From Bacteroidales bacterium (lineage in GTDB: Bacteria; Bacteroidota; Bacteroidia; Bacteroidales; UBA932), in assembly GCA_024401745.1 (NCBI GenBank), contig JAKSKK010000001.1, positions 86,225 through 150,224 on the forward strand: DNA of 64,000 nucleotides, written 5' to 3'. This document shows positions 1-64,000 of the stretch, one piece after another; position 1 is the stretch's first letter, and every line of letters begins with the position of its first letter. The position numbers and the translations under genes are program-made. The notes under the pieces are model-generated. The model did not search any database. It had not been told where the DNA came from and saw only the letters and a program-made list of their open reading frames with translations.

Positions 1-1
1 C

Positions 2-205
2 GCCGAGATGCTTCCCGGACTTCAGAAGCCCGAGATAGGCAACCGCATCATCATGACTCCCGAACATACTAAGAGACTTCTCAACGCTATAGCCGAGAAT
101 ATCTCCAAGTACGAGGCGCAGTACGGCAGGATCGAACTTCCCAGCCCTCAGCAGGGAGCGACCTTCAACCTTTCGGACCTGAACCCGAATGGAACCAAAT
201 CTTAA
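2..205 (+). CDS. DUF3467 family protein, 3' part only (5' end outside window)
   Basis: The frame is open from the left edge, so the visible 68 codons are the C-terminal part of a small protein; the first ATG inside the window (base 8) is probably internal. The segment GNRIIMTPEHTKRLLNAI followed by an ISKYE-type helix resembles DUF3467, a short Bacteroidota family of unknown function. The stop overlaps the first codons of kdsC (ATG at 189), so the two are probably translated from one message. Nothing in the visible part indicates a catalytic function. Confidence 0.6.
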   Translation, partial: AEMLPGLQKPEIGNRIIMTPEHTKRLLNAIAENISKYEAQYGRIELPSPQQGATFNLSDLNPNGTKS

Positions 206-716
206 GTCGATAAAGGCCATAGCGATGGACATCGACGGTGTCCTGACCGACGGGGGACTGATACCTCTGGCGAACGGCGACGTGCTTCGCATCACCGACG
301 CCAAGGATGCCTTTGCAGTGAGATTCGCTGCCAAGCAGGGCATGATCATGTCAATAATGTCGGGCGGTGACACACAGGCCCTGCATACCAGGATGCTGAG
401 CCTTCGCGTCAAGGAGGAAGACCTCTTCCTTGGCTGCAGAGGCAAGCTGGAGGTGTTCCGTGCATTCTGCACGCAGCACGGTCTGGATGCATCGGAGGTG
501 GCCTATTTCGGCGACGACATTGCTGATACCCAGGTGCTTGCAGCATGCGGATGCGGCTTTGCTCCTGCCGATGCGGCGCAGGAGGCCAAGGATGCAGCAG
601 ACATCGTCACCACCAGACCTGGCGGCAAGGGATGCGTGCGGGAAGGCATCGAGATGATCCTGAAGGCCCAGGGGCTCTGGGTCTTCGATCCCGACAAGTT
701 CAACGAGCTGTACTAG
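189..716 (+). CDS. kdsC: 3-deoxy-D-manno-octulosonate 8-phosphate phosphatase (KdsC-type HAD)
   Basis: Cytosolic HAD-superfamily phosphatase that removes phosphate from KDO 8-phosphate, a step toward the inner core of lipopolysaccharide. The 175-residue length is the usual size for cap-less KdsC. Motif I is DIDGVLTDGG with the nucleophile Asp14 and Asp16; motif II is the Ser of MSGG; motif III is GDDIADTQVL with Asp109 and Asp110; the C-terminal region contains the family's GGKGCVRE segment. The ATG at 189 overlaps the end of the preceding DUF3467 gene and only 3 bases separate its stop from the following pseudouridine synthase, so all three form one unit. A broader sugar-phosphate HAD phosphatase is the alternative, but the DGVLTDG signature and length favour KdsC. 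Confidence 0.88.
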   Translation: MEPNLKSIKAIAMDIDGVLTDGGLIPLANGDVLRITDAKDAFAVRFAAKQGMIMSIMSGGDTQALHTRMLSLRVKEEDLFLGCRGKLEVFRAFCTQHGLDASEVAYFGDDIADTQVLAACGCGFAPADAAQEAKDAADIVTTRPGGKGCVREGIEMILKAQGLWVFDPDKFNELY

Positions 717-719
717 GCG

Positions 720-2006
720 GTGGCCGTGCCATTCACATACCCGTTCTGCTATGTGCCTGACCCTCGCGTGGTCGAAGAGGCCCGCAGGCTGACGGAGATT
801 CTTGATTCCGGGCATTTAGACCATTCGGGCAAAATGTTCGGAATCCTCATTACCGACCGCGGACCACTTTACGCGTTCAGCGGTCTTCTGGACGGAAGGG
901 CGACCGTCGAGGGCTTTGTGCCTCCCATATTCGACTATTCCTTGCCTGACGGGTATTTCCGCAGGCGCGAGACTGAGATAGCGGCGCAGGTTGCGCGCCG
1001 GAAAGCCGGGCTGCCCGTTTCTGAGGATCCGGCGAAGATGTCCGCCGACCTCCAGGACTGGCTGTTCAGTCAATATAAGGTCCTGAATGCCAGAGGGGAG
1101 AGCCTCAGCATCAAGGAGATATTCGCGCTACGCGGCCTGGTGCCTCCTGGGGGCACCGGCGATTGCGCGGGTCCCAAACTGCTCAATCATGCATACCTGA
1201 ACGGAATGAAGCCGCTGGCGATGGGGGAGTTCTGGTATGGAGATTCTCCTATGAAGGAAGTCCGTGAGCAGGGACGCTTCTATCCGTCCTGCATGGGAAA
1301 GTGTGGCCCTCTGCTGAGCTGGATGCTTCAGGGGCTGGACGTGGCTCCTAATCCTCTCGACTCGGGATTCAGCAATGATGCCGAGCCCGAAGTGATATAT
1401 GAGGATGGCTCGCTGATAGTTGTGAACAAGCCTGCCGGGATGCTGGCCGTGCCCGGTCGCGTTGCTGCGCCCAGTCTTCTTGGCTGGCTGCGTGAGCGTT
1501 ATGGCGATTCTGTCGAGACCTGCCATAGGCTAGACATGGATACATCCGGTCTGATGGTGTTCGCGCGAGATCTCGGCACCAAGGCGGCCATGGAGGCTCA
1601 GTTTGCAGGGCGGGACGTCGTGAAGCGTTACCGTGCGAGGCTTGTGGCGGGCACCGGTCCGTTCAGGCATGCTGCGCGTGGAACGATAGCACTTCCTCTT
1701 GCGTTGGATTATTATGACAGGCCGCGCCAGTATGTTGACTATGAGAACGGCAAGCTGGCCGTTACCGAATACGAAATAGCCGAAGTCCTGCCGAATGGTG
1801 AGATCGATGTGATATTCACACCCAGGACCGGTCGGACACATCAGCTTCGTGTCCACTCAGCCCATGTGAAGGGCCTCGGCCGGCCTATCAAGGGCGACAG
1901 GCTATACGGCGATGCCACCGAAGGCAGACTGTTCCTTCACGCATTCTATCTTGAATTCACTCATCCGGAAACAGGGGAGAGACTCGTATTCAGCAAGCAG
2001 GGGTGA
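720..2006 (+). CDS. RluA family RNA pseudouridine synthase with long N-terminal extension
   Basis: Converts specific uridines in rRNA or tRNA to pseudouridine. Residues from about 210 form the catalytic domain: INKPAGMLAVPG-type entry (here VVNKPAGMLAVPG), then HRLDMDTSGL, in which Asp272 is the catalytic aspartate, and RTGRTHQLRVH. Residues 1-200 are an extra domain common in Bacteroidota RluA proteins, rich in aromatic residues and ending in a FYPSCMGKCGPLL segment with two cysteines. The start is GTG, 3 bases after the kdsC stop; no ATG lies nearer. Which RNA position is modified cannot be said. The stop is followed directly by a small-RNA terminator that reads in the opposite direction. 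Confidence 0.85.
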   Translation: MAVPFTYPFCYVPDPRVVEEARRLTEILDSGHLDHSGKMFGILITDRGPLYAFSGLLDGRATVEGFVPPIFDYSLPDGYFRRRETEIAAQVARRKAGLPVSEDPAKMSADLQDWLFSQYKVLNARGESLSIKEIFALRGLVPPGGTGDCAGPKLLNHAYLNGMKPLAMGEFWYGDSPMKEVREQGRFYPSCMGKCGPLLSWMLQGLDVAPNPLDSGFSNDAEPEVIYEDGSLIVVNKPAGMLAVPGRVAAPSLLGWLRERYGDSVETCHRLDMDTSGLMVFARDLGTKAAMEAQFAGRDVVKRYRARLVAGTGPFRHAARGTIALPLALDYYDRPRQYVDYENGKLAVTEYEIAEVLPNGEIDVIFTPRTGRTHQLRVHSAHVKGLGRPIKGDRLYGDATEGRLFLHAFYLEFTHPETGERLVFSKQG

Positions 2007-2009
2007 ATA

Positions 2010-2123
2010 TAAAAGAAATGAGTTGTGACCATCACGGCGACAACTCATACTAACCACATAATTAATAACACTAAAACTAATAACCAATAGGTTGATGGAC
2101 CAGAATGGCCGCTTGCTCAACCC
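2010..2123 (-). ncRNA. candidate small structured RNA, about 112 nt
   Basis: No protein gene fits here, but the minus strand shows a full transcription unit. A Bacteroidota promoter (TTTG, 19 bases, TACCTTTG) ends at 2128, putting the start near 2122. The RNA then opens with a hairpin, GGTTGA (2122-2117) pairing with TCAACC (2095-2090), containing an inner GGCC/GGTC stem. It ends with a 9-bp hairpin, ATGAGTTGT/ACAACTCAT (2048-2018, 13-base loop), followed by TTTCTTTT, a rho-independent terminator. The Bacteroidales-1 RNA class was defined by this kind of promoter-terminator bracket, but I cannot test membership by eye. Function unknown. Confidence 0.6.
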
Positions 2124-2127
2124 GATA

Positions 2128-2158
2128 CAAAGGTAATACTTATTTTTGTATTTGCAAA
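2128..2158 (-). promoter_or_regulatory. Bacteroidota promoter of the candidate small RNA
   Basis: Minus strand: TTTG at 2158-2155, a 19-base spacer, then TACCTTTG at 2135-2128. This matches the consensus TTTG-N19/20-TAnnTTTG exactly and points to the candidate RNA, not to a protein gene. Confidence 0.7.
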
Positions 2159-2190
2159 CTTTTTTAATAATTTTTTCAAAAAATTTATTT

Positions 2191-2224
2191 ATTGCCTGAC
2201 AATGTCTTTTATACTCCAGGCAAT
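2191..2224. repeat. 8-bp inverted repeat in intergenic region
   Basis: ATTGCCTG (2191-2198) and CAGGCAAT (2217-2224) are perfect inverted copies around an 18-base AT-rich loop. There is no adjacent T-run on either strand, so it does not look like a simple terminator. It lies between the small-RNA promoter and the GC-rich multi-hairpin element. Confidence 0.4.
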
Positions 2225-2244
2225 ATCTTCCGATCATAGACCCT

Positions 2245-2342
2245 CGGCGGAGGAAAAGGGGTTGCCCGCTACGGGATTCTGCGACGGCCACTACGGGCCT
2301 CGTCTCGAACCCGAATCCGCTTGGCAGCCATTTCCTCCGCCG
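2245..2342. repeat. GC-rich multi-hairpin element closed by a 12-bp terminal inverted repeat
   Basis: CGGCGGAGGAAA (2245-2256) pairs perfectly with TTTCCTCCGCCG (2331-2342). Inside are short hairpins CCCG-CTA-CGGG (2265-2275), GGCC-ACTACG-GGCC (2286-2299) and TGG-CAG-CCA (2322-2330), giving a cloverleaf-like layout. The island is GC-rich inside AT-rich DNA. It could be a REP/MITE-like intergenic repeat or a structured RNA; neither strand shows an adjacent TAnnTTTG box or T-run. Confidence 0.45.
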
Positions 2343-2378
2343 CAATAATTCGATAAATAATGTGGAATAATGTGATAT

Positions 2379-2461
2379 AAGATAGCCTTATTTGTTACAA
2401 AAACAACGATAACATAAATGTTATATAGAATAACAAATATGTTTTATATATTGGCTATCTT
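2379..2461. repeat. three-tier nested palindrome at the 3' end of pncC
   Basis: Three nested inverted repeats share one centre: AAGATAGCC (2379-2387) with GGCTATCTT (2453-2461), TATTTGTTA (2389-2397) with TAACAAATA (2431-2439), and ATAACAT (2409-2415) with ATGTTAT (2418-2424). The outer arm includes the pncC stop codon. It may act as a terminator for pncC, but the downstream T-run is poor and the structure is longer than a usual terminator. Confidence 0.5.
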
Positions 2462-2940
2462 TTAGATAAATCTTCTTCTATGTAAGCCGCCAGAATTTCC
2501 AAAGCTGATGCAGCAAAAGCCTTGATATTGGTTTTTCTGGACTCATGACTACTTAATCTGACCGTTTTTGTTCCCTTTGGACCATCGATTGCAGCCCAGC
2601 AGGTGCCTGCCGGCTCGTGTTCGTCGCCATATAGATCGGCCCATCCGGTGGTTGCGACGGAGTATGTGGAGCCGGTGAGGGCTCTGACTCCGCGGGCCAT
2701 CTCGGCAGCAACGGCGCTGCTGACGATTCCTTCGTTCAGGATGGTGTCAGGGCTGACGCCAAGAAGCTGTTCCTTAATTCTGGGATCGTAGGATGTCACG
2801 GAACCTAGGTAATAGTCGGAGGACCCGGGTACGGTTGTGATCAGATGGGAAATCATGCCACCGGTGCATGATTCTGCGGCTGAGAGCTTCAGGCCTGAGC
2901 CATGGAGCAGCCTTTTGATTCTGACTTCTGCCTTGATCAT
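2455..2940 (-). CDS. pncC: CinA C-terminal domain protein, nicotinamide-nucleotide amidase-like
   Basis: Stand-alone CinA C-terminal domain (161 residues, usual size), the PncC family that deamidates nicotinamide mononucleotide to nicotinate mononucleotide in the pyridine-nucleotide cycle. The signature SAAESCTGG is at residues 20-28, with Ser24 at the position of the family's catalytic serine; GSSDYYLGSVTSY follows as expected. One conserved block is altered: where the family usually has an SG-AGP-GG-type loop, this protein reads ATTGWADLYGDEHEPAG. The ATG overlaps the stop of the upstream PyrD-like gene by 4 bases, so they are co-transcribed. Activity is likely but the altered loop lowers certainty. 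Confidence 0.78.
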   Translation of the reverse strand: MIKAEVRIKRLLHGSGLKLSAAESCTGGMISHLITTVPGSSDYYLGSVTSYDPRIKEQLLGVSPDTILNEGIVSSAVAAEMARGVRALTGSTYSVATTGWADLYGDEHEPAGTCWAAIDGPKGTKTVRLSSHESRKTNIKAFAASALEILAAYIEEDLSKR

Positions 2941-3728
2941 TTCAAATCGGCTTTTTCAAGATAGTTGAGTGTCTTGCGCACAAGGGAAGGACCCTCGTAT
3001 ACCATGCCGCTGCGCAGCTCGATCAGCGAAGCACCGTCCTGGAGCAGTTCAGCGGCTTCAGAAGGCGATTTGATGTGGCAGTTGGCAATGATAGGCATGC
3101 GGCCTTTGGTATAGCTGTAAATGGCCTTTACGTGTTCTTTGGCACCTACTTCGACACCATCTATGCCGCTGTACATGCAATAGTCTAGCGCATGGTGCAG
3201 ATCATGCTCAGAGATGAATTCAGACAGTTTCAGGACGATTGGCTTGTATTCGTCATACGTGAGCCTGATGTTGAGAAGCTGGTCGATCGTATGCTCCTTC
3301 AGACCGGTCTGCTGATCTATGACGAAGAAGTCGCAGAAATCGTATACCAGTGAGAATGAGGTGGTTATGTCAGCTGAAATGCAGGCAGCAAGGATATCCT
3401 CGCAGGGCTTCTCCTGAATGTTCGCAATAGCCGTGCGGGTGTATGCCGCATTAAGAGGACCTATTTCCACGAAGCTGAATCCAAGATCCTCGAGCATTGC
3501 ACACATCTCGCCTTTCTTGTCAAGGCCGGCTCCGAGCCCAAGGGGATTGTAGAAATGAAGGCCGAAGACGTCACGGTCAATACCGAAGGACCTGTTCTTG
3601 TGCACGAGCCTGTAGAATTGGCGCAGGAGTGGAACCGCACCAATGAACTTGAAGTATCGTAACGCAACTGCAGAAGCTTTCTCCTTCTCCATGTTGCGCA
3701 CAAAAGGCTTTATCAGGAGATTATACAT
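2937..3728 (-). CDS. PyrD-like protein (class 2 dihydroorotate dehydrogenase homologue), degenerate
   Basis: The N-terminal helical region and first barrel strand match quinone-linked dihydroorotate dehydrogenase: NPLGLGAGLDKKGE followed by GFSFVEIG. The flavin-contacting Lys region (PIVLKLS) and the C-terminal GASLIELRSGMVYEGPSLV segment are also kept. However, the protein has 263 residues against roughly 330-345 for class 2 enzymes. The substrate loop with the NRMGFNN motif and the NISSPNTPG segment with the catalytic serine are absent, and the GGI phosphate-binding motif reads CHI. I infer a non-catalytic or repurposed relative; a true pyrD is expected elsewhere. Its TATATTTG box sits 4 bases before the ATG, implying a leaderless mRNA. 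Its stop overlaps the start of pncC. Confidence 0.65.
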   Translation of the reverse strand: MYNLLIKPFVRNMEKEKASAVALRYFKFIGAVPLLRQFYRLVHKNRSFGIDRDVFGLHFYNPLGLGAGLDKKGEMCAMLEDLGFSFVEIGPLNAAYTRTAIANIQEKPCEDILAACISADITTSFSLVYDFCDFFVIDQQTGLKEHTIDQLLNIRLTYDEYKPIVLKLSEFISEHDLHHALDYCMYSGIDGVEVGAKEHVKAIYSYTKGRMPIIANCHIKSPSEAAELLQDGASLIELRSGMVYEGPSLVRKTLNYLEKADLK

Positions 3729-3732
3729 ACAA

Positions 3733-3740
3733 CAAATATA
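3733..3740 (-). promoter_or_regulatory. -7 box of the PyrD-like gene, abutting its start codon
   Basis: TATATTTG on the minus strand ends 4 bases before the ATG at 3728. Using the spacing seen at rnpB (RNA starts about 6 bases after the box), transcription would start at the ATG itself. No clear TTTG element was found upstream. Confidence 0.5.
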
Positions 3741-3745
3741 GGGAA

Positions 3746-4177
3746 TTATTTGAGTTCTTGGTAACTCCCATCATCGTACAAGACGATAATCTTTGATATA
3801 TTCCGCTGTGATTTAGTTGTTTGTATAGTTTTAGTTGAAGTATTACTTTTGATATTTGCAACGATTTTCTCCGGTTCTGGCTGAGGTTCTGGCATGGTTG
3901 CAGCATCGTTCTTCACGATTTCTACGGGAGTGACAGGCGCCGTAACGGTCACATTATCAGAGATTTCGCCTTTATACATCTTGCCTTTTCCGGTGATCAG
4001 CCATTCCAGGTTGATCCTGGGGTAGTGTTTGCTCATGCTTTCGATGAAGTCGAAACCAGGCTTGTTCCTGCCGGCAAGAATATGACTTACGCTTGCACGT
4101 GCGACACCAATGGTATCGGCAAACACTGACTGTGAGATGTTTTCCGCGGCAAGAAACTGTTGTAGTCTGTTATTCAT
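3746..4177 (-). CDS. XRE-type helix-turn-helix transcriptional regulator
   Basis: A 143-residue DNA-binding protein. Residues 1-65 form an XRE/Cro-like HTH: FLAAENISQSVFADTIGVARASVSHILAGRNKPGFDFIESM, followed by a YPRINLEWLITGKGKMY segment typical of this Bacteroidota subfamily. Residues 75-143 are low-complexity, rich in Pro, Glu, Thr and Ser, and end in a short IIVLYDDGSYQELK segment that could mediate oligomerisation or partner binding. It has its own perfect promoter (TTTG-N19-TACTTTTG) and lies directly upstream of the pyrD-like/pncC pair, which has a separate promoter. Targets are not evident. Confidence 0.75.
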   Translation of the reverse strand: MNNRLQQFLAAENISQSVFADTIGVARASVSHILAGRNKPGFDFIESMSKHYPRINLEWLITGKGKMYKGEISDNVTVTAPVTPVEIVKNDAATMPEPQPEPEKIVANIKSNTSTKTIQTTKSQRNISKIIVLYDDGSYQELK

Positions 4178-4197
4178 ATTTGGTTACATTGATATTA

Positions 4198-4228
4198 CAA
4201 AAGTAATACTTTGTTAGGATATTTCAAA
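4198..4228 (-). promoter_or_regulatory. promoter of the XRE regulator gene
   Basis: TTTG at 4228-4225, a 19-base spacer and TACTTTTG at 4205-4198 on the minus strand. The predicted start near 4192 leaves a leader of about 15 bases before the ATG at 4177. Confidence 0.7.
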
Positions 4229-4552
4229 ATTCAGTTATGTAACACTTGGTCCGGAGATAGGAGAGAAAAGGCTGATAATATCCTATATCCATAAAGTAGA
4301 TAAGACAATACAAAACCTTATAAAACAAAGTTTTAGCATAAAGCTATATACCGCTATTTATGTGGTTGCCAATACATGGTGGTGCGTCACGCTCCAATAA
4401 CATCAACAATAACTCCAAGCAAATCAAATAAAAGATTGATTTATAATACTTTATACACCAATTATCAACTATATAATGTTTGCTTATATAAATATTGTAA
4501 ACAACGGTTATCGGTATGGTGTTTATATATGTAAATTAACAAAAGAAAATAG
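4229..4552. other. AT-rich gene-free stretch
   Basis: Between the promoter of the HTH gene and the queA terminator I see no plausible coding region, no RNA-like GC-rich fold and no clear promoter. Short direct and inverted AT-rich words are common but none stands out above base composition. Confidence 0.5.
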
Positions 4553-4586
4553 CCTGTTTACAAATGTATTTACAAAAGTAAACAGG
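4553..4586 (-). terminator. terminator-like hairpin downstream of queA
   Basis: CCTGTTTAC (4553-4561) pairs with GTAAACAGG (4578-4586); reading leftward from queA the stem is followed by CTATTTTCTTTTGTT. Two TAnnTTTG-like words (TACTTTTG and TACATTTG on the minus strand) lie inside the hairpin. Confidence 0.5.
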
Positions 4587-4619
4587 TTTGTACGCTGTGT
4601 GTTAAATTGTAAACAGTTG

Positions 4620-5828
4620 CTATTCGGCTCGGAACAGGAGCGATGAATCGCCGTAGCTCAGGAATCTGAAATCGTTGGCCAAAGCGTAATCGTATATGGT
4701 CTTCCAGTCTCCTCCTACAAATGCAGAAATCAGCAGGAGCAGCGTGCTCTGTGGCTGATGGAAATTCGTTACCATCATGTCGACTACACGGAACTTGAAT
4801 CCTGGAACTATAATGATCCTGGTACCGACTTTCAGTTCGTCGAGTCCGTTCCTGTCCAGCCAGTCGACTATCGCGTTAAGTGATTCCTTGAGAGTGTAAC
4901 TGTAATCCCTGGTGTATGGTGCCCACTGATCAACGTCATGCGGGCCACCGTTCTCTATGCAGCTTACGCCGGCATAGTATAGCGACTCCAAAGTCCTAAC
5001 GGACGTTGTGCCTACGGCAACTACCTTCTTGCCTGAGTTGGCAAGCTTCAGAAGGAAATCCTTCCTGACGACTACGGGCTCTCTGTGCATGGGGTGCTCG
5101 CTGACAAGGGAACTCTTTACAGGCAGGAAGGTCCCCGCGCCGACGTGCAGGCATACGTTCTGCCTGTCGATGCCCTTGCTGTCTAAGGCTGAAAGGACCC
5201 TGTCGGTGAAGTGCAGGCCTGCCGTGGGTGCTGCGACCGAGCCGCGGATGTGCGCGTAGAGAGTCTGGTATCTTTCGAGGTCTATGGCCTCGGTATCCCT
5301 GTTGAGATAGGGAGGGATTGGTACCTGCCCGCAGAGCTCGAGCACGCGGCTGAAGGGCTCTCCGCCTGTCCAGCTGAACTCGACCGTGCCGGTCTGTCCG
5401 TCCCTGTCAACAAGCACAGCGCTGAGCTGCATTGCTGACAGCTCAGAACCGTCGGGAGCGTCGTAAAGGAGCGTGTCGTCCTTCCATCTTTTCGCATTGC
5501 CTATGACGCATTTCCACCGGCATCTTTCAGTGCAGGCGAAGCTGACGTTGTAGTCGGAAGGGTCTATGGGCTCGAGGCAGAATATCTCGATGTGCGCACC
5601 GGTGGAACGGCGGAAGAAAAGCCTTGCCGGCACGACCTTGGTGTCGTTGAAGACCATGATGCAGTCTGAAGGCAGTTCCTCAGGCAGGTCACGGAAGATA
5701 CGTTCCCGGCATTTGCCGCCGGAATAGATCAAAAGCTTGGAACTGTCACGCTCCGGAAGGGGATATTTCGCAATGCGCCCGTCCGGAAGCGGGTAATTGT
5801 AGTCCTCAATTCTCAATTCTGGTATCAT
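4620..5828 (-). CDS. queA: S-adenosylmethionine:tRNA ribosyltransferase-isomerase (queuosine synthesis)
   Basis: QueA transfers and isomerises the ribosyl part of SAM onto preQ1-modified tRNA to give epoxyqueuosine. The 402-residue protein shows the family pattern: an N-terminal YPLPDGRIAKYPLPERD segment, VFNDTKVVPARL, then TAGLHFT (about residues 200-207) and VHVG-type strand LHVGAGTFLPV, and near the C-terminus MVTNFHQPQSTLLLLISAF. Translation is placed at the ATG at 5828; an in-frame TTG 18 bases upstream is rejected because the promoter box TATCTTTG (5841-5834) lies between them. The mRNA should be leaderless. The gene is divergent from the acyltransferase gene with about 40 bases between starts, and no preQ1 riboswitch fits in that space. 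Confidence 0.92.
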   Translation of the reverse strand: MIPELRIEDYNYPLPDGRIAKYPLPERDSSKLLIYSGGKCRERIFRDLPEELPSDCIMVFNDTKVVPARLFFRRSTGAHIEIFCLEPIDPSDYNVSFACTERCRWKCVIGNAKRWKDDTLLYDAPDGSELSAMQLSAVLVDRDGQTGTVEFSWTGGEPFSRVLELCGQVPIPPYLNRDTEAIDLERYQTLYAHIRGSVAAPTAGLHFTDRVLSALDSKGIDRQNVCLHVGAGTFLPVKSSLVSEHPMHREPVVVRKDFLLKLANSGKKVVAVGTTSVRTLESLYYAGVSCIENGGPHDVDQWAPYTRDYSYTLKESLNAIVDWLDRNGLDELKVGTRIIIVPGFKFRVVDMMVTNFHQPQSTLLLLISAFVGGDWKTIYDYALANDFRFLSYGDSSLLFRAE

Positions 5829-5833
5829 GGGTG

Positions 5834-5862
5834 CAAAGATACTCAAAAATTAAGTATATTTG
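5834..5862. promoter_or_regulatory. back-to-back -7 boxes between queA and the acyltransferase gene
   Basis: The minus-strand box TATCTTTG (5841-5834) serves queA and the plus-strand box TATATTTG (5855-5862) serves the acyltransferase. They are 13 bases apart and each lies 5-6 bases before its ATG, so the two polymerases would compete for the same short DNA segment. Confidence 0.6.
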
Positions 5863-5868
5863 TCGGAT

Positions 5869-7053
5869 ATGAGAGATATGTCAGAGTACGAGAGCATCCG
5901 TCCCTATTCGGACAGCGAAGCCATTGAGGCCTTCGCCAGGATAGCACGTCATCCGGCACTGCCGGCCATAAGCAAGTATCTTTTCCCCAAGCAGCCGCTC
6001 AATCATCTGGCATCGATGCTCGATAAGGTTCACAGCATCGATGAGTTCCAGGATGTGGTCATGAGCGGCGTGGTTGGTTCCGTTCTCGTGAAGACCTCCG
6101 AAGGCTTCACCTACAGCGGAATGGAGAACATCCTCAACCTCAAGGGGAAGAAGTTCCTTGCCGTTTCCAATCATAGGGACATTGTTCTCGATCCCGCACT
6201 CATTCTTTACTCGATGCACGATTCAGGTCTGCCTTACGCAGAACTGTGCGTCGGTTCCAACCTTCTTCAGGGCAAGCTCATCGAAGATCTCATGCGTTCC
6301 AACAGAATGATCAAGGTCATTCGCGGCATCAGCGCCAGGGAACTCTACCTCAGCAGCCAGAGGCTCAGCAAGTACATCAGGGAATCCATAACCTCGGGAG
6401 CGTCCAGTGTTTGGATCGCGCAGAGGGAAGGCCGTGCCAAGGACGGATTTGACATAACTGAGCAGGGACTTCTCAAGATGTTCGACCTCAGCGGCGAGAA
6501 GGGCTTCGAGCAGAACTTCAAGGAACTGTGCATAGTGCCCATGAGCATCAGCTACGAATATGAGAGCTGCGACGCCCGCAAGGCCCGCGAACTTCTCATC
6601 AGGGAGGAGACCGGCACCTATACAAAGAAGCCCAATGAGGACACTCACAGCATCATGACGGGCATACGCCAGACTAAGGGACATATTCATCTGGAAATCA
6701 GCAAGCCGCTTACTGACGAAGAGATAGAGCGAGCTGCCGACTGCAGGGGCAACGACAGGTATCAGGGCATACGCCACGCCCTTACCGACCGCATAGTCGA
6801 TGGTTACAAGCTTTTCAAGACCAACTACATGGGTTATGACCTCATGAACGGCACCTCAGAGTATCTGGGCGTAAAGTATCTGCCCGAGGACCTTGAATTC
6901 TTCAAGGCATACACCGAGCATAAGATAGGGAAGCTGGAGCGTAATCTTGACAGAGACAGGCTGCGCGACATCTTCTGGCACATCTATGGCAATCCTCTTG
7001 CCGCCAAGAAGGAGCTTGCTACCAGGCAATGCTCAACCCAGCATGAAGGTTAG
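5869..7053 (+). CDS. PlsC-type acyltransferase domain protein
   Basis: Member of the glycerolphosphate acyltransferase superfamily (about 394 residues). The HX4D catalytic motif is NHRDIVLD near residue 103, followed by a WIAQREGRAKDG block corresponding to the family's phosphate-binding EGTRS-like motif. The segments before and after these are typical of a Bacteroidota family annotated as 1-acyl-glycerol-3-phosphate acyltransferase-like. The exact acyl acceptor cannot be inferred. The ATG at 5869 is 6 bases after the TATATTTG box, so the message would be leaderless; a second in-frame ATG at 5878 would leave a 9-base leader and cannot be excluded. The 3' end overlaps the convergent DUF5723 gene by 35 bases. 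Confidence 0.75.
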   Translation: MRDMSEYESIRPYSDSEAIEAFARIARHPALPAISKYLFPKQPLNHLASMLDKVHSIDEFQDVVMSGVVGSVLVKTSEGFTYSGMENILNLKGKKFLAVSNHRDIVLDPALILYSMHDSGLPYAELCVGSNLLQGKLIEDLMRSNRMIKVIRGISARELYLSSQRLSKYIRESITSGASSVWIAQREGRAKDGFDITEQGLLKMFDLSGEKGFEQNFKELCIVPMSISYEYESCDARKARELLIREETGTYTKKPNEDTHSIMTGIRQTKGHIHLEISKPLTDEEIERAADCRGNDRYQGIRHALTDRIVDGYKLFKTNYMGYDLMNGTSEYLGVKYLPEDLEFFKAYTEHKIGKLERNLDRDRLRDIFWHIYGNPLAAKKELATRQCSTQHEG

Positions 7054-8299
7054 TGTTCAGCCTTCTTGAGGGAATCAGGTCGGAATTGAACGAGAACAGA
7101 CCGAACAGAGAGTCTGAACCAAGGCTGAAGGCTATGCCCGGAACCCTGAAGTTCAGCGCGAAGCCTATGCCTGCGCCGAGGGTGTTCATTGCTGCAGAGG
7201 CGGCGACGCTGAATGCCTGAGCGGGAGTGAATGATCCGCCGACTCTGATTTCATACCAACCGCGGGCCGTGTTGTCGATTCTGATAGTTGCCAGCGTGCC
7301 GGCTGAAAGAACATCGCTGATAGGGTAGCGTGCACCTGCTTCGATGGTGACCGGATTCATGACGAAAGTCGTGCTGGATGCTGGGTCGTCCTCAATGAAC
7401 TTGTATACGTCCTCGAGGGAATTCAGGCGCCTGTCCTCATCCTGGGTGCCGAATATCTTGCTGTGCCACATCAGGCCGCCAAGGTCGAGCGCGGATACGC
7501 CAATCTCGATTCCACGGTCAGTTGTGAGCTTGAATCCGAGGTCGGCAGAAACGCCAAGTCCACCAATTGTATAGCGGCCGAATTCAGGCTGCAGGCCTAT
7601 CATTCCGTTGCTGGTGGGGAAGGTGATGAAGGTGTTGCTTGAGCGGAACATGCCTTCGCTGCGGGCTACCAGGTAAGAATCGTAGTCGCAGTAGAGATAA
7701 TCGACGTTCAAGTCGCTGTAATTCAATCCAATAAGGCCCTTGATCCTGCCACCAAACGAGAAACTGTCGGATACATGGCTGCTGAATCCGTAGGCGACTT
7801 CCAGCCAGTCCCTGGTGTTGAACTTCGTGTTTTCGAGCCCGTACGGGAATCCGTCATATTCCTCGATGGCCATTCTGGCAAGCTCGTAGTCGAAGTATCC
7901 GGAGGTATATGAGCGCAGATTGACTTCTAGAGTGCCGGCAGTGCGTCCGCGGTTCCATCCGAAAGCGAAGATGTTCTCGCTGATGCTGACGTTCATCTTG
8001 TTGAAGTTCTGCAGCTTGTTGCGTAGCTTCTCGATCGAGTAGCCGTCAGACAGTCCGAACTGATATCCGTCGTAATCCTTGTAGACCAGAGCGGACACCG
8101 GGAACGAAGCCTGGACGCCGACGTTCACGTCGCCGACGCCTACAGAAATGAAACCTCTGTAGGAATCTCCCATGTATGCCGGATTGATTCTGTAATCGTA
8201 AAGATAGTTGGAAAGGAAATAGCTGGTGCGGAAGTCCTGTGCGTTCAGAAAAACGCTGCAGACAATGCTCAGGGCAAGGCTGTAAATCAGTTTCCGCAT
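7019..8299 (-). CDS. DUF5723-like outer-membrane beta-barrel protein
   Basis: A 426-residue exported protein: signal peptide MRKLIYSLALSIVCSVFLNA then a long series of amphipathic strands with aromatic girdles, such as RINPAYMGDSYRGFISVGVG, and a final strand ending in Trp (LHAGLSIAW), as for outer-membrane barrels. The early NPAYMG segment is typical of DUF5723 and PorP/SprF-like Bacteroidota proteins. Function unknown; a structural or transport role in the outer membrane is inferred. The gene stands alone, overlaps the acyltransferase gene at its 3' end, and is divergent from the DUF3857 operon. No exact TAnnTTTG box is seen upstream. Confidence 0.65.
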   Translation of the reverse strand: MRKLIYSLALSIVCSVFLNAQDFRTSYFLSNYLYDYRINPAYMGDSYRGFISVGVGDVNVGVQASFPVSALVYKDYDGYQFGLSDGYSIEKLRNKLQNFNKMNVSISENIFAFGWNRGRTAGTLEVNLRSYTSGYFDYELARMAIEEYDGFPYGLENTKFNTRDWLEVAYGFSSHVSDSFSFGGRIKGLIGLNYSDLNVDYLYCDYDSYLVARSEGMFRSSNTFITFPTSNGMIGLQPEFGRYTIGGLGVSADLGFKLTTDRGIEIGVSALDLGGLMWHSKIFGTQDEDRRLNSLEDVYKFIEDDPASSTTFVMNPVTIEAGARYPISDVLSAGTLATIRIDNTARGWYEIRVGGSFTPAQAFSVAASAAMNTLGAGIGFALNFRVPGIAFSLGSDSLFGLFSFNSDLIPSRRLNTNLHAGLSIAW

Positions 8300-8459
8300 T
8301 TGTTATACAATTTATATTATGTTAAGTTAGCTATATTCCAACACGAGGGGACAGCTCCCCTGACTCATTACGGCACGAAAATAGCCTCAATAATCCAATT
8401 AAGCAAAATTATTGCTGCTGTGAGCATAAAATATTATATTTACAAAAAAGTAGTATACT
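8300..8459. other. divergent intergenic region with a compact GC hairpin
   Basis: The region separates the DUF5723 gene from the DUF3857 operon. It holds a 5-bp GC hairpin, GGGGA-CAGC-TCCCC, around 8346-8360, not followed by a T-run on either strand. A TATATTTA word about 20 bases before the ATG at 8460 may be a weak -7 box for the operon. No small gene is evident. Confidence 0.35.
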
Positions 8460-10424
8460 ATGAAGCTCAAGTTCTTTTTTGTTTCGGTATTTCTGATGCT
8501 GTGCCTTGATTCCATGGCTCAGAGGATTCCCGTATCAGAAAAAGTCGATGACATTTCCGTCGAGGAATGTGCATTCGAGACTTATCCGGCCGATACTTCT
8601 GCTGCAGCTCTCGTACTCTGGGAGAACTGCAAGGCCGACATTGACTATAGTCATACTTACGGTTTCTGTTATCATAAAGTCTATAGCAGAAGACTGAAGA
8701 TACTCAAGGAAAGCGGCAAGTCCATTGCCAGCGGTGCCATCTACATATCAAAAGACAAGGATGAATCTGAGAATGTGCTCAGGCTGACCGTCACTACATA
8801 CAACCTTGAAGATGGCAAGATCGTCAGGACAAAAGCCCCTAAATCCAGCATCGTCAAGAGCGACTACAATGAGAATACACAGAAGATAGCCTTTGCCGCA
8901 GAAGGAGTCAAGGTGGGCAGCGTCGTCGAGATCAGCTATGAGCTTTTCAATACCAGATTCCTCGACATCCCTGATTTCTACTTCCAGTCAGAGATTCCTG
9001 TGAACCTTAGCACATATTCCATCTCCATCCCCGTCTGGATGGGTTTCAACCGTGCGATGCGCGGATTTGACCATATCGACAACGATACCTTCAAGGTTAA
9101 CGGTGAGAGGATAGAAGGCATTGACGACAATACACATCGCATGGATGTGTACCGCGCAGTTGATCTGCCGGCTTTTACGGATGAAGCCATGCTGTACTGC
9201 CCCGACCAGTATCTTGATGCCATTTCATACGAGGTGACTGCTGTGAGCCTGCCCGGCAATTTCAGGGATTTCAGCCAGAAATGGGAGACGGTTGCCACCG
9301 CAGTCTGCGAATCCCCTATCTGCATCGTCATGAACGCCAGGAGCAGGTTCAAGGATGAAGTCGAGAGCATATGTGCCGGCAAGACTGACGATCTGGAGAA
9401 ATTGTCTGCCATTCTCGACATGGTCAGGTCGAATGTGATATGGAACGAAAAGATCACTCTTGTGCCTGATAATCAGGCCAATGTGATAAAGGCGCATTCC
9501 GGTGGTTCGGCTGATGTCAATGCCATTGCCGGCTCTGCCTTTGCTGCTGCCGGTTTCAAGGTCTCCCCTGTCCTCGTACGCCTCAGGTCGCGTGGCACCC
9601 TCATGACCAACCGCCCCATGCTGTCGGCATTCAACACTTTCATCCTGCATGTCGTAACCTCTGACGGAAAGGACCTCTTCGTCGACGCGGCCGATCCTTC
9701 AGGCTATTTCAATGTCCTCCCTGAGAACTATCTTGTTCACAGTGCGTTTGACGTGAAGGGTGAAGCTTCGTTCGAATGGGTGAACCTTGACAATCTTTCA
9801 ACCAACACGACGTACTACATGGTCAATGCCGAAGTCTCTGATGAAGGAACCGTCAGCGGACATCTCGGCGGAAAGTACATCAATGTGTCATCATACGACT
9901 TCAAGGATACTTTCCGTGACTATGACAATGAAGACGATCTTTATGAACAGATGGAGAAATTCATCCCGGTCGATATAAGCAATATGACCGTAACCGGTTT
10001 CGACGATTTCGGAGACAGCTCCACTCTCGATCTCGATTTCGAGGCTGAATGCGAGACCGCAGGCGACATGTTAATCGTCAATCCGTTCTTGTTCAAGATA
10101 TTGTCAGATGCCGCATTCACAAAGGAGGTAAGGACGTTCCCTGTAGACTTCTCGTATCCCGAGATAACCAGGTATGTATATACCCTCAAGATTCCTGAGG
10201 GTTATGCCGTTGCCCAGCTGCCGAAGAACTGTGTGTATAAGTCTTCACTCCCCTCCACCATGAGCTTCAGGGTGCTTACTGACGGCAGCACAGTTAGGGT
10301 CCAGTTCCAGTTTGACAACAAGGCAATGATCGCTCTGCCTGACGACTATTCTGAAGTCAGAAAATACTGGACAGACGTATGTGCCGTCTTCAATGAGCGT
10401 ATAATCTTCAAGAAAGCCGAGTAG
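8460..10424 (+). CDS. DUF3857 protein with degenerate transglutaminase-like domain (first of three)
   Basis: Secreted or periplasmic protein of 654 residues with signal peptide ending near MAQ (residues 1-21). An N-terminal DUF3857 beta-sandwich (about 40-260; includes VTTYNLEDGKIVRTK and GSVVEISYE) is followed by a transglutaminase-fold segment. At the position of the catalytic Cys it has GGSADVN, so Cys is replaced by Ser, and at the catalytic His position AFNTFILH, His replaced by Thr; the Asp-bearing strand FVDAADP is kept. It is therefore probably not a protease or transglutaminase. It is a paralogue of the third gene of this operon. Only 6 bases separate it from the next gene. Confidence 0.75.
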   Translation: MKLKFFFVSVFLMLCLDSMAQRIPVSEKVDDISVEECAFETYPADTSAAALVLWENCKADIDYSHTYGFCYHKVYSRRLKILKESGKSIASGAIYISKDKDESENVLRLTVTTYNLEDGKIVRTKAPKSSIVKSDYNENTQKIAFAAEGVKVGSVVEISYELFNTRFLDIPDFYFQSEIPVNLSTYSISIPVWMGFNRAMRGFDHIDNDTFKVNGERIEGIDDNTHRMDVYRAVDLPAFTDEAMLYCPDQYLDAISYEVTAVSLPGNFRDFSQKWETVATAVCESPICIVMNARSRFKDEVESICAGKTDDLEKLSAILDMVRSNVIWNEKITLVPDNQANVIKAHSGGSADVNAIAGSAFAAAGFKVSPVLVRLRSRGTLMTNRPMLSAFNTFILHVVTSDGKDLFVDAADPSGYFNVLPENYLVHSAFDVKGEASFEWVNLDNLSTNTTYYMVNAEVSDEGTVSGHLGGKYINVSSYDFKDTFRDYDNEDDLYEQMEKFIPVDISNMTVTGFDDFGDSSTLDLDFEAECETAGDMLIVNPFLFKILSDAAFTKEVRTFPVDFSYPEITRYVYTLKIPEGYAVAQLPKNCVYKSSLPSTMSFRVLTDGSTVRVQFQFDNKAMIALPDDYSEVRKYWTDVCAVFNERIIFKKAE

Positions 10425-10430
10425 CAGCCT

Positions 10431-12290
10431 ATGATGAGACATTTCCTACCAACTGTTCTGTCGCTGCTGCTCCTGCCCTGTGCAATATGCTGGGCTGATG
10501 TCGACGCCGAGGTGCTCTATAACAGATGTGAAGTCATCGTGAACTCCCCTACCGACATGAAATGCCATGTGAGCAGGAAGATCCAGGTCAACAATGCTTC
10601 CGGAAAGTATATCGGGCTTTTCGAGGAATACACTGATTCCTTCTCCAGCATTTCAAGCTTCTCAGGGGCTGTCGAGTCCAACGGGAAGGTGGTGAAGAAG
10701 ATCAAGAAGTCCGATATCTATACCGAGAACTGTTCAGAAGGGCTGGCAGATGACACCTATGTGAACATCTACACGCCTGAAGCCACGCTTTTCCCGTATA
10801 CAGTCGAGTATGAATACACCATTGAGTACAGGAAAGGCATCATAAGCTTCCCGGTCTACGCCCCAGTGGTTGCATTCGACACGCCGGTAAGGGAGGGCCT
10901 GTATCATATCAGTGTCCCGCGTGACATGGAGATCCAGTACAAGGCATGGACTGAGCCTGAAGTGAAGGAAACCGATAAGACGAAGGAATACTTCTGGACT
11001 CTGACAGACTTCCAGCCTATCAAGAAAGAGCACAACATGCCGTTGTTATCGACGCTTCTTCCTGTGGTGAAAGCGAGGCCTTCCAATTTCAGATATCTTG
11101 GCACCCAGGGCTCACAGAGCGACTGGAATTCGGTGGGCAAGTGGCTTGAAGAGATAATGCCCCAAGAAGAGCCCATGCCTGAAGACCTTAAGGCAAAGGT
11201 GCATGATCTGACCGACGGCTGTTCTTCCGACCTCGAGAAGGTCAAAGCACTTTATAAGTATCTCAAGGAGAATACCCGATATGTGAGCATACAGTTCGGT
11301 CTTGGCGGCTTCTCCCCCACTTCTCCTTCTGTAGTCCACAAGAAGGGATATGGCGACTGCAAGGCCCTTTCATATTTCATGAAGAGTCTGCTTGCGGAAG
11401 CCGGGATCGGTTCTGAATACTTTACCTTGAATACCGACTGGAGCCTGACCGAATCCAGCCCGGGCGTCGGTACGATGAACCATGCCATGCTGATGGTTCC
11501 CCTTCAGGAGGATACGCTCTGGGTCGAATGCACCAATCCCCACCTTCCGCTGGGTTACAGGCATGAGGACGTTGCCGGCAGGAAGGTGCTCATTGTCAAT
11601 TCCGACGGTGGCTCCCTCGTTGGCGTTCCTGCCTATCCTGATACACTGACCCTGCGCATGACTGAGTGCAAGGTCGATTTTCAGCAGGACGGCAGCGCCA
11701 AGGTACAGGTGCATGAAACATATCGTCTCTCGGAGGCTGAGCCTTTCATCTCGTTCCGCGAACTGAAGAATGAAGATGCAGTGAGCATACTGTCGAAACA
11801 CTATGCGGTTCAGACCGATGACAAGAAGATAATCTCAATCTCAGACAACTTCCAGGATTATACAGGAACTCCCGGCTACATACCGGAAGTCAGCATAGAC
11901 TGGTCATTCCTTTCAAGGAAATACGGCAGCCTGAATGCCGACAGGATACTCCTGCCTGTAGTCATCGAGAACAGCCATTTCTCATCCCAGAAGTCATCAA
12001 GGGTACATGACGTTGTTTTCAGGACACCATATCAGGAGAAGAACAGGCTGGTCCTGACTGTGCCGGATGGCTATTCGGTCGAATTCCTTCCTTCACCCGT
12101 ATCGGTTGACACGGAATTTGCATCCTATGCTTTGGAGTACGCTGTCAGCGGAAACACTATAACCATAACGGAGAGTCTGAGAGCCAACAGATGCATTCTT
12201 CCGGCGTCGGAGTATGATTCATACCGTTCGTTCGTGAAGTCATGCAACAAGGCCGTCCAGGCAAAGATAGTATTGAAGAAGAATGAATAG
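10431..12290 (+). CDS. DUF3857 and transglutaminase domain protein with intact catalytic residues
   Basis: Exported protein of 619 residues (signal peptide ending near CWA, residue 22). The DUF3857 domain covers roughly 30-260. The transglutaminase-like domain follows with KGYGDCKALS (Cys310) and MNHAMLMV (His351), then LWVECTNP for the third catalytic position. The family adopts a papain-like fold and may cleave or cross-link peptides; no substrate is known. A C-terminal region of beta-sandwich type (from about 400) completes the usual architecture. It overlaps the following paralogue by 8 bases. The combination with two inactive relatives suggests a complex or substrate-capture set. Confidence 0.8.
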   Translation: MMRHFLPTVLSLLLLPCAICWADVDAEVLYNRCEVIVNSPTDMKCHVSRKIQVNNASGKYIGLFEEYTDSFSSISSFSGAVESNGKVVKKIKKSDIYTENCSEGLADDTYVNIYTPEATLFPYTVEYEYTIEYRKGIISFPVYAPVVAFDTPVREGLYHISVPRDMEIQYKAWTEPEVKETDKTKEYFWTLTDFQPIKKEHNMPLLSTLLPVVKARPSNFRYLGTQGSQSDWNSVGKWLEEIMPQEEPMPEDLKAKVHDLTDGCSSDLEKVKALYKYLKENTRYVSIQFGLGGFSPTSPSVVHKKGYGDCKALSYFMKSLLAEAGIGSEYFTLNTDWSLTESSPGVGTMNHAMLMVPLQEDTLWVECTNPHLPLGYRHEDVAGRKVLIVNSDGGSLVGVPAYPDTLTLRMTECKVDFQQDGSAKVQVHETYRLSEAEPFISFRELKNEDAVSILSKHYAVQTDDKKIISISDNFQDYTGTPGYIPEVSIDWSFLSRKYGSLNADRILLPVVIENSHFSSQKSSRVHDVVFRTPYQEKNRLVLTVPDGYSVEFLPSPVSVDTEFASYALEYAVSGNTITITESLRANRCILPASEYDSYRSFVKSCNKAVQAKIVLKKNE

Positions 12291-14187
12291 ATATTTACCT
12301 GCACTGCTGTTGCTTGTCTGCCAGCTTGCAGGAGCGCAGAAGATACCTGTGACTCCAGCTCTGGGGATGGTGTCGGAATACGAGTGCTCTTTCAGGAAAT
12401 ATGATACCGAACCATACGTGTCCGCAATGATCCTATGGGAATCCTGTGACCGTGTGCTGGACTACGACATGGTATATTCCGAAGGCCGATGCATCACTTA
12501 TTACAAGCAGCGGATCAAGATCCTAAGGGAGAGCGGGCGGCATTTCGCTTCGGACAAGATAGTAGTCGATTCGGATGCCGGCGAGTCAGTGAAGAACCTG
12601 GAGGTCACGACGTATAATTTAGAAGACGGAAAGGTCGTCTCTCATCCGGCTTCCAAGTCAGACATAACCCGCACATGGCTTGACGACAAGCGTCAGCAGC
12701 TTTCATACAGGGCTTCGGATGTCAAGGCCGGATCCGTGATCGAAATCAGCTATGTGATGACCACTCCCCTTTTCGATGTTGTTCCTACATTCAACTTCCG
12801 TCGGTCAATACCTGTGAATTTCTGCTCATATACCATCGCATACCCCGAAGGCTTGCAGAAAAGGATGCGATGTCTTGACTATGAACAGGATGCAATCCTC
12901 TATACCTCCGGGCAGGATACTAAGACAGGCTTGATGTACGATGCCTTTCAGGCTGCAGACCTGCCTTCTTTCAAGGATGAGCCCATGGTGTACTGCCCCG
13001 GCGACTACATGGGATCAGTCGCATACGAGATAGGCCGTCTTGACTGGTCCGACGTGGCCAAGGAGTTCAGCGGCTCGGCCGTGATGCAGCAGCTGAAGGG
13101 TCGCAATCCCTTCCGAAAGGAGGTCAAGGAAATCGTCGCTGCAGGTAAGGACCGCTTCACCACGATGTGCGAGGTCGTTGACCTTGTGAAGAAGTCTGTG
13201 AAATGGAACGGCCAGACCGCCTTCTTCCCGAAAGACTTTTCCGGAATAGGCAGTGAATATTTCGGCACGAGCGCCGACTTGAATTCAGTGGTCGGTGCCG
13301 CCCTGACCGATGCCGGCTTCTTCGTTACTCCGGTTCTGCTGTGCCTGAGGTCAGACGGAGTGATATTCGACCAGTTCCCTACCTGCGGAGCGTTTAGCAC
13401 ATTCATCCTGCACATATCCGACCAGGAGGACATCGATTTCTATCTGGATGCAGCCAACCCCCTGGGCTATTACAATGTCCTGCCGGACAACTATCTGGTG
13501 TCAAATGCAATGGAGATATTCAAGGATGGCAGTTACCGCTTTGTCGACCTCAGCAGGCTTGCGGGTAGCGTGACATCATACACGCTGGTTGCCAACATGC
13601 TTCCTGACGGCAACATGGCAGGCACCATCTCAGGGCAGTTCTTCAACAACTCGTCATTCAGATTCAAGGAGAATTCGTATGGTATCACACCGGAGAACAT
13701 GAATGAGAAGATGCTTGAACTCCTTGATGTGGACAGTGTGACATCCGCCTCCATCGACGGCCTATACGTACCTTCGGCATGCACCAACATGAAGGTCAAG
13801 TTCATCAAGGAGAATGAAGTGACTGATTCACTCATGACCGTCAGCCCTTTCATGGTCCCTTTGCTGACCTCTGACGCCTTCCGGAGTGAAAGCAGGAGGC
13901 TTCCTGTGGAATTCCCTTATCCGGAATCAATCCAGTATGTGGTCAGGATAGGAATCCCGCATGGCTACGAAATTGCGTCTCTGCCTGAGCCCGTCGCATT
14001 GTCATGCTCTCTCCCCTCAGAGTGCATGATGTCCGCAATGGCCGACGAGACAGCTGTAAGCCTGTATTTCAAGTTTGACAACAAGGCATATTTTGCATCC
14101 CGGCAGATGTATGGGGAACTGAGGGATTATTGGCTGGCAGTGTGCGATGCGCTCCAGGCAAAGATAGTGTTCAGAAAGATAGACTGA
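12283..14187 (+). CDS. DUF3857 protein with degenerate transglutaminase-like domain (third of three)
   Basis: Exported protein of 634 residues (signal peptide ending near GAQ, residue 19), closely similar in architecture and many segments to the first gene of the operon, for example VTTYNLEDGKVVSHP, VKAGSVIEISY, YCPGDYMGSVAYE and ANPLGYYNVLPDNYLV. The catalytic Cys position reads GTSADLN (Ser) and the His position AFSTFILH (Thr), so it too lacks the catalytic pair. The start overlaps the preceding gene by 8 bases, indicating translational coupling. The next gene, rlmD, has its own promoter. Likely arose with the first gene by duplication. Confidence 0.75.
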   Translation: MNRYLPALLLLVCQLAGAQKIPVTPALGMVSEYECSFRKYDTEPYVSAMILWESCDRVLDYDMVYSEGRCITYYKQRIKILRESGRHFASDKIVVDSDAGESVKNLEVTTYNLEDGKVVSHPASKSDITRTWLDDKRQQLSYRASDVKAGSVIEISYVMTTPLFDVVPTFNFRRSIPVNFCSYTIAYPEGLQKRMRCLDYEQDAILYTSGQDTKTGLMYDAFQAADLPSFKDEPMVYCPGDYMGSVAYEIGRLDWSDVAKEFSGSAVMQQLKGRNPFRKEVKEIVAAGKDRFTTMCEVVDLVKKSVKWNGQTAFFPKDFSGIGSEYFGTSADLNSVVGAALTDAGFFVTPVLLCLRSDGVIFDQFPTCGAFSTFILHISDQEDIDFYLDAANPLGYYNVLPDNYLVSNAMEIFKDGSYRFVDLSRLAGSVTSYTLVANMLPDGNMAGTISGQFFNNSSFRFKENSYGITPENMNEKMLELLDVDSVTSASIDGLYVPSACTNMKVKFIKENEVTDSLMTVSPFMVPLLTSDAFRSESRRLPVEFPYPESIQYVVRIGIPHGYEIASLPEPVALSCSLPSECMMSAMADETAVSLYFKFDNKAYFASRQMYGELRDYWLAVCDALQAKIVFRKID

Positions 14188-14208
14188 GGCAAATTGGGCT
14201 GTTTTGGC

Positions 14209-14216
14209 TATATTTG
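14209..14216 (+). promoter_or_regulatory. -7 box of the rlmD gene
   Basis: TATATTTG, 18 bases before the ATG at 14235, implying a leader of about 13 bases. No good TTTG element lies at the expected distance. Confidence 0.5.
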
Positions 14217-14234
14217 CGCGTTATTTGAAGATAC

Positions 14235-15644
14235 ATGGGAAGAAACAGGAAATTGGACATCGTCCTTGAGAATGTGACGATAGAGAATGTGGCCGCGGAG
14301 GGAAAGGCTATTGCCCATACCGAAGACGGAATGGTAGTGTTTGTGGAGTTTGCAGTTCCCGGCGATGTCGTGGACATTCAGGTGACCCGCAAGAAGAAGG
14401 CCTTCATGGAAGGCCGCATCATCAGGATAGTAAAGCCGTCAGACCGTCGTCTGGACCCTTTCTGCGAGCATTTCGGACTGTGTGGAGGATGCCGCTGGCA
14501 GCCTCTCCCCTACGACATACAGCTTGCTGCCAAGCAGCGTCAGGTATTCGACCAGCTTACCAGGATAGGCCATCTCACCATACCTGAAATCACGCCCATC
14601 ATAGGCTCCGACAAGACGGAATACTACCGAAACAAGCTGGAATTCACCGCATCCAACAAGCGCTGGCTTACCAGCAAGGAGGTCGAGGAGCAGCAGTTCC
14701 CCGACGGCGAGCCCGGGCTTGGCTTCCATGTGGGCAAGTTCTTCGACAAGGTGCTGGACATAAAGCACTGCTGCCTGCAGCCGGAACCCAGCAATGCAAT
14801 CCGTCTGTTCATCAAGGACTATGCTCTCAAGAACGGCATCTCCTTCTATGACATACGTGCCAACAAGGGACTGTTCCGCAACATGTTCGTGCGCACCACG
14901 GATGCCGGACAGGTCATGCTCATAGTATGCTTCGGCGAGGAGTCTCCCGCAATTTTCCCCATGCTTGACGCGATTGCAGCAGAGTTCCCCCAGATCACAT
15001 CCCTCTACTATGTGATCAACCTCAAGTGCAACGACGCCATCTCCGACCAGGAATGCATACTCTACAAGGGCGACGAGGCCATATACGAGACGATGGAGGG
15101 CCTGCGCTTCAAGATCGGCCCCAAGTCATTCTATCAGACGAACACAGGCCAGGCCTACAAGCTTTACAAGGTCGCCCGTGACTTCGCCTCACTTACCGGC
15201 AGCGAGGTGGTCTATGACCTCTATACAGGCACAGGAACCATCGCGCAGTTCGTCAGCGCGAAGGCCAGCAAGGTGATTGGCATCGAGTATGTGCCCGAGG
15301 CCATTGCGGATGCTGTGATCAATGCCAAGGGCAACGGCATAACCAACTGCGAGTTCTTTGCCGGAGACATGAAGGACGTCCTTACGGCCGATTTCATTGC
15401 CGAGCATGGCGAGCCTGACGTGATGATAGTGGATCCTCCCCGCGCGGGCATGCACCCCGACGTGATCAAGGTCATACTTGGCGCTTCACCCAAGCGCATC
15501 GTTTATGTGAGCTGCAATCCAGCTTCGCAGGCAAGAGATCTGGAAGTCCTCTGCACCAAGTACAGGATCACAGCGGTTCAGCCAGTTGACATGTTCCCTC
15601 ATACCCAGCACGTCGAAAACGTTTGTAATCTCGAACTTATATGA
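14235..15644 (+). CDS. rlmD: 23S rRNA (uracil-5-)-methyltransferase, RlmD/TrmA class
   Basis: SAM-dependent m5U methyltransferase with an N-terminal TRAM domain (about 5-65), an iron-sulfur cysteine set (FCEHFGLCGGCRWQ, and a further Cys in HCCLQP near residue 178), and a Rossmann methyltransferase domain containing YDLYTGTGTIAQF for SAM binding, VDPPRAGMHP, and the catalytic Cys in VYVSCNPAS. Length 469 fits. Whether it modifies U1939-type rRNA sites or another uridine cannot be told from sequence, so the symbol is by family. The stop overlaps the start of the antiporter gene (ATGA). Confidence 0.85.
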   Translation: MGRNRKLDIVLENVTIENVAAEGKAIAHTEDGMVVFVEFAVPGDVVDIQVTRKKKAFMEGRIIRIVKPSDRRLDPFCEHFGLCGGCRWQPLPYDIQLAAKQRQVFDQLTRIGHLTIPEITPIIGSDKTEYYRNKLEFTASNKRWLTSKEVEEQQFPDGEPGLGFHVGKFFDKVLDIKHCCLQPEPSNAIRLFIKDYALKNGISFYDIRANKGLFRNMFVRTTDAGQVMLIVCFGEESPAIFPMLDAIAAEFPQITSLYYVINLKCNDAISDQECILYKGDEAIYETMEGLRFKIGPKSFYQTNTGQAYKLYKVARDFASLTGSEVVYDLYTGTGTIAQFVSAKASKVIGIEYVPEAIADAVINAKGNGITNCEFFAGDMKDVLTADFIAEHGEPDVMIVDPPRAGMHPDVIKVILGASPKRIVYVSCNPASQARDLEVLCTKYRITAVQPVDMFPHTQHVENVCNLELI

Positions 15645-16603
15645 TAATTCAGATCGTATTGCTTCTTGTTGGTCTTGCCCTGATAGTGTTCGGTGCTGAC
15701 TGGCTCGTGGACGGAGCATCGGCAATAGCCAGAAAAGTTGGAATAAGTGAGTTTGTGATTGGACTGACTATCGTCGGCTTCGGCACTTCCTGCCCTGAGT
15801 TGGTGGTCAGTCTGACCGGCGCAATTGCCGGCAATGCCGACGTTTCCATAGGAAATGTTGTGGGCTCCAACATCTTCAACACCCTGCTGATCCTTGGCCT
15901 TACCGCACTCGTGATGCCTATAGGAATCACCCAGGACAACAAGAGAAGAGACATTCCCGTAACCCTTCTCATTACCTTCCTGCTCATAGCTCTGGGCATG
16001 GGAAAAGTGTTCGTGGGAGCAAGTGAGACTGATGGATTGTCAAGGGTGGAAGGCATTGTGTTCCTGATACTTTTCGCCGCTTATATGTTCATGTGCTTCA
16101 AGTTCGACAAGGGCTCTGACGAAAGTGACGATGATGCTAGAAAAATCAGCAGCATCTGGCTTGCTGTCCTTCTTGTTGCGGCCGGACTCTGCGGCCTCAT
16201 CTTCGGTGGTAAGATGTTCGTGAACTCTGCGACAGCCATAGCAAAGATGCTCGGCGTCAGCGACAAGTTCATCGCCATCACGGTGCTTGCCGGTGGTACC
16301 TCGCTTCCTGAACTTGCCACCTGCGTCGTGGCTGCGGCCAAGAAGAAGGGCCAGCTTGCGCTTGGCAACATACTCGGCTCCAACGTATTCAACATCCTGC
16401 TGATACTTGGCAGCTCTGCAGTAGTGACTCCCCTTTCATTCGCAGGAATGGACGTCGTGGACATGATAGTCCTCTTCGGCAGTGCCGTGCTCGTGTGGAT
16501 GAGTTCCTACACTTTCAAGAAAGACCGCATAGACCGCTACGAAGGTGCAATCTTCCTGCTGTGCTTCATTGGGTATTACGTATATCTTTTCTCCAAGCTA
16601 TAG
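15641..16603 (+). CDS. calcium/sodium antiporter, CaCA family (YrbG-like)
   Basis: Inner-membrane exchanger of 320 residues with about ten predicted transmembrane helices and the two inverted alpha-repeats that define the family: GFGTSCPELVVSL with GNVVGSNIFN in the first half, and AGGTSLPELATC with GNILGSNVFN in the second. The glutamates in these repeats bind Ca2+. A short acidic cytosolic loop (GSDESDDDAR) separates the halves. Translationally coupled to rlmD by a 4-base overlap; its 3' end overlaps the convergent sulfatase gene by 6 bases. Confidence 0.88.
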   Translation: MIIQIVLLLVGLALIVFGADWLVDGASAIARKVGISEFVIGLTIVGFGTSCPELVVSLTGAIAGNADVSIGNVVGSNIFNTLLILGLTALVMPIGITQDNKRRDIPVTLLITFLLIALGMGKVFVGASETDGLSRVEGIVFLILFAAYMFMCFKFDKGSDESDDDARKISSIWLAVLLVAAGLCGLIFGGKMFVNSATAIAKMLGVSDKFIAITVLAGGTSLPELATCVVAAAKKKGQLALGNILGSNVFNILLILGSSAVVTPLSFAGMDVVDMIVLFGSAVLVWMSSYTFKKDRIDRYEGAIFLLCFIGYYVYLFSKL

Positions 16604-18223
16604 AGTCTCCTCGATAGGGTCATCATAAAGCTCCTGCAGGCGCGAAAGTTCCTTGCGGAGCTTTTTTGTAATGCGCTCAGTCCCCTTCTGTCCGTAGATG
16701 TTGTGCATCTCCTCGGGGTCGTGCCTAAGGTCGAAGAGCTCCCATTCATCGATGTCGTTGTAGAAATGCATGAGCGACCACCCGTTCGTGCGTACGCCGT
16801 AATGGCGCCTTACGCTGTGCTCGGCGGGATACTCGTAATAATGGTAGTACAGAGACTTCCTCCACCCCCTGTCCTTGCCTTTCAGAAGGCTGAGATAGCT
16901 TTCACCCTGAATGTCGCCGGGGACATCGGCCCCTGCCAGCTCCAGAAATGTGGGCGCATGGTCGATGTTCTGCACGAAGCCATCGATGTCCTTGCCTCTC
17001 AATGCATTGCGCATGCAGTCCGGGGCTCTCACAAGCAGCGGTGTGCGGAAGCTTTCCTCATACATGAAACGCTTGTCGAAGTATCCGTGCTCACCCATGA
17101 AGAACCCTTGGTCCGAGGTGTATATGACGATGGTGTTCTCCAGCAGTCCGTGTTCCTTAAGATAATCGTATACTTTGCCGACGTTCCTGTCGATCGAGTG
17201 GATCACGCGGCAGTAGTCGTGCATGTACCGCTGGTATTTCCATTCCGAAAGAGCGTCGCCGCTGAGGTTGTCCTTCTTGAACTTCTCGATAATCGGCCCG
17301 TAGTAGGCGTCCCAGACCTCCTGCTGCTCCGCTGTCATCCTTCCCGGGCGGAACTCCCCGGTCTGCAGGTACATCCCCCTTCCGTATGATTCCAGGGCAG
17401 GATTCTCGGGAGTGTGTATCTCGTTCTCCTTGTCGGCCATCTTCAGGTCATAGACGACGTTCATGTCCTTGATGATGCTCATCTCCTGAATGCCGGCGGC
17501 CTCGCGCCCGGAATAGTCATCGTAGAAGTTATCGGGAAGAGGATAGGTGACATTGTCATAGAGCTCGAGGTCACACAGGTCAGGCATCCATGTGCGGTGC
17601 GGTGCCTTCTGGTGCAGGAACAGGCAGAAAGGCTTTGACTTGTCGCGGCCCTCGTCCAGCCACCTGAGCGCTATGTCGGTAGTGATGTTGGTGACGTATC
17701 CCTGCTCTACCCGCCTGCCGCCGGCACTGATGAATACAGGGTTGTAATAATCGCCCTGGCCGTCGACTATGTCCCAGTAGTCGAAGCCTGTGGGCTCGCT
17801 TACCAGGTGCCACTTGCCTACCATCGCGGTAGTGTAGCCTGCGTCGCGTAGAAGCTGCTGGACGGTCTGCTGGCTGCCGTCGAAGATGCCATGCTCGTTG
17901 TTGGTGAAGCCGTTCTTGTGCGAGTGCTTGCCCGTAAGCAGGCAGGCGCGCGAGGGGCCGCTCAGCGAATTCGCCACGAAGCTGTTGGTGAACCTTACGC
18001 CCTCTGTGGCGATGCGGTCTATGTTGGGAGTGTCGATGAATCGTCCGTCGTAGGCGCTGACGGTCTGATATGAGTGGTCGTCGCACATGATGTAGACGAT
18101 GTTGAGAGGCTTCTGCCCGTCATCGTCAGCGTTCTGCCCGGTGGAACAGGCGCATGGGAGCAGCGAAACCGAAGAGACGGCCGCTGTTCCTGTGATTTTC
18201 AGCAGCTTCTGGATCTTTGCCAT
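16598..18223 (-). CDS. arylsulfatase-type sulfatase, serine-type, lipoprotein
   Basis: A 541-residue family S1 sulfatase. The formylglycine motif is the serine type, SGPSR at residues 88-92, so maturation needs an anaerobic radical-SAM activase rather than the aerobic FGE; no such gene lies in this window. Metal ligands are visible at Asp48-Asp49 (IMCDDH) and in SDQGFFMGEHGYFDK; the C-terminus carries the usual HDPEEMHNIY segment. The N-terminus has a hydrophobic stretch with Cys24 and Cys26 near a lipobox (LLPC), suggesting lipid anchoring. The substrate is probably a sulfated glycan. It is the last gene of a three-gene unit with two barrel-like proteins (3-base gap). Confidence 0.85.
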   Translation of the reverse strand: MAKIQKLLKITGTAAVSSVSLLPCACSTGQNADDDGQKPLNIVYIMCDDHSYQTVSAYDGRFIDTPNIDRIATEGVRFTNSFVANSLSGPSRACLLTGKHSHKNGFTNNEHGIFDGSQQTVQQLLRDAGYTTAMVGKWHLVSEPTGFDYWDIVDGQGDYYNPVFISAGGRRVEQGYVTNITTDIALRWLDEGRDKSKPFCLFLHQKAPHRTWMPDLCDLELYDNVTYPLPDNFYDDYSGREAAGIQEMSIIKDMNVVYDLKMADKENEIHTPENPALESYGRGMYLQTGEFRPGRMTAEQQEVWDAYYGPIIEKFKKDNLSGDALSEWKYQRYMHDYCRVIHSIDRNVGKVYDYLKEHGLLENTIVIYTSDQGFFMGEHGYFDKRFMYEESFRTPLLVRAPDCMRNALRGKDIDGFVQNIDHAPTFLELAGADVPGDIQGESYLSLLKGKDRGWRKSLYYHYYEYPAEHSVRRHYGVRTNGWSLMHFYNDIDEWELFDLRHDPEEMHNIYGQKGTERITKKLRKELSRLQELYDDPIEETL

Positions 18224-18226
18224 AGT

Positions 18227-18835
18227 CTAGAAATTAAGGGCTATGCTAATGTTCAGCGAGTAGTAGCTGGCCTGGTCGAGCCTGATGCTGCTTTCAGGTA
18301 TCTTTCTTCCGGAGTCCGGGTCGACGATGTCGGGTCTGTCGAGGCTTGCTCTGGCACTGAACAGGAAATCAAGCGATACGGAGCGGCTCAGGGCCACATG
18401 GTATCCTGTGCCGGCCGAGAGCAGCGTGCAGATTTTGGATGGATTCCTGAGTTCCTTGAAGCCTACGCCACCGTCGAAGTAGCAGAGCATTCCGTCGCAG
18501 TCCATCTCCCTGAAATAGTATGTGCCCCTCATAGTGAGAGGTATGACCCTGAACCCCTCGGCGATGCCTGCCAGGCCAGTGTATGCGGCCACAGCTATGT
18601 GCGGGGTGATGTTCACGCCAAGGTCCGCAAGTATCTGGGCATTGCCTATGAAGGTCCAGCCGGCATGGTTCTCGTCGACCCTGTATCCTTCGCCGACGGT
18701 GTAGTTCTGGTGCTTGGCCGTGAACAGTGTGCCGCTGCTGCCCCACTCCACCCCGTACCTGATGAACGGCTGCGCAGCGTGAGACAGTGCGCAGGAGGCG
18801 AGCAGCAGAAGCGATATGACCATGAAACGACGCAT
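18227..18835 (-). CDS. predicted small outer-membrane beta-barrel protein
   Basis: A 202-residue exported protein with signal peptide (MRRFMVISLLLLASCALSHA) and alternating hydrophobic beta-strands ending in the aromatic SLNISIALNF, the usual terminus of an outer-membrane barrel. It resembles the OmpX/OmpA-barrel class only in general pattern; I do not recognise a named family. The Cys near the signal peptide could alternatively make it a lipoprotein. It lies 2 bases after its upstream neighbour and 3 bases before the sulfatase, so all three should be co-expressed. Confidence 0.55.
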   Translation of the reverse strand: MRRFMVISLLLLASCALSHAAQPFIRYGVEWGSSGTLFTAKHQNYTVGEGYRVDENHAGWTFIGNAQILADLGVNITPHIAVAAYTGLAGIAEGFRVIPLTMRGTYYFREMDCDGMLCYFDGGVGFKELRNPSKICTLLSAGTGYHVALSRSVSLDFLFSARASLDRPDIVDPDSGRKIPESSIRLDQASYYSLNISIALNF

Positions 18836-18837
18836 GC

Positions 18838-19413
18838 CTAGAACAGATATGAGATTATCAGCTGAGGGTACAGGGCACGGAAGATGCCGTTGAGATAGCA
18901 GGAGAGGTCCTGGTTGCCGTGGATCTCATCCTTTCGGATATGGCAGCCGAACTCTCCGGTGAAACGCAGATCGAGGCACAGGGATTCCCTGAACGTGAAC
19001 CTGCAGCCATAATTGCCGTCGAGCGCGCACATCAGGCCATAGTTCCTTCTCAGGATGGTTCCTCCCGGCTGTGCGAACAGGCCCTTCTCGAAGTCGTGTA
19101 CGAATCCGGCCGAGCATCCTGTACCCCAGTATAGGCTATACTTTACGCCGTTGCTCCCGTATTCTCTGTAGATGACATTGTGGCTGTATGAGAAGTGGCC
19201 GCCCGGCATGTTGCTTCTTCCGGTAGGCATGCCGTATATGTCCATTGTGGCCGTGTAGCTGTTGAAGCAGTTGTTCGGCCTTCTGTGCTCGAAGGTAGCG
19301 CCAATTCCCTTTATGGAGCTGTAGAGCCCGAAGGAATAATCCTGAGCCCCCGCCGTGAGCGTCATGGCCAGGCAGAGTATCAGCACAAGTACCTTCGAAT
19401 GCTTCATATACAT
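18838..19413 (-). CDS. hypothetical exported protein, barrel-like
   Basis: A 191-residue protein with a signal peptide ending near GAQ (about residue 24) and a mature part of aromatic, glycine-rich strands (for example GIGATFEHRR, YSLYWGTGCSAGF) that ends in PQLIISYLF, as outer-membrane barrels do. Several cysteines (at least eight) are unusual for a barrel and may form disulfides. A second in-frame ATG two codons downstream is an equally good start. First gene of the unit with the next barrel-like protein and the sulfatase. A TATATTGG word close to the start is an imperfect -7 box. Confidence 0.5.
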   Translation of the reverse strand: MYMKHSKVLVLILCLAMTLTAGAQDYSFGLYSSIKGIGATFEHRRPNNCFNSYTATMDIYGMPTGRSNMPGGHFSYSHNVIYREYGSNGVKYSLYWGTGCSAGFVHDFEKGLFAQPGGTILRRNYGLMCALDGNYGCRFTFRESLCLDLRFTGEFGCHIRKDEIHGNQDLSCYLNGIFRALYPQLIISYLF

Positions 19414-19551
19414 GGTACCAATATAGGAATTTCTTTGATTATTTCCTATGAAAACACTAACTTCGCGTTTGGAAGGAGCCGTTACAGGCTGTTTATAGAG
19501 TTTTTGACTCTATTATATTTAAATTATTGATTATAAGTAAATAAAACAAAA

Positions 19552-20865
19552 ATGTCAGATATGGTAACAAATTTGTTGACCCCTCTTCCGGAGCGTTTGA
19601 GGCCTAAAAACCTCTCTCAATACGTCGGTCAGAGGCATCTTGTCGGCAAGGGTTGCATACTTCGCAACATGATTGATTCCGGCAATCTGACTTCCTTCAT
19701 TCTATGGGGGCCTCCGGGTGTCGGAAAGACCACTCTTGCCCATATAATCGCCCAGACTCTCGACAGGGAGTTCTATACTTTGTCAGCCGTAAGTTCTGGC
19801 GTGAAGGACGTGCGTGAAGTTATCGATCTGGCAAAGAGAAAGAATCTCTTCACCACCTCAAAGGCTCCGATTCTTTTCATCGACGAGATCCATCGTTTCA
19901 ACAAGGCTCAGCAGGATGCGCTTCTTGGCGCCGTGGAAGACGGTACCGTCGTGCTCATAGGTGCGACGACCGAGAACCCGTCGTTCGAAGTCATTACTCC
20001 CCTTCTTTCAAGATGCCAGGTCTTCGTGCTCAAGAGCCTTGAAGTAGAGGACCTCAAGGTCCTTCTCGACCGTGCCCTTACCGAAGACGAATACCTAAAG
20101 ACTCTGGACATAAGGCTTAACGAGACAGAGGCGCTTTTCCGCCAGAGCGGAGGCGATGCCAGAAAGCTTCTGAACATATTGGAGATTGTCGTATCTTCTC
20201 AAACCAATGATGAAGATAACGGCCCCATAATCATTGACAATAAGCTTGTTACTGATTGTCTGCAAGAGAACATCGCAATCTATGACAAGGGAGGAGAAAT
20301 GCATTATGACATCATCTCCGCCTTCATAAAGAGCGTTCGTGGTTCCGACCCCAATGCGGCGGTCTATTGGATGGCGAGGATGCTTGACGGCGGGGAGGAT
20401 CCCCTGTTCATCGCACGCCGCCTCTGCATTCTTGCGGCAGAGGATGTTGGCCTTGCGAATCCCAATGCCCTGCTTCTTGCCAACGCTACATTCCAGATAG
20501 TTCATACCATAGGAATGCCTGAGGCCAGGATACCCCTTTCTGAATGTGCCATCTACCTCGCATCGAGCCCCAAGTCCAATTCAGCCTACATGGCCATTGG
20601 CGCGGCTTTGGAGGCTGCTTCGCAGGACAAGACAGCATCTGTGCCCCTGTACTTGAGGAACGCCCCCACCAAGCTTATGGATGAGCTCGGGTATTCTGAC
20701 GGATACAAGTACGCTCATGACTATCCAGGTCATTTCACTGACCTTGAATTCCTCCCTAGGGGCTTTGAAGGGCACGTGTTCTACGAGCCTCAGCCAAACA
20801 GGCATGAAGACACGCTCAAGGCCTATCTTCAGCAGTGCTGGCCAAAGTATTATACGAAGAAATAG
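19552..20865 (+). CDS. rarA: replication-associated recombination ATPase RarA (MgsA)
   Basis: AAA+ clamp-loader-like ATPase that acts at stalled replication forks. A 437-residue protein with RPKNLSQYVGQRHLVG at the N-terminus, Walker A GPPGVGKTT near residue 53, Walker B ILFIDEIHRFN near residue 107, sensor 1 GATTENPSFEV, and a C-terminal tetramerisation region with SSPKSNSAY and a closing YEPQPNRHEDTLKAYL-like tail. All are typical of the family. The gene stands alone, flanked by oppositely transcribed genes on both sides. Confidence 0.92.
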   Translation: MSDMVTNLLTPLPERLRPKNLSQYVGQRHLVGKGCILRNMIDSGNLTSFILWGPPGVGKTTLAHIIAQTLDREFYTLSAVSSGVKDVREVIDLAKRKNLFTTSKAPILFIDEIHRFNKAQQDALLGAVEDGTVVLIGATTENPSFEVITPLLSRCQVFVLKSLEVEDLKVLLDRALTEDEYLKTLDIRLNETEALFRQSGGDARKLLNILEIVVSSQTNDEDNGPIIIDNKLVTDCLQENIAIYDKGGEMHYDIISAFIKSVRGSDPNAAVYWMARMLDGGEDPLFIARRLCILAAEDVGLANPNALLLANATFQIVHTIGMPEARIPLSECAIYLASSPKSNSAYMAIGAALEAASQDKTASVPLYLRNAPTKLMDELGYSDGYKYAHDYPGHFTDLEFLPRGFEGHVFYEPQPNRHEDTLKAYLQQCWPKYYTKK

Positions 20866-20870
20866 AGAGT

Positions 20871-22154
20871 TCAGAGCTTCACGATACGGTAGTCCCAAGG
20901 GGCTGCCGATATTTGTATCGTCGCTTTATCTGAATACTTGTAAAATTCTGCAGGTAAGTTGATTGCCATATCTACTTCAGCGCTGCTGAAATTGCAGAAT
21001 ACAAGATATGCCTCCTCTTTTGTGAACCTGATGAAGGCGAAGTGGCTGGCATGGTCGAAGATGTCAGACTGGCAGTAGCCGAGGTCCCAGTTGAAGCCTT
21101 CCCTGAATGCCGGAAGCTTTGCGTAGTCGGCAATCTCCCTGTATCTGGCGAGGACTGCAGCATCGTCGCTCCGCATGCGTCCACCTTTCATGATGTGCCT
21201 GTAGAGCCTGCCGGCACGCTCGGGATTGCACCACTCGAATATCGATGTCCTTCCAAGGTAACCTTCCTTTGCGTCCTCCCCCACTTCCTGGCCGAAGTAG
21301 AGCATCCAGGCAGCATTGTTGAACAGTGCGCTGAATGCAAGTGCCGCCATGGCCTTGTGAGCAGAACCGCAGAACCATTCCGAGGCTATTCTCTGCTCGT
21401 CGTGATTCTCAAGGAAGTTGACCATCCTGTCCTGGTCAGGCCCCAGGCGCTGCCAGTTTGACGTGAGGTCCCATGCAGGCCTGCCATCGCACAGAATGCC
21501 GCGCAGGATGTCGTAGGATCCCGATTTGTCGTACAGATAGTCGAATCCGGCAACGTCCAGATACCGCCTGTAGTTGCCTGTGTCGTAGACCTCTGCAATG
21601 AAGCAGATGTCCTGCCTGAAAGCTTTGATCCTCCTCAGCAGAATGCCCAGAGCCTCGGCCGGAACAAGCTCCACCATGTCGCAGCGGAAGGCGTCGACTC
21701 CATTGCCTATCCAGAACCGGAGGACCTTCTCCATCTCGTCAATGGTCTCGGGGCGGCTCCAGTCAAGCTTCAGGGTGTCGGTCCAGTCATAGTCGCAATA
21801 GCTGTGGTGAGGCAGCGCGCCTTCGTAGTCCTTCGCAACATGGTTGGGGATGAAGTCGGTGCAGACCTTCATGCCCGCCGCATGGGTGCGGTCGGCCAGA
21901 TCCCTGAATTCGGCCATTCTGGAGGCCTCGCAGTCGGCAAGATAGGGATTGGTGTCAAACCAGTCGCTGATTGCGTAGGGAGAGCCGGGATTGCCCTTTA
22001 CAAAGTCTTTGCCGCTGGCATGTCGAGGTATTCCGGTGTACCAGACATAGTCCACGCCGAGCGACTTGAAATATTGGAGGGATTTGCTGTCAATGGCGCT
22101 GAAACGGCCATTTCCCCATAGTCGGGGCAATATCTGGTAGATGATTGTCTTCAT
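20871..22154 (-). CDS. GH13 alpha-amylase family glycosidase, cytosolic
   Basis: A 427-residue glycoside hydrolase without signal peptide. The alpha-amylase (beta/alpha)8 barrel motifs are present: TDFIPNHV (region I), DAFRCDMVE (region II, Asp nucleophile), FIAEVYD (region III, Glu acid/base) and FLENHDEQRIAS (region IV, Asp). A short C-terminal beta domain follows from about residue 345. Likely acts on alpha-glucan breakdown products inside the cell; the exact bond is unknown. It is the last gene of the pfp-trmH-tamL-GH13 unit, 1 base after tamL. Confidence 0.82.
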   Translation of the reverse strand: MKTIIYQILPRLWGNGRFSAIDSKSLQYFKSLGVDYVWYTGIPRHASGKDFVKGNPGSPYAISDWFDTNPYLADCEASRMAEFRDLADRTHAAGMKVCTDFIPNHVAKDYEGALPHHSYCDYDWTDTLKLDWSRPETIDEMEKVLRFWIGNGVDAFRCDMVELVPAEALGILLRRIKAFRQDICFIAEVYDTGNYRRYLDVAGFDYLYDKSGSYDILRGILCDGRPAWDLTSNWQRLGPDQDRMVNFLENHDEQRIASEWFCGSAHKAMAALAFSALFNNAAWMLYFGQEVGEDAKEGYLGRTSIFEWCNPERAGRLYRHIMKGGRMRSDDAAVLARYREIADYAKLPAFREGFNWDLGYCQSDIFDHASHFAFIRFTKEEAYLVFCNFSSAEVDMAINLPAEFYKYSDKATIQISAAPWDYRIVKL

Positions 22155-22155
22155 G

Positions 22156-24285
22156 CTAGAAAGGATAACCTACGCCCAGGTGGATGGCGAAACCGTCCCT
22201 GCGGAACCATTCCTCAGGTGCCAGCCAGGGCTCTTCCCTGCAAGGCTCGTATAGCTTCAGGCCGGTGTCGATTCGGAGCAGCATCGAGTTCCTGATGTTG
22301 AACCTAATGCCGAAGCCGCAGTCAGCCGCTATGGTCGACAGGATATTCTTGGTGCCGTAGTTCCATACGTTTCCGGCTTCAGCGAAGATCGCGCCTTCTA
22401 TGATGCTCACGACGGGGAATCTCAGCTCGGCATCGAACTCCATCTTCCAGTCACCGGTCTGAGACGGGATGGCGAAGTAGTCGCTGACGGTCGAAGCGCC
22501 GGGGCCGAGGGATCTGGCCTGCCAGCCTCGCATACTGTTCGCGCCGCCGCAGTAGAACTGCTTCTCGAAAGGCATCGCGGTGGAGTTTCCGTAAGCGCGT
22601 CCGGCACCGCCGGTGGCTCTGAGGGCAAGGGAGGTCTTCTCTCCGAGGAATATTGTTCTGCCGAGCGCGAGTTCAAGGCGCACGTACTGTGAATAAGGTA
22701 CGCCGAAGAGTAGATGGGCGTCGTCGTCCTCTCCCTGTGGCAGGGAGTGGTTGAACAGGCTGAGGAGGTTTCCGGCAATGTCGAAGTTCACCCTTTCGTA
22801 ATGATAGGATGACGTAGGAACGATTGCCGCGTTGGTGGTATGGTAGAGCACTCCGCCCATTCCAAGGTCGATATGGCTGCGGTATGAGTCTCTCAGCCAG
22901 GGATGCTCTGCCAGTACCCAGGCGAAGTCCTCAGTCAGGTTGTAGAGCTTCACATAGCTGATTTTCAGCGGGTTGACCTGGAAGAACATGTCGGTGCCCG
23001 ACTGCCAGGTATAGCCGTATGTGAGGGATGCGATATTCCTCGTGTACTCGGGCCTGTTCTGGTAATTGAACGAAGCCATGATCTCTGTCTGAGGGATGAC
23101 GGGACCGGGGAATATCTTGTATGGGAGGCCCAGGAACTGCGGGAGGGTCAGGGCTGCATTTGCACCGAATTCCGTGCTGCGCACATTGTCCCTTGCCCTG
23201 AACTGGAAGTTGCCGCTGAAGCCGAGGGTGAGCAGCTCTCCACCGTGGAATATGTTCTTGTGGTTCCAGGTAAGCTGCGGGGACACGCCTATCAGGCCCG
23301 TGGAGTTGGTGCTCATCTCGAGGTCGACCTTGACTCCCTGGAGCTTGGTGTCGCTCAGCACGATGTTGCAGTCCACGGTAGAAGAGTCGCGCGGCGTCAT
23401 CTGTATGGATATGCCGTTGAACAGCTTCAGCGAAGACAGTCTGCTGTATGTGGTGTTTACGATGGTTTCGCTGTAAGGCTCGCCCGGCTTGATCAGGTTG
23501 AGCTTGCGGAGGACGGCGTCGTTGAACTTGAGGTCGGCTGAGCGGGTGATCGATACGTTGCCGAAACTGTACTTGCGTATCGGGGTCGATTCGTTCTCGT
23601 TCTGCGAGCGGGTGTACTCCCTTATGGAATATGTGAGGCTGGTGAATCCGGGAGTCAGGGTGTCAGCCACGAAGAAGTAGTGGTTCTTGTTGAAACCGTA
23701 GAAGCCCTTCTCCCTGAGTGCGGCGGAGTTGCGGTCGCTCTCCTTGTCGAGCATGCTCTCGGAAAGGAAGTCGCCCTTGTGCACCAGGCTCTTCGGCATG
23801 TCGGCGTCGAAATCCTCGCGGAACTCCCCTGCCGGAACGTCGTATATGAGGCTGTCGATGGTGTAGCGCTTGCCGAGGGTCACGTTGTAGGTGACGGTGG
23901 CCAGCTTCTTCTTTGCAGAGGTCATCTCGGCCTCTACCTTGGAATCGTAGAAGCCCAGATAGTCCAGATGCTTGCGTATGTTCTCGACCGACTCAGGTAC
24001 CAGCGACGGGTTGTATATGACAGGAGCCGTGCCTATCTTCTCCCAGAGCTTGTCGAAGCCCTTGCCGCTGCCGTTGCTCCAGTTGTACACGCAGAGCATG
24101 GGGCCCCAGCCCTGTGCCGACTGCTTGATATAGGAGGTGACGTCGGACTCTGAACAGTCCGCATCAGGGTTAAGGATGTGTACGTCATTGTGCGCAAGCC
24201 TGTACTGATCTTCCTGCAGAATACGTGTAGTACTGCAGGAGGTGACAATAAGCAATGCGCTCAATATTAATACACTGCGTTTCAC
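22156..24285 (-). CDS. tamL: TamL-type outer-membrane assembly lipoprotein (BamA/TamA superfamily)
   Basis: A 709-residue outer-membrane protein: lipoprotein signal with LIVTSCSTTR (Cys17), N-terminal POTRA repeats (about 30-330), then a 16-strand Omp85 barrel with the characteristic FYCGGANSMRGWQARSLGPG segment near the C-terminal third and a final strand HLGVGYPF. The lipid-anchored form of TamA in Bacteroidota is TamL, which works with TamB in inserting outer-membrane proteins; no tamB is adjacent here. The start overlaps the stop of the TrmH-type gene by 4 bases. Confidence 0.82.
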   Translation of the reverse strand: MKRSVLILSALLIVTSCSTTRILQEDQYRLAHNDVHILNPDADCSESDVTSYIKQSAQGWGPMLCVYNWSNGSGKGFDKLWEKIGTAPVIYNPSLVPESVENIRKHLDYLGFYDSKVEAEMTSAKKKLATVTYNVTLGKRYTIDSLIYDVPAGEFREDFDADMPKSLVHKGDFLSESMLDKESDRNSAALREKGFYGFNKNHYFFVADTLTPGFTSLTYSIREYTRSQNENESTPIRKYSFGNVSITRSADLKFNDAVLRKLNLIKPGEPYSETIVNTTYSRLSSLKLFNGISIQMTPRDSSTVDCNIVLSDTKLQGVKVDLEMSTNSTGLIGVSPQLTWNHKNIFHGGELLTLGFSGNFQFRARDNVRSTEFGANAALTLPQFLGLPYKIFPGPVIPQTEIMASFNYQNRPEYTRNIASLTYGYTWQSGTDMFFQVNPLKISYVKLYNLTEDFAWVLAEHPWLRDSYRSHIDLGMGGVLYHTTNAAIVPTSSYHYERVNFDIAGNLLSLFNHSLPQGEDDDAHLLFGVPYSQYVRLELALGRTIFLGEKTSLALRATGGAGRAYGNSTAMPFEKQFYCGGANSMRGWQARSLGPGASTVSDYFAIPSQTGDWKMEFDAELRFPVVSIIEGAIFAEAGNVWNYGTKNILSTIAADCGFGIRFNIRNSMLLRIDTGLKLYEPCREEPWLAPEEWFRRDGFAIHLGVGYPF

Positions 24286-24983
24286 TTGCGCCTTGAGAAT
24301 TCTGAAAGTGTTATGGCTGTTGCTATGGCAACGTTCAGGGATTCGGCCCTGGATTCAGCGGACTTGGGGATAAGTATCCTCGAGCTCACTTCGGCTGCCG
24401 TCGCGGCGCTGATACCGTTCGATTCATTGCCCATTACAATGAGTCCGTCAGAGGACAGTCCGCAGCCGTAGATGTTCTCGCCGTCAAGGAATGTACCGTA
24501 GACCGGGCGTCCTGCCGCACGGAACTGGCGGCACAGGGCGGGTATGTCGGTGTACTGGGTCCTGACCCTGAATATTGCGCCCATGGAGGCCTGCACAACC
24601 TTGGGATTGTAGAACTCCACCGAATCTTCAGAAGCGAACACGGCCTTCACGCCGAACCAGTCTGCCATTCTGAGAATGGTTCCCATGTTGCCGGGGTCCC
24701 TTACGGAGTCGAGTGCAAGGAAGATACCGTCTCCGACGACGATAGGCTTGTCCTCAGGCTTTCTGATCACGGCGAGAACGGGGCTGGGGCTTGTCATCTG
24801 GGATATCTTCTTCATCGTTTCCTCCCCTATCTCATCCCGATAAAGGAGCTTAACAATCTCGAATCCCGACTCCTGAGCCTCGCGGACCATCTTCTCGCCC
24901 TCGACGGTGAATAAACCGTTCAAGTCCCTGAACTTCTTATCTTTCAGGGACTTGATCAGTTTGATGTCTACGTTGCCGTACAC
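24282..24983 (-). CDS. TrmH/SpoU family RNA 2'-O-methyltransferase
   Basis: A 233-residue SPOUT methyltransferase. The N-terminal part (1-90) is the RNA-binding substrate domain (FTVEGEKMVREA); the C-terminal knot has motif 1 LDSVRDPGNMGTILRMADWFG, motif 2 VMGNESNGIS and motif 3 ILIPKSAESRAESLNVAIA. It methylates a ribose in tRNA or rRNA; the site cannot be assigned. It sits 12 bases after pfp and overlaps tamL by 4 bases, an order seen commonly in Bacteroidales as far as I recall. Confidence 0.85.
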   Translation of the reverse strand: MYGNVDIKLIKSLKDKKFRDLNGLFTVEGEKMVREAQESGFEIVKLLYRDEIGEETMKKISQMTSPSPVLAVIRKPEDKPIVVGDGIFLALDSVRDPGNMGTILRMADWFGVKAVFASEDSVEFYNPKVVQASMGAIFRVRTQYTDIPALCRQFRAAGRPVYGTFLDGENIYGCGLSSDGLIVMGNESNGISAATAAEVSSRILIPKSAESRAESLNVAIATAITLSEFSRRK

Positions 24984-24995
24984 AGGGCAGCGGGA

Positions 24996-26636
24996 TTATT
25001 TGCTCTGCTCGAGCTGGAGAGTCTTCGTGGTCTGGTCGCAGACCTCTGAAGGTCCCCAGTACTGGATTGAACCGGGATAGAGGTAGCAGGTATCGATTGC
25101 CCACTTGTCGCGGTTGGCTGCGAAGAACTTGAAGGGAGCGCCGTCGAGCTCTACAAGAGCCTTGCGGATGACGGGCTTGAACTTGCCTGCGCGCTTCTCG
25201 AGGTTCATCATCATAGTGATAGGAACGCCGCCTGCGATCCACTCCTCTGCGGGAGCTGTGGTGTTGCGGATGACTGACATGTAGCCGGTCTTGCCGCAAG
25301 CCACGAGGCGTGATGCGTTGAAGCCGAGTGAGTAGCAGTAGTCTGCGTCGAAGTTTGAAGGAGCTGCGCAGCGGCCTTCGTATCCGAAGAAGTGGTGCTG
25401 TGCGCTGAACTTGCCGACGTACTCGCCTGCCTTCTTCATCTCAGCAAGCTTCTTTCCTACCATCTCTGAGAGGAGCTTCTCGGTCTCGATGAGAGATACC
25501 TGTACGTTGCCGTGAGGGTCGCGGTCAAGTGCGAGCTGGCGTGCAACGCCTGCGGGCAGGCTGGTGAATGTTGCGAGGTTGGCTGCGCTGAGGTGAGCCT
25601 TCACGTATTCGATCTGGTCTTCGCGTGCAACGGCCTTTGCCTCGTCAGTTGCGAGAACGTCGTTGAGCTCTGCGATGAGCTTCTTGATGGCGGGGATGAA
25701 CTCGATGAGACCCTCGGGGATGACCACTGTTCCGAAGTTGTTGCCATTGGCAGCGCGTGCGGCTACGGTCTTTGCGATGTATGCGACGATGTCGTCGAGG
25801 CTCATTTCCTTAGCCTCCACCTCCTCTGATACGAGGCAGATGTTGGGCTGGGTCTGGAGTGCGCACTCGAGAGCGATGTGTGAAGCGCTGCGGCCCATCA
25901 CCTTGATGAAATGCCAGTACTTGCGTGCTGAGTTGCAGTCGCGCTCGATGTTGCCGATGAGCTCAGAATATGTCTTGCAGGCGGTGTCGAAGCCGAATGA
26001 AGCCTCGATCTGCTCGTTCTTGAGGTCGCCGTCGATGGTCTTGGGGCAGCCGATCACCTGAACGCCGTAGTTCTTTGCTGCGTAGTACTCTGCGAGCACG
26101 CATGCGTTGGTGTTGGAGTCGTCGCCACCGATGATGACGAGAGCCTTGATGCCGAGTTCGCGGAGGATCACGATACCCTTCTCGAACTGATCGACTTCCT
26201 CAAGCTTGGTACGGCCTGAGCCGATGATGTCGAATCCGCCGGTGTTGCGGTATGCGTCGATGATCTCCGGAGTGAGCTCGACGTACTTGTGGTCAACGAG
26301 ACCGCCGGGGCCCATGAGGAAACCATAGAGCTTGTTGTTGGGATTGAGACTCTTGATACCGTCGAACAGACCTGAGATGACGTTGTGTCCGCCGGGAGCC
26401 TGGCCGCCTGAAAGGATGACACCGATGTTGAATGATGCGGTGTTTGCCTCTGTACCCTGAGCGAACTCCACTACGGGCATGCCGTAAGTGTTGGGGAAGA
26501 GTTCCTTGATTTCTGCCTGGTTGCCTACTGACTGTGTTGCGGCGCCTTCAACTGCCTTTACAGGGCCCTGGAGAGCCTTGGGAAGCTTGGGCTGATAAGC
26601 GGCGCGAGCTTTCTGGAGATTTGAAATAGATGTCAT
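24996..26636 (-). CDS. pfp: pyrophosphate-dependent 6-phosphofructokinase
   Basis: Cytosolic PPi:fructose-6-phosphate 1-phosphotransferase, a reversible glycolytic enzyme. The 546-residue size is that of the long PFP class. The PPi-type donor site reads IIGGDDSNT, with Asp in place of the Gly found in ATP-dependent enzymes, and the catalytic loop is [21 protein letters not shown] and the substrate-binding segments are also standard. A separate ATP-type pfkA lies 6 kb away in this window. The gene starts a unit with trmH, tamL and GH13 and has its own -7 box. Confidence 0.92.
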
Positions 26637-26672
26637 GATATTAAAAATGATGATTTACTTTTTTAACGAGTG

Positions 26673-26702
26673 CAAAATTACCAAAAATTGTTTATATATT
26701 TG
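26673..26702. promoter_or_regulatory. divergent -7 boxes for pfp and the DUF1508 gene
   Basis: Minus-strand TAATTTTG (26680-26673) precedes pfp with a leader of about 31 bases; plus-strand TATATTTG (26695-26702) precedes the DUF1508 gene with a leader of about 39 bases. The boxes are 14 bases apart. Confidence 0.55.
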
Positions 26703-26746
26703 TGCGATTTGAAGAATAATTCTTAACACATAAAACAAAAATCAAA

Positions 26747-27079
26747 ATGGGAAAATTTGTTGTTACTGTCCGCAAGAACGGAGAATTTCAGTTCAATCTT
26801 AAGGCTACCAACGGCCAGGTCATCCTCACAAGCGAAGGTTATGTAAAGAAGGAGTCATGCCTCAACGGCATCGAGTCTGTAAAGAAGAACGCTCAGATCG
26901 AGGAGCGCTTCGAGATCAAGACCGCAAAGAACGGCAAGCCTTACTTCAACCTCAAGGCCAGCAACGGTCAGGTAATCGGCGCAAGCCAGATGTATGCTTC
27001 AGAGCGCACAATGAAGCAGGGCATCGCTTCAGTCATGAAGAACGCTCCCGAGGCTCCCGTAATCGAGCAGATTGACTAA
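26747..27079 (+). CDS. DUF1508 (YegP-like) double-repeat protein
   Basis: A 110-residue cytosolic protein made of two tandem YegP/DUF1508 repeats of about 50 residues each: FQFNLKATNGQVILTSEGY in the first and YFNLKASNGQVIGASQMY in the second. The repeats form a compact alpha/beta dimer-like fold; the biological role is unknown. Single gene with its own promoter and a strong terminator (27101-27124), which suggests independent, possibly abundant expression. Confidence 0.85.
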   Translation: MGKFVVTVRKNGEFQFNLKATNGQVILTSEGYVKKESCLNGIESVKKNAQIEERFEIKTAKNGKPYFNLKASNGQVIGASQMYASERTMKQGIASVMKNAPEAPVIEQID

Positions 27080-27100
27080 TTCTCAGAAACTGATAATTGA

Positions 27101-27124
27101 GCCGGCCTGGTGCCGGCTTTTTTT
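27101..27124 (+). terminator. rho-independent terminator of the DUF1508 gene
   Basis: GCCGGC-CTGGT-GCCGGC followed by seven T. It ends 5 bases before the start codon of the next gene, so that gene either relies on read-through or on a promoter within the hairpin region. Confidence 0.85.
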
Positions 27125-27129
27125 GAAAC

Positions 27130-28422
27130 ATGAAGACTTTTGTGAAAATCGCTTGTGTGGCAGCACTCGCCATGGCAGCATGCGCCTGCACACAGAAACC
27201 CAACACTCTCTCCAAGGCTGAACAGGCTCAGGGATGGGAGCTCCTCTTCAATGGCGTCGACATGACCGGCTGGCGTGACTTCAACGGCACCGAACTTACC
27301 AACGGCTGGAAGGTCGTGGACGGATGCATCCAGGCTCCGGGCGACGGCAGCGACGGTTCAGGCTACATCGTGACCGACCGCAAGTTCGCCGACTTCGAGC
27401 TTGTATGGGACTGGAAGCTCACTCACGGCGGCAACAGCGGCATGATCTACCATGTTGTGGAAGGTGAGCAGTGCGACGTTCCGTATGTGACCGGCCCCGA
27501 GTATCAGCTCATCGACAACGACGGCTGGGAGGAAGTCAATGCTCCCGCTAAGCTCGAGCTTTGGCAGCGCCTTGGCGTCGACTACGCAATGCACCTCCCC
27601 GATGACGAGGCTGCAATGCCCGTAAATCCTCAGGGCGAGTGGAACACCTCGAAGATCGTCTTCGACAACGGCCACGTAGAGCACTGGATCAACGGAGTCA
27701 AGATTCTTGAGTTCCAGGCATGGACCGACGACTGGTTCGAGAAGAAGAACAGCGGCAAGTGGGCAAATGCACCCGAGTACGGTCTTGCTCACGAGGGCCT
27801 CATATGCCTCCAGGACCATGGCGATCCTGCATCATTCCGCAACATCAAGATCCGCGAACTCCCCCACAAGCCCGCTGCTGAGACCAAGAGTCTCTTCAAC
27901 GGCAAGGACCTCACAGGCTGGGAGCTCTTCGGCTGCATGAACATGTATGTGGATGCCGAGGGCAACCTCGTGACAGAGAACGGCGAGGAGCAGGAATACG
28001 GCTATCTCGGAACCCGCGAGTACTATAAGGACTTCGACCTCAGCGTACAGTTCAAGCAGGTCTCAAACGGTAACTCAGGCCTCTTCTTCCACTCATTCGT
28101 TACCGACTACAACCACGTGAACGGCTGGCAGTGCGAGGTTGCACCCGAGGGATGCGACACCGCAGGCATATATGAGTCCTACGGCCGCGGCTGGCTCGTC
28201 CAGATTCCCGACGAGAAGGAGACCATCCTCAAGCCCGGCGACTGGAACGACCTCCGCCTCCGCGTAGAGGGTGACCACGTCCAGACCTGGCTCAACGGTG
28301 AGCCCATGATCGACATCAACGACGAGTGCTTCGCAAAGAGCACCGGCCGCATCATGCTTCAGGTCCATGACGGTTACGACATCGTAGTCCTGTGGCGCAA
28401 CTTCAACCTCCAGGAACTTTAA
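27130..28422 (+). CDS. lipoprotein with two DUF1080 (3-keto-disaccharide hydrolase) domains
   Basis: A 430-residue exported lipoprotein (signal peptide with AMAACAC, Cys18 or Cys20). Two DUF1080/PF06439 jelly-roll domains follow: about 30-245, opening with WELLFNGVDMTGWRDF, and about 255-430, opening with KSLFNGKDLTGWELFG; each ends with an FRNIKI/WRNFNL strand. The family binds or hydrolyses 3-keto-glycosides made by a glycoside 3-dehydrogenase; no such dehydrogenase is in this window. The tandem arrangement implies intramolecular pseudo-dimerisation or two specificities. It is probably part of the glycan-degrading region that extends to 39.3 kb. Confidence 0.82.
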   Translation: MKTFVKIACVAALAMAACACTQKPNTLSKAEQAQGWELLFNGVDMTGWRDFNGTELTNGWKVVDGCIQAPGDGSDGSGYIVTDRKFADFELVWDWKLTHGGNSGMIYHVVEGEQCDVPYVTGPEYQLIDNDGWEEVNAPAKLELWQRLGVDYAMHLPDDEAAMPVNPQGEWNTSKIVFDNGHVEHWINGVKILEFQAWTDDWFEKKNSGKWANAPEYGLAHEGLICLQDHGDPASFRNIKIRELPHKPAAETKSLFNGKDLTGWELFGCMNMYVDAEGNLVTENGEEQEYGYLGTREYYKDFDLSVQFKQVSNGNSGLFFHSFVTDYNHVNGWQCEVAPEGCDTAGIYESYGRGWLVQIPDEKETILKPGDWNDLRLRVEGDHVQTWLNGEPMIDINDECFAKSTGRIMLQVHDGYDIVVLWRNFNLQEL

Positions 28423-28436
28423 TTCAATCGATATCA

Positions 28437-28473
28437 GGGAGTTCGGGCTTTGCGGCCCGGACTTCCTTTTTTT
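28437..28473 (+). terminator. rho-independent terminator after the DUF1080 gene
   Basis: A 12-bp stem with two wobble pairs (28437-28448 with 28455-28466, loop TTTGCG) followed by seven T. Confidence 0.85.
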
Positions 28474-28484
28474 ATGTACAAGCC

Positions 28485-29489
28485 ATGGGAAAGAGGATAG
28501 AGTACCTTGATTTTCTGAAGTTCTTCGCGATCTTCTGCGTCCTTCTCGGACATTCCACCGAGCAGATATCTGCCGACATTTTCTGGGACCACCCGATATG
28601 GAGCTTCATCTATACCTATCACATGCCTCTGTTCATCTTCCTCAGCGGCTTCTTCTTCCGTTCGGCACTGAAGAAGGATTTCCTCACTGTCCTGTAGGAG
28701 AAGTCCATTCAGCTGCTCATACCATCAGTCACAGCATTCCTCATTGGAGTGATCATAATGCTGGCCGGCAGGACAAAGGCCATAGCAGACCTCTGTGAAA
28801 TGTCTTTTAACGGATTCATGAACTCCGTGTGGTTCCTCAAGTGCCTGTTCCTCTGCATAGTCTTAATGTATCCTCTATGCAAGCTCTGCAGGAAGGACTG
28901 GACCGCGGCACTCGTAGCAACTGTGGGCATCATCCTCTTGCCGGGAGCTCAGGTCGTGAACTTGAACTTCATGCTCCCTATGTTCGCGCTTGGTATGCTC
29001 ATTGGCAACAGGGTCGACAAACTCGAGAGACACTGGAAGCTGTGGACAATCCTCTCGGCAGTGGCATTCTTTGCACTGCTCCCCTTCTGGTCCGGCCGAC
29101 TTACAGTATACATGGTACCGACTGTGACGTTCAATGCCGGATCAATCGACTTCCATAACCTCGGAATCACCGTCTACAGGCTCGCCATTGGTGTGGCCGG
29201 TACATTGCTCTTCTTCTTCCTTTCAAAGCCCGTTTACGGCTTCCTGAAGCGCTTCAGCTGGACGCAGACCCTTTGCCGGATCGGTGGTGCGACGCTCGGC
29301 ATATATGTGCTGCAGACTTTCACCCTTGAGATATTCATCCACTGCCTGAATGTCTTCATTCCCCTTCCCTGGTCGTGCCTGGCAGCGCCGATAATAGCAA
29401 TAGCAGAGCTCGTGCTCTGCTACTGCATAGTCTGTCTTATCCGTCGCAGCAAGCTGGCAAGCCTGCTGATTCTCGGACAGAAACTCTAG
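28485..29489 (+). pseudogene. acyltransferase-3 family gene interrupted by an in-frame TAG
   Basis: From the ATG at 28485 (MGKRIEYLDFLKFFAIFCVLLGH, the usual start of integral-membrane acyltransferase 3 proteins with the catalytic His in LGH) the frame runs 70 codons to TAG at 28695-28697, then continues in the same frame with typical family sequence (EKSIQLLIPSV, then multiple membrane helices) to 29489. Removing that single codon restores a protein of about 334 residues with ten helices. TAG is used as a normal stop elsewhere here (kdsC), so recoding is unlikely. A recent nonsense mutation, or a sequencing error, is the simplest reading. The end overlaps the convergent GH106 gene by 4 bases. 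Confidence 0.75.
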
Positions 29490-32389
29490 TATTTCAGTAC
29501 AACCGGGCCCAGCAGACCGGCTGGTGCCAGTGCATGGTTCGCCTTGTAGAAGGCTGCCGTGGTGTATGTGGTCTTCTTGGGACAGTCGGGCTGTGCGTCG
29601 CCGATGAGGCGGTTCACCCAGGTGTTGACCACGTTAACCTCTATGGTGTTCTCCCCTGACTTTAGGAACTTTGCGACGTTGGCTGTGAAGGGAGCTCTCC
29701 AGAGAATGCCAACCTCCTCGCCATTGATCCTGAGCTCGCACAGGTCACAGACTCTGCCGAGTTCGAGCACGGCTACCTTGGGTGCCTTGTCGAGCGAGAG
29801 GGTCGTCGAGTACCTGCAGGTTCCTGAGAAGTACTTCAAGTCTTCGATGTCGGACTCCGTATAGTCGCTCAGCTCTTCAACGTCGATGGTCCTCTGGGGG
29901 AATTCCATCTTCCAGGCCTTGAGCTCAATGCTGCTGCCGGAAGGCTGGGGTGCTGCGGGTGCCGTGTAGCTGCTCTTGGCCTTGTCGGGAGTGAATACCA
30001 CGAACACGGCATCATTTGAGAAGAGATGCATGGGGATGATGGTCCTGCCGTTCTCGACGCGGTAGCTAGTCTCTGTAATCTCACCGCTGTCGGGGGTCCA
30101 GATGACGGGCTTCTGGCCTGCGCATCTGAGCGATATCTCAGCGTTCATCTCGCCGTCGGTGGGATTGTCTATCCAGTAGAATTCGGTGTTGCCGGTCTTC
30201 CTGTGCACGAAGCGGAGCTCAGCGGGGCCATCGACGTCCTTGGGCGTAGCAGCGATGGCGGATTCGAGGTCGCCGATCTCGCACATAGGTGCTCCTGCAT
30301 CGGTGAGTTCCTGAAGGCGTGCAGCCACTTCTTCAGACTGAGGAAGACCTGCGATGTCGAGGCAGAGGATGCTGTACTCTGCTCCTGAAGGTGCAACGAT
30401 GCGACCATTCTTCACTTCGATGTCGAACAGGCCGTCGGCATTGATGAAATCGTAGTTGTAACCAGTGGGAACGGGGAATTCCTTCAGGGCATACTTGGCG
30501 GTGACGTTGGTGTCCTCGCCATAGTAAACGAGCACGTCAGAGATGTTAAGGCCGCGTGACATCATGTATGAGGTCCTTGCCAGGTAGTCGGTCCAGGCCT
30601 TTGCCTGCTCTGCCCATGTCTCGTGGCGGTTGAACCACTGGCCGTAGCCCATGAGGCCGAGGCCGGGCTTGCAGTCGTCGAGCGGCTGGGATGAGGACTC
30701 ATGCACGAATATGCGGTTTATTCCGCTGGCGAACTCGGTGTCGGCCAGCCATTTGATGCGTTCGGGGGTGAAGGTGTAGGCATTGTCTTCCCAACCGTCT
30801 GCGGTGAATGACTCAGTGGCTACCCACTGGCCTCCGTAGAGGTGAGAGAGCGATGCTGACTCGCGCATGTCGGCCACGGCAACGGGTATGGTGGAGTGTG
30901 AGGTGGGACGGTCGACCTTTGCCCAGCATGCAGCCATAGGCACGTCGGCGTGGCGCTTGATCGACATTCCGTCGGTCACGAACACGCGGCCGTTCTCCTG
31001 CGACTCGAGGCATACGGTGCCGATTCCGTATTCGGCGGCTATCTCCTTCACGCTTGCGTAGCTGGCCTGATAGAGTTCGCCTATGGTGCGGCGCCAGTCG
31101 AAGAGGAACTTCTCGGACGCTTCCACGCTCTCGAGAATCTCTCCGGTGAGGACGGGCATCCAGGGCAGCATCGAGTAGCCTCTGCGTGCCTCGAACTCCT
31201 CGAACATCTTCGGTGTCCAGGTCTGCCAGCCGGCCTCGTAGCTGTCAACGAGCAGCTCAGTGATACCCCTGCTGCCTATCATGCCGCCGGTGGCCTCCTT
31301 GTACATGTCGAGGTACTTCACGAAGTAGTTGTGATATGCCTCCTGGTCGAGCTTGTCGACCTCCAGGCCGGTTGCCTCCTTGGGCGCGGGTCCGTTGCGC
31401 TTGCCGGTAAGGGTGTAGCCGAAGCGTATTATGCGCCAGCTGCCGTAAGGTGCCTCCCAGTTCAGCGTGCCGTCTTCCTCCATCATGTCGGTAAGGTCAG
31501 TGACTGACTCCTTTGCGGCCACGTTCTCCCCATTCGGAAGGATGGTGGGGAACTCGTTCAGGTCGTATGGCGAGCTGAATCCGGCCTTTTCCTCAGCCTT
31601 CATGATGCGTGTCTGGTTGAATAAGGTGTATTCGGGCGCTGCCTTGCCTGATTCATCGACCAGACGGAATTCCTGGGCCTTCGTGGGCGGGAAGTTGATG
31701 GTGATGTCGCCGGCGTTGGTGCCGGGGATGCGGGCAATCTCCCTGAAGTTCACGCCGTCATCGCTTGCCTCGAGGACGAGGCTGTGGTCGTATGGCTGAA
31801 CGTTCCACATGTTGCGGCCTCCGCGGCCGTAGACCTTGATCGACCTGTAGTCGTCGCATTCGTCAGGCAGATAGACTGCCAGCACCTTGATGTCCCTGTA
31901 GAAGTCGAGATTCGTCTTCGGCTGAGGAAGAGTGATGACGGGGTCCTCCCCTTCCTCTACGTCGACGTAGCTCCATACGAGGCGCTTCATGGCATCTTCC
32001 TTCTCGACCCACGGTCCACCCGTGTTGCTCCAGCCGGGAGAACTTGCTATGCCCACGGTCATTCCGAGCGAGTCGGACATGGCAATCGCATAGCGGAACG
32101 CGTCCTTCCAGTCGTCGTGCATGTAGATCATGCGGTTCTCGACGACGGGCGGCATGTTGATGCCGGCGTCGAAGTGATGGTATCCGCCGATGCCAATGCG
32201 GTGCATCCATTCGAGGTCCTTGCGGATGCCGTCCTTGGTGATGTTGCCGTCTTCCCAGTGCCACCATACGCGTGGACGGGCCTCCATGGGAGGATTGCGG
32301 AATTCTGATTCAAGAGTCTTGAAATCATTGTCGCCTGCGCAGGACATGAGTGCGAGCGCAGCTGTTGCAAGTATGAGTAACCTTTTCAT
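29486..32389 (-). CDS. GH106-like alpha-L-rhamnosidase, lipoprotein
   Basis: A 967-residue exported lipoprotein beginning at the ATG at 32389 ([17 protein letters not shown]; lipobox LMSC); an in-frame start seven codons upstream is rejected because it would overlap the promoter. The N-terminal catalytic barrel shows [24 protein letters not shown] and GGYHHFDAG, typical of GH106 and relatives acting on terminal alpha-L-rhamnose; after it come beta-sandwich domains, the last with [27 protein letters not shown]-type galactose-binding fold. Substrate not proven. The gene is divergent from pfkA, with a -7 box (TACTTTTG) 18 bases upstream. Confidence 0.82.
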
Positions 32390-32407
32390 TGTGATGTTTG
32401 AGACAAA

Positions 32408-32437
32408 CAAAAGTACGAAAAATAAATTGTATCTTTG
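32408..32437. promoter_or_regulatory. divergent -7 boxes for the GH106 gene and pfkA
   Basis: Minus-strand TACTTTTG (32415-32408) for the rhamnosidase gene, leader about 13 bases; plus-strand TATCTTTG (32430-32437) for pfkA, leader about 17 bases. Confidence 0.55.
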
Positions 32438-32459
32438 TCAGATAAATGTTAGTAGGACA

Positions 32460-33434
32460 ATGAAAGAAATCAAGACCATAGGTGTTCTTACTTCAGGAGG
32501 CGACGCTCCGGGAATGAATGCCTGCATCAGGGCCGTCACCAGGGCCGCCATTTTCCAGGGCTGGAAGGTATACGCCGTATACCGCGGATGGGAAGGACTC
32601 ATCAATGACGACATAAAGGAATTCACCACGGAGAGCGTGAGCAACACCATACAGCGCGGCGGCACCATACTCAAGACCGCCCGCAGCAAGGAATTCCTTA
32701 CAGTCGAAGGCCGTCAGAAGGCATACGACAACATGTGCAAGTACGACATCGATGCCCTCGTGGTCATCGGCGGCAACGGATCGCTTGCCGGCGCCATGGA
32801 ACTTGCCAAGGAGCACGACGTTCCCGTCATCGGACTCCCCGGCACTATCGACAACGACCTCTACGGCACCGACTCCACCATTGGATACGACACCGCGCTC
32901 AATACCATCATGGAATGCGTCGACAAGATCCGCGATACCGCGACCTCGCACGACCGCATATTCTTCGTGGAAGTGATGGGCCGCGACGCAGGATTCCTCA
33001 CCCAGAACAGCGCAATTGCGGCAGGTGCCGAGGCAGCCATCATCCCTGAGGACAATACCGACATCGACCAGCTCGCCAACTTCATCAACCGCGGAATACG
33101 AAAGAGCAAGAACAGCAGCATCGTGCTCGTATCCGAGAAGGACGGCGGTGCTATGCACTATGCCGAGCGCGTCCGCAAGGAATATCCTCAGTACGACGTG
33201 CGCGTTTCCATACTCGGCCATCTGCAGCGCGGCGGCACCCCTACCGCATACGACCGCATACTCGCCAGCCGCCTTGGCGTTGCGGCCATCGAGGCCCTTC
33301 AGGAAGGCCAGCGCAACATCATGGTCGGAATCAAGGATGACCAGATAGTCTATGTGACCATCACAAGGGCAATCAAATGGGACAAGCCGATAGACAAGGA
33401 ACTGATCAACGTCCTCGGCATTCTCTCGATATAA
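32460..33434 (+). CDS. pfkA: 6-phosphofructokinase, ATP type
   Basis: A 324-residue glycolytic kinase in the PfkA size class. Start chosen at [21 protein letters not shown]; an open frame continues upstream but crosses the promoter. Conserved parts: GGDAPGMNA for ATP binding, [25 protein letters not shown] with the catalytic Asp, and MGRDAGFL for fructose-6-phosphate. The donor-site motif is VIGGNGS: the second residue Gly (as in ATP enzymes) is kept, but the Mg-contacting Asp of E. coli is Asn. It is monocistronic and ends at a strong bidirectional hairpin. Confidence 0.9.
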
Positions 33435-33439
33435 TGATC

Positions 33440-33470
33440 AAGCCCCCGCACAATGAAAGTGCAGGGGCTT
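33440..33470. terminator. bidirectional terminator between pfkA and the downstream lipoprotein gene
   Basis: AAGCCCCCGCAC (33440-33451) pairs with GTGCAGGGGCTT (33459-33470), one mismatch, 7-base loop. The T-run is short on both sides (GTTGT and GATCATT). Confidence 0.6.
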
Positions 33471-33491
33471 GTTGTATATAGTAGGTTAGAA

Positions 33492-34331
33492 TTATTCGCT
33501 TACGTGTGCAGGCCACATGTACCAGCCACCGTCGTTCCATTTGTCGGCACACTTTACACGACCGGCGCCGTTCTCGGAGTTCCACTCGACGTCAGCCTGC
33601 CACCAGCCGAGTCCCATATGGTTGTAGTATGCGCTGATGGAATGGTTGTATGCGGGGTCGGTTGCGGTTGCCATCCAGGTTATCTTGCTGTTGTGGAAGA
33701 AAGGATTGATTCCGCAGCAGATATGTGCGAGTTCGTATGTGAGCTCGACCTTGCTGATCCTGCGGTTTGCGTTGCACTCCCATCTGCTTGTGACTGCAAC
33801 GTCGGTGGGAGAGATGAGGTCGGTGGGGCCGACTGCAACCTTCCACTCACCCTCGCGGCCATCCTTGCTTGATGTGCCGGTAAGCCATACGAAGTTCTTG
33901 AGAGTGAAGAGGCCCTCGCTTGAAACTGCGAGTTCCCATTCCACGTGGTTGCGCTTCTCCTTGCCCACGAGTGACACTGTGTAGACGGTGAAGCCGTCCT
34001 TGACGTCACACTGCCACATCCAGACGCCGTCGCCCTGCTGAACGGGATGAATGTTCACAAAGGCTTCGAAGCCCTGGACGGGGATGTTGATTATCTGTTC
34101 GTAGAGTGTGTTCCAGTTCGCAATGATCGACTCGACCACATACTGGAAATATTCGTTGCAGTCGCCTGCCTTGGTGGCCGTGCCCGTGAATGTGGAAAGG
34201 TCCACCTTCACTGATTCTACGGGAGGAAGAATGGGTGCGGTCTGGTCTGTATTTTCTTTCTGGCAGCTTGCCGAGAGAAGGACGACTGATGCAACAACAA
34301 TAATCTTCAGAATATTCTTCATATTGCTCAT
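33492..34331 (-). CDS. hypothetical exported lipoprotein
   Basis: A 279-residue protein with a lipoprotein signal (VVLLSASCQKE; Cys23 in the longer form). A second ATG three codons downstream is an alternative start. The mature protein is rich in Trp (for example GDGVWMWQCDV, GWWQADVEW, GGWYMWPAHV) and seems all-beta, as in surface glycan-binding proteins, but I recognise no family. It lies among the glycan-degradation genes of this region, which makes a carbohydrate-related role plausible but unproven. Confidence 0.55.
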   Translation of the reverse strand: MSNMKNILKIIVVASVVLLSASCQKENTDQTAPILPPVESVKVDLSTFTGTATKAGDCNEYFQYVVESIIANWNTLYEQIINIPVQGFEAFVNIHPVQQGDGVWMWQCDVKDGFTVYTVSLVGKEKRNHVEWELAVSSEGLFTLKNFVWLTGTSSKDGREGEWKVAVGPTDLISPTDVAVTSRWECNANRRISKVELTYELAHICCGINPFFHNSKITWMATATDPAYNHSISAYYNHMGLGWWQADVEWNSENGAGRVKCADKWNDGGWYMWPAHVSE

Positions 34332-34404
34332 TTACTACTTTTGACAATTAATAGATGCTGTTCATGCCCGAAATGTTGCATTGGCATATTCGGGAAAGAT
34401 TTGC

Positions 34405-34412
34405 TAAATTTG
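34405..34412 (+). promoter_or_regulatory. -7 box of the fused hydrolase operon
   Basis: TAAATTTG, 27 bases before the ATG at 34439. Upstream ATTG at about 21 bases is a weak -33 match. This would drive both esterase-fusion genes. Confidence 0.5.
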
Positions 34413-34438
34413 AATGATTCATAAATTCCTGTAAAAGA

Positions 34439-36304
34439 ATGTTCAGAAAAATATGCTTGGCCGTCCTTCTTGTGCTGATGACAGTCGGCGCTTCAGCGCA
34501 GACTGACTGGAACGGTGGGACGCGTTACGACTATCAGATAGATGGCAGGGATGCGGTACTGGTCGTGCCGGAGAATCCCGCACCCGGCAGGCCCTGGATA
34601 TGGCGTCCTGCCTTCTTCGACGCCTTTCCCTCGGTGGACATCGCCCTTCTCAAGGAAGGCTGGCACATAGCCTATTACGATGTCACACATTGCTACGGAA
34701 GCCCCGAGAGCGTGGGCTGGGCACACGATTTCTATGAAGATGCGGTGGCACGCTTCGGCGTGAATCCCAAGGTCACCATGGAAGGTTTCAGCCGCGGCGG
34801 CTATTTCTGCTTTGCGTGGGCGGAGGCCTACCCGGAGACCGTGGCGTCGATGTATCTGGACGCTCCGGTCTGTGACATACTCTCATGGCCCGGACGCAAG
34901 GATGAGGAGCTCTGGACTTCCTTCCTTGACTGGTGGTACATGCAGGACAGTGACGTCACTCCCTATTTCTCCGGCAATGCGCTCCAGCGTCTCCCTGCGA
35001 TTGCGAAGGCAGGAATACCTATGATAGGCGTATGCGGAGGCAGCGACAGCGTGGTGCCTTTCGAGGAGAATTTCAAGAGGGTCCGCGATCGCTATCAGGA
35101 CATGGGCGGCATAGTCGAGCTCATCCTCAAGCCTGAATGCGACCATCATCCCCACAGCCTGGATGATCCTGAACCCGTGGTGGACTTTGTAAAGCGCTAT
35201 GCCCCGGGATATGCTGACAGGCAGAGCATCAGCCTGCGTGGCAATCTGGATAACGCCATGTATGCCATGGCCGTGCGCAAGAAGGCTTGTGTCGCTTTCC
35301 TTGGCGGATCGATCACTGAAATGCGCGGATGGCGCAATCAGATAATGGAGGACCTTCAGCAGCGTTTCCCCGAAACCGAGTTCCAGTTCATCGAAGCCGG
35401 AATAGGCTCTCTGGGGTCTACTCCACATGCCTTCCGTTTCGAGCAGGACGTGCTGCAGCACGGCACTCCTGACCTGATGTTCTTCGAGGCGGCCGTCAAC
35501 GACGACACGAACGGTTTTGACGCACGCTCTCAGGTTCGCGGCGTAGAAGGCGTGGTCCGCCACGCTCTGGCCGTCAATCCCATGATGGACATAGTGCTCA
35601 TGCACTTCACGTATGAGCCGTTTGTGCCAATGATGGAGGACGGGGAAATTCCTGACGTGGTGCTCAACCATGAAAGGGTGGCCAACCGTTACCACCTGTG
35701 CTCGATCAACGAAGTGCAGGAAATCCATGACAGGATGCAGGCAGGTGAACTCACCTGGGAGCAGTTCGGCGGCTGCCATCCTGCATGGTATGGTCACAAG
35801 TTCTACACGGCTTCAATCAATGCTCTGCTTGACGCGAACACGAAGGCGTCATACTCCCCTGCCGTTCATCATGTTCCTGCAGCCATCGACGAGGCCTCGT
35901 ACTCAAGCGGCAAGCTGCTTACGCCTTCTCAGGCATTCGCACTTAAGGGCTTCCAGTATGATGAGGACTGGACACCGGCGATCGAGGCCGGCACAAGAGT
36001 CGGTTTCGTGAATGTCCCCATGCTTGCAACAAGCGTCGGCGGTTCGCTGCGATATTACTTCAACGGCAACGACATCGGCATTTTCTGCGTGGCAGGGCCG
36101 GATGCCGCGGTGATCAGCTACCGCATCGACCGTGGAGAATGGAAGGAACTCGACACCTATACTGAATGGAGCGAGGGACTGTATATTCCTTGGGTTTATA
36201 TGCTTGGCGAAGATCTGCCTGAAGGCATGCACAGCCTTGAGATCAAGGTTCCGACCGAGGGCGAACGCCGTGGCTGCGTGATAAGAAATTTTGTAGTTAA
36301 TTGA
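34439..36304 (+). CDS. fused alpha/beta-hydrolase and SGNH-hydrolase, exported
   Basis: A 621-residue secreted two-enzyme protein. Signal peptide ends near ASAQ (residue 21). Residues about 30-270 are an alpha/beta hydrolase: nucleophile elbow GFSRGGY with Ser118, and HHPH near residue 238 as candidate His. Residues about 280-480 are an SGNH/GDSL hydrolase: block I GGSITEM with Ser291, block V CHPAWYGH with His447. The Asp that usually stands three residues before that His is Gly here, so the second site is a Ser-His pair or uses another acid. Residues 480-621 form a beta-rich tail. Probably deacylates plant or algal glycans. The next gene starts 2 bases after this stop. Confidence 0.78.
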   Translation: MFRKICLAVLLVLMTVGASAQTDWNGGTRYDYQIDGRDAVLVVPENPAPGRPWIWRPAFFDAFPSVDIALLKEGWHIAYYDVTHCYGSPESVGWAHDFYEDAVARFGVNPKVTMEGFSRGGYFCFAWAEAYPETVASMYLDAPVCDILSWPGRKDEELWTSFLDWWYMQDSDVTPYFSGNALQRLPAIAKAGIPMIGVCGGSDSVVPFEENFKRVRDRYQDMGGIVELILKPECDHHPHSLDDPEPVVDFVKRYAPGYADRQSISLRGNLDNAMYAMAVRKKACVAFLGGSITEMRGWRNQIMEDLQQRFPETEFQFIEAGIGSLGSTPHAFRFEQDVLQHGTPDLMFFEAAVNDDTNGFDARSQVRGVEGVVRHALAVNPMMDIVLMHFTYEPFVPMMEDGEIPDVVLNHERVANRYHLCSINEVQEIHDRMQAGELTWEQFGGCHPAWYGHKFYTASINALLDANTKASYSPAVHHVPAAIDEASYSSGKLLTPSQAFALKGFQYDEDWTPAIEAGTRVGFVNVPMLATSVGGSLRYYFNGNDIGIFCVAGPDAAVISYRIDRGEWKELDTYTEWSEGLYIPWVYMLGEDLPEGMHSLEIKVPTEGERRGCVIRNFVVN

Positions 36305-36306
36305 AT

Positions 36307-39300
36307 ATGAGAAAATTATTTTTGACAATCAGCCTGCTGCTGCCGCTGTTCTTGGCAGCGCAGGAACGCGAGCCGGTATGGCCCGATGGCAAGATGCCTG
36401 ACAGGCAGGATCATCAGATTGCTGCGATGGTGAACGAGTTCGGGCCCGGCTTCGATGCCGACCAGCATCGTACGGCCTACCTGGAATGGTTCGAGGCACC
36501 TGAGCATCCCAACGGAGGCTGCATGATCCTCATCTCCGGCGGCAGCTATATGTGCTGCTGCGACATCCAGCTCATCAAGGAGTGGCGCGAATGCTTCACC
36601 GCAATGGGCTTCCAGTGCGTCAACTTCGTATATCGCACACCCCGCCCTGTTGGCCTTCCCATCTACCAGACTGCCTGGGAGGACGGCCAGCGTGCAGTGA
36701 GGATGGTCCGCAGCGAGGCTGCGAAGCGCGGCTTCGACCCTGAAAAGATCGGAACTGTCTCGATGTCTGCCGGCTCTCACCTTGCCCTGCTGCTTGCCAC
36801 GAGCTCACAGACTCCAGCATACGGGAAGACAGATGCGATCGACGACCTTCCCTGCCACATCAACTGGGCTATCGTGAATGCGCCCGCATACGTCACTACC
36901 GACGGTGAGAACGGCGACCCCGCTCAGCGCATTGGCATCGGCCCCGACGTGAAGATCTCCGACTGCTTCAAGTTCGACGAGAAGACCTGCCCCATGAGCC
37001 TCCATCACGGTGGCGAGGATCCATACACCCCGAGCGGTTCCACCCTCGTCTACAAGGAGCTCCACAAGCGTGGCATTCCTGCCGAGCTGCATCTCTATCC
37101 CGGCAAGGGCCACGGTGCTTTCGGCCTTGACCGTGCTGTCGAGTTCATCAATCAGATGGAGTTCGTGAAGCCTCTCGAGCCTGAAGTCGCCATCATGGAC
37201 CGCTACGCCAGCGACGAGGATCAGGTTGAAGTTATCGACGAGGACATCTGGCCTGAGGGCAAGATGCCTAACGACGGACTTGACCAGAAGCACCCCTACA
37301 TCTCATGGCACATCCCCGTAAACCGCAGAACTGATGCAGTGCAGATCATCTGGTCAGGCGGAGGTTATTACGGCAACAGCCCCGACGGCTTCGAGGTCGA
37401 CCCTGCAAGGCGCTATCTGAACGAGAGGGGCATGACCGTCGTGACCCTGCAGTACCGCACTCCCCGCCCTGCTCCTGAGACGAATCTCGGAATGCACACG
37501 CCTGCATGGCAGGACATCCAGCGAGCTATCAGACTGGTACGCAGCGAGGCCCGCTCTCACGGCTGCGACCCGAACCAGATTGGCATCATGGGCAGCTCTG
37601 CCGGCGGACATCTCTGCCTCATGGGCGTCACCTCATCGGCCCAGCGTTCCTATCTGCCCATCGACGACGTCGACAAGCTCCCCTGCAATGTCCAGTGGGG
37701 AATCGGCATATATCCCGCATACGTACTCTCTGACGGCTTCGGGGATGCGAACGCGCAGCATGGCGACGGCGACGAGCTCTACCTCGCTCCGGAATTCAAC
37801 TTCGACAAGGACACGGCCCCCATGCTCTTCATCCAGGGCGATGAGGACGTGTACTCTTCAGTGGGCTCAGTCCGCGTTTGGGAGAAGATGCGCAGCATGG
37901 GAGTCCAGAGCGAACTGCACTTGCTTGCCAAGCGCAACCATTGCTTTCAGCGAACTGCATCTCCCGGAACAGGCAGCTACACCTGGCTCGACCGCATAGG
38001 CGAGTTCCTTGACGAGAGGCTTGACGACTGGTGGGGACATTACACCGCTCCCAAGGACGAGCAGGTTCTTGCCAAGCTCGACCAGTGGCAGGACCTCAAG
38101 TTCGGTGTCATCTTCCACTGGGGACTCTATGCGATTCCCGGAATCGTGGAGTCCTGGGGGCTCTGCGGCGAGGACTTCGACTGGGAAACAGCTGCCCGTG
38201 AGCAGTTGGGCATGTCTCTCGATGAGTTCAGAAAGTGGTACTGGGGCTTGAATTCGCAGATGAACCCTACCCAGTTCGACCCTTCCAAGTGGGCTGACAT
38301 AATGAAGGATGCCGGAATGAAGTATCTTGTGTTCACCACCAAGCATCATGACGGCTTCTGCATGTTCGACTCCAAGTACACTGATTTCAAGATCACTAAC
38401 ACTCCTTTCGGCTCCGACCCCCGCAGCAATGTGGCAAAGGAAGTCTTCAACGCATTCCGTGAGAAGGATTTCATGGTCGGAGCATACTTCTCAAAGCCTG
38501 ACTGGCACTGCAAGGATTTCTGGAATCCCAAGTTTGCTGCAGCCGACAGATATCAGAACTACGACAAGGCAGCACACCCCGACTGGTGGCGTAACTACGT
38601 CGACTACACCAAGAATCAGCTGAATGAGATCACCAGCGGCGAGTACGGCAACATCGACATCCTGTGGCTTGACGGCGGATGGATAGACGGCAAGTCAGTC
38701 GAGCTTGGTGATGTGCTCGAAGGTGCACGCCAGCGCAACCCGGGCATGATCAGCGTCGACCGTGCATGCCGCGGCGAGTTCGAGAACTATCAGACCCCCG
38801 AATGCCAGATTCCTCCCGCACAGTTCGACTTCCCCTGGGAGACCTGCGACGTGATGGCTGGCTGGGGCTGGGTGAACAACCCCAATTATAAGAGCAACGT
38901 TGCCATCATCGCCAATCTTGTCGAAGTTGTCGCAAAGGGTGGAAACTACCTGCTCGGAGTTGGTCCCAAACCTGACGGAACCATCGATGAGATTGCTGCC
39001 TTGATACTACGCTGTGTGGGTGATTGGCTGCGCAAGTACGGTGATGCTATCTACAACACTCGCATCACCAAGAACTATCACCAGGGCGACGTGTGGTTCA
39101 CAGCCAACAAGGACGGCAAGACTCTCAATGCCATCTGGGTATACAAGGAGGGGCCGAAGCCTCAGACCATAGAATGGAAGGGCAACATCCCTACCGGCAA
39201 GATGGTGCTTCTTTCGACCGGAAAGGCCGTGAAGTACAAGGTAGAAGGCGACAAGGTCACCGTGACCCTGCCGAAGAACATGCCGTTGGAGTCGTTTGCT

Positions 39301-39324
39301 CTTAAGTTTACTGCAGCTCTTTAG
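36307..39324 (+). CDS. esterase-esterase-GH29 alpha-L-fucosidase triple fusion, exported
   Basis: A 1005-residue secreted protein with signal peptide to about residue 19 (FLAAQ). Residues 20-310: alpha/beta hydrolase of the acetyl-xylan-esterase-like type, elbow SMSAGSH with Ser154, and GKGHGAF with the catalytic His. Residues 311-575: a second copy of the same fold, GSSAGGH with Ser431 and KRNHCFQ. Both share the YRTPRP segment. Residues 590-1005: GH29 fucosidase, with FGVIFHWGLYAIPG, FTTKHHDGFCMFDS and the nucleophile Asp789 in ILWLDGGW. The ATG at 36307 follows the upstream stop by 2 bases; an in-frame TTG at 36301 overlaps that stop. Likely removes O-acyl groups and fucose from the same side chain. 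Confidence 0.85.
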   Translation: MRKLFLTISLLLPLFLAAQEREPVWPDGKMPDRQDHQIAAMVNEFGPGFDADQHRTAYLEWFEAPEHPNGGCMILISGGSYMCCCDIQLIKEWRECFTAMGFQCVNFVYRTPRPVGLPIYQTAWEDGQRAVRMVRSEAAKRGFDPEKIGTVSMSAGSHLALLLATSSQTPAYGKTDAIDDLPCHINWAIVNAPAYVTTDGENGDPAQRIGIGPDVKISDCFKFDEKTCPMSLHHGGEDPYTPSGSTLVYKELHKRGIPAELHLYPGKGHGAFGLDRAVEFINQMEFVKPLEPEVAIMDRYASDEDQVEVIDEDIWPEGKMPNDGLDQKHPYISWHIPVNRRTDAVQIIWSGGGYYGNSPDGFEVDPARRYLNERGMTVVTLQYRTPRPAPETNLGMHTPAWQDIQRAIRLVRSEARSHGCDPNQIGIMGSSAGGHLCLMGVTSSAQRSYLPIDDVDKLPCNVQWGIGIYPAYVLSDGFGDANAQHGDGDELYLAPEFNFDKDTAPMLFIQGDEDVYSSVGSVRVWEKMRSMGVQSELHLLAKRNHCFQRTASPGTGSYTWLDRIGEFLDERLDDWWGHYTAPKDEQVLAKLDQWQDLKFGVIFHWGLYAIPGIVESWGLCGEDFDWETAAREQLGMSLDEFRKWYWGLNSQMNPTQFDPSKWADIMKDAGMKYLVFTTKHHDGFCMFDSKYTDFKITNTPFGSDPRSNVAKEVFNAFREKDFMVGAYFSKPDWHCKDFWNPKFAAADRYQNYDKAAHPDWWRNYVDYTKNQLNEITSGEYGNIDILWLDGGWIDGKSVELGDVLEGARQRNPGMISVDRACRGEFENYQTPECQIPPAQFDFPWETCDVMAGWGWVNNPNYKSNVAIIANLVEVVAKGGNYLLGVGPKPDGTIDEIAALILRCVGDWLRKYGDAIYNTRITKNYHQGDVWFTANKDGKTLNAIWVYKEGPKPQTIEWKGNIPTGKMVLLSTGKAVKYKVEGDKVTVTLPKNMPLESFALKFTAAL

Positions 39325-39904
39325 GCATTATCACCCTGTAGAGGTTGCAGCCCACGAAATTGCCGATTACAATGCTGATATAGAAAAGAATTACCGCAAG
39401 CGCATTCTCTGCCAGGAATGGCAGGGGTGCACAGAGGTAATAGAAAGCATCGGCGATGCAGTGCGGGAATCCGCAGGTGATGAACATGGGCACACCGAAG
39501 AGCAGAGGCAGGTACTTGCCCTGACGGCCGAAGGTAACGGCCGTTGTCATGATGAAACCGCATCCTACTGCAAGCGCAGCGCCCTTGAGCGGGCCAACGG
39601 CCAGACGGGCCTGAAGAATGCCCTGAGCGGTCTGCTGGAGAGGCATAGGTGAGCATCTGGCGATCAGAGCCACTACGAGGCAGCCGACGATGTTGCCAAG
39701 CAGGATCGTGAACAGATTCCAGAACTCCCCTTTCTTGAAGAAGCCTGCAGTTCCTGTGAACAGCTTGAGACCATAATGCACGACGGCAAGAAGGCCGAAG
39801 GCGAACAGGACGGAACCAACAAAGCTCTTTTCTGCAAGATAGCCGAAGCCGGCGATGCCTATGCAGATGCCGGCGAGGATGGAAGAACGGAATATTTTCA
39901 TCAT
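39308..39904 (-). CDS. formate/nitrite transporter (FNT) family protein, short
   Basis: An inner-membrane channel of 198 residues with six predicted helices. Family features: two GN-VG segments (GNIVGC and GNFVGC), TAGFF before the first, and CGFPHCIADAFYY, which corresponds to the family's central-His loop. FocA/NirC proteins are usually 260-290 residues, so this one is shorter, chiefly at the termini. It may conduct formate, nitrite or another small anion. The start is placed at the first of two adjacent ATGs (39904), 10 bases downstream of the preceding gene's stop. The 3' end overlaps the convergent fucosidase gene by 17 bases. Confidence 0.72.
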   Translation of the reverse strand: MMKIFRSSILAGICIGIAGFGYLAEKSFVGSVLFAFGLLAVVHYGLKLFTGTAGFFKKGEFWNLFTILLGNIVGCLVVALIARCSPMPLQQTAQGILQARLAVGPLKGAALAVGCGFIMTTAVTFGRQGKYLPLLFGVPMFITCGFPHCIADAFYYLCAPLPFLAENALAVILFYISIVIGNFVGCNLYRVIMPKELQ

Positions 39905-39914
39905 TTTGTAAAAA

Positions 39915-40256
39915 TTATCTGTAGAGCAGCAGCGTGAAGACGCCGCTGCTTTCTTTCTGCTCTGACTTGATGCCAAGTTCAGCGGCCTTGAGTCTGGCTA
40001 TGACGGCCGCCTGGGCAGCGCCGACGCCCGAAATCACTATCGTGCCTTCAGACGTCTCGAACATTGATTCAGGGGAATATGACGATGCGCTGCGCACGAC
40101 TGCATCCAGCTGCGCCTGCTTGATTTCGTAAGAAGGATCGGAGACCGGACCGGCTACACGGCGGATGAGAGTGTCAAGAGACGGCGTGTTGCGTACATAT
40201 ACGCTTGCGCCGTTCCTCAGAGCCTCCTGCTTTTTCTCAAGATAGTTATCTGCCAT
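39915..40256 (-). CDS. conserved small protein of unknown function
   Basis: A 113-residue soluble protein without signal peptide or recognisable domain. It has a central Gly/Ala-rich segment TIVISGVGAAQAAVIARLKAAELGI that might form a beta-alpha nucleotide-like loop, and a terminal strand VFTLLLYR. It overlaps the stop of the RelA/SpoT-type gene by 11 bases and precedes the FNT gene by 10, so the three are one unit. That context hints at a role linked to the alarmone synthetase, without evidence for mechanism. Confidence 0.5.
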   Translation of the reverse strand: MADNYLEKKQEALRNGASVYVRNTPSLDTLIRRVAGPVSDPSYEIKQAQLDAVVRSASSYSPESMFETSEGTIVISGVGAAQAAVIARLKAAELGIKSEQKESSGVFTLLLYR

Positions 40257-41355
40257 TCCCAGTCATGAACTTTAGGCATTTCGCGTTTGCGAGCACTCTT
40301 TCGGCGCGTGCCCTGTTGTGCTCGGACGGTCCGCTGACCTTCTCGAAAAGCTTCTCAAGCCCGAGCACGCCGCCGCCGTTGCGCAGGATATAGACCTCGA
40401 GGAGGTCCTGTATGGCAATTGTGGAGCTGATGATGTCGAGGTCGGTTCCGCCGATCTGGTATGCCGCAAGCTCGTATGCATCCTCTCCGTATTCCTGGAT
40501 GAGCTTCTGCAGGTCGCCAAGGGTCTGGAAGCCTATGGCCTTGAAGGCAGTGAGGTATTTCAGGGCGGAGGATTCGTATATCTCTGCCTGGTTGATGGCG
40601 GCTATTCTCTTGGTGAGCTTCTCGAAAGGCTTGAGCTTGAGATAGCTAGTGAAGGAGTCCATGTCGAGGGGAACCTTGTCGAACTCTCCGTCGGCCACCA
40701 GGGCCTGCACCTTGCGCCTGTAGTCGTTGATTTCAGTACGGATGCGGCTGAACTGCTCGTCTGCAAGCTCCAGCATGCCGGCCAGGCAGTTCAGGTTGCG
40801 TATGTACTCCTTGGGCACGTCGACGCCTGACTTGTAACCGGTGTCGTGGTTCATGTTGGACCATACGTGCTGAAGGGCAGTACGCATCTGCACCTCGAAC
40901 CTGAGTTCGTTCACCATGGGAAGCTCGGGATTGTCGTAAAGCGTCTTTGGGATGCGGCAGATGTAATGCAGGGAGTTGTATCCGAAGCTGTCGAGAGCGT
41001 GCATCTTGCGCTTGTCGACGCTCTGCGACCAGTCTACGTCGAATAACTTGTCGATCAGGACGGCCACCTTGTCGACTTCGTCGGAGAAGAATGTCACTAC
41101 GCGTATGCCCACGATGTCGGTGATGTCGGCGATGGTGCTGTACTTGTAGCCTTTGAGGTCGAGCTTGCCGGCAAGGCTGGCTTCAGCCTTTATGCGGCTC
41201 TCGTGCGCAACGATATACAGGCCAATGCCCTTGATTGCCTTGTCGAGCTCACGCTGTGCTATCTCCATTATCTTCTCGTATGCAGGCATGTTCTCGTTGT
41301 ATTCGTCGAGAAGCATGTTGCAATGAAGGTCGAGGCCGTATTTCTCCTGATTCAT
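40246..41355 (-). CDS. RelA/SpoT-type (p)ppGpp synthetase domain protein
   Basis: A 369-residue cytosolic protein carrying an isolated alarmone synthetase domain (about 45-215): the RIKAEASLAGKL segment, DIVGIRVVTFF, GYNSLHYI and the EVQMRTALQHVW strand. There is no HD hydrolase domain and no TGS/ACT domain, so it resembles small alarmone synthetases, but it has a 150-residue C-terminal helical extension (about 220-369). Synthesis of ppGpp or a related nucleotide is the likely role. It leads the unit with the small unknown gene and the FNT transporter. Its -7 box (TATATTTG) is 28 bases upstream. Confidence 0.8.
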   Translation of the reverse strand: MNQEKYGLDLHCNMLLDEYNENMPAYEKIMEIAQRELDKAIKGIGLYIVAHESRIKAEASLAGKLDLKGYKYSTIADITDIVGIRVVTFFSDEVDKVAVLIDKLFDVDWSQSVDKRKMHALDSFGYNSLHYICRIPKTLYDNPELPMVNELRFEVQMRTALQHVWSNMNHDTGYKSGVDVPKEYIRNLNCLAGMLELADEQFSRIRTEINDYRRKVQALVADGEFDKVPLDMDSFTSYLKLKPFEKLTKRIAAINQAEIYESSALKYLTAFKAIGFQTLGDLQKLIQEYGEDAYELAAYQIGGTDLDIISSTIAIQDLLEVYILRNGGGVLGLEKLFEKVSGPSEHNRARAERVLANAKCLKFMTGNGR

Positions 41356-41382
41356 GTTATGTCCGGTAATTTGAGATTACTG

Positions 41383-41414
41383 CAAATATAAGCGATGGCT
41401 TGCTAAAAAGCAAT
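41383..41414 (-). promoter_or_regulatory. promoter of the alarmone-synthetase operon
   Basis: TATATTTG at 41390-41383 on the minus strand, with ATTG at 41414-41411 (20-base spacer) as a near-consensus -33. The predicted leader is about 22 bases. The -33 lies in the 3' end of the TonB-dependent receptor gene. Confidence 0.55.
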
Positions 41415-43499
41415 GTTTATGCTCAGCCTTAAGCCGATTGGAGCCTGCGGGAACACGCCTTCAGTCTGATATGGCCTGCCGTCCACAATGGCCCTCCAGA
41501 CCCATGCATAGGCATAATACTGACTGTTCAGCAGATTGTCGGCCTCGGCGCAAAGAGTGAGCTTCATCTTCCTGATATCGAAGCAGTGTGCGGCTGAGAG
41601 CCCGACTGTGGAGTATGCCGGAACCATCCTGGAGGCATTGCCGGTGTTGTCCCAGTACTGCCTGCCTACGTACTTGTACCGGAGGGAGATGCCTTTGTTC
41701 ATCCAGTCTGGGCTGTACTTCAGCTGCGCCCCGGCTATGGCGGAAGGGCTGAGCAGGATGGGTGCATCGGCGTATTCTTCCGAGGTCTGCCCCAGGTAAT
41801 TCCAGTCTGCATCATAGCAGTCCAGGAATGCGGTGTATCTCTTTATCCTATTGGTGCTGAGTGTGAGGTTGGCGCTTGTGCTGAACTTTGCCAGAGGTTT
41901 CCAGCTTCCGCTCAGCTCGACTCCCCTCCTGAATGCTCTTGGAGTATTCTCCTTTATGACATAGCCCGCGTCGTTGATGCGCCCGGTCTCGAGGAGCATG
42001 TCGTAGTACTCCATGTCATAAATACCTATGCTGAACGCTGCGTGACTGCCGCTGAAGCCGTAGGATGCCTCGAGGTCCAGCATGGTCTCAGGCCTGACCT
42101 GCGTGCTGGCCTGCAGGTCGGCCCTTGTAGGTTCGCGATGGCCGAGTGCAGCCGATGCCATGAACCTGTTTCTGGCCGACGGGCGCACAGTCACTCCGAG
42201 CCTGGGGTTCAGGAATGCCCAGGTCCTCGCAAAATCAAGGACCTGCCCGTATTCGTCCGGACCTGTCATGTCGTGATGCAGGGCCCTGCCCTGAAGCTCC
42301 GCGTACAGCGTGGTATGCCTGAGCGCAGACCATTCGGCTCTCAGGTAAGCGTCTCCCTCATATTTGAGCGCATCGTTGTCGTACCAGTTCCTGACGTCGT
42401 CAGTCGCAGTGGGAAGCCAGTAGGTACCGTAGTGCTGGCATCTGTACAGGGATGCATAGATGCCGCCGCTCAGGGCAAATGAGGACGTCTGCCAGACGAT
42501 GTCGCTTCTCAGTACATACAGCGAATTGCCAAGGGCGTCGTCGGTGATGGCGTCGTTCTGCCCGTCAAGGAAAGCTACGCGGTACTGCTCGTAGTAGCCT
42601 ATGCCGTCGGTATAGTTGAGCGTGGTGCTGCTTTTCAGGTTGTGGCTGAAGCTGTGCTTCCAGTTGAGCTGGAAATGCAGCTGGCGGTAGTTGTCGGACT
42701 GGTTGTCATAGTAATGCAGCCGGCCTTCCGAGTCGCGGTACTCCCCTGCCGGATTGTACATGGGATCCTCGCGGTATTTTGCCAGTGGAATGCCTTCCCA
42801 GGTGATTCCGGAGTGCTGCTGCCCGAACAGGATAGTCAGTGCCAGACGGTCCTTCCCGTTGTCCCAGTTCACGAGGCCCAGGGCGCTCTGCACGTCCGCG
42901 AATGCGTTCCTGATGTAGCCGTTGGTATGCTGCAAGCTGTAGGCTCCGCCTGCGGTGAGAGTGCCGTTGCCGATGTGCCCGTACACCAGAGGCGCCTGAA
43001 TCATTCCGCCGATTGTGCCGAAGGAGCCCAGGTTCAGTTCGGCGGAAAGCGACTCCACAGCGTTCTCTGTGCTCATGTTGATGCCGGCTCCGAATGCTCC
43101 GGGTCCACATGCGCTGGTGCCAAGGCCACGCTGAATCTGCACGGAAGACAGATATTTCCCCAGCGCGGGGATGTTCACCCAGAAGACCTCACCGTCCTCT
43201 GCACCGTTAAGGCTTATACCGTTAAGGCTCACCGAAGTCTGGCCGCCGGCCACTCCCCTTATGCGCATCTGGCTGTAACCCAGGCCGGTGCCGCCTTCGT
43301 TGGTGCTCACGACCGATGGCTCGGAGTCAAGAGCCATAGGCACCGAGGTCTCGACTGCGCGGGATCTGAGTTCTTCCTGTGAAACGGTTGTGTGCGGAAC
43401 GGGAGTGTCCTGCCCTGCTCTGCCGGCGAATACTGTCAGCGCCGGAATCGTGTCCTGGATGTCCAGGAGCGAGATCAATAGAATAAATAATGCTTTCAT
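41403..43499 (-). CDS. TonB-dependent receptor, probably for thiamine
   Basis: A 698-residue outer-membrane receptor: signal-like N-terminus, a plug domain (about 40-150; SQMRIRGVAGGQTSVSLNGISLNG and IQRGLGTSACGPGAFGAGINM), then a 22-strand barrel with a final strand LRLSINIAF. There is no N-terminal carboxypeptidase-like domain, so it is BtuB/FecA-like rather than SusC-like. The TPP riboswitch immediately before the start codon implies that the substrate is thiamine or a phosphorylated or precursor form. No PnuT-type or ABC inner-membrane partner is in the window. It reads toward the alarmone operon, which has its own promoter. Confidence 0.85.
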   Translation of the reverse strand: MKALFILLISLLDIQDTIPALTVFAGRAGQDTPVPHTTVSQEELRSRAVETSVPMALDSEPSVVSTNEGGTGLGYSQMRIRGVAGGQTSVSLNGISLNGAEDGEVFWVNIPALGKYLSSVQIQRGLGTSACGPGAFGAGINMSTENAVESLSAELNLGSFGTIGGMIQAPLVYGHIGNGTLTAGGAYSLQHTNGYIRNAFADVQSALGLVNWDNGKDRLALTILFGQQHSGITWEGIPLAKYREDPMYNPAGEYRDSEGRLHYYDNQSDNYRQLHFQLNWKHSFSHNLKSSTTLNYTDGIGYYEQYRVAFLDGQNDAITDDALGNSLYVLRSDIVWQTSSFALSGGIYASLYRCQHYGTYWLPTATDDVRNWYDNDALKYEGDAYLRAEWSALRHTTLYAELQGRALHHDMTGPDEYGQVLDFARTWAFLNPRLGVTVRPSARNRFMASAALGHREPTRADLQASTQVRPETMLDLEASYGFSGSHAAFSIGIYDMEYYDMLLETGRINDAGYVIKENTPRAFRRGVELSGSWKPLAKFSTSANLTLSTNRIKRYTAFLDCYDADWNYLGQTSEEYADAPILLSPSAIAGAQLKYSPDWMNKGISLRYKYVGRQYWDNTGNASRMVPAYSTVGLSAAHCFDIRKMKLTLCAEADNLLNSQYYAYAWVWRAIVDGRPYQTEGVFPQAPIGLRLSINIAF

Positions 43500-43501
43500 A
43501 C

Positions 43502-43583
43502 TTGCTTCCCTACGGCGGCATTATCCGCATCAGGTTCTTCGGGACTCTCTCAACCCGGCTTGCGCCGAGTACCCCCGCAATGT
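43502..43583 (-). ncRNA. TPP riboswitch (THI-box)
   Basis: On the minus strand the conserved TPP aptamer segments appear in order: GCGGGGGTACTCGG, GGGTTGAGAGAGTCCC, GAACCTGATGCGGATAATGC and CGCCGTAGGGAAGC. The terminal stem TTGC/GCAA closes it. The ATG of the receptor begins 2 bases after the aptamer's 3' strand, so ligand binding should block ribosome access directly, with no room for a terminator. A -7 box (TATATTTG, 43600-43593) puts the transcription start right at the aptamer's 5' end. Confidence 0.95.
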
Positions 43584-43592
43584 CTGTTGCCG

Positions 43593-43600
43593 CAAATATA
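43593..43600 (-). promoter_or_regulatory. -7 box driving the TPP riboswitch and receptor
   Basis: TATATTTG on the minus strand; the expected RNA start near 43587 leaves an 88-base leader, nearly all of it aptamer. Confidence 0.6.
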
Positions 43601-43605
43601 CGGCT

Positions 43606-44358
43606 TTATTTCTTTTCTACCAGCTTGACCTCGTAGAGCCGAGGCCAGTTCTTGCCGGTAAGGTATATCCTGCCATCAGCATCGACGGCTATTCCGTTCA
43701 GGACGTCGGTGTCAGGGCCATGAAGATTCTTGGGCAGAAGACCTGCGCAGTCAATCACTCCCTCCACATTGCCGTCTGACGGGTTGATGATGAGTATGGT
43801 GTCGGTGGTATAGACATTTGCCCATATCCTGCCGTCGATCCACTCGAGTTCGTTCAGATACTTTATGCTGCGTCCGTTCAGCTTCACGTTTATGCTGCGC
43901 TGGAGCTTCAGGTCCTTGTCGAGGAAATAGATCTTTGACGACCCGTCGGATGCTATGAGCTCCTTACCGTCAGTGGTGAGGCCCCAGCCCTCTCGTGGAT
44001 ATGAATACGATTTGTCGTACTCAAGGGTCTTAGCGTTGTACACGAACACGACCTTGTTGGTCCATGTAAGGCAATAGAGCTTGTCGCCAAGGATCACGCT
44101 GCCCTCGCCGAAGTACTTCTTTGCAAAGGCAAGCTTTCTCAGGACCTTGCCGGTCTTGAGGTCGACTATGCGCATGCTGCTCTCTCCCCACTGGCCGGTG
44201 CTCTCGTAGAAGGTGCCGTCGTGGAAAAACAGGCCCTGGGTGTAGGCCTTGGAGTCGTGAGTGTATTCATTCACCACCTGCACCGTATATTGGCGCACCT
44301 TGGCGTCAGCGCAGCCGACACAAGACAGGAGGCAGAGTATTGCAATTAACCGTTTCAC
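43606..44358 (-). CDS. glutaminyl-peptide cyclotransferase, beta-propeller type
   Basis: A 250-residue exported enzyme of the plant/bacterial glutaminyl cyclase class (five-bladed propeller), which converts N-terminal glutamine of exported proteins to pyroglutamate. Typical segments: TQGLFFHDGTFYESTGQWGESSMRIVDLKTGKV, FGEGSVILGDKLYCLTW, ELEWIDGRIWANVY and NGIAVDADGRIYLTGKNWPRLYEV. I place the start at the GTG at 44358 (VKRLIAILCLLSC), because it begins the signal peptide; no ATG is available and a longer frame runs into rnpB. A lipobox-like LLSC suggests a lipoprotein. The TATCTTTG box ends 4 bases before the GTG, implying a leaderless message. Confidence 0.75.
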   Translation of the reverse strand: MKRLIAILCLLSCVGCADAKVRQYTVQVVNEYTHDSKAYTQGLFFHDGTFYESTGQWGESSMRIVDLKTGKVLRKLAFAKKYFGEGSVILGDKLYCLTWTNKVVFVYNAKTLEYDKSYSYPREGWGLTTDGKELIASDGSSKIYFLDKDLKLQRSINVKLNGRSIKYLNELEWIDGRIWANVYTTDTILIINPSDGNVEGVIDCAGLLPKNLHGPDTDVLNGIAVDADGRIYLTGKNWPRLYEVKLVEKK

Positions 44359-44390
44359 ATTGCAAAGATAAAAAGATTCGTGTAACTTTG
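44359..44390. promoter_or_regulatory. divergent promoters of rnpB and the cyclotransferase gene
   Basis: Plus strand: ATTG (44359-44362), 20 bases, TAACTTTG (44383-44390), giving an rnpB start at 44396. Minus strand: TATCTTTG (44370-44363) for the cyclotransferase. The minus box lies inside the rnpB spacer, so both cannot be occupied at once. Confidence 0.6.
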
Positions 44391-44395
44391 CACCC

Positions 44396-44725
44396 GGTCT
44401 TGCGATCCGTCGAGGCAGCAATGCTTAGGAAAGTCCGGACAGGACAGGGCATCCCGCTGTGGAAAGCACAGGTAGGAGTAATCTTACGCCAGCTGTAACA
44501 GAAAACGACCGCCGGGCGAGCCCGCAAGGGCGCTTCAGCGCGGCAAGGGTGAAAACGTGAGGCAAGAGCTCACGACGTACTGCAGCGATGCAGTGCGGGT
44601 ACGGCACCGGGACCTGCAAAACCAAATATACTGGCAGATGAGGGCTGCCCGCCCGATGCCAGGGGGTAGGTCGCGAAGATAAATGACGGATTCAAAAACA
44701 GAAACCGGCTTACGGCAGGGCCAAA
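44396..44725 (+). ncRNA. rnpB: RNase P RNA (bacterial type A)
   Basis: The catalytic RNA of RNase P, which removes 5' leaders from pre-tRNA. Core motifs are clear: AGGAAAGTCCGGACA near 44427, AACAGAAA-type P4/J region, GGCAAGGGTGAAAACG, GGGTACGGCACCGG, and CCGCCCGATGCCAGGGGGTAGG near the 3' part. The ends are set by the P1 helix: GGTCTTGC (44396-44403) pairs, with two wobbles, with GCAGGGCC (44715-44722). The promoter box lies 6 bases upstream of the first P1 base. Confidence 0.93.
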
Positions 44726-44730
44726 ACTGA

Positions 44731-44759
44731 CAGGCGGAGAGTTTCACACTCCCCGCCTG
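44731..44759. terminator. terminator of rnpB, possibly bidirectional
   Basis: CAGGCGG-A-GAG pairs with CTC-C-CCGCCTG (one mismatch, 7-base loop), followed by ATTCGTTTATT on the plus strand; the minus strand has a short TCAGTTTT tail and could end the convergent dehydrogenase message. Confidence 0.7.
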
Positions 44760-44765
44760 ATTCGT

Positions 44766-45731
44766 TTATTCGTACTTGTAGAAGCCTTCGCCGCTGGACT
44801 TGCCCAGCCTGCCCTCGTCGATCATCTTCTTGAGCACCTTCTCCATGCCCTTGAAGTTGTAGGGAAGGAGCATCTTCCTAAGGAGCGGTGTGAACAGCCC
44901 TGGTACCTTCTGATACTGCATCACGATGTTGTAGGCAGTCTGGATGCCAACCACGTCGAATATCTGGAACGGGCCGCGGGGAGCGCCTGTGCCAAGTGTC
45001 CAGGCCTTGTCGATGCTCTCGGGGTCGCTGACTTCATTCACATACAGGTCGAGTCCTGACAGCAGGAAAGGCACCAGCATGGAATTGAGAAGATATCCGT
45101 TCTTCTCCTTGAGCACCGGAAGGGCCACCATCCTTATCTGGTTAGCGAACTTCACCACCTCGTCGAATATCTTGGGGTCGGTCTTGGGCTGGGCCATGAT
45201 CTCGGCAGTGTTGTTCTTCCAGATGGCGTTCGCGAAATGCAGAGCAAGGTATTTGTCGCTGCGGCCGGTAACCTTCTCGAACATCGAAGGCAGGAGAGTC
45301 GAGGAATTGGTGACAAGTATGGTCTTCTTGGGAAGGAGCGGTGCGAGCATCTGGTAGAAAGCCGTCTTGTCTTCTGCATTCTCGGCAACAGACTCGATGA
45401 CAATGTCGGCGTCCTTGACAGCCTTCGCGAGGTCAAGCTCCAGCTTGAGATTCTCGCTGGCATTGTCTACGTTCTCGAGGCAGTCGTATTTGCTGAAGTT
45501 GTCCATGTCGGCAATTCCCCTGCACCAGTTATTGAGAGGATCCCTGCCGGACATGAGGTCTATCGCTTCAAGATATGACTTGCGGACCGATGCCAGCTTC
45601 GGCTTGGTGCGTGAGATGCTGCCCTCGCTTCTCAGCCATATTGTAACGTCAAATCCACAATATGCGGCCTGGAATGCTATCTGACTGCCGAGGACTCCGC
45701 CTCCTGCAACTACTACTTTCCTGATGTCCAT
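44766..45731 (-). CDS. 3-hydroxyacyl-CoA dehydrogenase family protein
   Basis: A 321-residue NAD-dependent dehydrogenase. The N-terminal Rossmann fold has VVVAGGGVLGSQIAFQAA for NAD binding; DADIVIESVAE and TNSSTLLPS follow, with LHFANAIW at the catalytic His position (usually HFFNP). The C-terminal helical domain contains GYLLNSMLVPFLL and the LGTGAPRGPFQIFDVVG segment. It may act on 3-hydroxybutyryl-CoA or related acyl-CoA esters; the replacement of the usual FNP by ANA makes the substrate uncertain. Monocistronic, with a TATCTTTG box at 45764-45757 and convergent with rnpB. Confidence 0.8.
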   Translation of the reverse strand: MDIRKVVVAGGGVLGSQIAFQAAYCGFDVTIWLRSEGSISRTKPKLASVRKSYLEAIDLMSGRDPLNNWCRGIADMDNFSKYDCLENVDNASENLKLELDLAKAVKDADIVIESVAENAEDKTAFYQMLAPLLPKKTILVTNSSTLLPSMFEKVTGRSDKYLALHFANAIWKNNTAEIMAQPKTDPKIFDEVVKFANQIRMVALPVLKEKNGYLLNSMLVPFLLSGLDLYVNEVSDPESIDKAWTLGTGAPRGPFQIFDVVGIQTAYNIVMQYQKVPGLFTPLLRKMLLPYNFKGMEKVLKKMIDEGRLGKSSGEGFYKYE

Positions 45732-45756
45732 TTTGCTTGAAATTCTATCTTGACTT

Positions 45757-45764
45757 CAAAGATA
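45757..45764 (-). promoter_or_regulatory. -7 box of the dehydrogenase gene
   Basis: TATCTTTG on the minus strand, 25 bases before the ATG at 45731. It lies back to back with the argR promoter. Confidence 0.5.
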
Positions 45765-45796
45765 ATGAATAATTCGCAAGAGAATCATATTTATAT

Positions 45797-45827
45797 TTTG
45801 CAGTTTGACATATTTGATATATTTTTG
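45797..45827 (+). promoter_or_regulatory. promoter of the arginine operon
   Basis: TTTG (45797-45800), 19 bases, TATTTTTG (45820-45827): an exact Bacteroidota promoter. The RNA should start near 45833, inside the first ARG box. Confidence 0.75.
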
Positions 45828-45860
45828 CATAAACATTCAATATCACTGAATAATTATTCA
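45826..45860. promoter_or_regulatory. tandem ARG boxes (ArgR operator)
   Basis: Two 14-bp palindromes match the E. coli ARG-box core TGAATnnnnATTCA: TGCATAAACATTCA (45826-45839, one mismatch) and TGAATAATTATTCA (45847-45860, perfect). The cores are 7 bases apart, equal to the 3-base spacing of 18-bp ARG boxes that ArgR hexamers bind. The pair overlaps the -7 box and the predicted transcription start and ends 4 bases before the argR start codon, so arginine-loaded ArgR should block initiation of the whole operon. Confidence 0.82.
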
Positions 45861-45864
45861 AACA

Positions 45865-46353
45865 ATGGGAGACGGACTCACAAAGAAAGCACGCTTAGCC
45901 GCCATCACTTCGATAATCCGAAGCCAGTCAATCGGCAGTCAGGAAGAACTCATATCCATTCTTAAGGAAAAGGGCTTCGACCTCACCCAGGCAACCCTGT
46001 CACGCGACCTCAAGGAACTGCAGGTGGTCAAGATCCACACCACTCATGGATATAAGTATTCAATGAACTCCAATGGCACCATTGGCCATGCGACGAACAT
46101 GCGCTCCAGCCAGAACATCGCTCTCAGCGTGGATGTTTCAGGCAACCTTGCAGTCGTGAAGACCATTCCCGGATTTGCCGCTGCCGTTGCCGCCACCATC
46201 GACACTGCCGCTCCTGCAGACCTTCTGCTGGGCTGCATCGCGGGCGACGACACCATCCTGGTGATCCTGCGCTCCCCCGAGATGTATGATTCATTCGTCA
46301 TCCACATGACCATGGTATTCCCTGAAATAAACAATTTGGCAAATCATATTTAA
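45865..46353 (+). CDS. argR: arginine repressor
   Basis: A 162-residue transcription factor. The winged-helix N-terminus (1-75) has AITSIIRSQSIGSQEELISIL and TQATLSRDLKELQVVK, the recognition-helix region; the C-terminal hexamerisation and arginine-binding domain (90-162) has GNLAVVKTIPGFAAAVA and GCIAGDDTILVI with the Asp pair that contacts arginine. It is the first gene of the arginine operon and lies immediately downstream of two ARG boxes, so it represses itself and the biosynthetic genes behind it. Confidence 0.92.
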   Translation: MGDGLTKKARLAAITSIIRSQSIGSQEELISILKEKGFDLTQATLSRDLKELQVVKIHTTHGYKYSMNSNGTIGHATNMRSSQNIALSVDVSGNLAVVKTIPGFAAAVAATIDTAAPADLLLGCIAGDDTILVILRSPEMYDSFVIHMTMVFPEINNLANHI

Positions 46354-46354
46354 A

Positions 46355-46957
46355 ATGAACTTTAACATTCAAGTCGCAACCGCGGAACATCTCAAGTATG
46401 TTCCCGAGATTCTGACCACAATAGAAAATGCGGCCAAGGACCGAGGCACCGGTATAGCCAAGAGAAAGCCGGAGTACGTAGAGAAGAAGATCAATGAAGG
46501 CAAGGCAATCATCGCCCTGGACGGTGACAACTTTGCCGGATTCTGTTACATAGAGTGCTGGGGCCACGGCCAGTTCGTAGCAAATTCAGGACTCATAGTC
46601 AAGAAGGAATATCGCGGCCACGGCCTTGCAAGGGCCATCAAGAAGAAGGCATTCGACCTTTCACGCGCCATGTTCCCCTGCGCAAAGATCTTCGGCCTCA
46701 CGACTGGCCTCGCCGTCATGAAGATCAACACATCGCTCGGCTATGTGCCCGTGACATTCTCTGAGCTTACCGACGACCCGGATTTCTGGAAGGGCTGCGA
46801 GAGCTGCGTCAATTTCGACGTCCTGTCACGAAACAACTTCACACGCTGCCTCTGCACGGGAATGCTGTACGATCCTGCCAAGCACAAGTGGCAGACATGG
46901 ATGGATAAGAGAAAATATACTAAAATTCTGAAACAGTTATGGGAAACAAGAAAGTAG
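46355..46957 (+). CDS. GNAT acyltransferase, candidate N-acylglutamate synthase
   Basis: A 200-residue acyltransferase with the GNAT acetyl/acyl-CoA site VKKEYRGHGLARAIKKKAF (about residues 89-107), preceded by an AGFCYIECWG strand and NSGLIV. It stands between argR and argG, with a 1-base gap to the former and a 19-base overlap with the latter. The operon has no argA or argJ, so this protein is the best candidate for the first step, acylation of glutamate; a succinyl or acetyl donor is undecided. The C-terminal 60 residues, with four Cys, are unlike ArgA. I infer the role from position. Confidence 0.72.
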   Translation: MNFNIQVATAEHLKYVPEILTTIENAAKDRGTGIAKRKPEYVEKKINEGKAIIALDGDNFAGFCYIECWGHGQFVANSGLIVKKEYRGHGLARAIKKKAFDLSRAMFPCAKIFGLTTGLAVMKINTSLGYVPVTFSELTDDPDFWKGCESCVNFDVLSRNNFTRCLCTGMLYDPAKHKWQTWMDKRKYTKILKQLWETRK

Positions 46958-48159
46958 TTGTCGCATTCAGCGGCGGTCTGGATACATCATTCACAGTAAT
47001 GTACCTCGCAAAGGAGAAGGGGTACGAGGTCTATGCAGCATGTGCTGACACCGGCGGATTCTCTGCCGAGCAGCTTGCCGCAAACGAAGAAAACGCATAC
47101 AAGCTCGGCGCTGTGAAGTACGTCACTCTCGACGTCACTTCCGAGTACTACAGCAAGAGCCTTAAGTATATGGTCTATGGCAACGTGCTCAGGAACGGAA
47201 CATATCCCATCTCAGTGTCTTCGGAGCGCATCTTCCAGGCCATGGCAATCGCCCGCTACGCCAAGGAGATAGGTGCTGATGCCATCGCACACGGTTCCAC
47301 CGGTGCAGGCAACGACCAGGTACGCTTCGACATGACCTTCCTCGTGATGGCTCCCGGCGTCGAGATCATAACCCTCACACGCGACATGGCCCTCACACGC
47401 CAGTTCGAGGTCGACTACCTTAACGGAAACGGCTTCGCAGCCGATTTCAAGAAGCTCAAGTATTCATATAACGTAGGACTCTGGGGCACCTCCATCTGCG
47501 GCGGCGAGATTCTCGATTCAGCAAAGGGCCTGCCCGAGAGCGCATACCTCAAGCAGGTTCAGAACACCGGCACCGAGACCCTCAAGCTCGGCTTCTGCCA
47601 GGGCGAGCTCTGCAGCGTGAACGGCAAGGAATACACCGACAAGATCAAGGCAATACGCAAGGTCGAATCCATCTGTGCTCCTTACGGCATTGGCCGTGAC
47701 ATGCACGTGGGCGACACCATCATAGGCATCAAGGGCCGCGTCGGATTCGAAGCAGCCGCACCTATGGTCATCATCGCCGCGCACAAGTTCCTCGAGAAGT
47801 TCACCCTCAGCAAGTGGCAGCAGTACTGGAAGGACCAGGTTGCAAACTGGTACGGAATGTTCCTGCACGAGAGCCAGTATCTCGAGCCCGTCATGCGCGA
47901 CATCGAGGCTATGCTCGAGAGCAGCCAGCGCAACGTCACCGGCGTGGTAGAACTTCAACTCCGCCCCTACTGCTTCGACTGCGTCGGCGTCGACAGCAAG
48001 TGTGACCTTGTGAAGAACAAGTTCGGCGAGTACGGAGAGATGCAGAAAGGCTGGACCAGCGACGACGCCAAGGGCTTCATCAAGGTCAGCAGCACCGCCC
48101 TCCGCGCATATTATGCCGCACATCCCGACGAGGCAGCAAAAATCGAGGAGGAGATATGA
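46939..48159 (+). CDS. argG: argininosuccinate synthase
   Basis: ATP-dependent ligation of citrulline and aspartate. The 406-residue protein has the PP-loop AFSGGLDTSF (residues 9-18), YAACADTGG, AHGSTGAGNDQVRFD and the central ENRFVG-region equivalent, as in the Bacteroidota argG type. The start overlaps the GNAT gene by 19 bases and the stop overlaps argC by 4, both indicating coupled translation. Normal length and no missing motif. Confidence 0.93.
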   Translation: MGNKKVVVAFSGGLDTSFTVMYLAKEKGYEVYAACADTGGFSAEQLAANEENAYKLGAVKYVTLDVTSEYYSKSLKYMVYGNVLRNGTYPISVSSERIFQAMAIARYAKEIGADAIAHGSTGAGNDQVRFDMTFLVMAPGVEIITLTRDMALTRQFEVDYLNGNGFAADFKKLKYSYNVGLWGTSICGGEILDSAKGLPESAYLKQVQNTGTETLKLGFCQGELCSVNGKEYTDKIKAIRKVESICAPYGIGRDMHVGDTIIGIKGRVGFEAAAPMVIIAAHKFLEKFTLSKWQQYWKDQVANWYGMFLHESQYLEPVMRDIEAMLESSQRNVTGVVELQLRPYCFDCVGVDSKCDLVKNKFGEYGEMQKGWTSDDAKGFIKVSSTALRAYYAAHPDEAAKIEEEI

Positions 48160-49124
48160 TCAGGGCCGGTATCATAGGCGCAGCCGGCTATACGGCAGGT
48201 GAACTGGTCAGGATCCTTGTCAACCATCCTTCCGTGAAGATAGTCTGGGCACAGTCGTCCAGCAATGCGGGGAACAAGGTCTGCGACGTGCATGAGGGCC
48301 TCATCGGCGACACCGACCTGGTGTTCTGCGAGGATGTCGACCTCAGCAACGTGGACGTAGTGTTCCTCTGCTCGGGCCACGGAAAGAGCGAGGCCTTCTG
48401 GAAGGAGCACGAAGCTCCCGAGTCGCTTCGCATCATCGACCTAGCCCAGGACTTCCGCGACGAGCACGACGGCTATGTATATGGTCTCCCCGAATGGCAG
48501 AAGGATAAGATCGGTGCAGCCCGCAAGGTTGCTAACCCCGGCTGCTTCGCCACTGCCATACAGCTTGCTCTCCTCCCCTTGGCAGGCATGCACGCTCTCA
48601 GCGGCGACGTCAACGTGACCGCCATCACAGGCAGCACGGGCGCCGGAGTCAAGCCCGGTGCTACGACCCATTTCAGCTGGAGAAACAACAACATCTCGAC
48701 TTACAAGGTGTTCGAGCACCAGCATCTGATTGAAGTGAACCGCAACCTCAGGCTCGTGGCCAAACCATACACGATCGACCCTTGCATCAACTTCGTGCCT
48801 ATGCGCGGAGATTTCGCAAGAGGCATATTCTCCAGCGTCACCCTGGACTGCGAGTACGATTCCGAAGCTGCTGTGAAGCTGTACAAGGACTGGTACAGCG
48901 ACGCCGCATTCACCTTCGTCAGCGACAAGCCCATAGACCTCAAGGAGGTGGTCAATACCAACAAGTGCATCGTGCACGTCGAGAAGCACGGCGGCAAGCT
49001 CGTGGTCTCGACGGTGATCGACAACCTGCTCAAGGGCGCGTCCGGACAGGCCGTGCAGAACATGAACATAATGTTTGGTCTTCCCGAGAAGGAGGGCCTG
49101 TGCCTCAAGGCATCAGCATTCTAG
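48156..49124 (+). CDS. argC: N-acyl-gamma-glutamyl-phosphate reductase
   Basis: NADPH-dependent reduction of the acylglutamyl phosphate to the semialdehyde. The 322-residue protein has the Rossmann motif GIIGAAGYTAGELVRIL (residues 5-21) and the catalytic Cys in ANPGCFATAI; ITGSTGAGVKPGATTHFSWR and the closing NMNIMFGLPE segment are also family-typical. Overlaps argG by 4 bases and is followed by argD after 6 bases. Confidence 0.93.
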   Translation: MIRAGIIGAAGYTAGELVRILVNHPSVKIVWAQSSSNAGNKVCDVHEGLIGDTDLVFCEDVDLSNVDVVFLCSGHGKSEAFWKEHEAPESLRIIDLAQDFRDEHDGYVYGLPEWQKDKIGAARKVANPGCFATAIQLALLPLAGMHALSGDVNVTAITGSTGAGVKPGATTHFSWRNNNISTYKVFEHQHLIEVNRNLRLVAKPYTIDPCINFVPMRGDFARGIFSSVTLDCEYDSEAAVKLYKDWYSDAAFTFVSDKPIDLKEVVNTNKCIVHVEKHGGKLVVSTVIDNLLKGASGQAVQNMNIMFGLPEKEGLCLKASAF

Positions 49125-49130
49125 AATACA

Positions 49131-50252
49131 ATGGAACTATTCGACGTATATTCACTATTCGACGTTACGCCTGTCAAGGCCCTGGGCTGCAAGGTCTGGG
49201 ACTCTGAGGGCACAGAATATCTCGACCTCTACGGCGGGCATGCGGTAATATCGGTGGGCCACTCCCATCCGTATTACGTGCAGGCCGTCAAGGATCAGGT
49301 CGAGAAGATAGGATTCTATTCAAACAGCGTGCAGAACCCTCTGCAGCAGGAACTTGCGCACAAGCTCGGAGAAGTGTGCGGCTATCCTGAGTACTCTCTC
49401 TTCCTCGACAACAGCGGTGCTGAATCGAACGAGAATGCACTCAAGCTGGCCTCATTCCATACGGGCAAGGACCGCGTGGTCGCATTCAGGAAGAGCTTCC
49501 ACGGCCGCACTTCAGGTGCCGTTGCCGTTACCGACAACCCCAGCATAGTCTCCCCCTTCAATGCCTGTCACAAGGTCACGTTCGTCGAGCTGAACGATTC
49601 AGCAGCAGTCGAGAAGGTGCTCAAGGGCGGCGACGTCGCTGCCGTCATCATCGAGGGCATCCAGGGCTGTGGCGGCATCAACATCCCCGATCCGGAATTC
49701 CTGCAGGAACTCAGCAGCCTTTGCAAGAAGTACGGCTGCTGCCTCATTCTCGATGAGGTTCAGAGCGGATACGGCCGCACCGGCAAGTTCTTCGCCCACC
49801 AATGGGCCGGCATCAGGCCCGACATCATCAGCATGGGCAAGGGCATAGCCAACGGCTTCCCCTGCGGCGGTGTGCTCATCTCCCCTGAAATTGCAGCAAA
49901 GAAGGGCATGCTCGGCACCACCTTCGGCGGCAACCACCTGGCAATGGCCGCAGCCAATGCCGTCCTCGACATAATCAAGGCTGAAAATCTGGTGGACAAT
50001 GCATTGGAAGTCGGCGAATACCTGAAGAACTCCATTCCTTCATCTCCCAGGATCAAGGAAGTCAGGGGCAAGGGCCTCATGATAGGCATAGAGTTCAACG
50101 AGCCTGTGGCTGAGATAAGGAAGAAGCTCCTTTTCGAGAAGCACATCTTCACTGGTGTCTCCGGGCAGTACATGGTACGTCTCCTCGCGCCTCTGTGCCT
50201 CACCAAGGCAGACGTCGACGTTTTCATCAAGGCACTTAAAGAAATTCTCTAG
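49131..50252 (+). CDS. argD: N-acylornithine aminotransferase
   Basis: PLP-dependent transaminase that makes the acylornithine from the semialdehyde. 373 residues, class-III fold: SNSVQNPLQQELA, NSGAESNENALKLA, KSFHGRTSGAVAVT, ILDEVQSGYGRTGKFFA with the PLP-contacting Asp and Gln, and the Schiff-base Lys in SMGKGIANGFP. The operon order argC-argD-argF' fits the acyl-intermediate pathway. Only 2 bases separate it from argF'. Confidence 0.92.
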   Translation: MELFDVYSLFDVTPVKALGCKVWDSEGTEYLDLYGGHAVISVGHSHPYYVQAVKDQVEKIGFYSNSVQNPLQQELAHKLGEVCGYPEYSLFLDNSGAESNENALKLASFHTGKDRVVAFRKSFHGRTSGAVAVTDNPSIVSPFNACHKVTFVELNDSAAVEKVLKGGDVAAVIIEGIQGCGGINIPDPEFLQELSSLCKKYGCCLILDEVQSGYGRTGKFFAHQWAGIRPDIISMGKGIANGFPCGGVLISPEIAAKKGMLGTTFGGNHLAMAAANAVLDIIKAENLVDNALEVGEYLKNSIPSSPRIKEVRGKGLMIGIEFNEPVAEIRKKLLFEKHIFTGVSGQYMVRLLAPLCLTKADVDVFIKALKEIL

Positions 50253-50254
50253 AA

Positions 50255-51217
50255 ATGCGTTCATTCTTCAATGTACAGGATATAGGCGACCTCGGCAAAG
50301 CGCTGAAGGAAGCTCTCGAGGTCAAGGCCAATCCTTTCGGATACCAGCACCTCGGGAAGAACAAGACAATAATGATAGTCTTCTTCAACAGCAGCCTCCG
50401 TACAAGGCTCAGCACCCAGAAGGCAGCCCTGAACCTCGGCATGAGCCCCATCGTGCTCAACATCGGCCAGGACAGCTGGAAGCTTGAGACCGAGCTCGGC
50501 GTCGTGATGGATTCCGACAAGTCGGAGCATCTGCGCGAGGCTATCCCCGTGATAGGAAGCTACTGCGACATCATAGGCGTGCGTTCCTTCGCCGGCCTTA
50601 CCGACAGGGCCTACGACTATGAGGAGACCATTCTCAACCAGTTCATCCAGTATTCAGGCAAGCCCGTCATCAGCCTTGAGTCTGCCACAGTGCATCCCTG
50701 CCAGGCATTCGCTGACCTCATCACCATCGAGGAGCACAGGAAGACGGCACGTCCGAAGGTCGTGATGACCTGGGCACCCCACCCCAAGGCACTCCCTCAG
50801 GCAGTTCCCAACTCGTTCGCACAGTGGATGTGCGCTGCCGACGTCGACTTCGTGATAGCCCAGCCTGAAGGCTACGAGCTCGACCCTAAGTTCACCAAGG
50901 GTGCAAAGATAGAATATGACCAGATGAAGGCCCTGGAAGGCGCCGACTTCGTATATGCGAAGAACTGGAGCTGCCCCGGCGTCACCGATCCCACGAAGTA
51001 CGGCCAGATCCTCAGCAAGGACATGGGGTGGACCGTGGATGCAAAGCACATGGCAGTCACCAATGATGCATATTTCATGCACTGCCTGCCTGTAAGAAGG
51101 AACATGATCGTGTCAGACGAGGTCATAGACTCCCCCAGGAGCCTCGTGATCCCCGAAGCCGCCAACAGAGTGGTGTCTGCACAGGTAGTAATAAAAAGAA
51201 TGCTGGAGGAACTTTAG
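50255..51217 (+). CDS. argF': N-acylornithine carbamoyltransferase, succinylornithine type
   Basis: Transfers carbamoyl from carbamoyl phosphate to acylornithine, giving acylcitrulline. 320 residues; the carbamoyl-phosphate site is SSLRTR (residues 46-51), and MHCLPVRRN near the C-terminus is the family HCLP motif. The proline-rich loop HPKALPQAVPNSF and Trp75 are features of the acetyl/succinylornithine enzymes rather than ordinary ornithine transcarbamylase. Residue 90, which in the Bacteroides fragilis succinyl enzyme is Pro and in the Xanthomonas acetyl enzyme is Glu, is Ser here, compatible with succinyl substrate. The gene is followed by argB after 2 bases. Confidence 0.88.
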   Translation: MRSFFNVQDIGDLGKALKEALEVKANPFGYQHLGKNKTIMIVFFNSSLRTRLSTQKAALNLGMSPIVLNIGQDSWKLETELGVVMDSDKSEHLREAIPVIGSYCDIIGVRSFAGLTDRAYDYEETILNQFIQYSGKPVISLESATVHPCQAFADLITIEEHRKTARPKVVMTWAPHPKALPQAVPNSFAQWMCAADVDFVIAQPEGYELDPKFTKGAKIEYDQMKALEGADFVYAKNWSCPGVTDPTKYGQILSKDMGWTVDAKHMAVTNDAYFMHCLPVRRNMIVSDEVIDSPRSLVIPEAANRVVSAQVVIKRMLEEL

Positions 51218-51219
51218 TT

Positions 51220-51990
51220 ATGAAGATGCCTTTGAATATTGTCAAGGTGGGCGGTGCCGTCGTAGAGAACGACGAATCGCTGAACACCCTTCTTGCAGCC
51301 TTCTGCTCTATCGAAGGCAACAAGATGCTCGTGACCGGAGGTGGCAAGATTGCCACCCAGATGGCCAAGGACCTAGGAATCGAGAGCGTGATGATTGAAG
51401 GCCGCCGTATCACCGACGAGCCCATGCTCAAGATAGTCACCATGGTCTACGCAGGTTACGTGAACAAGAATGTCGTGGCCGAGCTTCAGGCGAAGGGCGT
51501 CAATGCCATAGGCCTCTGCGGCGCCGACATGAACATAATCAGCTGCGTGAAGCGTCCCATCGGCCGCATTGACTACGGTTACGTCGGGGACGTCAAGAGC
51601 GTGAACGCTACCGCCCTTAAGACCCTTGTGGATGCAGGTGCTGTGCCTGTTCTCTGCCCCATCACCCATGACGGACTCGGCCAGCTGCTGAACACCAATG
51701 CCGACACGATAGCCTCGTCCATCGCCGCGGCCATGGCAGTCGACTACGACGTGACTCTCACCTACTGCTTCGAGAAGAACGGCGTGCTGCTCGACCCCGA
51801 CGACCCCAAGAGCGTCATCAGGGAGATGCGCAAGGAGGATTTCGAGCGCTACCGCGATGAGGAGATCGTCAGCGGCGGAATGATTCCCAAACTCGAGAAC
51901 GCGTTCAACGCCATCGACGCCGGCGTAAACAAGGTGGTCATCACCAATGCCCAGAACCTCGGCACCGACTCAGGAACGGAATGTATATGA
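51220..51990 (+). CDS. argB: N-acylglutamate kinase
   Basis: Phosphorylates N-acyl-glutamate. The 256-residue amino-acid-kinase protein has VKVGGAVV (residues 8-15), LVTGGGKIA for the acyl-glutamate site, VKSVNATALKTLVDAGAVPVLCPI, and LNTNADTIASSIAAAM near the nucleotide site; IVSGGMIPKLENA is the C-terminal ATP-binding loop. It is of the short, arginine-insensitive length. It overlaps the next gene by 10 bases. Confidence 0.92.
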   Translation: MKMPLNIVKVGGAVVENDESLNTLLAAFCSIEGNKMLVTGGGKIATQMAKDLGIESVMIEGRRITDEPMLKIVTMVYAGYVNKNVVAELQAKGVNAIGLCGADMNIISCVKRPIGRIDYGYVGDVKSVNATALKTLVDAGAVPVLCPITHDGLGQLLNTNADTIASSIAAAMAVDYDVTLTYCFEKNGVLLDPDDPKSVIREMRKEDFERYRDEEIVSGGMIPKLENAFNAIDAGVNKVVITNAQNLGTDSGTECI

Positions 51991-53018
51991 TAGAGTTGCT
52001 GGAAAAGCTGGTAGGCATACCTTCGATAAGCCGCGAGGAAGGAGCAGCCGCTGACTTCCTGCAGAAATACATGACCGGGCGCGGCCTCGAGGTGCACCGC
52101 ACGGGGCACAATCTCTGGGTCGAGAGCGAGCCGGAGAGCGACAGACCCTGCATACTCCTCAATGCCCACATCGACACGGTCAAGCCTGCAGCCAGCTACA
52201 CCATCGACCCGTTCAAGCCAGTGCATGCCGACGGAAGGCTGTACGGCCTTGGCACCAACGACTGCGGCGGCGCACTGGTCGCCCTGCTCGAAGCATACTG
52301 CAGCCTGACTGCAAGACCCCAGCCCTACCGACTTGTCTTCAGCGCCACAGCTGAGGAGGAGGTAAGCGGTAACGGAGGAATAGAGATGATCCTGCCCGAG
52401 ATAGGCAGGGTCGATCTTGGCATAATCGGCGAGCCCACCGGAATGCAGCCTGCAGTGGCCGAGAAAGGCCTCATGGTGCTCGACTGCATCGCACATGGTG
52501 TAAGTGGCCATGCGGCCCGTGAAGAGGGCGTAAACGCCATTTATGAGGCTTTGCAGGACATAGAATGGTTCCGCAGCTACCGCTTCAGCAAGGTGAGCGA
52601 CTTCGTTGGCCCCGTGAAGATGAGCGTGACCATGATAAATGCCGGCACCCAGCACAACGTGGTGCCCGATAGCTGCAAGTTCGTGGTGGACGTGCGCAAC
52701 AACGGCCTGTACACCAACGAGGAGCTTCTTGCCGAGATCCGCTCGCACATCAGCTGCAGCGCCCAGCCACGCTCTACGAGGCTTAACGGCTCTTCCATCG
52801 CACTTGACCATCCTGTGGTTGCGCGCGCGATAGAGCTTGGGCTCGAGCCTTTCGGCTCCCCCACCATCAGCAACCAGACACTCAGCCCGTTCACGACCCT
52901 GAAGATCGGTCCGGGCCTCTCCAGCCGCTCGCATACGGCAAACGAATACATTATCCCCTCCGAAATCAGTGAGGGACTTGAAATATATTGCAATCTCCTT
53001 GACGGACTACAACTGTAA
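51981..53018 (+). CDS. argE: M20 family deacylase, N-acylcitrulline/ornithine deacylase
   Basis: A zinc-dependent M20 peptidase-family enzyme of 345 residues. Metal-site motifs: NAHIDTVKPA, GLGTNDCGGALVA with the bridging Asp, SATAEEEVSGNGG with the catalytic Glu, and IGEPTGMQP. In a pathway using argF', the deacylase acts on the acyl-citrulline product rather than on acyl-ornithine; I infer that from the operon. The symbol argE is by function class; an acylcitrulline deacylase label would fit equally. The start overlaps argB by 10 bases and argH follows after 5 bases. Confidence 0.85.
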   Translation: MYMIELLEKLVGIPSISREEGAAADFLQKYMTGRGLEVHRTGHNLWVESEPESDRPCILLNAHIDTVKPAASYTIDPFKPVHADGRLYGLGTNDCGGALVALLEAYCSLTARPQPYRLVFSATAEEEVSGNGGIEMILPEIGRVDLGIIGEPTGMQPAVAEKGLMVLDCIAHGVSGHAAREEGVNAIYEALQDIEWFRSYRFSKVSDFVGPVKMSVTMINAGTQHNVVPDSCKFVVDVRNNGLYTNEELLAEIRSHISCSAQPRSTRLNGSSIALDHPVVARAIELGLEPFGSPTISNQTLSPFTTLKIGPGLSSRSHTANEYIIPSEISEGLEIYCNLLDGLQL

Positions 53019-53023
53019 CACTC

Positions 53024-54358
53024 ATGGCAAAACTTTGGGACAAAGGATTCAACGTTAACGACAAGATAGACAGGTTCACCGTAGGAATGGACCGCGAGCT
53101 TGACCTTTATCTTGCTCAGTACGACATACTTGGCACAATGGCGCACATCACGATGCTGCAGAGCATCGGCCTGCTTGAAAAGAGCGAGCTGGATGCGCTG
53201 CTGACCGAACTGAAGGCTCTCCATGCCAAGGCCGAGGCCGGCGAATTCAGCATCGACCCCGACGTCGAGGACGTCCACTCCCAGGTTGAGCTGATGCTTA
53301 CGGCTAAGCTCGGCGAGCTCGGCAAGAAGGTGCACACCGGCCGCTCCCGCAACGACCAGGTGCTGGTTGACCTGAAGCTCTTCACCCGCGCCAAGCTGCA
53401 GGCTACCGTGAGCAAGGTGCAGGCGCTTTTCGAAGCTTTCCAGGCCGCGTCAGAAAAGTACAGGAACGTGCTGATGCCTGGATATACCCATCTTCAGGTG
53501 GCAATGCCGTCTTCGTTCGGTCTCTGGTTCGGCGCATACGCTGAAAGCCTTGCCGACGACATGGAAATGCTCCTTGCCGCATGGAACGTCAGCAACCGCA
53601 ACCCGCTCGGCTCAGCTGCCGGCTATGGCTCATCAGCCCCGCTGAACCGCACGTTGACCACCGAACTGCTTGGTTTCGAAGACCTTGACTACAATTCCAT
53701 ATATGCACAGATGGGCCGTGGCAAGACCGAAAGAGCCGTCGCATTCGCTCTGTCGTCAGTAGCCGAAACGCTAGGACGTTTCGCAGCCGACTGCTGCCTC
53801 TTCAACAGCCAGAACTTCGGTTTCGTGAAGCTCCCCAAGGAGTGCACCACCGGCTCCAGCATCATGCCGCACAAGAAGAATCCTGATGTGTTCGAGCTCA
53901 TCCGCGCACACTGCAACAGGATATGCGGCGCGCCCGAGAGCATACGTCTCATCACCACCAACCTCCCCTGCGGCTACTTCCGTGACATGCAGATAATAAA
54001 GGAAGTCTACCTGCCACTTTTCGATTATATGGACGACTGCCTCGACATAGCCGTGTTTGCGATCCAGAACCTCAGCGTCACCGAGGGTCTGATGGACAAT
54101 CCCATCTACAAGACCGCATTCAGCGTAGAGGAAGTGAACCGCCTTGCAGCCGAAGGCACACCCTTCAGAGATGCCTACAAGCAGGTTGGAATGGCCATAG
54201 AACGCGGCGAGTTCGAGTTCCACGGCGAACTGAACCATACCCACGAAGGCTCGATCGGCAATCTCTGCAACGAAAAGATAGCGCAGCGGATGAACGCCAC
54301 GCTATCTAAATTCTCTTTCGCCACAGTCGACGACGCTATCGCGAAATTACTAGCCTGA
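53024..54358 (+). CDS. argH: argininosuccinate lyase
   Basis: Cleaves argininosuccinate to arginine and fumarate. The 444-residue protein of the fumarase/aspartase superfamily has DVEDVHSQVELML, KVHTGRSRNDQVLVD (signature), PGYTHLQVAMP, NPLGSAAGYGSSAP and the catalytic loop TGSSIMPHKKNPDVFE. Last gene of the arginine operon; its stop is followed within 4 bases by a structured intergenic element that separates it from the convergent rimO unit. Confidence 0.94.
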   Translation: MAKLWDKGFNVNDKIDRFTVGMDRELDLYLAQYDILGTMAHITMLQSIGLLEKSELDALLTELKALHAKAEAGEFSIDPDVEDVHSQVELMLTAKLGELGKKVHTGRSRNDQVLVDLKLFTRAKLQATVSKVQALFEAFQAASEKYRNVLMPGYTHLQVAMPSSFGLWFGAYAESLADDMEMLLAAWNVSNRNPLGSAAGYGSSAPLNRTLTTELLGFEDLDYNSIYAQMGRGKTERAVAFALSSVAETLGRFAADCCLFNSQNFGFVKLPKECTTGSSIMPHKKNPDVFELIRAHCNRICGAPESIRLITTNLPCGYFRDMQIIKEVYLPLFDYMDDCLDIAVFAIQNLSVTEGLMDNPIYKTAFSVEEVNRLAAEGTPFRDAYKQVGMAIERGEFEFHGELNHTHEGSIGNLCNEKIAQRMNATLSKFSFATVDDAIAKLLA

Positions 54359-54361
54359 TAT

Positions 54362-54484
54362 GCGGATGGCCTCCCTGCCGGGACCCGTGTCCACCCTCGG
54401 ACGCGTTAGAGGGGGGACCGCAAGCGTAGCGAAGCGGTGGGATGAGCGCGAAGCGCGAAGGTCTCCGGCAGGGACCCAATCCGC
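54362..54484. repeat. multi-hairpin intergenic element between argH and rimO
   Basis: The element is closed by GCGGAT (54362-54367) with ATCCGC (54479-54484) and CCCTGCCGG (54373-54381) with CCGGCAGGG (54465-54473). Inside are three hairpins: CGTGTCC/GGACGCG (54386-54405), CCGC/GCGG with an inner GC pair (54418-54437), and GCGC-GAA-GCGC (54446-54456). It may terminate both converging messages, but it is far larger and more structured than a terminator and looks like a REP/MITE-type unit. Confidence 0.5.
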
Positions 54485-55767
54485 TAAGATGCAATCTCTC
54501 CTATCAGATCATACTCGTCGCAGGCGAGTATCTTCACGTTGATGAAGCTGCCTATGGGCGCGGAACCCTTGACGAGGATCTCGCCGTCCACTTCCGGACT
54601 CTCGTACTGGCTGCGGCACACCAAAGTGCCGTCGACGCAGTCGTCCACCAGCACCTTCTCGATCTTTCCAACGCGGCTCTGGTTGAACTCGAGCGAGATC
54701 GAACTCTGCAGGCTCATCAGACGGTTCATGCGGTCCTGCTTCTCTTCCTCTGGAACATCGTCCTTGAGATTCTGCGCGCCCCAGGTACCGTCTTCCTCCG
54801 AATAGGTGAAGGCGCCAAGACGCTCGAATCGCGCCTCGCGTGCGAACTGTAGCAGCTCGTCGAACTCCTCCTCACCCTCTCCGGGGTGACCAACTATCAT
54901 CGTTGTCCTTAGCACAACGCCGGGAATCTTCTCGCGCATCTTTGCTATGAGTTCCCTTGTCCAGGCACTGGTCACATGACGGTGCATGTTGCTGAGAACT
55001 TTGTCTGAGATATGCTGCAGAGGAATATCCAAGTAGCTGCATATCTTGGGATTGGCGGCCATCTCCTCAAGTACGTCTTCAGGGAAGCCGTCAGGGTAGC
55101 TGTAGTGGATTCTGATCCACTCTATGCCATCGACCTGGCTGAGCTTGCGGAGCAGTTCGGCAAGTGCGCGGCGTCCGTAGAGGTCCAGCCCGTAGTAGGT
55201 CGTGTCCTGGGCGATGACTATAAGCTCGCGTGCTCCTGCCGCGGCAAGATTCCTTGCCTCCTCCAGTATGTCCTCCATCGGGACAGACTTGTGAGCGCCC
55301 CTTATGTAAGGGATGGCGCAGTACGAGCAGCGGCGGTCACAGCCTTCGGAAATCTTGATGTAGGCGTAAGGCTTGCCTGGAGTAGTGCAGTACCTTGATG
55401 TACCCTTTCCGGGCCTGGCGCCAAGATACTCGACTATAGGCTTGAGGTCACGTGCGCCGAACCAGGCGTCGACCTCGGGTATCTCTTCGGGAAGGTCCTG
55501 TGCGTATCGCTGGCTGAGGCATCCGAACACGGCAATCTTGCCTATCTCTCCCCTCTTCTTGGCTTCCACTGCCTCGAGTATCACCTCGATTGACTGTTCC
55601 TTGGCGTCGCCAATGAATCCGCAGGTGTTGATCAGCAGATAGTCGGCATATTCGCCGGAAGTCTCGGGTATGACAGTGAAAGCATCTGAAGGCAGGTCTG
55701 CCAACAGATGCTCAGTGTCCACGGTGTTCTTGGAACACCCGAGAGTGATGACCTTGATACTGGTCAT
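54484..55767 (-). CDS. rimO: ribosomal protein S12 methylthiotransferase
   Basis: Radical-SAM enzyme that adds a methylthio group to an Asp of ribosomal protein S12. The 427-residue protein has the UPF0004 N-terminal domain with three cluster cysteines (LGCSKNTVDTE with Cys11, NTCGF, FGCLSQRY), the radical-SAM site CDRRCSYC, and a C-terminal TRAM domain from about residue 360. Length and motif order are standard. It is the last gene of the reverse nusB-to-rimO unit, 3 bases after the DUF5606 gene. Confidence 0.92.
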   Translation of the reverse strand: MTSIKVITLGCSKNTVDTEHLLADLPSDAFTVIPETSGEYADYLLINTCGFIGDAKEQSIEVILEAVEAKKRGEIGKIAVFGCLSQRYAQDLPEEIPEVDAWFGARDLKPIVEYLGARPGKGTSRYCTTPGKPYAYIKISEGCDRRCSYCAIPYIRGAHKSVPMEDILEEARNLAAAGARELIVIAQDTTYYGLDLYGRRALAELLRKLSQVDGIEWIRIHYSYPDGFPEDVLEEMAANPKICSYLDIPLQHISDKVLSNMHRHVTSAWTRELIAKMREKIPGVVLRTTMIVGHPGEGEEEFDELLQFAREARFERLGAFTYSEEDGTWGAQNLKDDVPEEEKQDRMNRLMSLQSSISLEFNQSRVGKIEKVLVDDCVDGTLVCRSQYESPEVDGEILVKGSAPIGSFINVKILACDEYDLIGEIAS

Positions 55768-55770
55768 AGA

Positions 55771-56217
55771 TTAGTCCTCGATGCCTGCTTCAGCCTTGTA
55801 CTGAGCCTCACGCTCCTCGTCGGTAAGGAAGTCGAATGAAGCGAACTGGGCAATCTCGTTGTACCAGTCGACAACCTTCTTCATGTGAGATACATAGAAG
55901 CGGTCGGCGTCATAGTTGGGAATTGCCTTTGTGAAGAGGTCCTCGAGCTCGGTTGAAGGAGCCTTTGAGCTGGGAGCGAGCTGATCGCCAAGGACAGCCT
56001 TGAGGGCAGTGAATACTGCATCGAGGCGCATCTCACCCTCTGAGGTGTAGATTGCTATGTCTGCCAGTGTTGAAATGCGGCTGCTGCGTGTGAATGCAGT
56101 GCGCTTCTTGTCTGAAAGGCTCTGTGCGATTGCACCACCGTTCGCGGTCTGAGCCACATACTCATACAGTCCGTGTGTTCCGGCTACTGTAAGGATCTTT
56201 GCCAAATCTGTTTTCAT
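55771..56217 (-). CDS. DUF5606 family protein
   Basis: A 148-residue soluble Bacteroidota protein. The N-terminal part (1-60) shows the family pattern ILTVAGTHGLYEYVAQTANGGAIAQSL followed by a STLADIAIYT strand, an SH3-like small barrel; the rest (70-148) is helical. Function unknown, but the family is often found near coaE and rimO-type genes as here. Overlaps coaE by 4 bases. Confidence 0.75.
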   Translation of the reverse strand: MKTDLAKILTVAGTHGLYEYVAQTANGGAIAQSLSDKKRTAFTRSSRISTLADIAIYTSEGEMRLDAVFTALKAVLGDQLAPSSKAPSTELEDLFTKAIPNYDADRFYVSHMKKVVDWYNEIAQFASFDFLTDEEREAQYKAEAGIED

Positions 56218-56726
56218 ATCAAATTGTCTATCTGTCTGTAAAGTGACTCCAGTGTGGAGTCGTTGTTTATCGTTTCATCTGCCTCGGAAGGGTCCGGGAG
56301 CCTCTGAGTCACGGCTCTCTCGGCCGTGTGACGGTTCCTGCGCAGTCTCTGCTCTACCGGAGCGGTAACGAGCCATACCTTGTCGTACAGGCCGTCGAAA
56401 AGGGGCTTGTCAAGGGCGATTGCCGACTCTATGAAGGCTATCTCGGAGTCCTGCTCGGAAAGCCACTTCCTTATGTCTTCAACCACGAGAGGATACACGA
56501 GCGCCTCGAGTGCCTCACGCTTGCAAGGATATTCGAAAATGACGGCTATGCGGCTGAACGGGACGCCTATCGACTTCTCGACCTTCTCCTTGAGTCCGGG
56601 GACATTCTCATACAGGGCCTTGGTGCGGGAATCGCAGTCATACACGGGATATCCCTTCGATTCGAGATACCTGCATACGACGCTCTTTCCGCTGGCTATT
56701 CCGCCTGTTATGAGTATGGTCTCCAT
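56214..56726 (-). CDS. coaE: dephospho-CoA kinase
   Basis: Last step of coenzyme A synthesis, phosphorylation of the ribose 3'-hydroxyl. The P-loop is GGIASGKS at residues 8-15, YDCDSRTKALY corresponds to the substrate-site D-A segment, and VWLVTAPVEQRLRRN matches the lid/CoA region. At 170 residues it is shorter than E. coli CoaE (about 206) but within the range of Bacteroidota enzymes. It is 4 bases downstream of the YbbR-like gene. Confidence 0.85.
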   Translation of the reverse strand: METILITGGIASGKSVVCRYLESKGYPVYDCDSRTKALYENVPGLKEKVEKSIGVPFSRIAVIFEYPCKREALEALVYPLVVEDIRKWLSEQDSEIAFIESAIALDKPLFDGLYDKVWLVTAPVEQRLRRNRHTAERAVTQRLPDPSEADETINNDSTLESLYRQIDNLI

Positions 56727-56730
56727 ATCG

Positions 56731-57651
56731 TCAGTCAGCCACGCATTCGCAGAATTCAGGATCTATCTTCACGTCTATCACGCCGTCGGGAAGTCCGTCG
56801 TAATGAATGAGACATGTGCCGCCTATGCTGCCCGCAAACTCCTTGTAATCAACGTAGAACTCGGTCCTGTCGACAGGATTGCCGTTCATGGGGAAGACGC
56901 ACCTGTACACAACGTCGGCGCTGCTGGGCAGCACGGTCAGATGTGTGTGCGCGGGGACGTTCCTCGTGCCGATGTTTACCCTGGATCGAAGCTCCACGAA
57001 ACGTGTGACCTCAAGGGCGCAGGTTGCCTTTTCATGCGACACACGCACGCCTGAAGGCTTCTCGAGACGCACCTCGGAGTGCACGCTGGAACGCAGGTCC
57101 TTGAAGTTCATCTGCTTGGTGTACACGGCATCGATGCTGGAGAGACGGTCTTCGTCGCCATATATTAAGACGGAGTCGGGGGTCATGACAGCAGGGCCCT
57201 TTGCCATGTACTGCGCCTTGTATGTCGCCGTCATCACGGCCACTACGGGCACTTTCTTATGGTTCTCAGCAAGGAACTTCATGCTCACCGCATCAGTCAC
57301 GAATGACTCTACGGTCACGTCGTCGCCAAATATGTCCTTGGAGTATTTGAAAAGGGTGGCGGCATTGATGGTGAAGTTGTCGTCGACAGGCTTGCCGAAG
57401 TCGGAGGAATCGAAGAAGACCTTCCTCGACTTGCGGTCCCGCTCCAAAGCAATGAGGCGCCAGCCGCTGGCCTTGCAGCGGGCTGACACCGTTACTTCAG
57501 AACTGGCATTCTCGGCTCTGCCGGCGATGTTGCTGGAAGGGATGACCGTGACGTTCACAATGTCCGCATACTGCTGCGAAAGATTGTGGAACAGCCATAT
57601 CACCGCGCTCAGCAGGAGGCAGGCCAGAAAATTGATCCAGGACGACTTCAC
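56731..57651 (-). CDS. YbbR-like domain membrane protein
   Basis: A 306-residue protein anchored by one N-terminal helix (FLACLLLSAVIWLFHNLS, about residues 8-25), with a YbbR/CdaR-type beta-domain region outside the membrane. CdaR proteins of Firmicutes regulate the diadenylate cyclase CdaA; no cdaA is in this window, so that role is untested here. The order yajC-ybbR-coaE is common in Bacteroidota. The gene is 9 bases downstream of yajC. Confidence 0.75.
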   Translation of the reverse strand: MKSSWINFLACLLLSAVIWLFHNLSQQYADIVNVTVIPSSNIAGRAENASSEVTVSARCKASGWRLIALERDRKSRKVFFDSSDFGKPVDDNFTINAATLFKYSKDIFGDDVTVESFVTDAVSMKFLAENHKKVPVVAVMTATYKAQYMAKGPAVMTPDSVLIYGDEDRLSSIDAVYTKQMNFKDLRSSVHSEVRLEKPSGVRVSHEKATCALEVTRFVELRSRVNIGTRNVPAHTHLTVLPSSADVVYRCVFPMNGNPVDRTEFYVDYKEFAGSIGGTCLIHYDGLPDGVIDVKIDPEFCECVAD

Positions 57652-57660
57652 CTTGAAGGC

Positions 57661-57999
57661 TTATTTCTTCTCCTCAGCCTTGGGTGCCTCTGAAGGGTCA
57701 CGCTGGATGGAGGTCTTGTCGACGCGGATCTTCACCTCGCCGTCGATCTTGAGGAGGACGGTGCGCTCGTCGGTATCGGCAACGGTACCATAGATTCCAC
57801 CTGCGGTGATGACCTTGTCACCCTTCTGGAGTTCGCTGCGGAACTTGTCCATCTCCTTCTGCTGCTTGCGCTGGGGGCGGATCATGAAGAGCCACATTAC
57901 CACGAAGATGAGGAGGATCATAATCCAGAATGAACCTGTTCCCTGAGCCTGTCCGGCTGCTGCTCCCTGTGCCTGGAGCAGGATAGTCATGATTGTCAT
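57661..57999 (-). CDS. yajC: preprotein translocase subunit YajC
   Basis: Small inner-membrane accessory of the Sec translocon. One helix (about residues 24-41: WIMILLIFVVMWLFMIRP) precedes the conserved cytosolic segment RPQRKQQKEMDKFRSELQKGDKV-VITAGGIYGTV. The 112-residue length is standard; the C-terminal tail is charged (EAPKAEEKK). It lies 5 bases downstream of nusB. Confidence 0.92.
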   Translation of the reverse strand: MTIMTILLQAQGAAAGQAQGTGSFWIMILLIFVVMWLFMIRPQRKQQKEMDKFRSELQKGDKVITAGGIYGTVADTDERTVLLKIDGEVKIRVDKTSIQRDPSEAPKAEEKK

Positions 58000-58004
58000 T
58001 GATG

Positions 58005-58922
58005 TTATTTTTTATTGATTAACTTGTCAAGTACTCCGTTCACGAAGGCACGGCTCTCAGGCGTGCTGTAGAACTTTGAAATTTCAACGTACTCGTTGAT
58101 GATGATCTTGCTGGGCATCAGAGGGAAGGCCTCGGACTCAGCCAGACCGCACACGATAAGTGCAAGGTCGGTGACGCAGATGCGGTTCTTGTCCCACTTG
58201 GGAGTGCAGTCGGAGATCATCTGGTAGTAGTCGCCGAAGCGCAGGAAGGCCTTGCGCAGGAGATTGACCACGAATGCCTTGTCGCTTTCCTTGCCGGCAT
58301 TGCCGGGGAGGTCTGACTGGTAGAGCGCGGGGAGATTCCACCTTGCGCCACGGCCAATCTCGTCGATGGTGCGGTTGCACCAGATGAGTGCGTAGGGCAG
58401 ATTGTCGGTCCAGTCGATGCTCTTGTCCTCGAGGATTTCCCAGAGCTCGGCGTTGTCTTCCAGCTCGCGGCTGAAGATCTTTATCCAGAGGGCGGCATCC
58501 TCCTCAAGGGAGCGTTCCTCGGAAGCCAGGTAGTTCTTGAAATACTCGCGCTCGCGGATCTTCTCGTAAAGCTTGCGGATGAGCACGTCGTTCTGCTCCC
58601 AGCTGTACTTCTTCTTTGCGATGAGCTTGGTGAAGTCGGGATCATGTGTGAATATGGGAGCGATGGAGTTGTTCACGAACTTCATGTTGGGGTTGCGCTC
58701 CTCTTCTGTAGGGTTGAATTTCGACTTTGCGGCCTCGATGCGTGCAGATGCTTCTGCGGTGAGTGGTCCGATTAAAGACAACATGTAGAGATACAGATCT
58801 CTGGTGGCCTCACAGGAGCGGTCGAGACGTGACTCAGCCTCCTTGAGAGTCATTGTAGGATTTTCCGCGTATGAGTAAATGGCCTTGAAGGCCTCGATAC
58901 GGAGAATTCTTCTGTTCAGCAT
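58005..58922 (-). CDS. nusB: transcription antitermination factor NusB, long form
   Basis: NusB binds rRNA leader boxA with S10. The 305-residue Bacteroidota form has an N-terminal extension of about 170 residues and the NusB fold in the C-terminal part (about 180-305): YALIWCNRTIDEIG, DLALIVCGLAESEAFPLMPSKIIINEYVEISKFYSTPESRAFVNGVLDKL. Start placed at MLNRRILRIEAF (58922); a start eleven codons upstream is rejected because it lies close to the -7 box and adds sequence atypical of the family. First gene of the unit through rimO. Confidence 0.88.
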   Translation of the reverse strand: MLNRRILRIEAFKAIYSYAENPTMTLKEAESRLDRSCEATRDLYLYMLSLIGPLTAEASARIEAAKSKFNPTEEERNPNMKFVNNSIAPIFTHDPDFTKLIAKKKYSWEQNDVLIRKLYEKIREREYFKNYLASEERSLEEDAALWIKIFSRELEDNAELWEILEDKSIDWTDNLPYALIWCNRTIDEIGRGARWNLPALYQSDLPGNAGKESDKAFVVNLLRKAFLRFGDYYQMISDCTPKWDKNRICVTDLALIVCGLAESEAFPLMPSKIIINEYVEISKFYSTPESRAFVNGVLDKLINKK

Positions 58923-58943
58923 ACTTTCAAACAAAAATTTATG

Positions 58944-58982
58944 CAAAGATAACATAGAATCTCACAAAAAATTCTATTTTTG
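58944..58982. promoter_or_regulatory. divergent -7 boxes for nusB and the PUR-alpha-like gene
   Basis: Minus strand TATCTTTG (58951-58944), leader about 16 bases to nusB; plus strand TATTTTTG (58975-58982), leader about 17 bases to the ATG at 59005. Confidence 0.6.
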
Positions 58983-59004
58983 TACAAATTTAATCCATGA
59001 AATT

Positions 59005-59340
59005 ATGTATAGAGAGGATTACGAGGCGGGGTATCAGGACCGTAATGCAGAAGACGTTTACTCAAAGCCCATAAGGGCCGGCAAGCGCACCTATTTCTTT
59101 GACGTGAAAACCACTCGCGGTAACAACGACTACTATCTCACCATCACTGAGAGCAAGCGCCGCAACAACCCCGACGGTACCTTCACTTACGACAAGCACA
59201 AGATCTTCCTTTACAAGGAGGATTTCGAGAAGTTCACCGAGGGCCTCTCAGAAGTCATCGACTATATCAAGAACAATTATTTCGGCGGAGAGATTCCCGT
59301 CCGTGAGCACAATTCCGACGTAGAGTTCGAAGATCTGTAA
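59005..59340 (+). CDS. DUF3276, PUR-alpha-like nucleic-acid-binding protein
   Basis: A 111-residue protein with a PUR-type repeat: RAGKRTYFFDVKTTRGNNDYYLTITESKR followed by HKIFLYKEDFEKFTEGLSEVIDYIK. The fold binds single-stranded DNA or RNA, as BpuR does in Borrelia. The N-terminal MYREDYEAGYQD segment is conserved in Bacteroidota. I start at 59005 rather than further upstream because the -7 box lies between. Its stop overlaps the next gene's start (TAATG). Confidence 0.82.
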   Translation: MYREDYEAGYQDRNAEDVYSKPIRAGKRTYFFDVKTTRGNNDYYLTITESKRRNNPDGTFTYDKHKIFLYKEDFEKFTEGLSEVIDYIKNNYFGGEIPVREHNSDVEFEDL

Positions 59341-60614
59341 TGGGCGCTGTTCTTCTTAAGAATATCACCATTGGGGACTCCTGCAAGGACGTACTTATCG
59401 ACAAGGGCCTATTCTGCAGAATAGAGCCTTCCAGTTCGAGCGCCAGCTGGAATCTTGCCGGCGACGTGGAGATGATGCAGTGCGAAGGCAAGGTCGCAGT
59501 CCCCGGATTCATCAACATGCACACCCACTCCCCCATGGCCCTCATGCGAGGCGTCAAGGAGGATGTGAAGTTCCACGAATGGCTCGCCAAGATCTGGGAC
59601 ATCGAGGCCAACATCGACAAGGAATTCGTCTACTGGGGCACCAAGGTCGCCTGTCTTGAGATGATCAGGACCGGCACCACCACCTTCAACGACCACTACT
59701 GGCATCACCTTGAATCATACAGGGCCGCCAGCGAGATGGGCCTCAGGATAGCCACAGGCTACGAGGTCATGGATAAGGACGACCCCGCGGAGGCAGAGCG
59801 CCAGAAGGAGCAGTGCTGCCGCATGTACGAGCGTGCAATGAAGGAATGGTGCGGCAATTCCAAGTATCAGGTAGCCTTCCACGCCATCTACTCGGTTAGT
59901 GAGGAACTCATGCTCTGGATCAGCAACTTCGCGCGCCAGCATGGGCTTAATCTGCACATACACCTGAGCGAGACCCGCAAGGAAATCGAGGACTGCATGG
60001 CTATGCACGGCGGTCTGACTCCCGTCGAGTATCTCGATTCACTCGGAATCCTTGGGCCGGACCTGATCTGTGCACACACACTCTGGATCACCGACCACGA
60101 CATCGAACTTCTGGCAAAGAATGGGGTGCACTGTGTGCACAACATCAACTCGAACACCAAGCTGGCATCAGGCTACCGTTTCAGATACAACGAGATGCGT
60201 GACGCCGGCATAAACATCTGCCTCGGCACTGACGGCTGCGCTTCTTCGAACAACCTCGACATGCTCGAGACCATGAAGACGTCCGCCCTCTTCCAGAAGT
60301 CCTGGAGGGACGACCCTACGGCAATGCCTCTCCCCGAGCTGATGGACTGCGCCACCGTCAATGCGGCAAAGGCGCTGAAGCTGAACACCGGAAAGATAGA
60401 GGAAGGCGCAATAGCCGACCTCAGCATAGTAGATACCAACAACTCATTCTTCCTCTCCCCTGCACCGTTCCTTGCGAACTTCGTGTATTCGGCCCACTCC
60501 GACTGCATAGAATCCGTAATCTGCAACGGCGAGTTCGTCATGAGGAACCGCGAGATAAAGGGCGAGAAGGAGATACTCGAGCAGGCACGCAAGGTGCTCT
60601 CGAAGATTAGCTGA
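59340..60614 (+). CDS. amidohydrolase, 5'-methylthioadenosine/S-adenosylhomocysteine deaminase-type
   Basis: A 424-residue metal-dependent deaminase. Motifs: NMHTHSPMALMRG (metal His pair and loop), HLSETRKE with the metal His region, AHTLWITDHDI, HNINSNTKLASG, and LGTDGCASSNNLDM with the metal Asp. These match the TRZ/ATZ/MtaD group. It would convert SAH or MTA to the inosine form; the purine nucleoside phosphorylase 10 bases downstream could then cleave it, which supports a salvage role. Alternative substrates such as guanine derivatives or aminodeoxyfutalosine cannot be excluded. Confidence 0.8.
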   Translation: MGAVLLKNITIGDSCKDVLIDKGLFCRIEPSSSSASWNLAGDVEMMQCEGKVAVPGFINMHTHSPMALMRGVKEDVKFHEWLAKIWDIEANIDKEFVYWGTKVACLEMIRTGTTTFNDHYWHHLESYRAASEMGLRIATGYEVMDKDDPAEAERQKEQCCRMYERAMKEWCGNSKYQVAFHAIYSVSEELMLWISNFARQHGLNLHIHLSETRKEIEDCMAMHGGLTPVEYLDSLGILGPDLICAHTLWITDHDIELLAKNGVHCVHNINSNTKLASGYRFRYNEMRDAGINICLGTDGCASSNNLDMLETMKTSALFQKSWRDDPTAMPLPELMDCATVNAAKALKLNTGKIEEGAIADLSIVDTNNSFFLSPAPFLANFVYSAHSDCIESVICNGEFVMRNREIKGEKEILEQARKVLSKIS

Positions 60615-60624
60615 CCACATTTTT

Positions 60625-61452
60625 ATGGACCCTAGAGTACAGAGAATCCACACTGCCGCTGACTACGTCCTCGAGCGTATCGGTGAGCAGAAGCCACTTG
60701 TCGGCATAGTGCTCGGCAGCGGCCTCGGCAAACTTGCCGACCAGATTGAGAACCCCATTGTCATCCCCTACAAGGAGATTCCCGAATTCCCCGTTTCAAC
60801 GGCCATAGGCCACAAGGGCAACTTCATCTACGGCGACATGGGCGGCCATAAGGTAATAGCCATGCAGGGCCGTTTCCACTATTACGAAGGCTATCCCATG
60901 GAACTCGTGACGCTCTGCGTGCGCGTGATGAAGGTCCTCGGAATCAAGTACCTGTTCGTATCGAATGCGGCAGGCGGATGCAACCTTGACTATCACATGG
61001 GCGACCTCATGATCATCAAGGACCACATCAGTCTCTTCCCCAACCCGCTCATCGGCCCCAACATGGACGAGTTCGGCCCCCGCTTCCCCGACATGACCTG
61101 CGCATACGACCTCGAGCTCATAGAGAAGGCTGAGGAACTCGGTCTCAAGATGGACGTAAAGCTCCACAAGGGCGTTTATTTCGGAAGCCCCGGCCCTACA
61201 TACGAGACACCTGCAGAAGTGCGCTTCTACCGCACCATAGGCGCAGATGTGCTGGGCATGAGCACCATTCCTGAAGTAATCGTCGCACGCCACTGCGGCA
61301 TCAGGGTGTTCGGAATGTCAGTCGTCACAAACGAGGCCAACACACGCAACATTCCCCGCAACTTCAATGACGGCGAGGATGTTATCAAGCAAGCCGATGC
61401 CGCGGCCGACAGGATGTCAGCCCTCTTCAAGGCTCTGATAGAAACTCTATAA
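60625..61452 (+). CDS. purine nucleoside phosphorylase (trimeric, PNP-I class)
   Basis: Phosphorolysis of inosine and guanosine nucleosides. The 275-residue protein has GIVLGSGLGKLADQIENP (phosphate loop), MQGRFHYYEGY, VSNAAGG, FGSPGPTYETPAEVRFYR and GMSVVTNEANTRNI, in which Asn at the base site (VTNEAN) marks 6-oxopurine specificity. It follows the deaminase by 10 bases and ends at a strong hairpin. Confidence 0.9.
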   Translation: MDPRVQRIHTAADYVLERIGEQKPLVGIVLGSGLGKLADQIENPIVIPYKEIPEFPVSTAIGHKGNFIYGDMGGHKVIAMQGRFHYYEGYPMELVTLCVRVMKVLGIKYLFVSNAAGGCNLDYHMGDLMIIKDHISLFPNPLIGPNMDEFGPRFPDMTCAYDLELIEKAEELGLKMDVKLHKGVYFGSPGPTYETPAEVRFYRTIGADVLGMSTIPEVIVARHCGIRVFGMSVVTNEANTRNIPRNFNDGEDVIKQADAAADRMSALFKALIETL

Positions 61453-61460
61453 TACAATAA

Positions 61461-61487
61461 GAGAGGCCAGCAGATCGCTGGCCTCTC
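61461..61487. terminator. bidirectional terminator between the PNP gene and rny
   Basis: A perfect 11-bp stem, GAGAGGCCAGC (61461-61471) and GCTGGCCTCTC (61477-61487), loop AGATC. T-richness is moderate on both sides. It separates convergent genes. Confidence 0.75.
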
Positions 61488-61506
61488 TCATTTATGATGT
61501 ATGCCT

Positions 61507-63045
61507 TTACTTCGCGATTGCGATGCTGCGGGTCTCGCGGATGACAGTGACCTTCACCTGTCCGGGATAGGTCATCTCGTCCTGAATGCGCTGAGCGATG
61601 TCGGTTGACAGTCTTGCTGCCTGCTCGTCGGTAACTTCATCAGAACCAACGATCACGCGCAGCTCACGGCCGGCCTGGATTGCATAGCTCTTGGTGACGC
61701 CAGGATAGGAAGCAGCAAGGTCCTCCATTCCCTTGAGTCGCTTGATGTAGCTCTCGATGACCTCACGACGGGCACCGGGACGTGCACCAGATATGGCGTC
61801 GGCAACGAGCACGAGAGGAGATATGATGCTGGTCATCTCCATTTCCTCGTGGTGCGCACCGATGGCGTTCACGATGTCAGGACGCTCCTTGTACTGCTCT
61901 GCGAGCTTTGCGCCCAGGAATGCGTGAGGAAGCTCAGGATCGGCGTCGCTGACCTTACCTATATCGTGCAGGAGACCTGCGCGCTTTGCTGTCTTGGGAT
62001 TCAGGCCAAGCTCAGATGCCATGACGGCGCAGATGTTTGCAACCTCGCGTGAGTGCTGCAGCAGGTTCTGACCGTAGCTTGAGCGGTATTTCATGCGGCC
62101 TATGAGCTTGACGAGCTCGATGTTCAGACCGTGGATGCCGAGGTCGATGCAGGTGCGCTTTCCGGTCTCGAGTATCTCGTCCTCAAGCTGCTTGCTGACC
62201 TTTGTCACGACTTCCTCGATGCGTGCCGGATGGATACGGCCGTCGATCACGAGCTGATGCAGACTAAGGCGTGCAACCTCCCTGCGTACAGGGTCGAATG
62301 GTGAGAGAAGGATTGCGTCAGGAGTGTCGTCAACTACGATCTCGACGCCTGTTGCAGCCTCCAGGGCACGAATGTTACGGCCCTCACGGCCGATGATGCG
62401 GCCCTTGATCTCGTCGTTCTCGATAGGGAACGTGGTCACGGCGTTTTCAATGGCGGTTTCAGTCGCAGTACGCTGTATGGTATTGATGACTATTCTCTTG
62501 GCTTCCTTGGCAGCGTTGAGACGGGCCTCGTCCATTGTGTCGTTGATGTAGGCCTGTGCCTCTGTGCGCGCCTCTGCCTTCATGTTCTCGATGAGCTGGT
62601 TCTTAGCGTCCTGGGCGGTCATGCCGGCAATGCTCTCGAGTTCCTTGTTGGCCTGGGCGGTAAGTGCGGCACATTCAGCCATCTTCTGGTCGAGAAGAGT
62701 CTGCTGAGCCTTGAGCTGGCCCTTCTGGGAGTCGAGGTCGTGCTGCTTCTTTCCGAGTTCTGATGCCTGCTGGTTGAGCTGTCCCTCACGGCTCTTGATG
62801 TTGTTCTCGCGGTCGCGGAGCTCGTTGTTGCGCTGGTTGCACTTCTGGTCGTGCTCGCTCTTGAGCTGAAGGAACTTCTCCTTTGCCTGGAGGATCTTCT
62901 GCTGCTTGATGTTCTCTGCCTCAAGCTCGGCTTTCTCTATGATTGCAGCGGCGCGTCCCTTGTTAACGGACTTTGTCACTACTATGTATATGGCCAGGGC
63001 GGCGATTGCACCCACCACTGCGCCAATCAATAAATATAACCACAT
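61507..63045 (-). CDS. rny: ribonuclease Y
   Basis: Membrane-anchored endoribonuclease that initiates mRNA decay. 512 residues from the ATG at 63045 ([10 protein letters not shown]): one N-terminal helix, a long charged coiled coil (about 30-190), a KH domain ([27 protein letters not shown], about 205-230) and an HD domain with the metal His-Asp (HDIGK, around residue 350). A longer open frame upstream of the helix is rejected because it would place a polar tail before the anchor. Downstream of zapA and the candidate 6S RNA, in the same direction. Confidence 0.92.
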
Positions 63046-63129
63046 AACTGTATATATAATAATGTTGTTGCTACTTATAAAAAATTGCCAGTACCTACTT
63101 GTCAATCAAGCAGATACTGGCAATATATA

Positions 63130-63287
63130 AAAGCCGTCAGCCGAAATTTCAGAAAAAACCTCTGAATAGGATTTGGGCTCCGTACCGTCTCGGGCTTCCT
63201 GTCATGCAGGCCTGCCTTCCTCAGCTCGAGTGGACCCGGTTCCGAAGAACTTGTTGTTTTCAGAAGATGGGCCTGACGGCTAAATAT
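63130..63287 (-). ncRNA. ssrS: candidate 6S RNA (between zapA and rny)
   Basis: No protein gene fits between zapA and rny, and the zapA-6S order is known from other bacteria. The segment is closed by a 9-bp helix: AGCCGTCAG (minus strand 63281-63273) with CTGACGGCT (63140-63132), followed by TTTTATATATT. The interior holds a GC-rich central hairpin region with GCAGGCCTGC and a large asymmetric bulge on both sides, as in 6S RNA, which mimics an open promoter and binds RNA polymerase. I did not match a conserved primary sequence, so this rests on position and shape. Confidence 0.5.
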
Positions 63288-63569
63288 CTATTTCCCTTCG
63301 AGATAAGCTTCCAGGTCTTTCTGGATGTCATCCGCCTCGGCCTTGAGGTTCCTTGCAGAGTTCTTTGCAAGCAACTTGTTCACAGCCAGCTGGAGGCTGA
63401 CGAATGCAAGCTTGTCAGCAACGGACCTGTCAGGAAAGCGGGCATCGTAGGAGGCAAGGAGTCTGTTAACCTCCTCTGCCGCATAACGGTAAGCCTGCTC
63501 CATTTCAGGAGAAGAAACGGCCATTGGATATGTTGTGCCGCCTATTTTCAATGAAATGCTCTGATCCAT
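63288..63569 (-). CDS. zapA: cell division protein ZapA
   Basis: A 93-residue FtsZ-ring stabiliser: an N-terminal beta-hairpin (ISLKIGGTTYPMAVSSPE) with the family's EEVNRLL segment, and a long C-terminal coiled coil that dimerises. The ATG shares a base with the stop of the upstream coiled-coil gene (TAATG), so the two are translationally coupled. Size and pattern are standard for Bacteroidota. Confidence 0.82.
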   Translation of the reverse strand: MDQSISLKIGGTTYPMAVSSPEMEQAYRYAAEEVNRLLASYDARFPDRSVADKLAFVSLQLAVNKLLAKNSARNLKAEADDIQKDLEAYLEGK

Positions 63570-63838
63570 TACTTCTCAAGCAACTTTATGCATTTGTCAA
63601 TCTCGCGGATCATCTTGTCTATCCTCTCCTTGCCAAGGGCGTGGTCGCCGCCACCAGTGAAGGCATTGGAGAGCATGAGGTTGTCTATCTGTCCGTTCAA
63701 TTCAGTAATCTGCTCCTTGTAGACCTTTATGGTCTCCTTGCTCTGAGCAAGACTTTCAGCGAGCTTGTCAGCGCGCTGTTTTTCCTGTTCATACAGGCTG
63801 ATCAGCCTGGTTATGTCCTGTTGCAGTTGCTCGAGCAT
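63569..63838 (-). CDS. coiled-coil protein upstream of zapA
   Basis: An 89-residue, almost wholly helical protein (about residues 2-55 coiled coil, then a Gly-rich break FTGGGDHALGKERIDKMI and a short helix). It has no signal peptide. In Bacteroidota a small coiled-coil gene commonly precedes zapA; by analogy with ZapB it could act at the division ring, but there is no sequence proof. Its own promoter box (TATATTTG) is at 63869-63862. Confidence 0.6.
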   Translation of the reverse strand: MLEQLQQDITRLISLYEQEKQRADKLAESLAQSKETIKVYKEQITELNGQIDNLMLSNAFTGGGDHALGKERIDKMIREIDKCIKLLEK

Positions 63839-63861
63839 AAAACCACATTAATCCAACATCA

Positions 63862-63893
63862 CAAATATAAATCTATTATTCAGATTATACAAG
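63862..63893 (-). promoter_or_regulatory. promoter of the zapA operon
   Basis: TATATTTG (63869-63862) with CTTG (63893-63890) at a 20-base spacing on the minus strand; leader about 18 bases. It would drive the coiled-coil gene, zapA, the 6S candidate and perhaps rny. Confidence 0.55.
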
Positions 63894-64000
63894 TGTACAC
63901 GCGCATTTCTTGGCACTTACGCGGTTGCAATAGAGAAAATATCATTAACTTTCCTCTATAAATCAAGTATTCCATACGTGTGAGAGATAAACAAAAGCGG

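Follow-up and report, generated by a model that had tools for sequence, protein, structure and literature searches.

Why should a single bacterial polypeptide carry two esterases and a fucosidase, is such a chain genuine, and on which substrate would it act? These questions are raised by a gene of a Bacteroidales gut bacterium (assembly GCA_024401745.1, contig JAKSKK010000001.1) located in the window, i.e., the whole stretch of 64,000 nucleotides that was analysed. Its reading frame is intact on the plus strand, with the ATG at 36307, 1005 codons (36307-39321) and the stop codon at 39322-39324. A previous reading made from the DNA letters alone (the sequence-only reading) had described two alpha/beta-hydrolase copies joined to a GH29 domain; its coordinates, frame and residue numbers, namely Ser154 in SMSAGSH, Ser431 in GSSAGGH and Asp789 in DILWLDGGW, were found to be correct. 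The features of the locus are given below, with the alignments behind the residue counts described in the text that follows.

34439..36304, plus strand: upstream gene, alpha/beta hydrolase plus SGNH (GDSL) esterase, 621 aa
36307..39324, plus strand: whole gene, tandem esterase-GH29 fusion, 1005 aa plus stop
36307..36363, plus strand: probable signal peptide MRKLFLTISLLLPLFLAAQ, without a lipobox Cys, as judged by eye
36364..37197, plus strand: E1, alpha/beta-hydrolase esterase, residues 20-297, triad Ser154, Asp238, His269
36766..36768, plus strand: E1 nucleophile Ser154 (S-M-S-A-G), 31/31 aligned
37240..38010, plus strand: E2, alpha/beta-hydrolase esterase, residues 312-568, triad Ser431, Asp514, His545
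37597..37599, plus strand: E2 nucleophile Ser431 (G-S-S-A-G-G-H), 31/31 aligned
38011..38037, plus strand: E2/GH29 junction of ~9 residues, virtually linker-free, 6/9 positions identical in all five fused proteins
38038..39306, plus strand: GH29 alpha-L-fucosidase catalytic domain and C-terminal part, residues 578-1000
38671..38673, plus strand: GH29 nucleophile Asp789 (in DILWLDGGW), 23/23 rows, position 224 of 2zwy
38800..38802, plus strand: GH29 acid/base Glu832, 23/23 rows, position 266 of 2zwy

The protein is secreted and its location is probably periplasmic; within the signal peptide, the five fused proteins agree at only 4 of 19 positions. The stop codon of the upstream gene ends 2 bases ahead of the fusion ATG, and this gene is a possible operon partner. 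The SGNH gene was found beside the fusion in the window and at one further locus (L015) and was absent from three others (L012, L013, L014), which implies that it is not essential; a two-gene operon as the functional unit was rejected. Promoter-like sites numbered 2 versus a shuffle mean of 2.9, and terminator-like sites 5 versus 3.3 (sd 2.0); neither count is informative.

Both esterase units are predicted serine hydrolases. Pfam analysis revealed matches to the BD-FAE profile (93.6 bits; cut-off 26.8) and the Abhydrolase_3 profile (67.7 bits; cut-off 25), each in two stretches, and E1 and E2 share 35% identity over 275 aligned columns. Ser, Asp and His of E1 align with the solved structure 6a6o and those of E2 align with those of E1, both triads being complete in all 31 aligned proteins, of which 5 are fused and 26 were drawn from 55 lone tandem proteins. 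The two copies seen by the sequence-only reading were thus recovered, with full triads beyond the two serines that it had named. The alternative of a single non-catalytic fold for the N-terminal 575 residues failed, the match being to catalytic alpha/beta hydrolases, and a loss of both Ser/His sites in relatives was looked for and the sites were found to be kept throughout the alignment. It had also been claimed that one copy had lost the first Gly of the GxSxG motif. Ser does occupy this position in E1, but this is not peculiar to the present protein, as Ser is the commonest state there (Ser 25/31, Gly 5/31, Ala 1/31). This argues that the absence of Gly marks the E1 lineage, where Ser is the family norm, and reflects neither decay of E1, which was rejected, nor a new linkage.

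The pectin acetylesterase PaeX (NF041902) was the best NCBIfam match, with residues 14-275 as the best stretch and a score of 132.5 bits versus an equivalog cut-off of 550 bits; the cut-off of the acetylxylan esterase AxeA1 (NF042968) was likewise not reached (91.2 versus 700 bits). Since the PaeX score is far under the cut-off, the match settles neither the acyl group nor the substrate. None of the solved-structure matches of E1 or E2 (E up to 0.001) was titled pectin methylesterase. The leaving group is most likely acetyl.

For the C-terminal half, the Alpha_L_fucos profile (PF01120) matched residues 578-913 with 265.1 bits (cut-off 25.2), and the best solved-structure match by sequence was 6gn6. 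Asp789 and Glu832 are present in 23/23 aligned GH29 rows, as counted on alignment A2, which comprises 5 fused and 18 of 20 GH29 rows and leaves out L002 (~30% identical) and L107 (truncated). Their equivalence to 2zwy positions 224 and 266 was taken from the alignment, with the Glu counted by hand; these 2zwy residues are presumably the nucleophile and the acid/base, respectively. The earlier claim of a complete GH29 domain with nucleophile Asp789 is upheld by these data, and the domain is a predicted retaining alpha-L-fucosidase. As judged from their catalytic residues, all three domains of the secreted chain are probably active. In some GH29 relatives the fusion partner is GH3.

The same domain order, which the sequence-only reading had proposed to seek in other genomes, was found in four of them, all horse-faeces MAGs, at 72-87% identity. 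Its recurrence in four other MAG assemblies implies that it is no assembly accident, and an assembly chimera was rejected. A phage origin was also rejected, as the 13 matching phage records are all below 60% identity and 0 of them cover 80% of the protein. Finite dN/dS values were 0.02-0.11 across the three domains, all of which are under strong purifying selection. The fused rows form one clade on the tandem-esterase tree (60 rows) as well as on GH29 trees of 24 rows and of 27 rows, the latter with the lone GH29s of G356 and G044; because the five fused proteins are one clade on the trees of both halves, a single fusion event is likely. The tandem form occurs in 102 of 250 sampled same-genus genomes and is fused to GH29 in 4 of these; 98/250 have a tandem esterase outside this fusion and 49/250 have this GH29 type outside it. 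On sequence comparison, the fusion is real though rare, and both enzymes that it joins are common. The architecture appears to be new and the component families are known; no title or abstract start found in the literature describes a tandem esterase-GH29 architecture. One frame of 1,830-1,886 aa (L108), which includes a tandem esterase, was excluded: its extended N-terminal region has no Pfam match and may be a chance open frame.

With moderate confidence, we interpret the fusion as a secreted, probably periplasmic deacylase-fucosidase of one fusion origin. According to this explanation, both halves would have existed as secreted enzymes before a single fusion joined them, one being a tandem esterase with a distant relationship to PaeX and the other a stand-alone retaining alpha-L-fucosidase of GH29. 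The esterase units would strip acyl, most likely acetyl, groups off an imported oligosaccharide, while the GH29 unit would take terminal alpha-L-fucose off the same oligosaccharide pool, so that the single chain would couple the clearing of blocking decorations to exo-cleavage. The three domains probably act on the same kind of acylated, fucosylated sugar chain. The most likely substrate is plant cell-wall material that carries acetyl groups and fucose (pectin or a pectin-linked glycoprotein), at a lower confidence than the enzyme assignment. In favour of a shared substrate, distant GH29-family genes were found <=5 kb from the lone tandem gene at 2/21 loci (L074, L088). Contrary signs are that no lone tandem gene was seen adjoining a stand-alone GH29 gene of the present type, and that the gene neighbourhoods of the tandem esterase and of GH29 suggest glycans that differ in part.

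Tandem units fused to GH88/105 and pectinesterase (L128) or to a third esterase, SASA (L129), give a hint of pectin; genes for glucuronate isomerase and D-mannonate oxidoreductase lie ~4 kb from the tandem-SASA fusion. At L077, araD-araA-araB and an aldose epimerase gene are followed by the tandem esterase, and at L114 a GH78-type gene adjoins it. In 73 of 122 scanned neighbours of 21 lone tandem loci, the tally (25 of 65 families listed) has GH28 twice, and GH43 and a GH78-type gene once each, constituting a weak pectin signal. GH88/105, GH28 and pectinesterase matches lie on one contig of the window's own genome, and a pectinesterase match was absent from G461, one of two fused-form genomes searched. 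Because pectin families were also matched in several control genomes, their presence says little. At the four other fused loci, by-eye reading of the neighbours' first residues gave no gene with a clear link to pectin; the one neighbour scanned with profiles there is DUF4838-PA14 (L012).

Lone GH29 relatives adjoin secreted transglutaminase-like proteins (L096, L099, L103, L118), NAGLU and Peptidase_M6 (L104; Peptidase_M6 also in L105), and GH95 and GH20, also GH43 and GH106 (L094), which suggests glycoprotein substrates. GH20-like genes directly upstream of lone tandem esterases (L069, L070, L073) hint that some neighbourhoods of this half also point to glycoproteins. These neighbours would suit an enzyme for glycoprotein glycans that are both O-acetylated and fucosylated, such as those of gut mucin or plant N-glycans; its esterases would clear acetyls that block exo-glycosidases. 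We consider this rather unlikely, as other lone or fused tandem esterases are accompanied by pectin, uronate and arabinose genes and two GH28 genes are among the tandem-esterase neighbours.

By analogy with a double-CE1 enzyme with one near-inactive domain, one esterase unit alone might be catalytically important and the other a structural or binding partner. The complete triads of both units argue against this, as does their equal conservation (69% invariant positions each in the five fused proteins), making it an unlikely reading.

Detection in five genomes only, all of one clade, and the partly different neighbourhoods would fit a neutral by-product of gene joining, with independent halves acting on unrelated substrates. 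This is doubtful, however, as the fusion and every active site were retained despite divergence to 72% identity. In addition, among 246 genomes (the four fused ones dropped) the lone halves co-occur above expectation (both 28, tandem only 70, GH29 only 15, neither 133), with an odds ratio of 3.5 and p 0.0003 for the enrichment of lone GH29 in lone tandem-esterase genomes, by a statistic that ignores kinship and genome size.

Xyloglucan as the substrate, with the esterases deacetylating the fucose-bearing galactose before GH29 removes the fucose, is unlikely: the galactosyl residue of dicot fucosylated xyloglucan can be acetylated and in Xanthomonas this polymer is handled by a CE20 acetylesterase together with a GH95 fucosidase (available part of PMC8245568), and the GH3 fusions would fit, but no xyloglucanase family is among the listed Pfam-scanned neighbours (25 of 65 families in the lone-tandem tally).

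Compared with known systems, the fusion has the Ser-Asp-His alpha/beta hydrolase of PaeX, but in two tandem copies and with GH29. Lone Bacteroidales tandem esterases (~575 aa) have the same triads at ~60-75% identity but are without the GH29 domain; no characterised one was found. The whole catalytic domain and the Asp/Glu positions are common to the GH29 alpha-L-fucosidases 1hl8/2zwy and 2wvv, which we take to be Thermotoga maritima and Bacteroides enzymes, and 6gn6, whereas the two N-terminal esterase domains belong to the fusion. The Dysgonomonas mossii double-CE1 enzyme also has two esterases per chain, of another esterase family and for xylan, and PDB 6mly, titled a bifunctional GH43-CE protein, combines an esterase of another family with another glycosidase. 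BT1017, the pectin methylesterase of the RG-II system, is an alpha/beta-hydrolase serine esterase of Bacteroides pectin use, but it is reported to demethylate rather than to deacetylate (PMC7939467, text available in part). In the main text of a fucosidase mini-review (PMC10154630), as far as available, no word starts with 'esterase'.

More tentatively, the double esterase may be a general Bacteroidales decoration-stripping cassette, welded near linker-free to the next-acting hydrolase (GH29; GH88/105 plus pectinesterase in L128; the third esterase in L129); the horse-hindgut GH29 version might then be a rigid three-site machine, with one esterase for the backbone and the other for the fucosylated side chain. 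Acyl decorations are a main block to plant-fibre and glycoprotein breakdown. The fusion provides a direct test of why two diverged esterase paralogues stay together across Bacteroidales and lets one ask whether joining to an exo-glycosidase speeds debranching. Given its predicted activities, it would be a three-activity catalyst ready for testing, and the fused and neighbouring partners of this widespread esterase pair give clues to its substrate.

The fusion gene and two further carbohydrate-related genes upstream of it in the window are as follows.

29486-32410, minus strand: GH106-type alpha-L-rhamnosidase that carries a jelly-roll domain at its C terminus
34439-36304, plus strand: upstream esterase gene, 621 aa, alpha/beta hydrolase plus SGNH, ending 2 bases before the ATG of the fusion gene
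36307 (ATG) to 39322-39324 (stop), plus strand: fusion gene, a single unbroken frame of 1005 residues

Pfam analysis of the fusion protein revealed Alpha_L_fucos (265 bits, residues 578-913), and BD-FAE and Abhydrolase_3 each matched over two stretches; together with the intact catalytic residues, these matches bore out the sequence-only reading of two esterases (E1 and E2) and a GH29 fucosidase in one chain. The top NCBIfam match was the pectin acetylesterase PaeX (best stretch 14-275, 132.5 bits), far under the equivalog cut-off of 550, followed by AxeA1 with its best stretch in E2 (91.2 bits versus a cut-off of 700). Proteins of solved structure that match E1 and E2 are esterases, with 6a6o at the top for each, and those matching the GH29 part are alpha-L-fucosidases, headed by 6gn6. 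E1 and E2 share 35% identity over 275 columns. The E2-GH29 junction comprises about 9 residues, 6 of them invariant among the five fused proteins, and no flexible linker. Since residues 1-19, judged by eye, have the appearance of a signal peptide with no lipobox cysteine, the protein is most likely set free in the periplasm.

The triad of E1 is Ser154, Asp238 and His269, with which Ser431, Asp514 and His545 of E2 align. All six residues were invariant in 31/31 aligned proteins, a set made up of the 5 fused ones plus 26 lone tandem esterases (E1-E2 type proteins outside the fusion) out of 55 found. The first Gly of GxSxG, which had been read as lost from the E1 elbow, is replaced by Ser in 25 of the 31 proteins and by Ala in 1, with Gly in 5, implying a lineage feature. 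In the GH29 domain, Asp789 and Glu832 were invariant in 23/23 rows and correspond to positions 224 and 266 of chain 2zwy (numbering counted from the alignment), which we take to be the Thermotoga maritima fucosidase with 224 as nucleophile and 266 as acid/base.

A homology search of genome contigs, in which the same domain order was sought as proposed from the sequence, yielded 6 loci, and the full order was present in four (L015, L012, L014 and L013, with 87%, 82%, 77% and 72% identity in the best segment), giving five genomes in total known to have the fused architecture. The record titles of L012 and L014 name horse faeces, and in passages of PMC8957277 the species to which L013 and L015 are assigned, as well as the MAG code of L013, appear by name as horse faecal bacteria; MAG sampling may explain why these four come from horses only. 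The cases came up again in whole-genome sets: counting the window's genome, the fused form was found in 4/400 genomes of the same genus and 2/299 of the same family. In the order set (393 genomes, E 1e-240) and the phylum set (395 genomes, E 1e-140) it was seen in the window's genome only, 4 others having the tandem esterase only and 1 other GH29 only, respectively; these strict limits could overlook strongly diverged fusions, and the four samples overlap in members, each including the window's genome. Among the five fused proteins, dN/dS was 0.02-0.08 for E1 (3/10 pairs finite), 0.04-0.11 for E2 (9/10) and 0.07-0.10 for GH29 (7/10), with synonymous-site saturation in the remaining pairs; the finite values indicate that all three parts are under selection. 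Invariant positions amount to 69% in E1 and 69% in E2. Three sites with intact catalytic residues reside in one conserved chain with no linker, and the fused forms constitute one clade.

Within the genus, the tandem esterase occurs in 102/250 genomes and GH29 of the fusion type in 53/250, 4 of each being the fused genomes; other Bacteroidales families also have the tandem esterase. The five fused rows lie on one side of a fully supported branch in the 60-row tandem tree, built by a quick method, and likewise in GH29 trees of 24 and 27 rows, the latter including the closest lone GH29s found (G356, 62%; G044, 59%). This grouping would be explained best by a fusion event that happened once, joined two secreted enzymes already in existence and removed the signal peptide of the GH29 enzyme. 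Once the four genomes with the fusion were set aside, 28 had both the lone tandem and a lone GH29 (E ≤1e-150), 70 had only the tandem, 15 only the GH29 and 133 had neither, an odds ratio of 3.5 (Fisher p 0.0003, uncorrected for kinship and genome size); a looser GH29 limit of 1e-110 gave 31, 67, 18 and 130 (odds ratio 3.3). Both lie on one contig in G248, G313 and G421, yet not adjacent, and distant GH29-family genes (24-27% identity) were found ≤5 kb from the lone tandem in 2/21 loci (L074, L088).

Each of the families is known already, and so are esterase-glycosidase fusions, such as 6mly, titled as a bifunctional GH43-CE. The esterase-esterase-GH29 order was absent from titles and abstract openings in literature searches, and the main text of a fucosidase mini-review (PMC10154630) contains no word starting with "esterase". 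Other multidomain arrangements were also observed. Two GH29 stretches per chain occur in L116:8323-11343 (minus strand, 1007 aa, contig C20 of the window's own genome) and L121:7601-10321 (minus strand, 907 aa); relatives of the fusion-type GH29 run on into GH3 in long frames of L098, L100 and the shorter L107, and frames in L101 and L102 are alike in length and GH29 position. On contig C69 of G444, adjacent tandem-esterase genes (1055-2734 and 2795-4471) place four esterase units in a row.

Concerning the substrate, the esterase-half evidence points in part to pectin. araD, araA, araB and an aldose epimerase gene precede the tandem esterase in L077, a GH78-type rhamnosidase gene adjoins it in L114, and in L129, where it is part of a fusion, genes for glucuronate isomerase and D-mannonate oxidoreductase are found about 4 kb away. 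This L129 chain (290-2791, minus strand, 834 aa) carries a SASA esterase before the tandem, hence three esterases in one protein; a 1254-aa chain in one genome (L128:7968-11729, minus strand) has four carbohydrate-acting domains, with the tandem followed by GH88/105 and pectinesterase. Matches to GH88/105, GH28 and pectinesterase lie on contig C63 of the window's genome, and G461, a fused-form genome, matched GH88/105 and GH28 with no pectinesterase match; these families match in several control genomes too. Both genomes have GH78-type and GH95 matches. Among 73/122 neighbours of 21 lone tandem loci (25 of 65 families among the matches listed) were 2 GH28, 1 GH43, 1 GH78-type, 4 Melibiase-like and 3 GH20-like proteins and much housekeeping. 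The 621-aa upstream protein, found next to the fusion in L015 only among the four other fused loci, has 6hfz as its sole solved match (E ≤0.01), presumably a CE17 mannan acetylesterase. The gene that follows the fusion downstream in L012 encodes a DUF4838-PA14 protein.

Glycoprotein glycans are a less likely candidate substrate. The GH20-like genes directly upstream of the tandem esterase (373-381 aa, 5 bases away; L069:1040-2182, L070:8104-9222, L073:7565-8692) fit glycoproteins better than pectin. The GH29-half evidence also points to glycoproteins: lone GH29 neighbours include NAGLU and Peptidase_M6 in L104, Peptidase_M6 in L105, and GH95 and GH20, along with GH43 and a GH106-type gene, in L094. 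Secreted transglutaminase-like proteins (770-831 aa) adjoin lone GH29 of the fusion type at four loci:

L096, 11426-13918: transglutaminase-like
L099, 10425-12863: transglutaminase-like
L103, 10644-13088: transglutaminase-like
L118, 6707-9016: transglutaminase-like

In the window's own genome, L115 (contig C56) holds a distant GH29 near GH20 and a gene resembling the GH130 of L118 by its first residues, and resembles a locus for N-glycans. The third candidate is fucosylated xyloglucan, since its galactosyl residue can bear acetyl in dicots, according to PMC8245568.

As E1 and E2 are strongly diverged yet equally conserved, their relation suggests action on different acyl positions or residues; alternatively, one unit may be mainly structural, for which a double-CE1 protein of Dysgonomonas mossii offers a precedent (PMC8040265). 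With modest confidence, an acetylated, fucosylated plant-wall oligosaccharide is placed first as the substrate; E1 and E2 would remove acetyl groups from the imported oligosaccharide, and GH29 would remove fucose from the same molecule.
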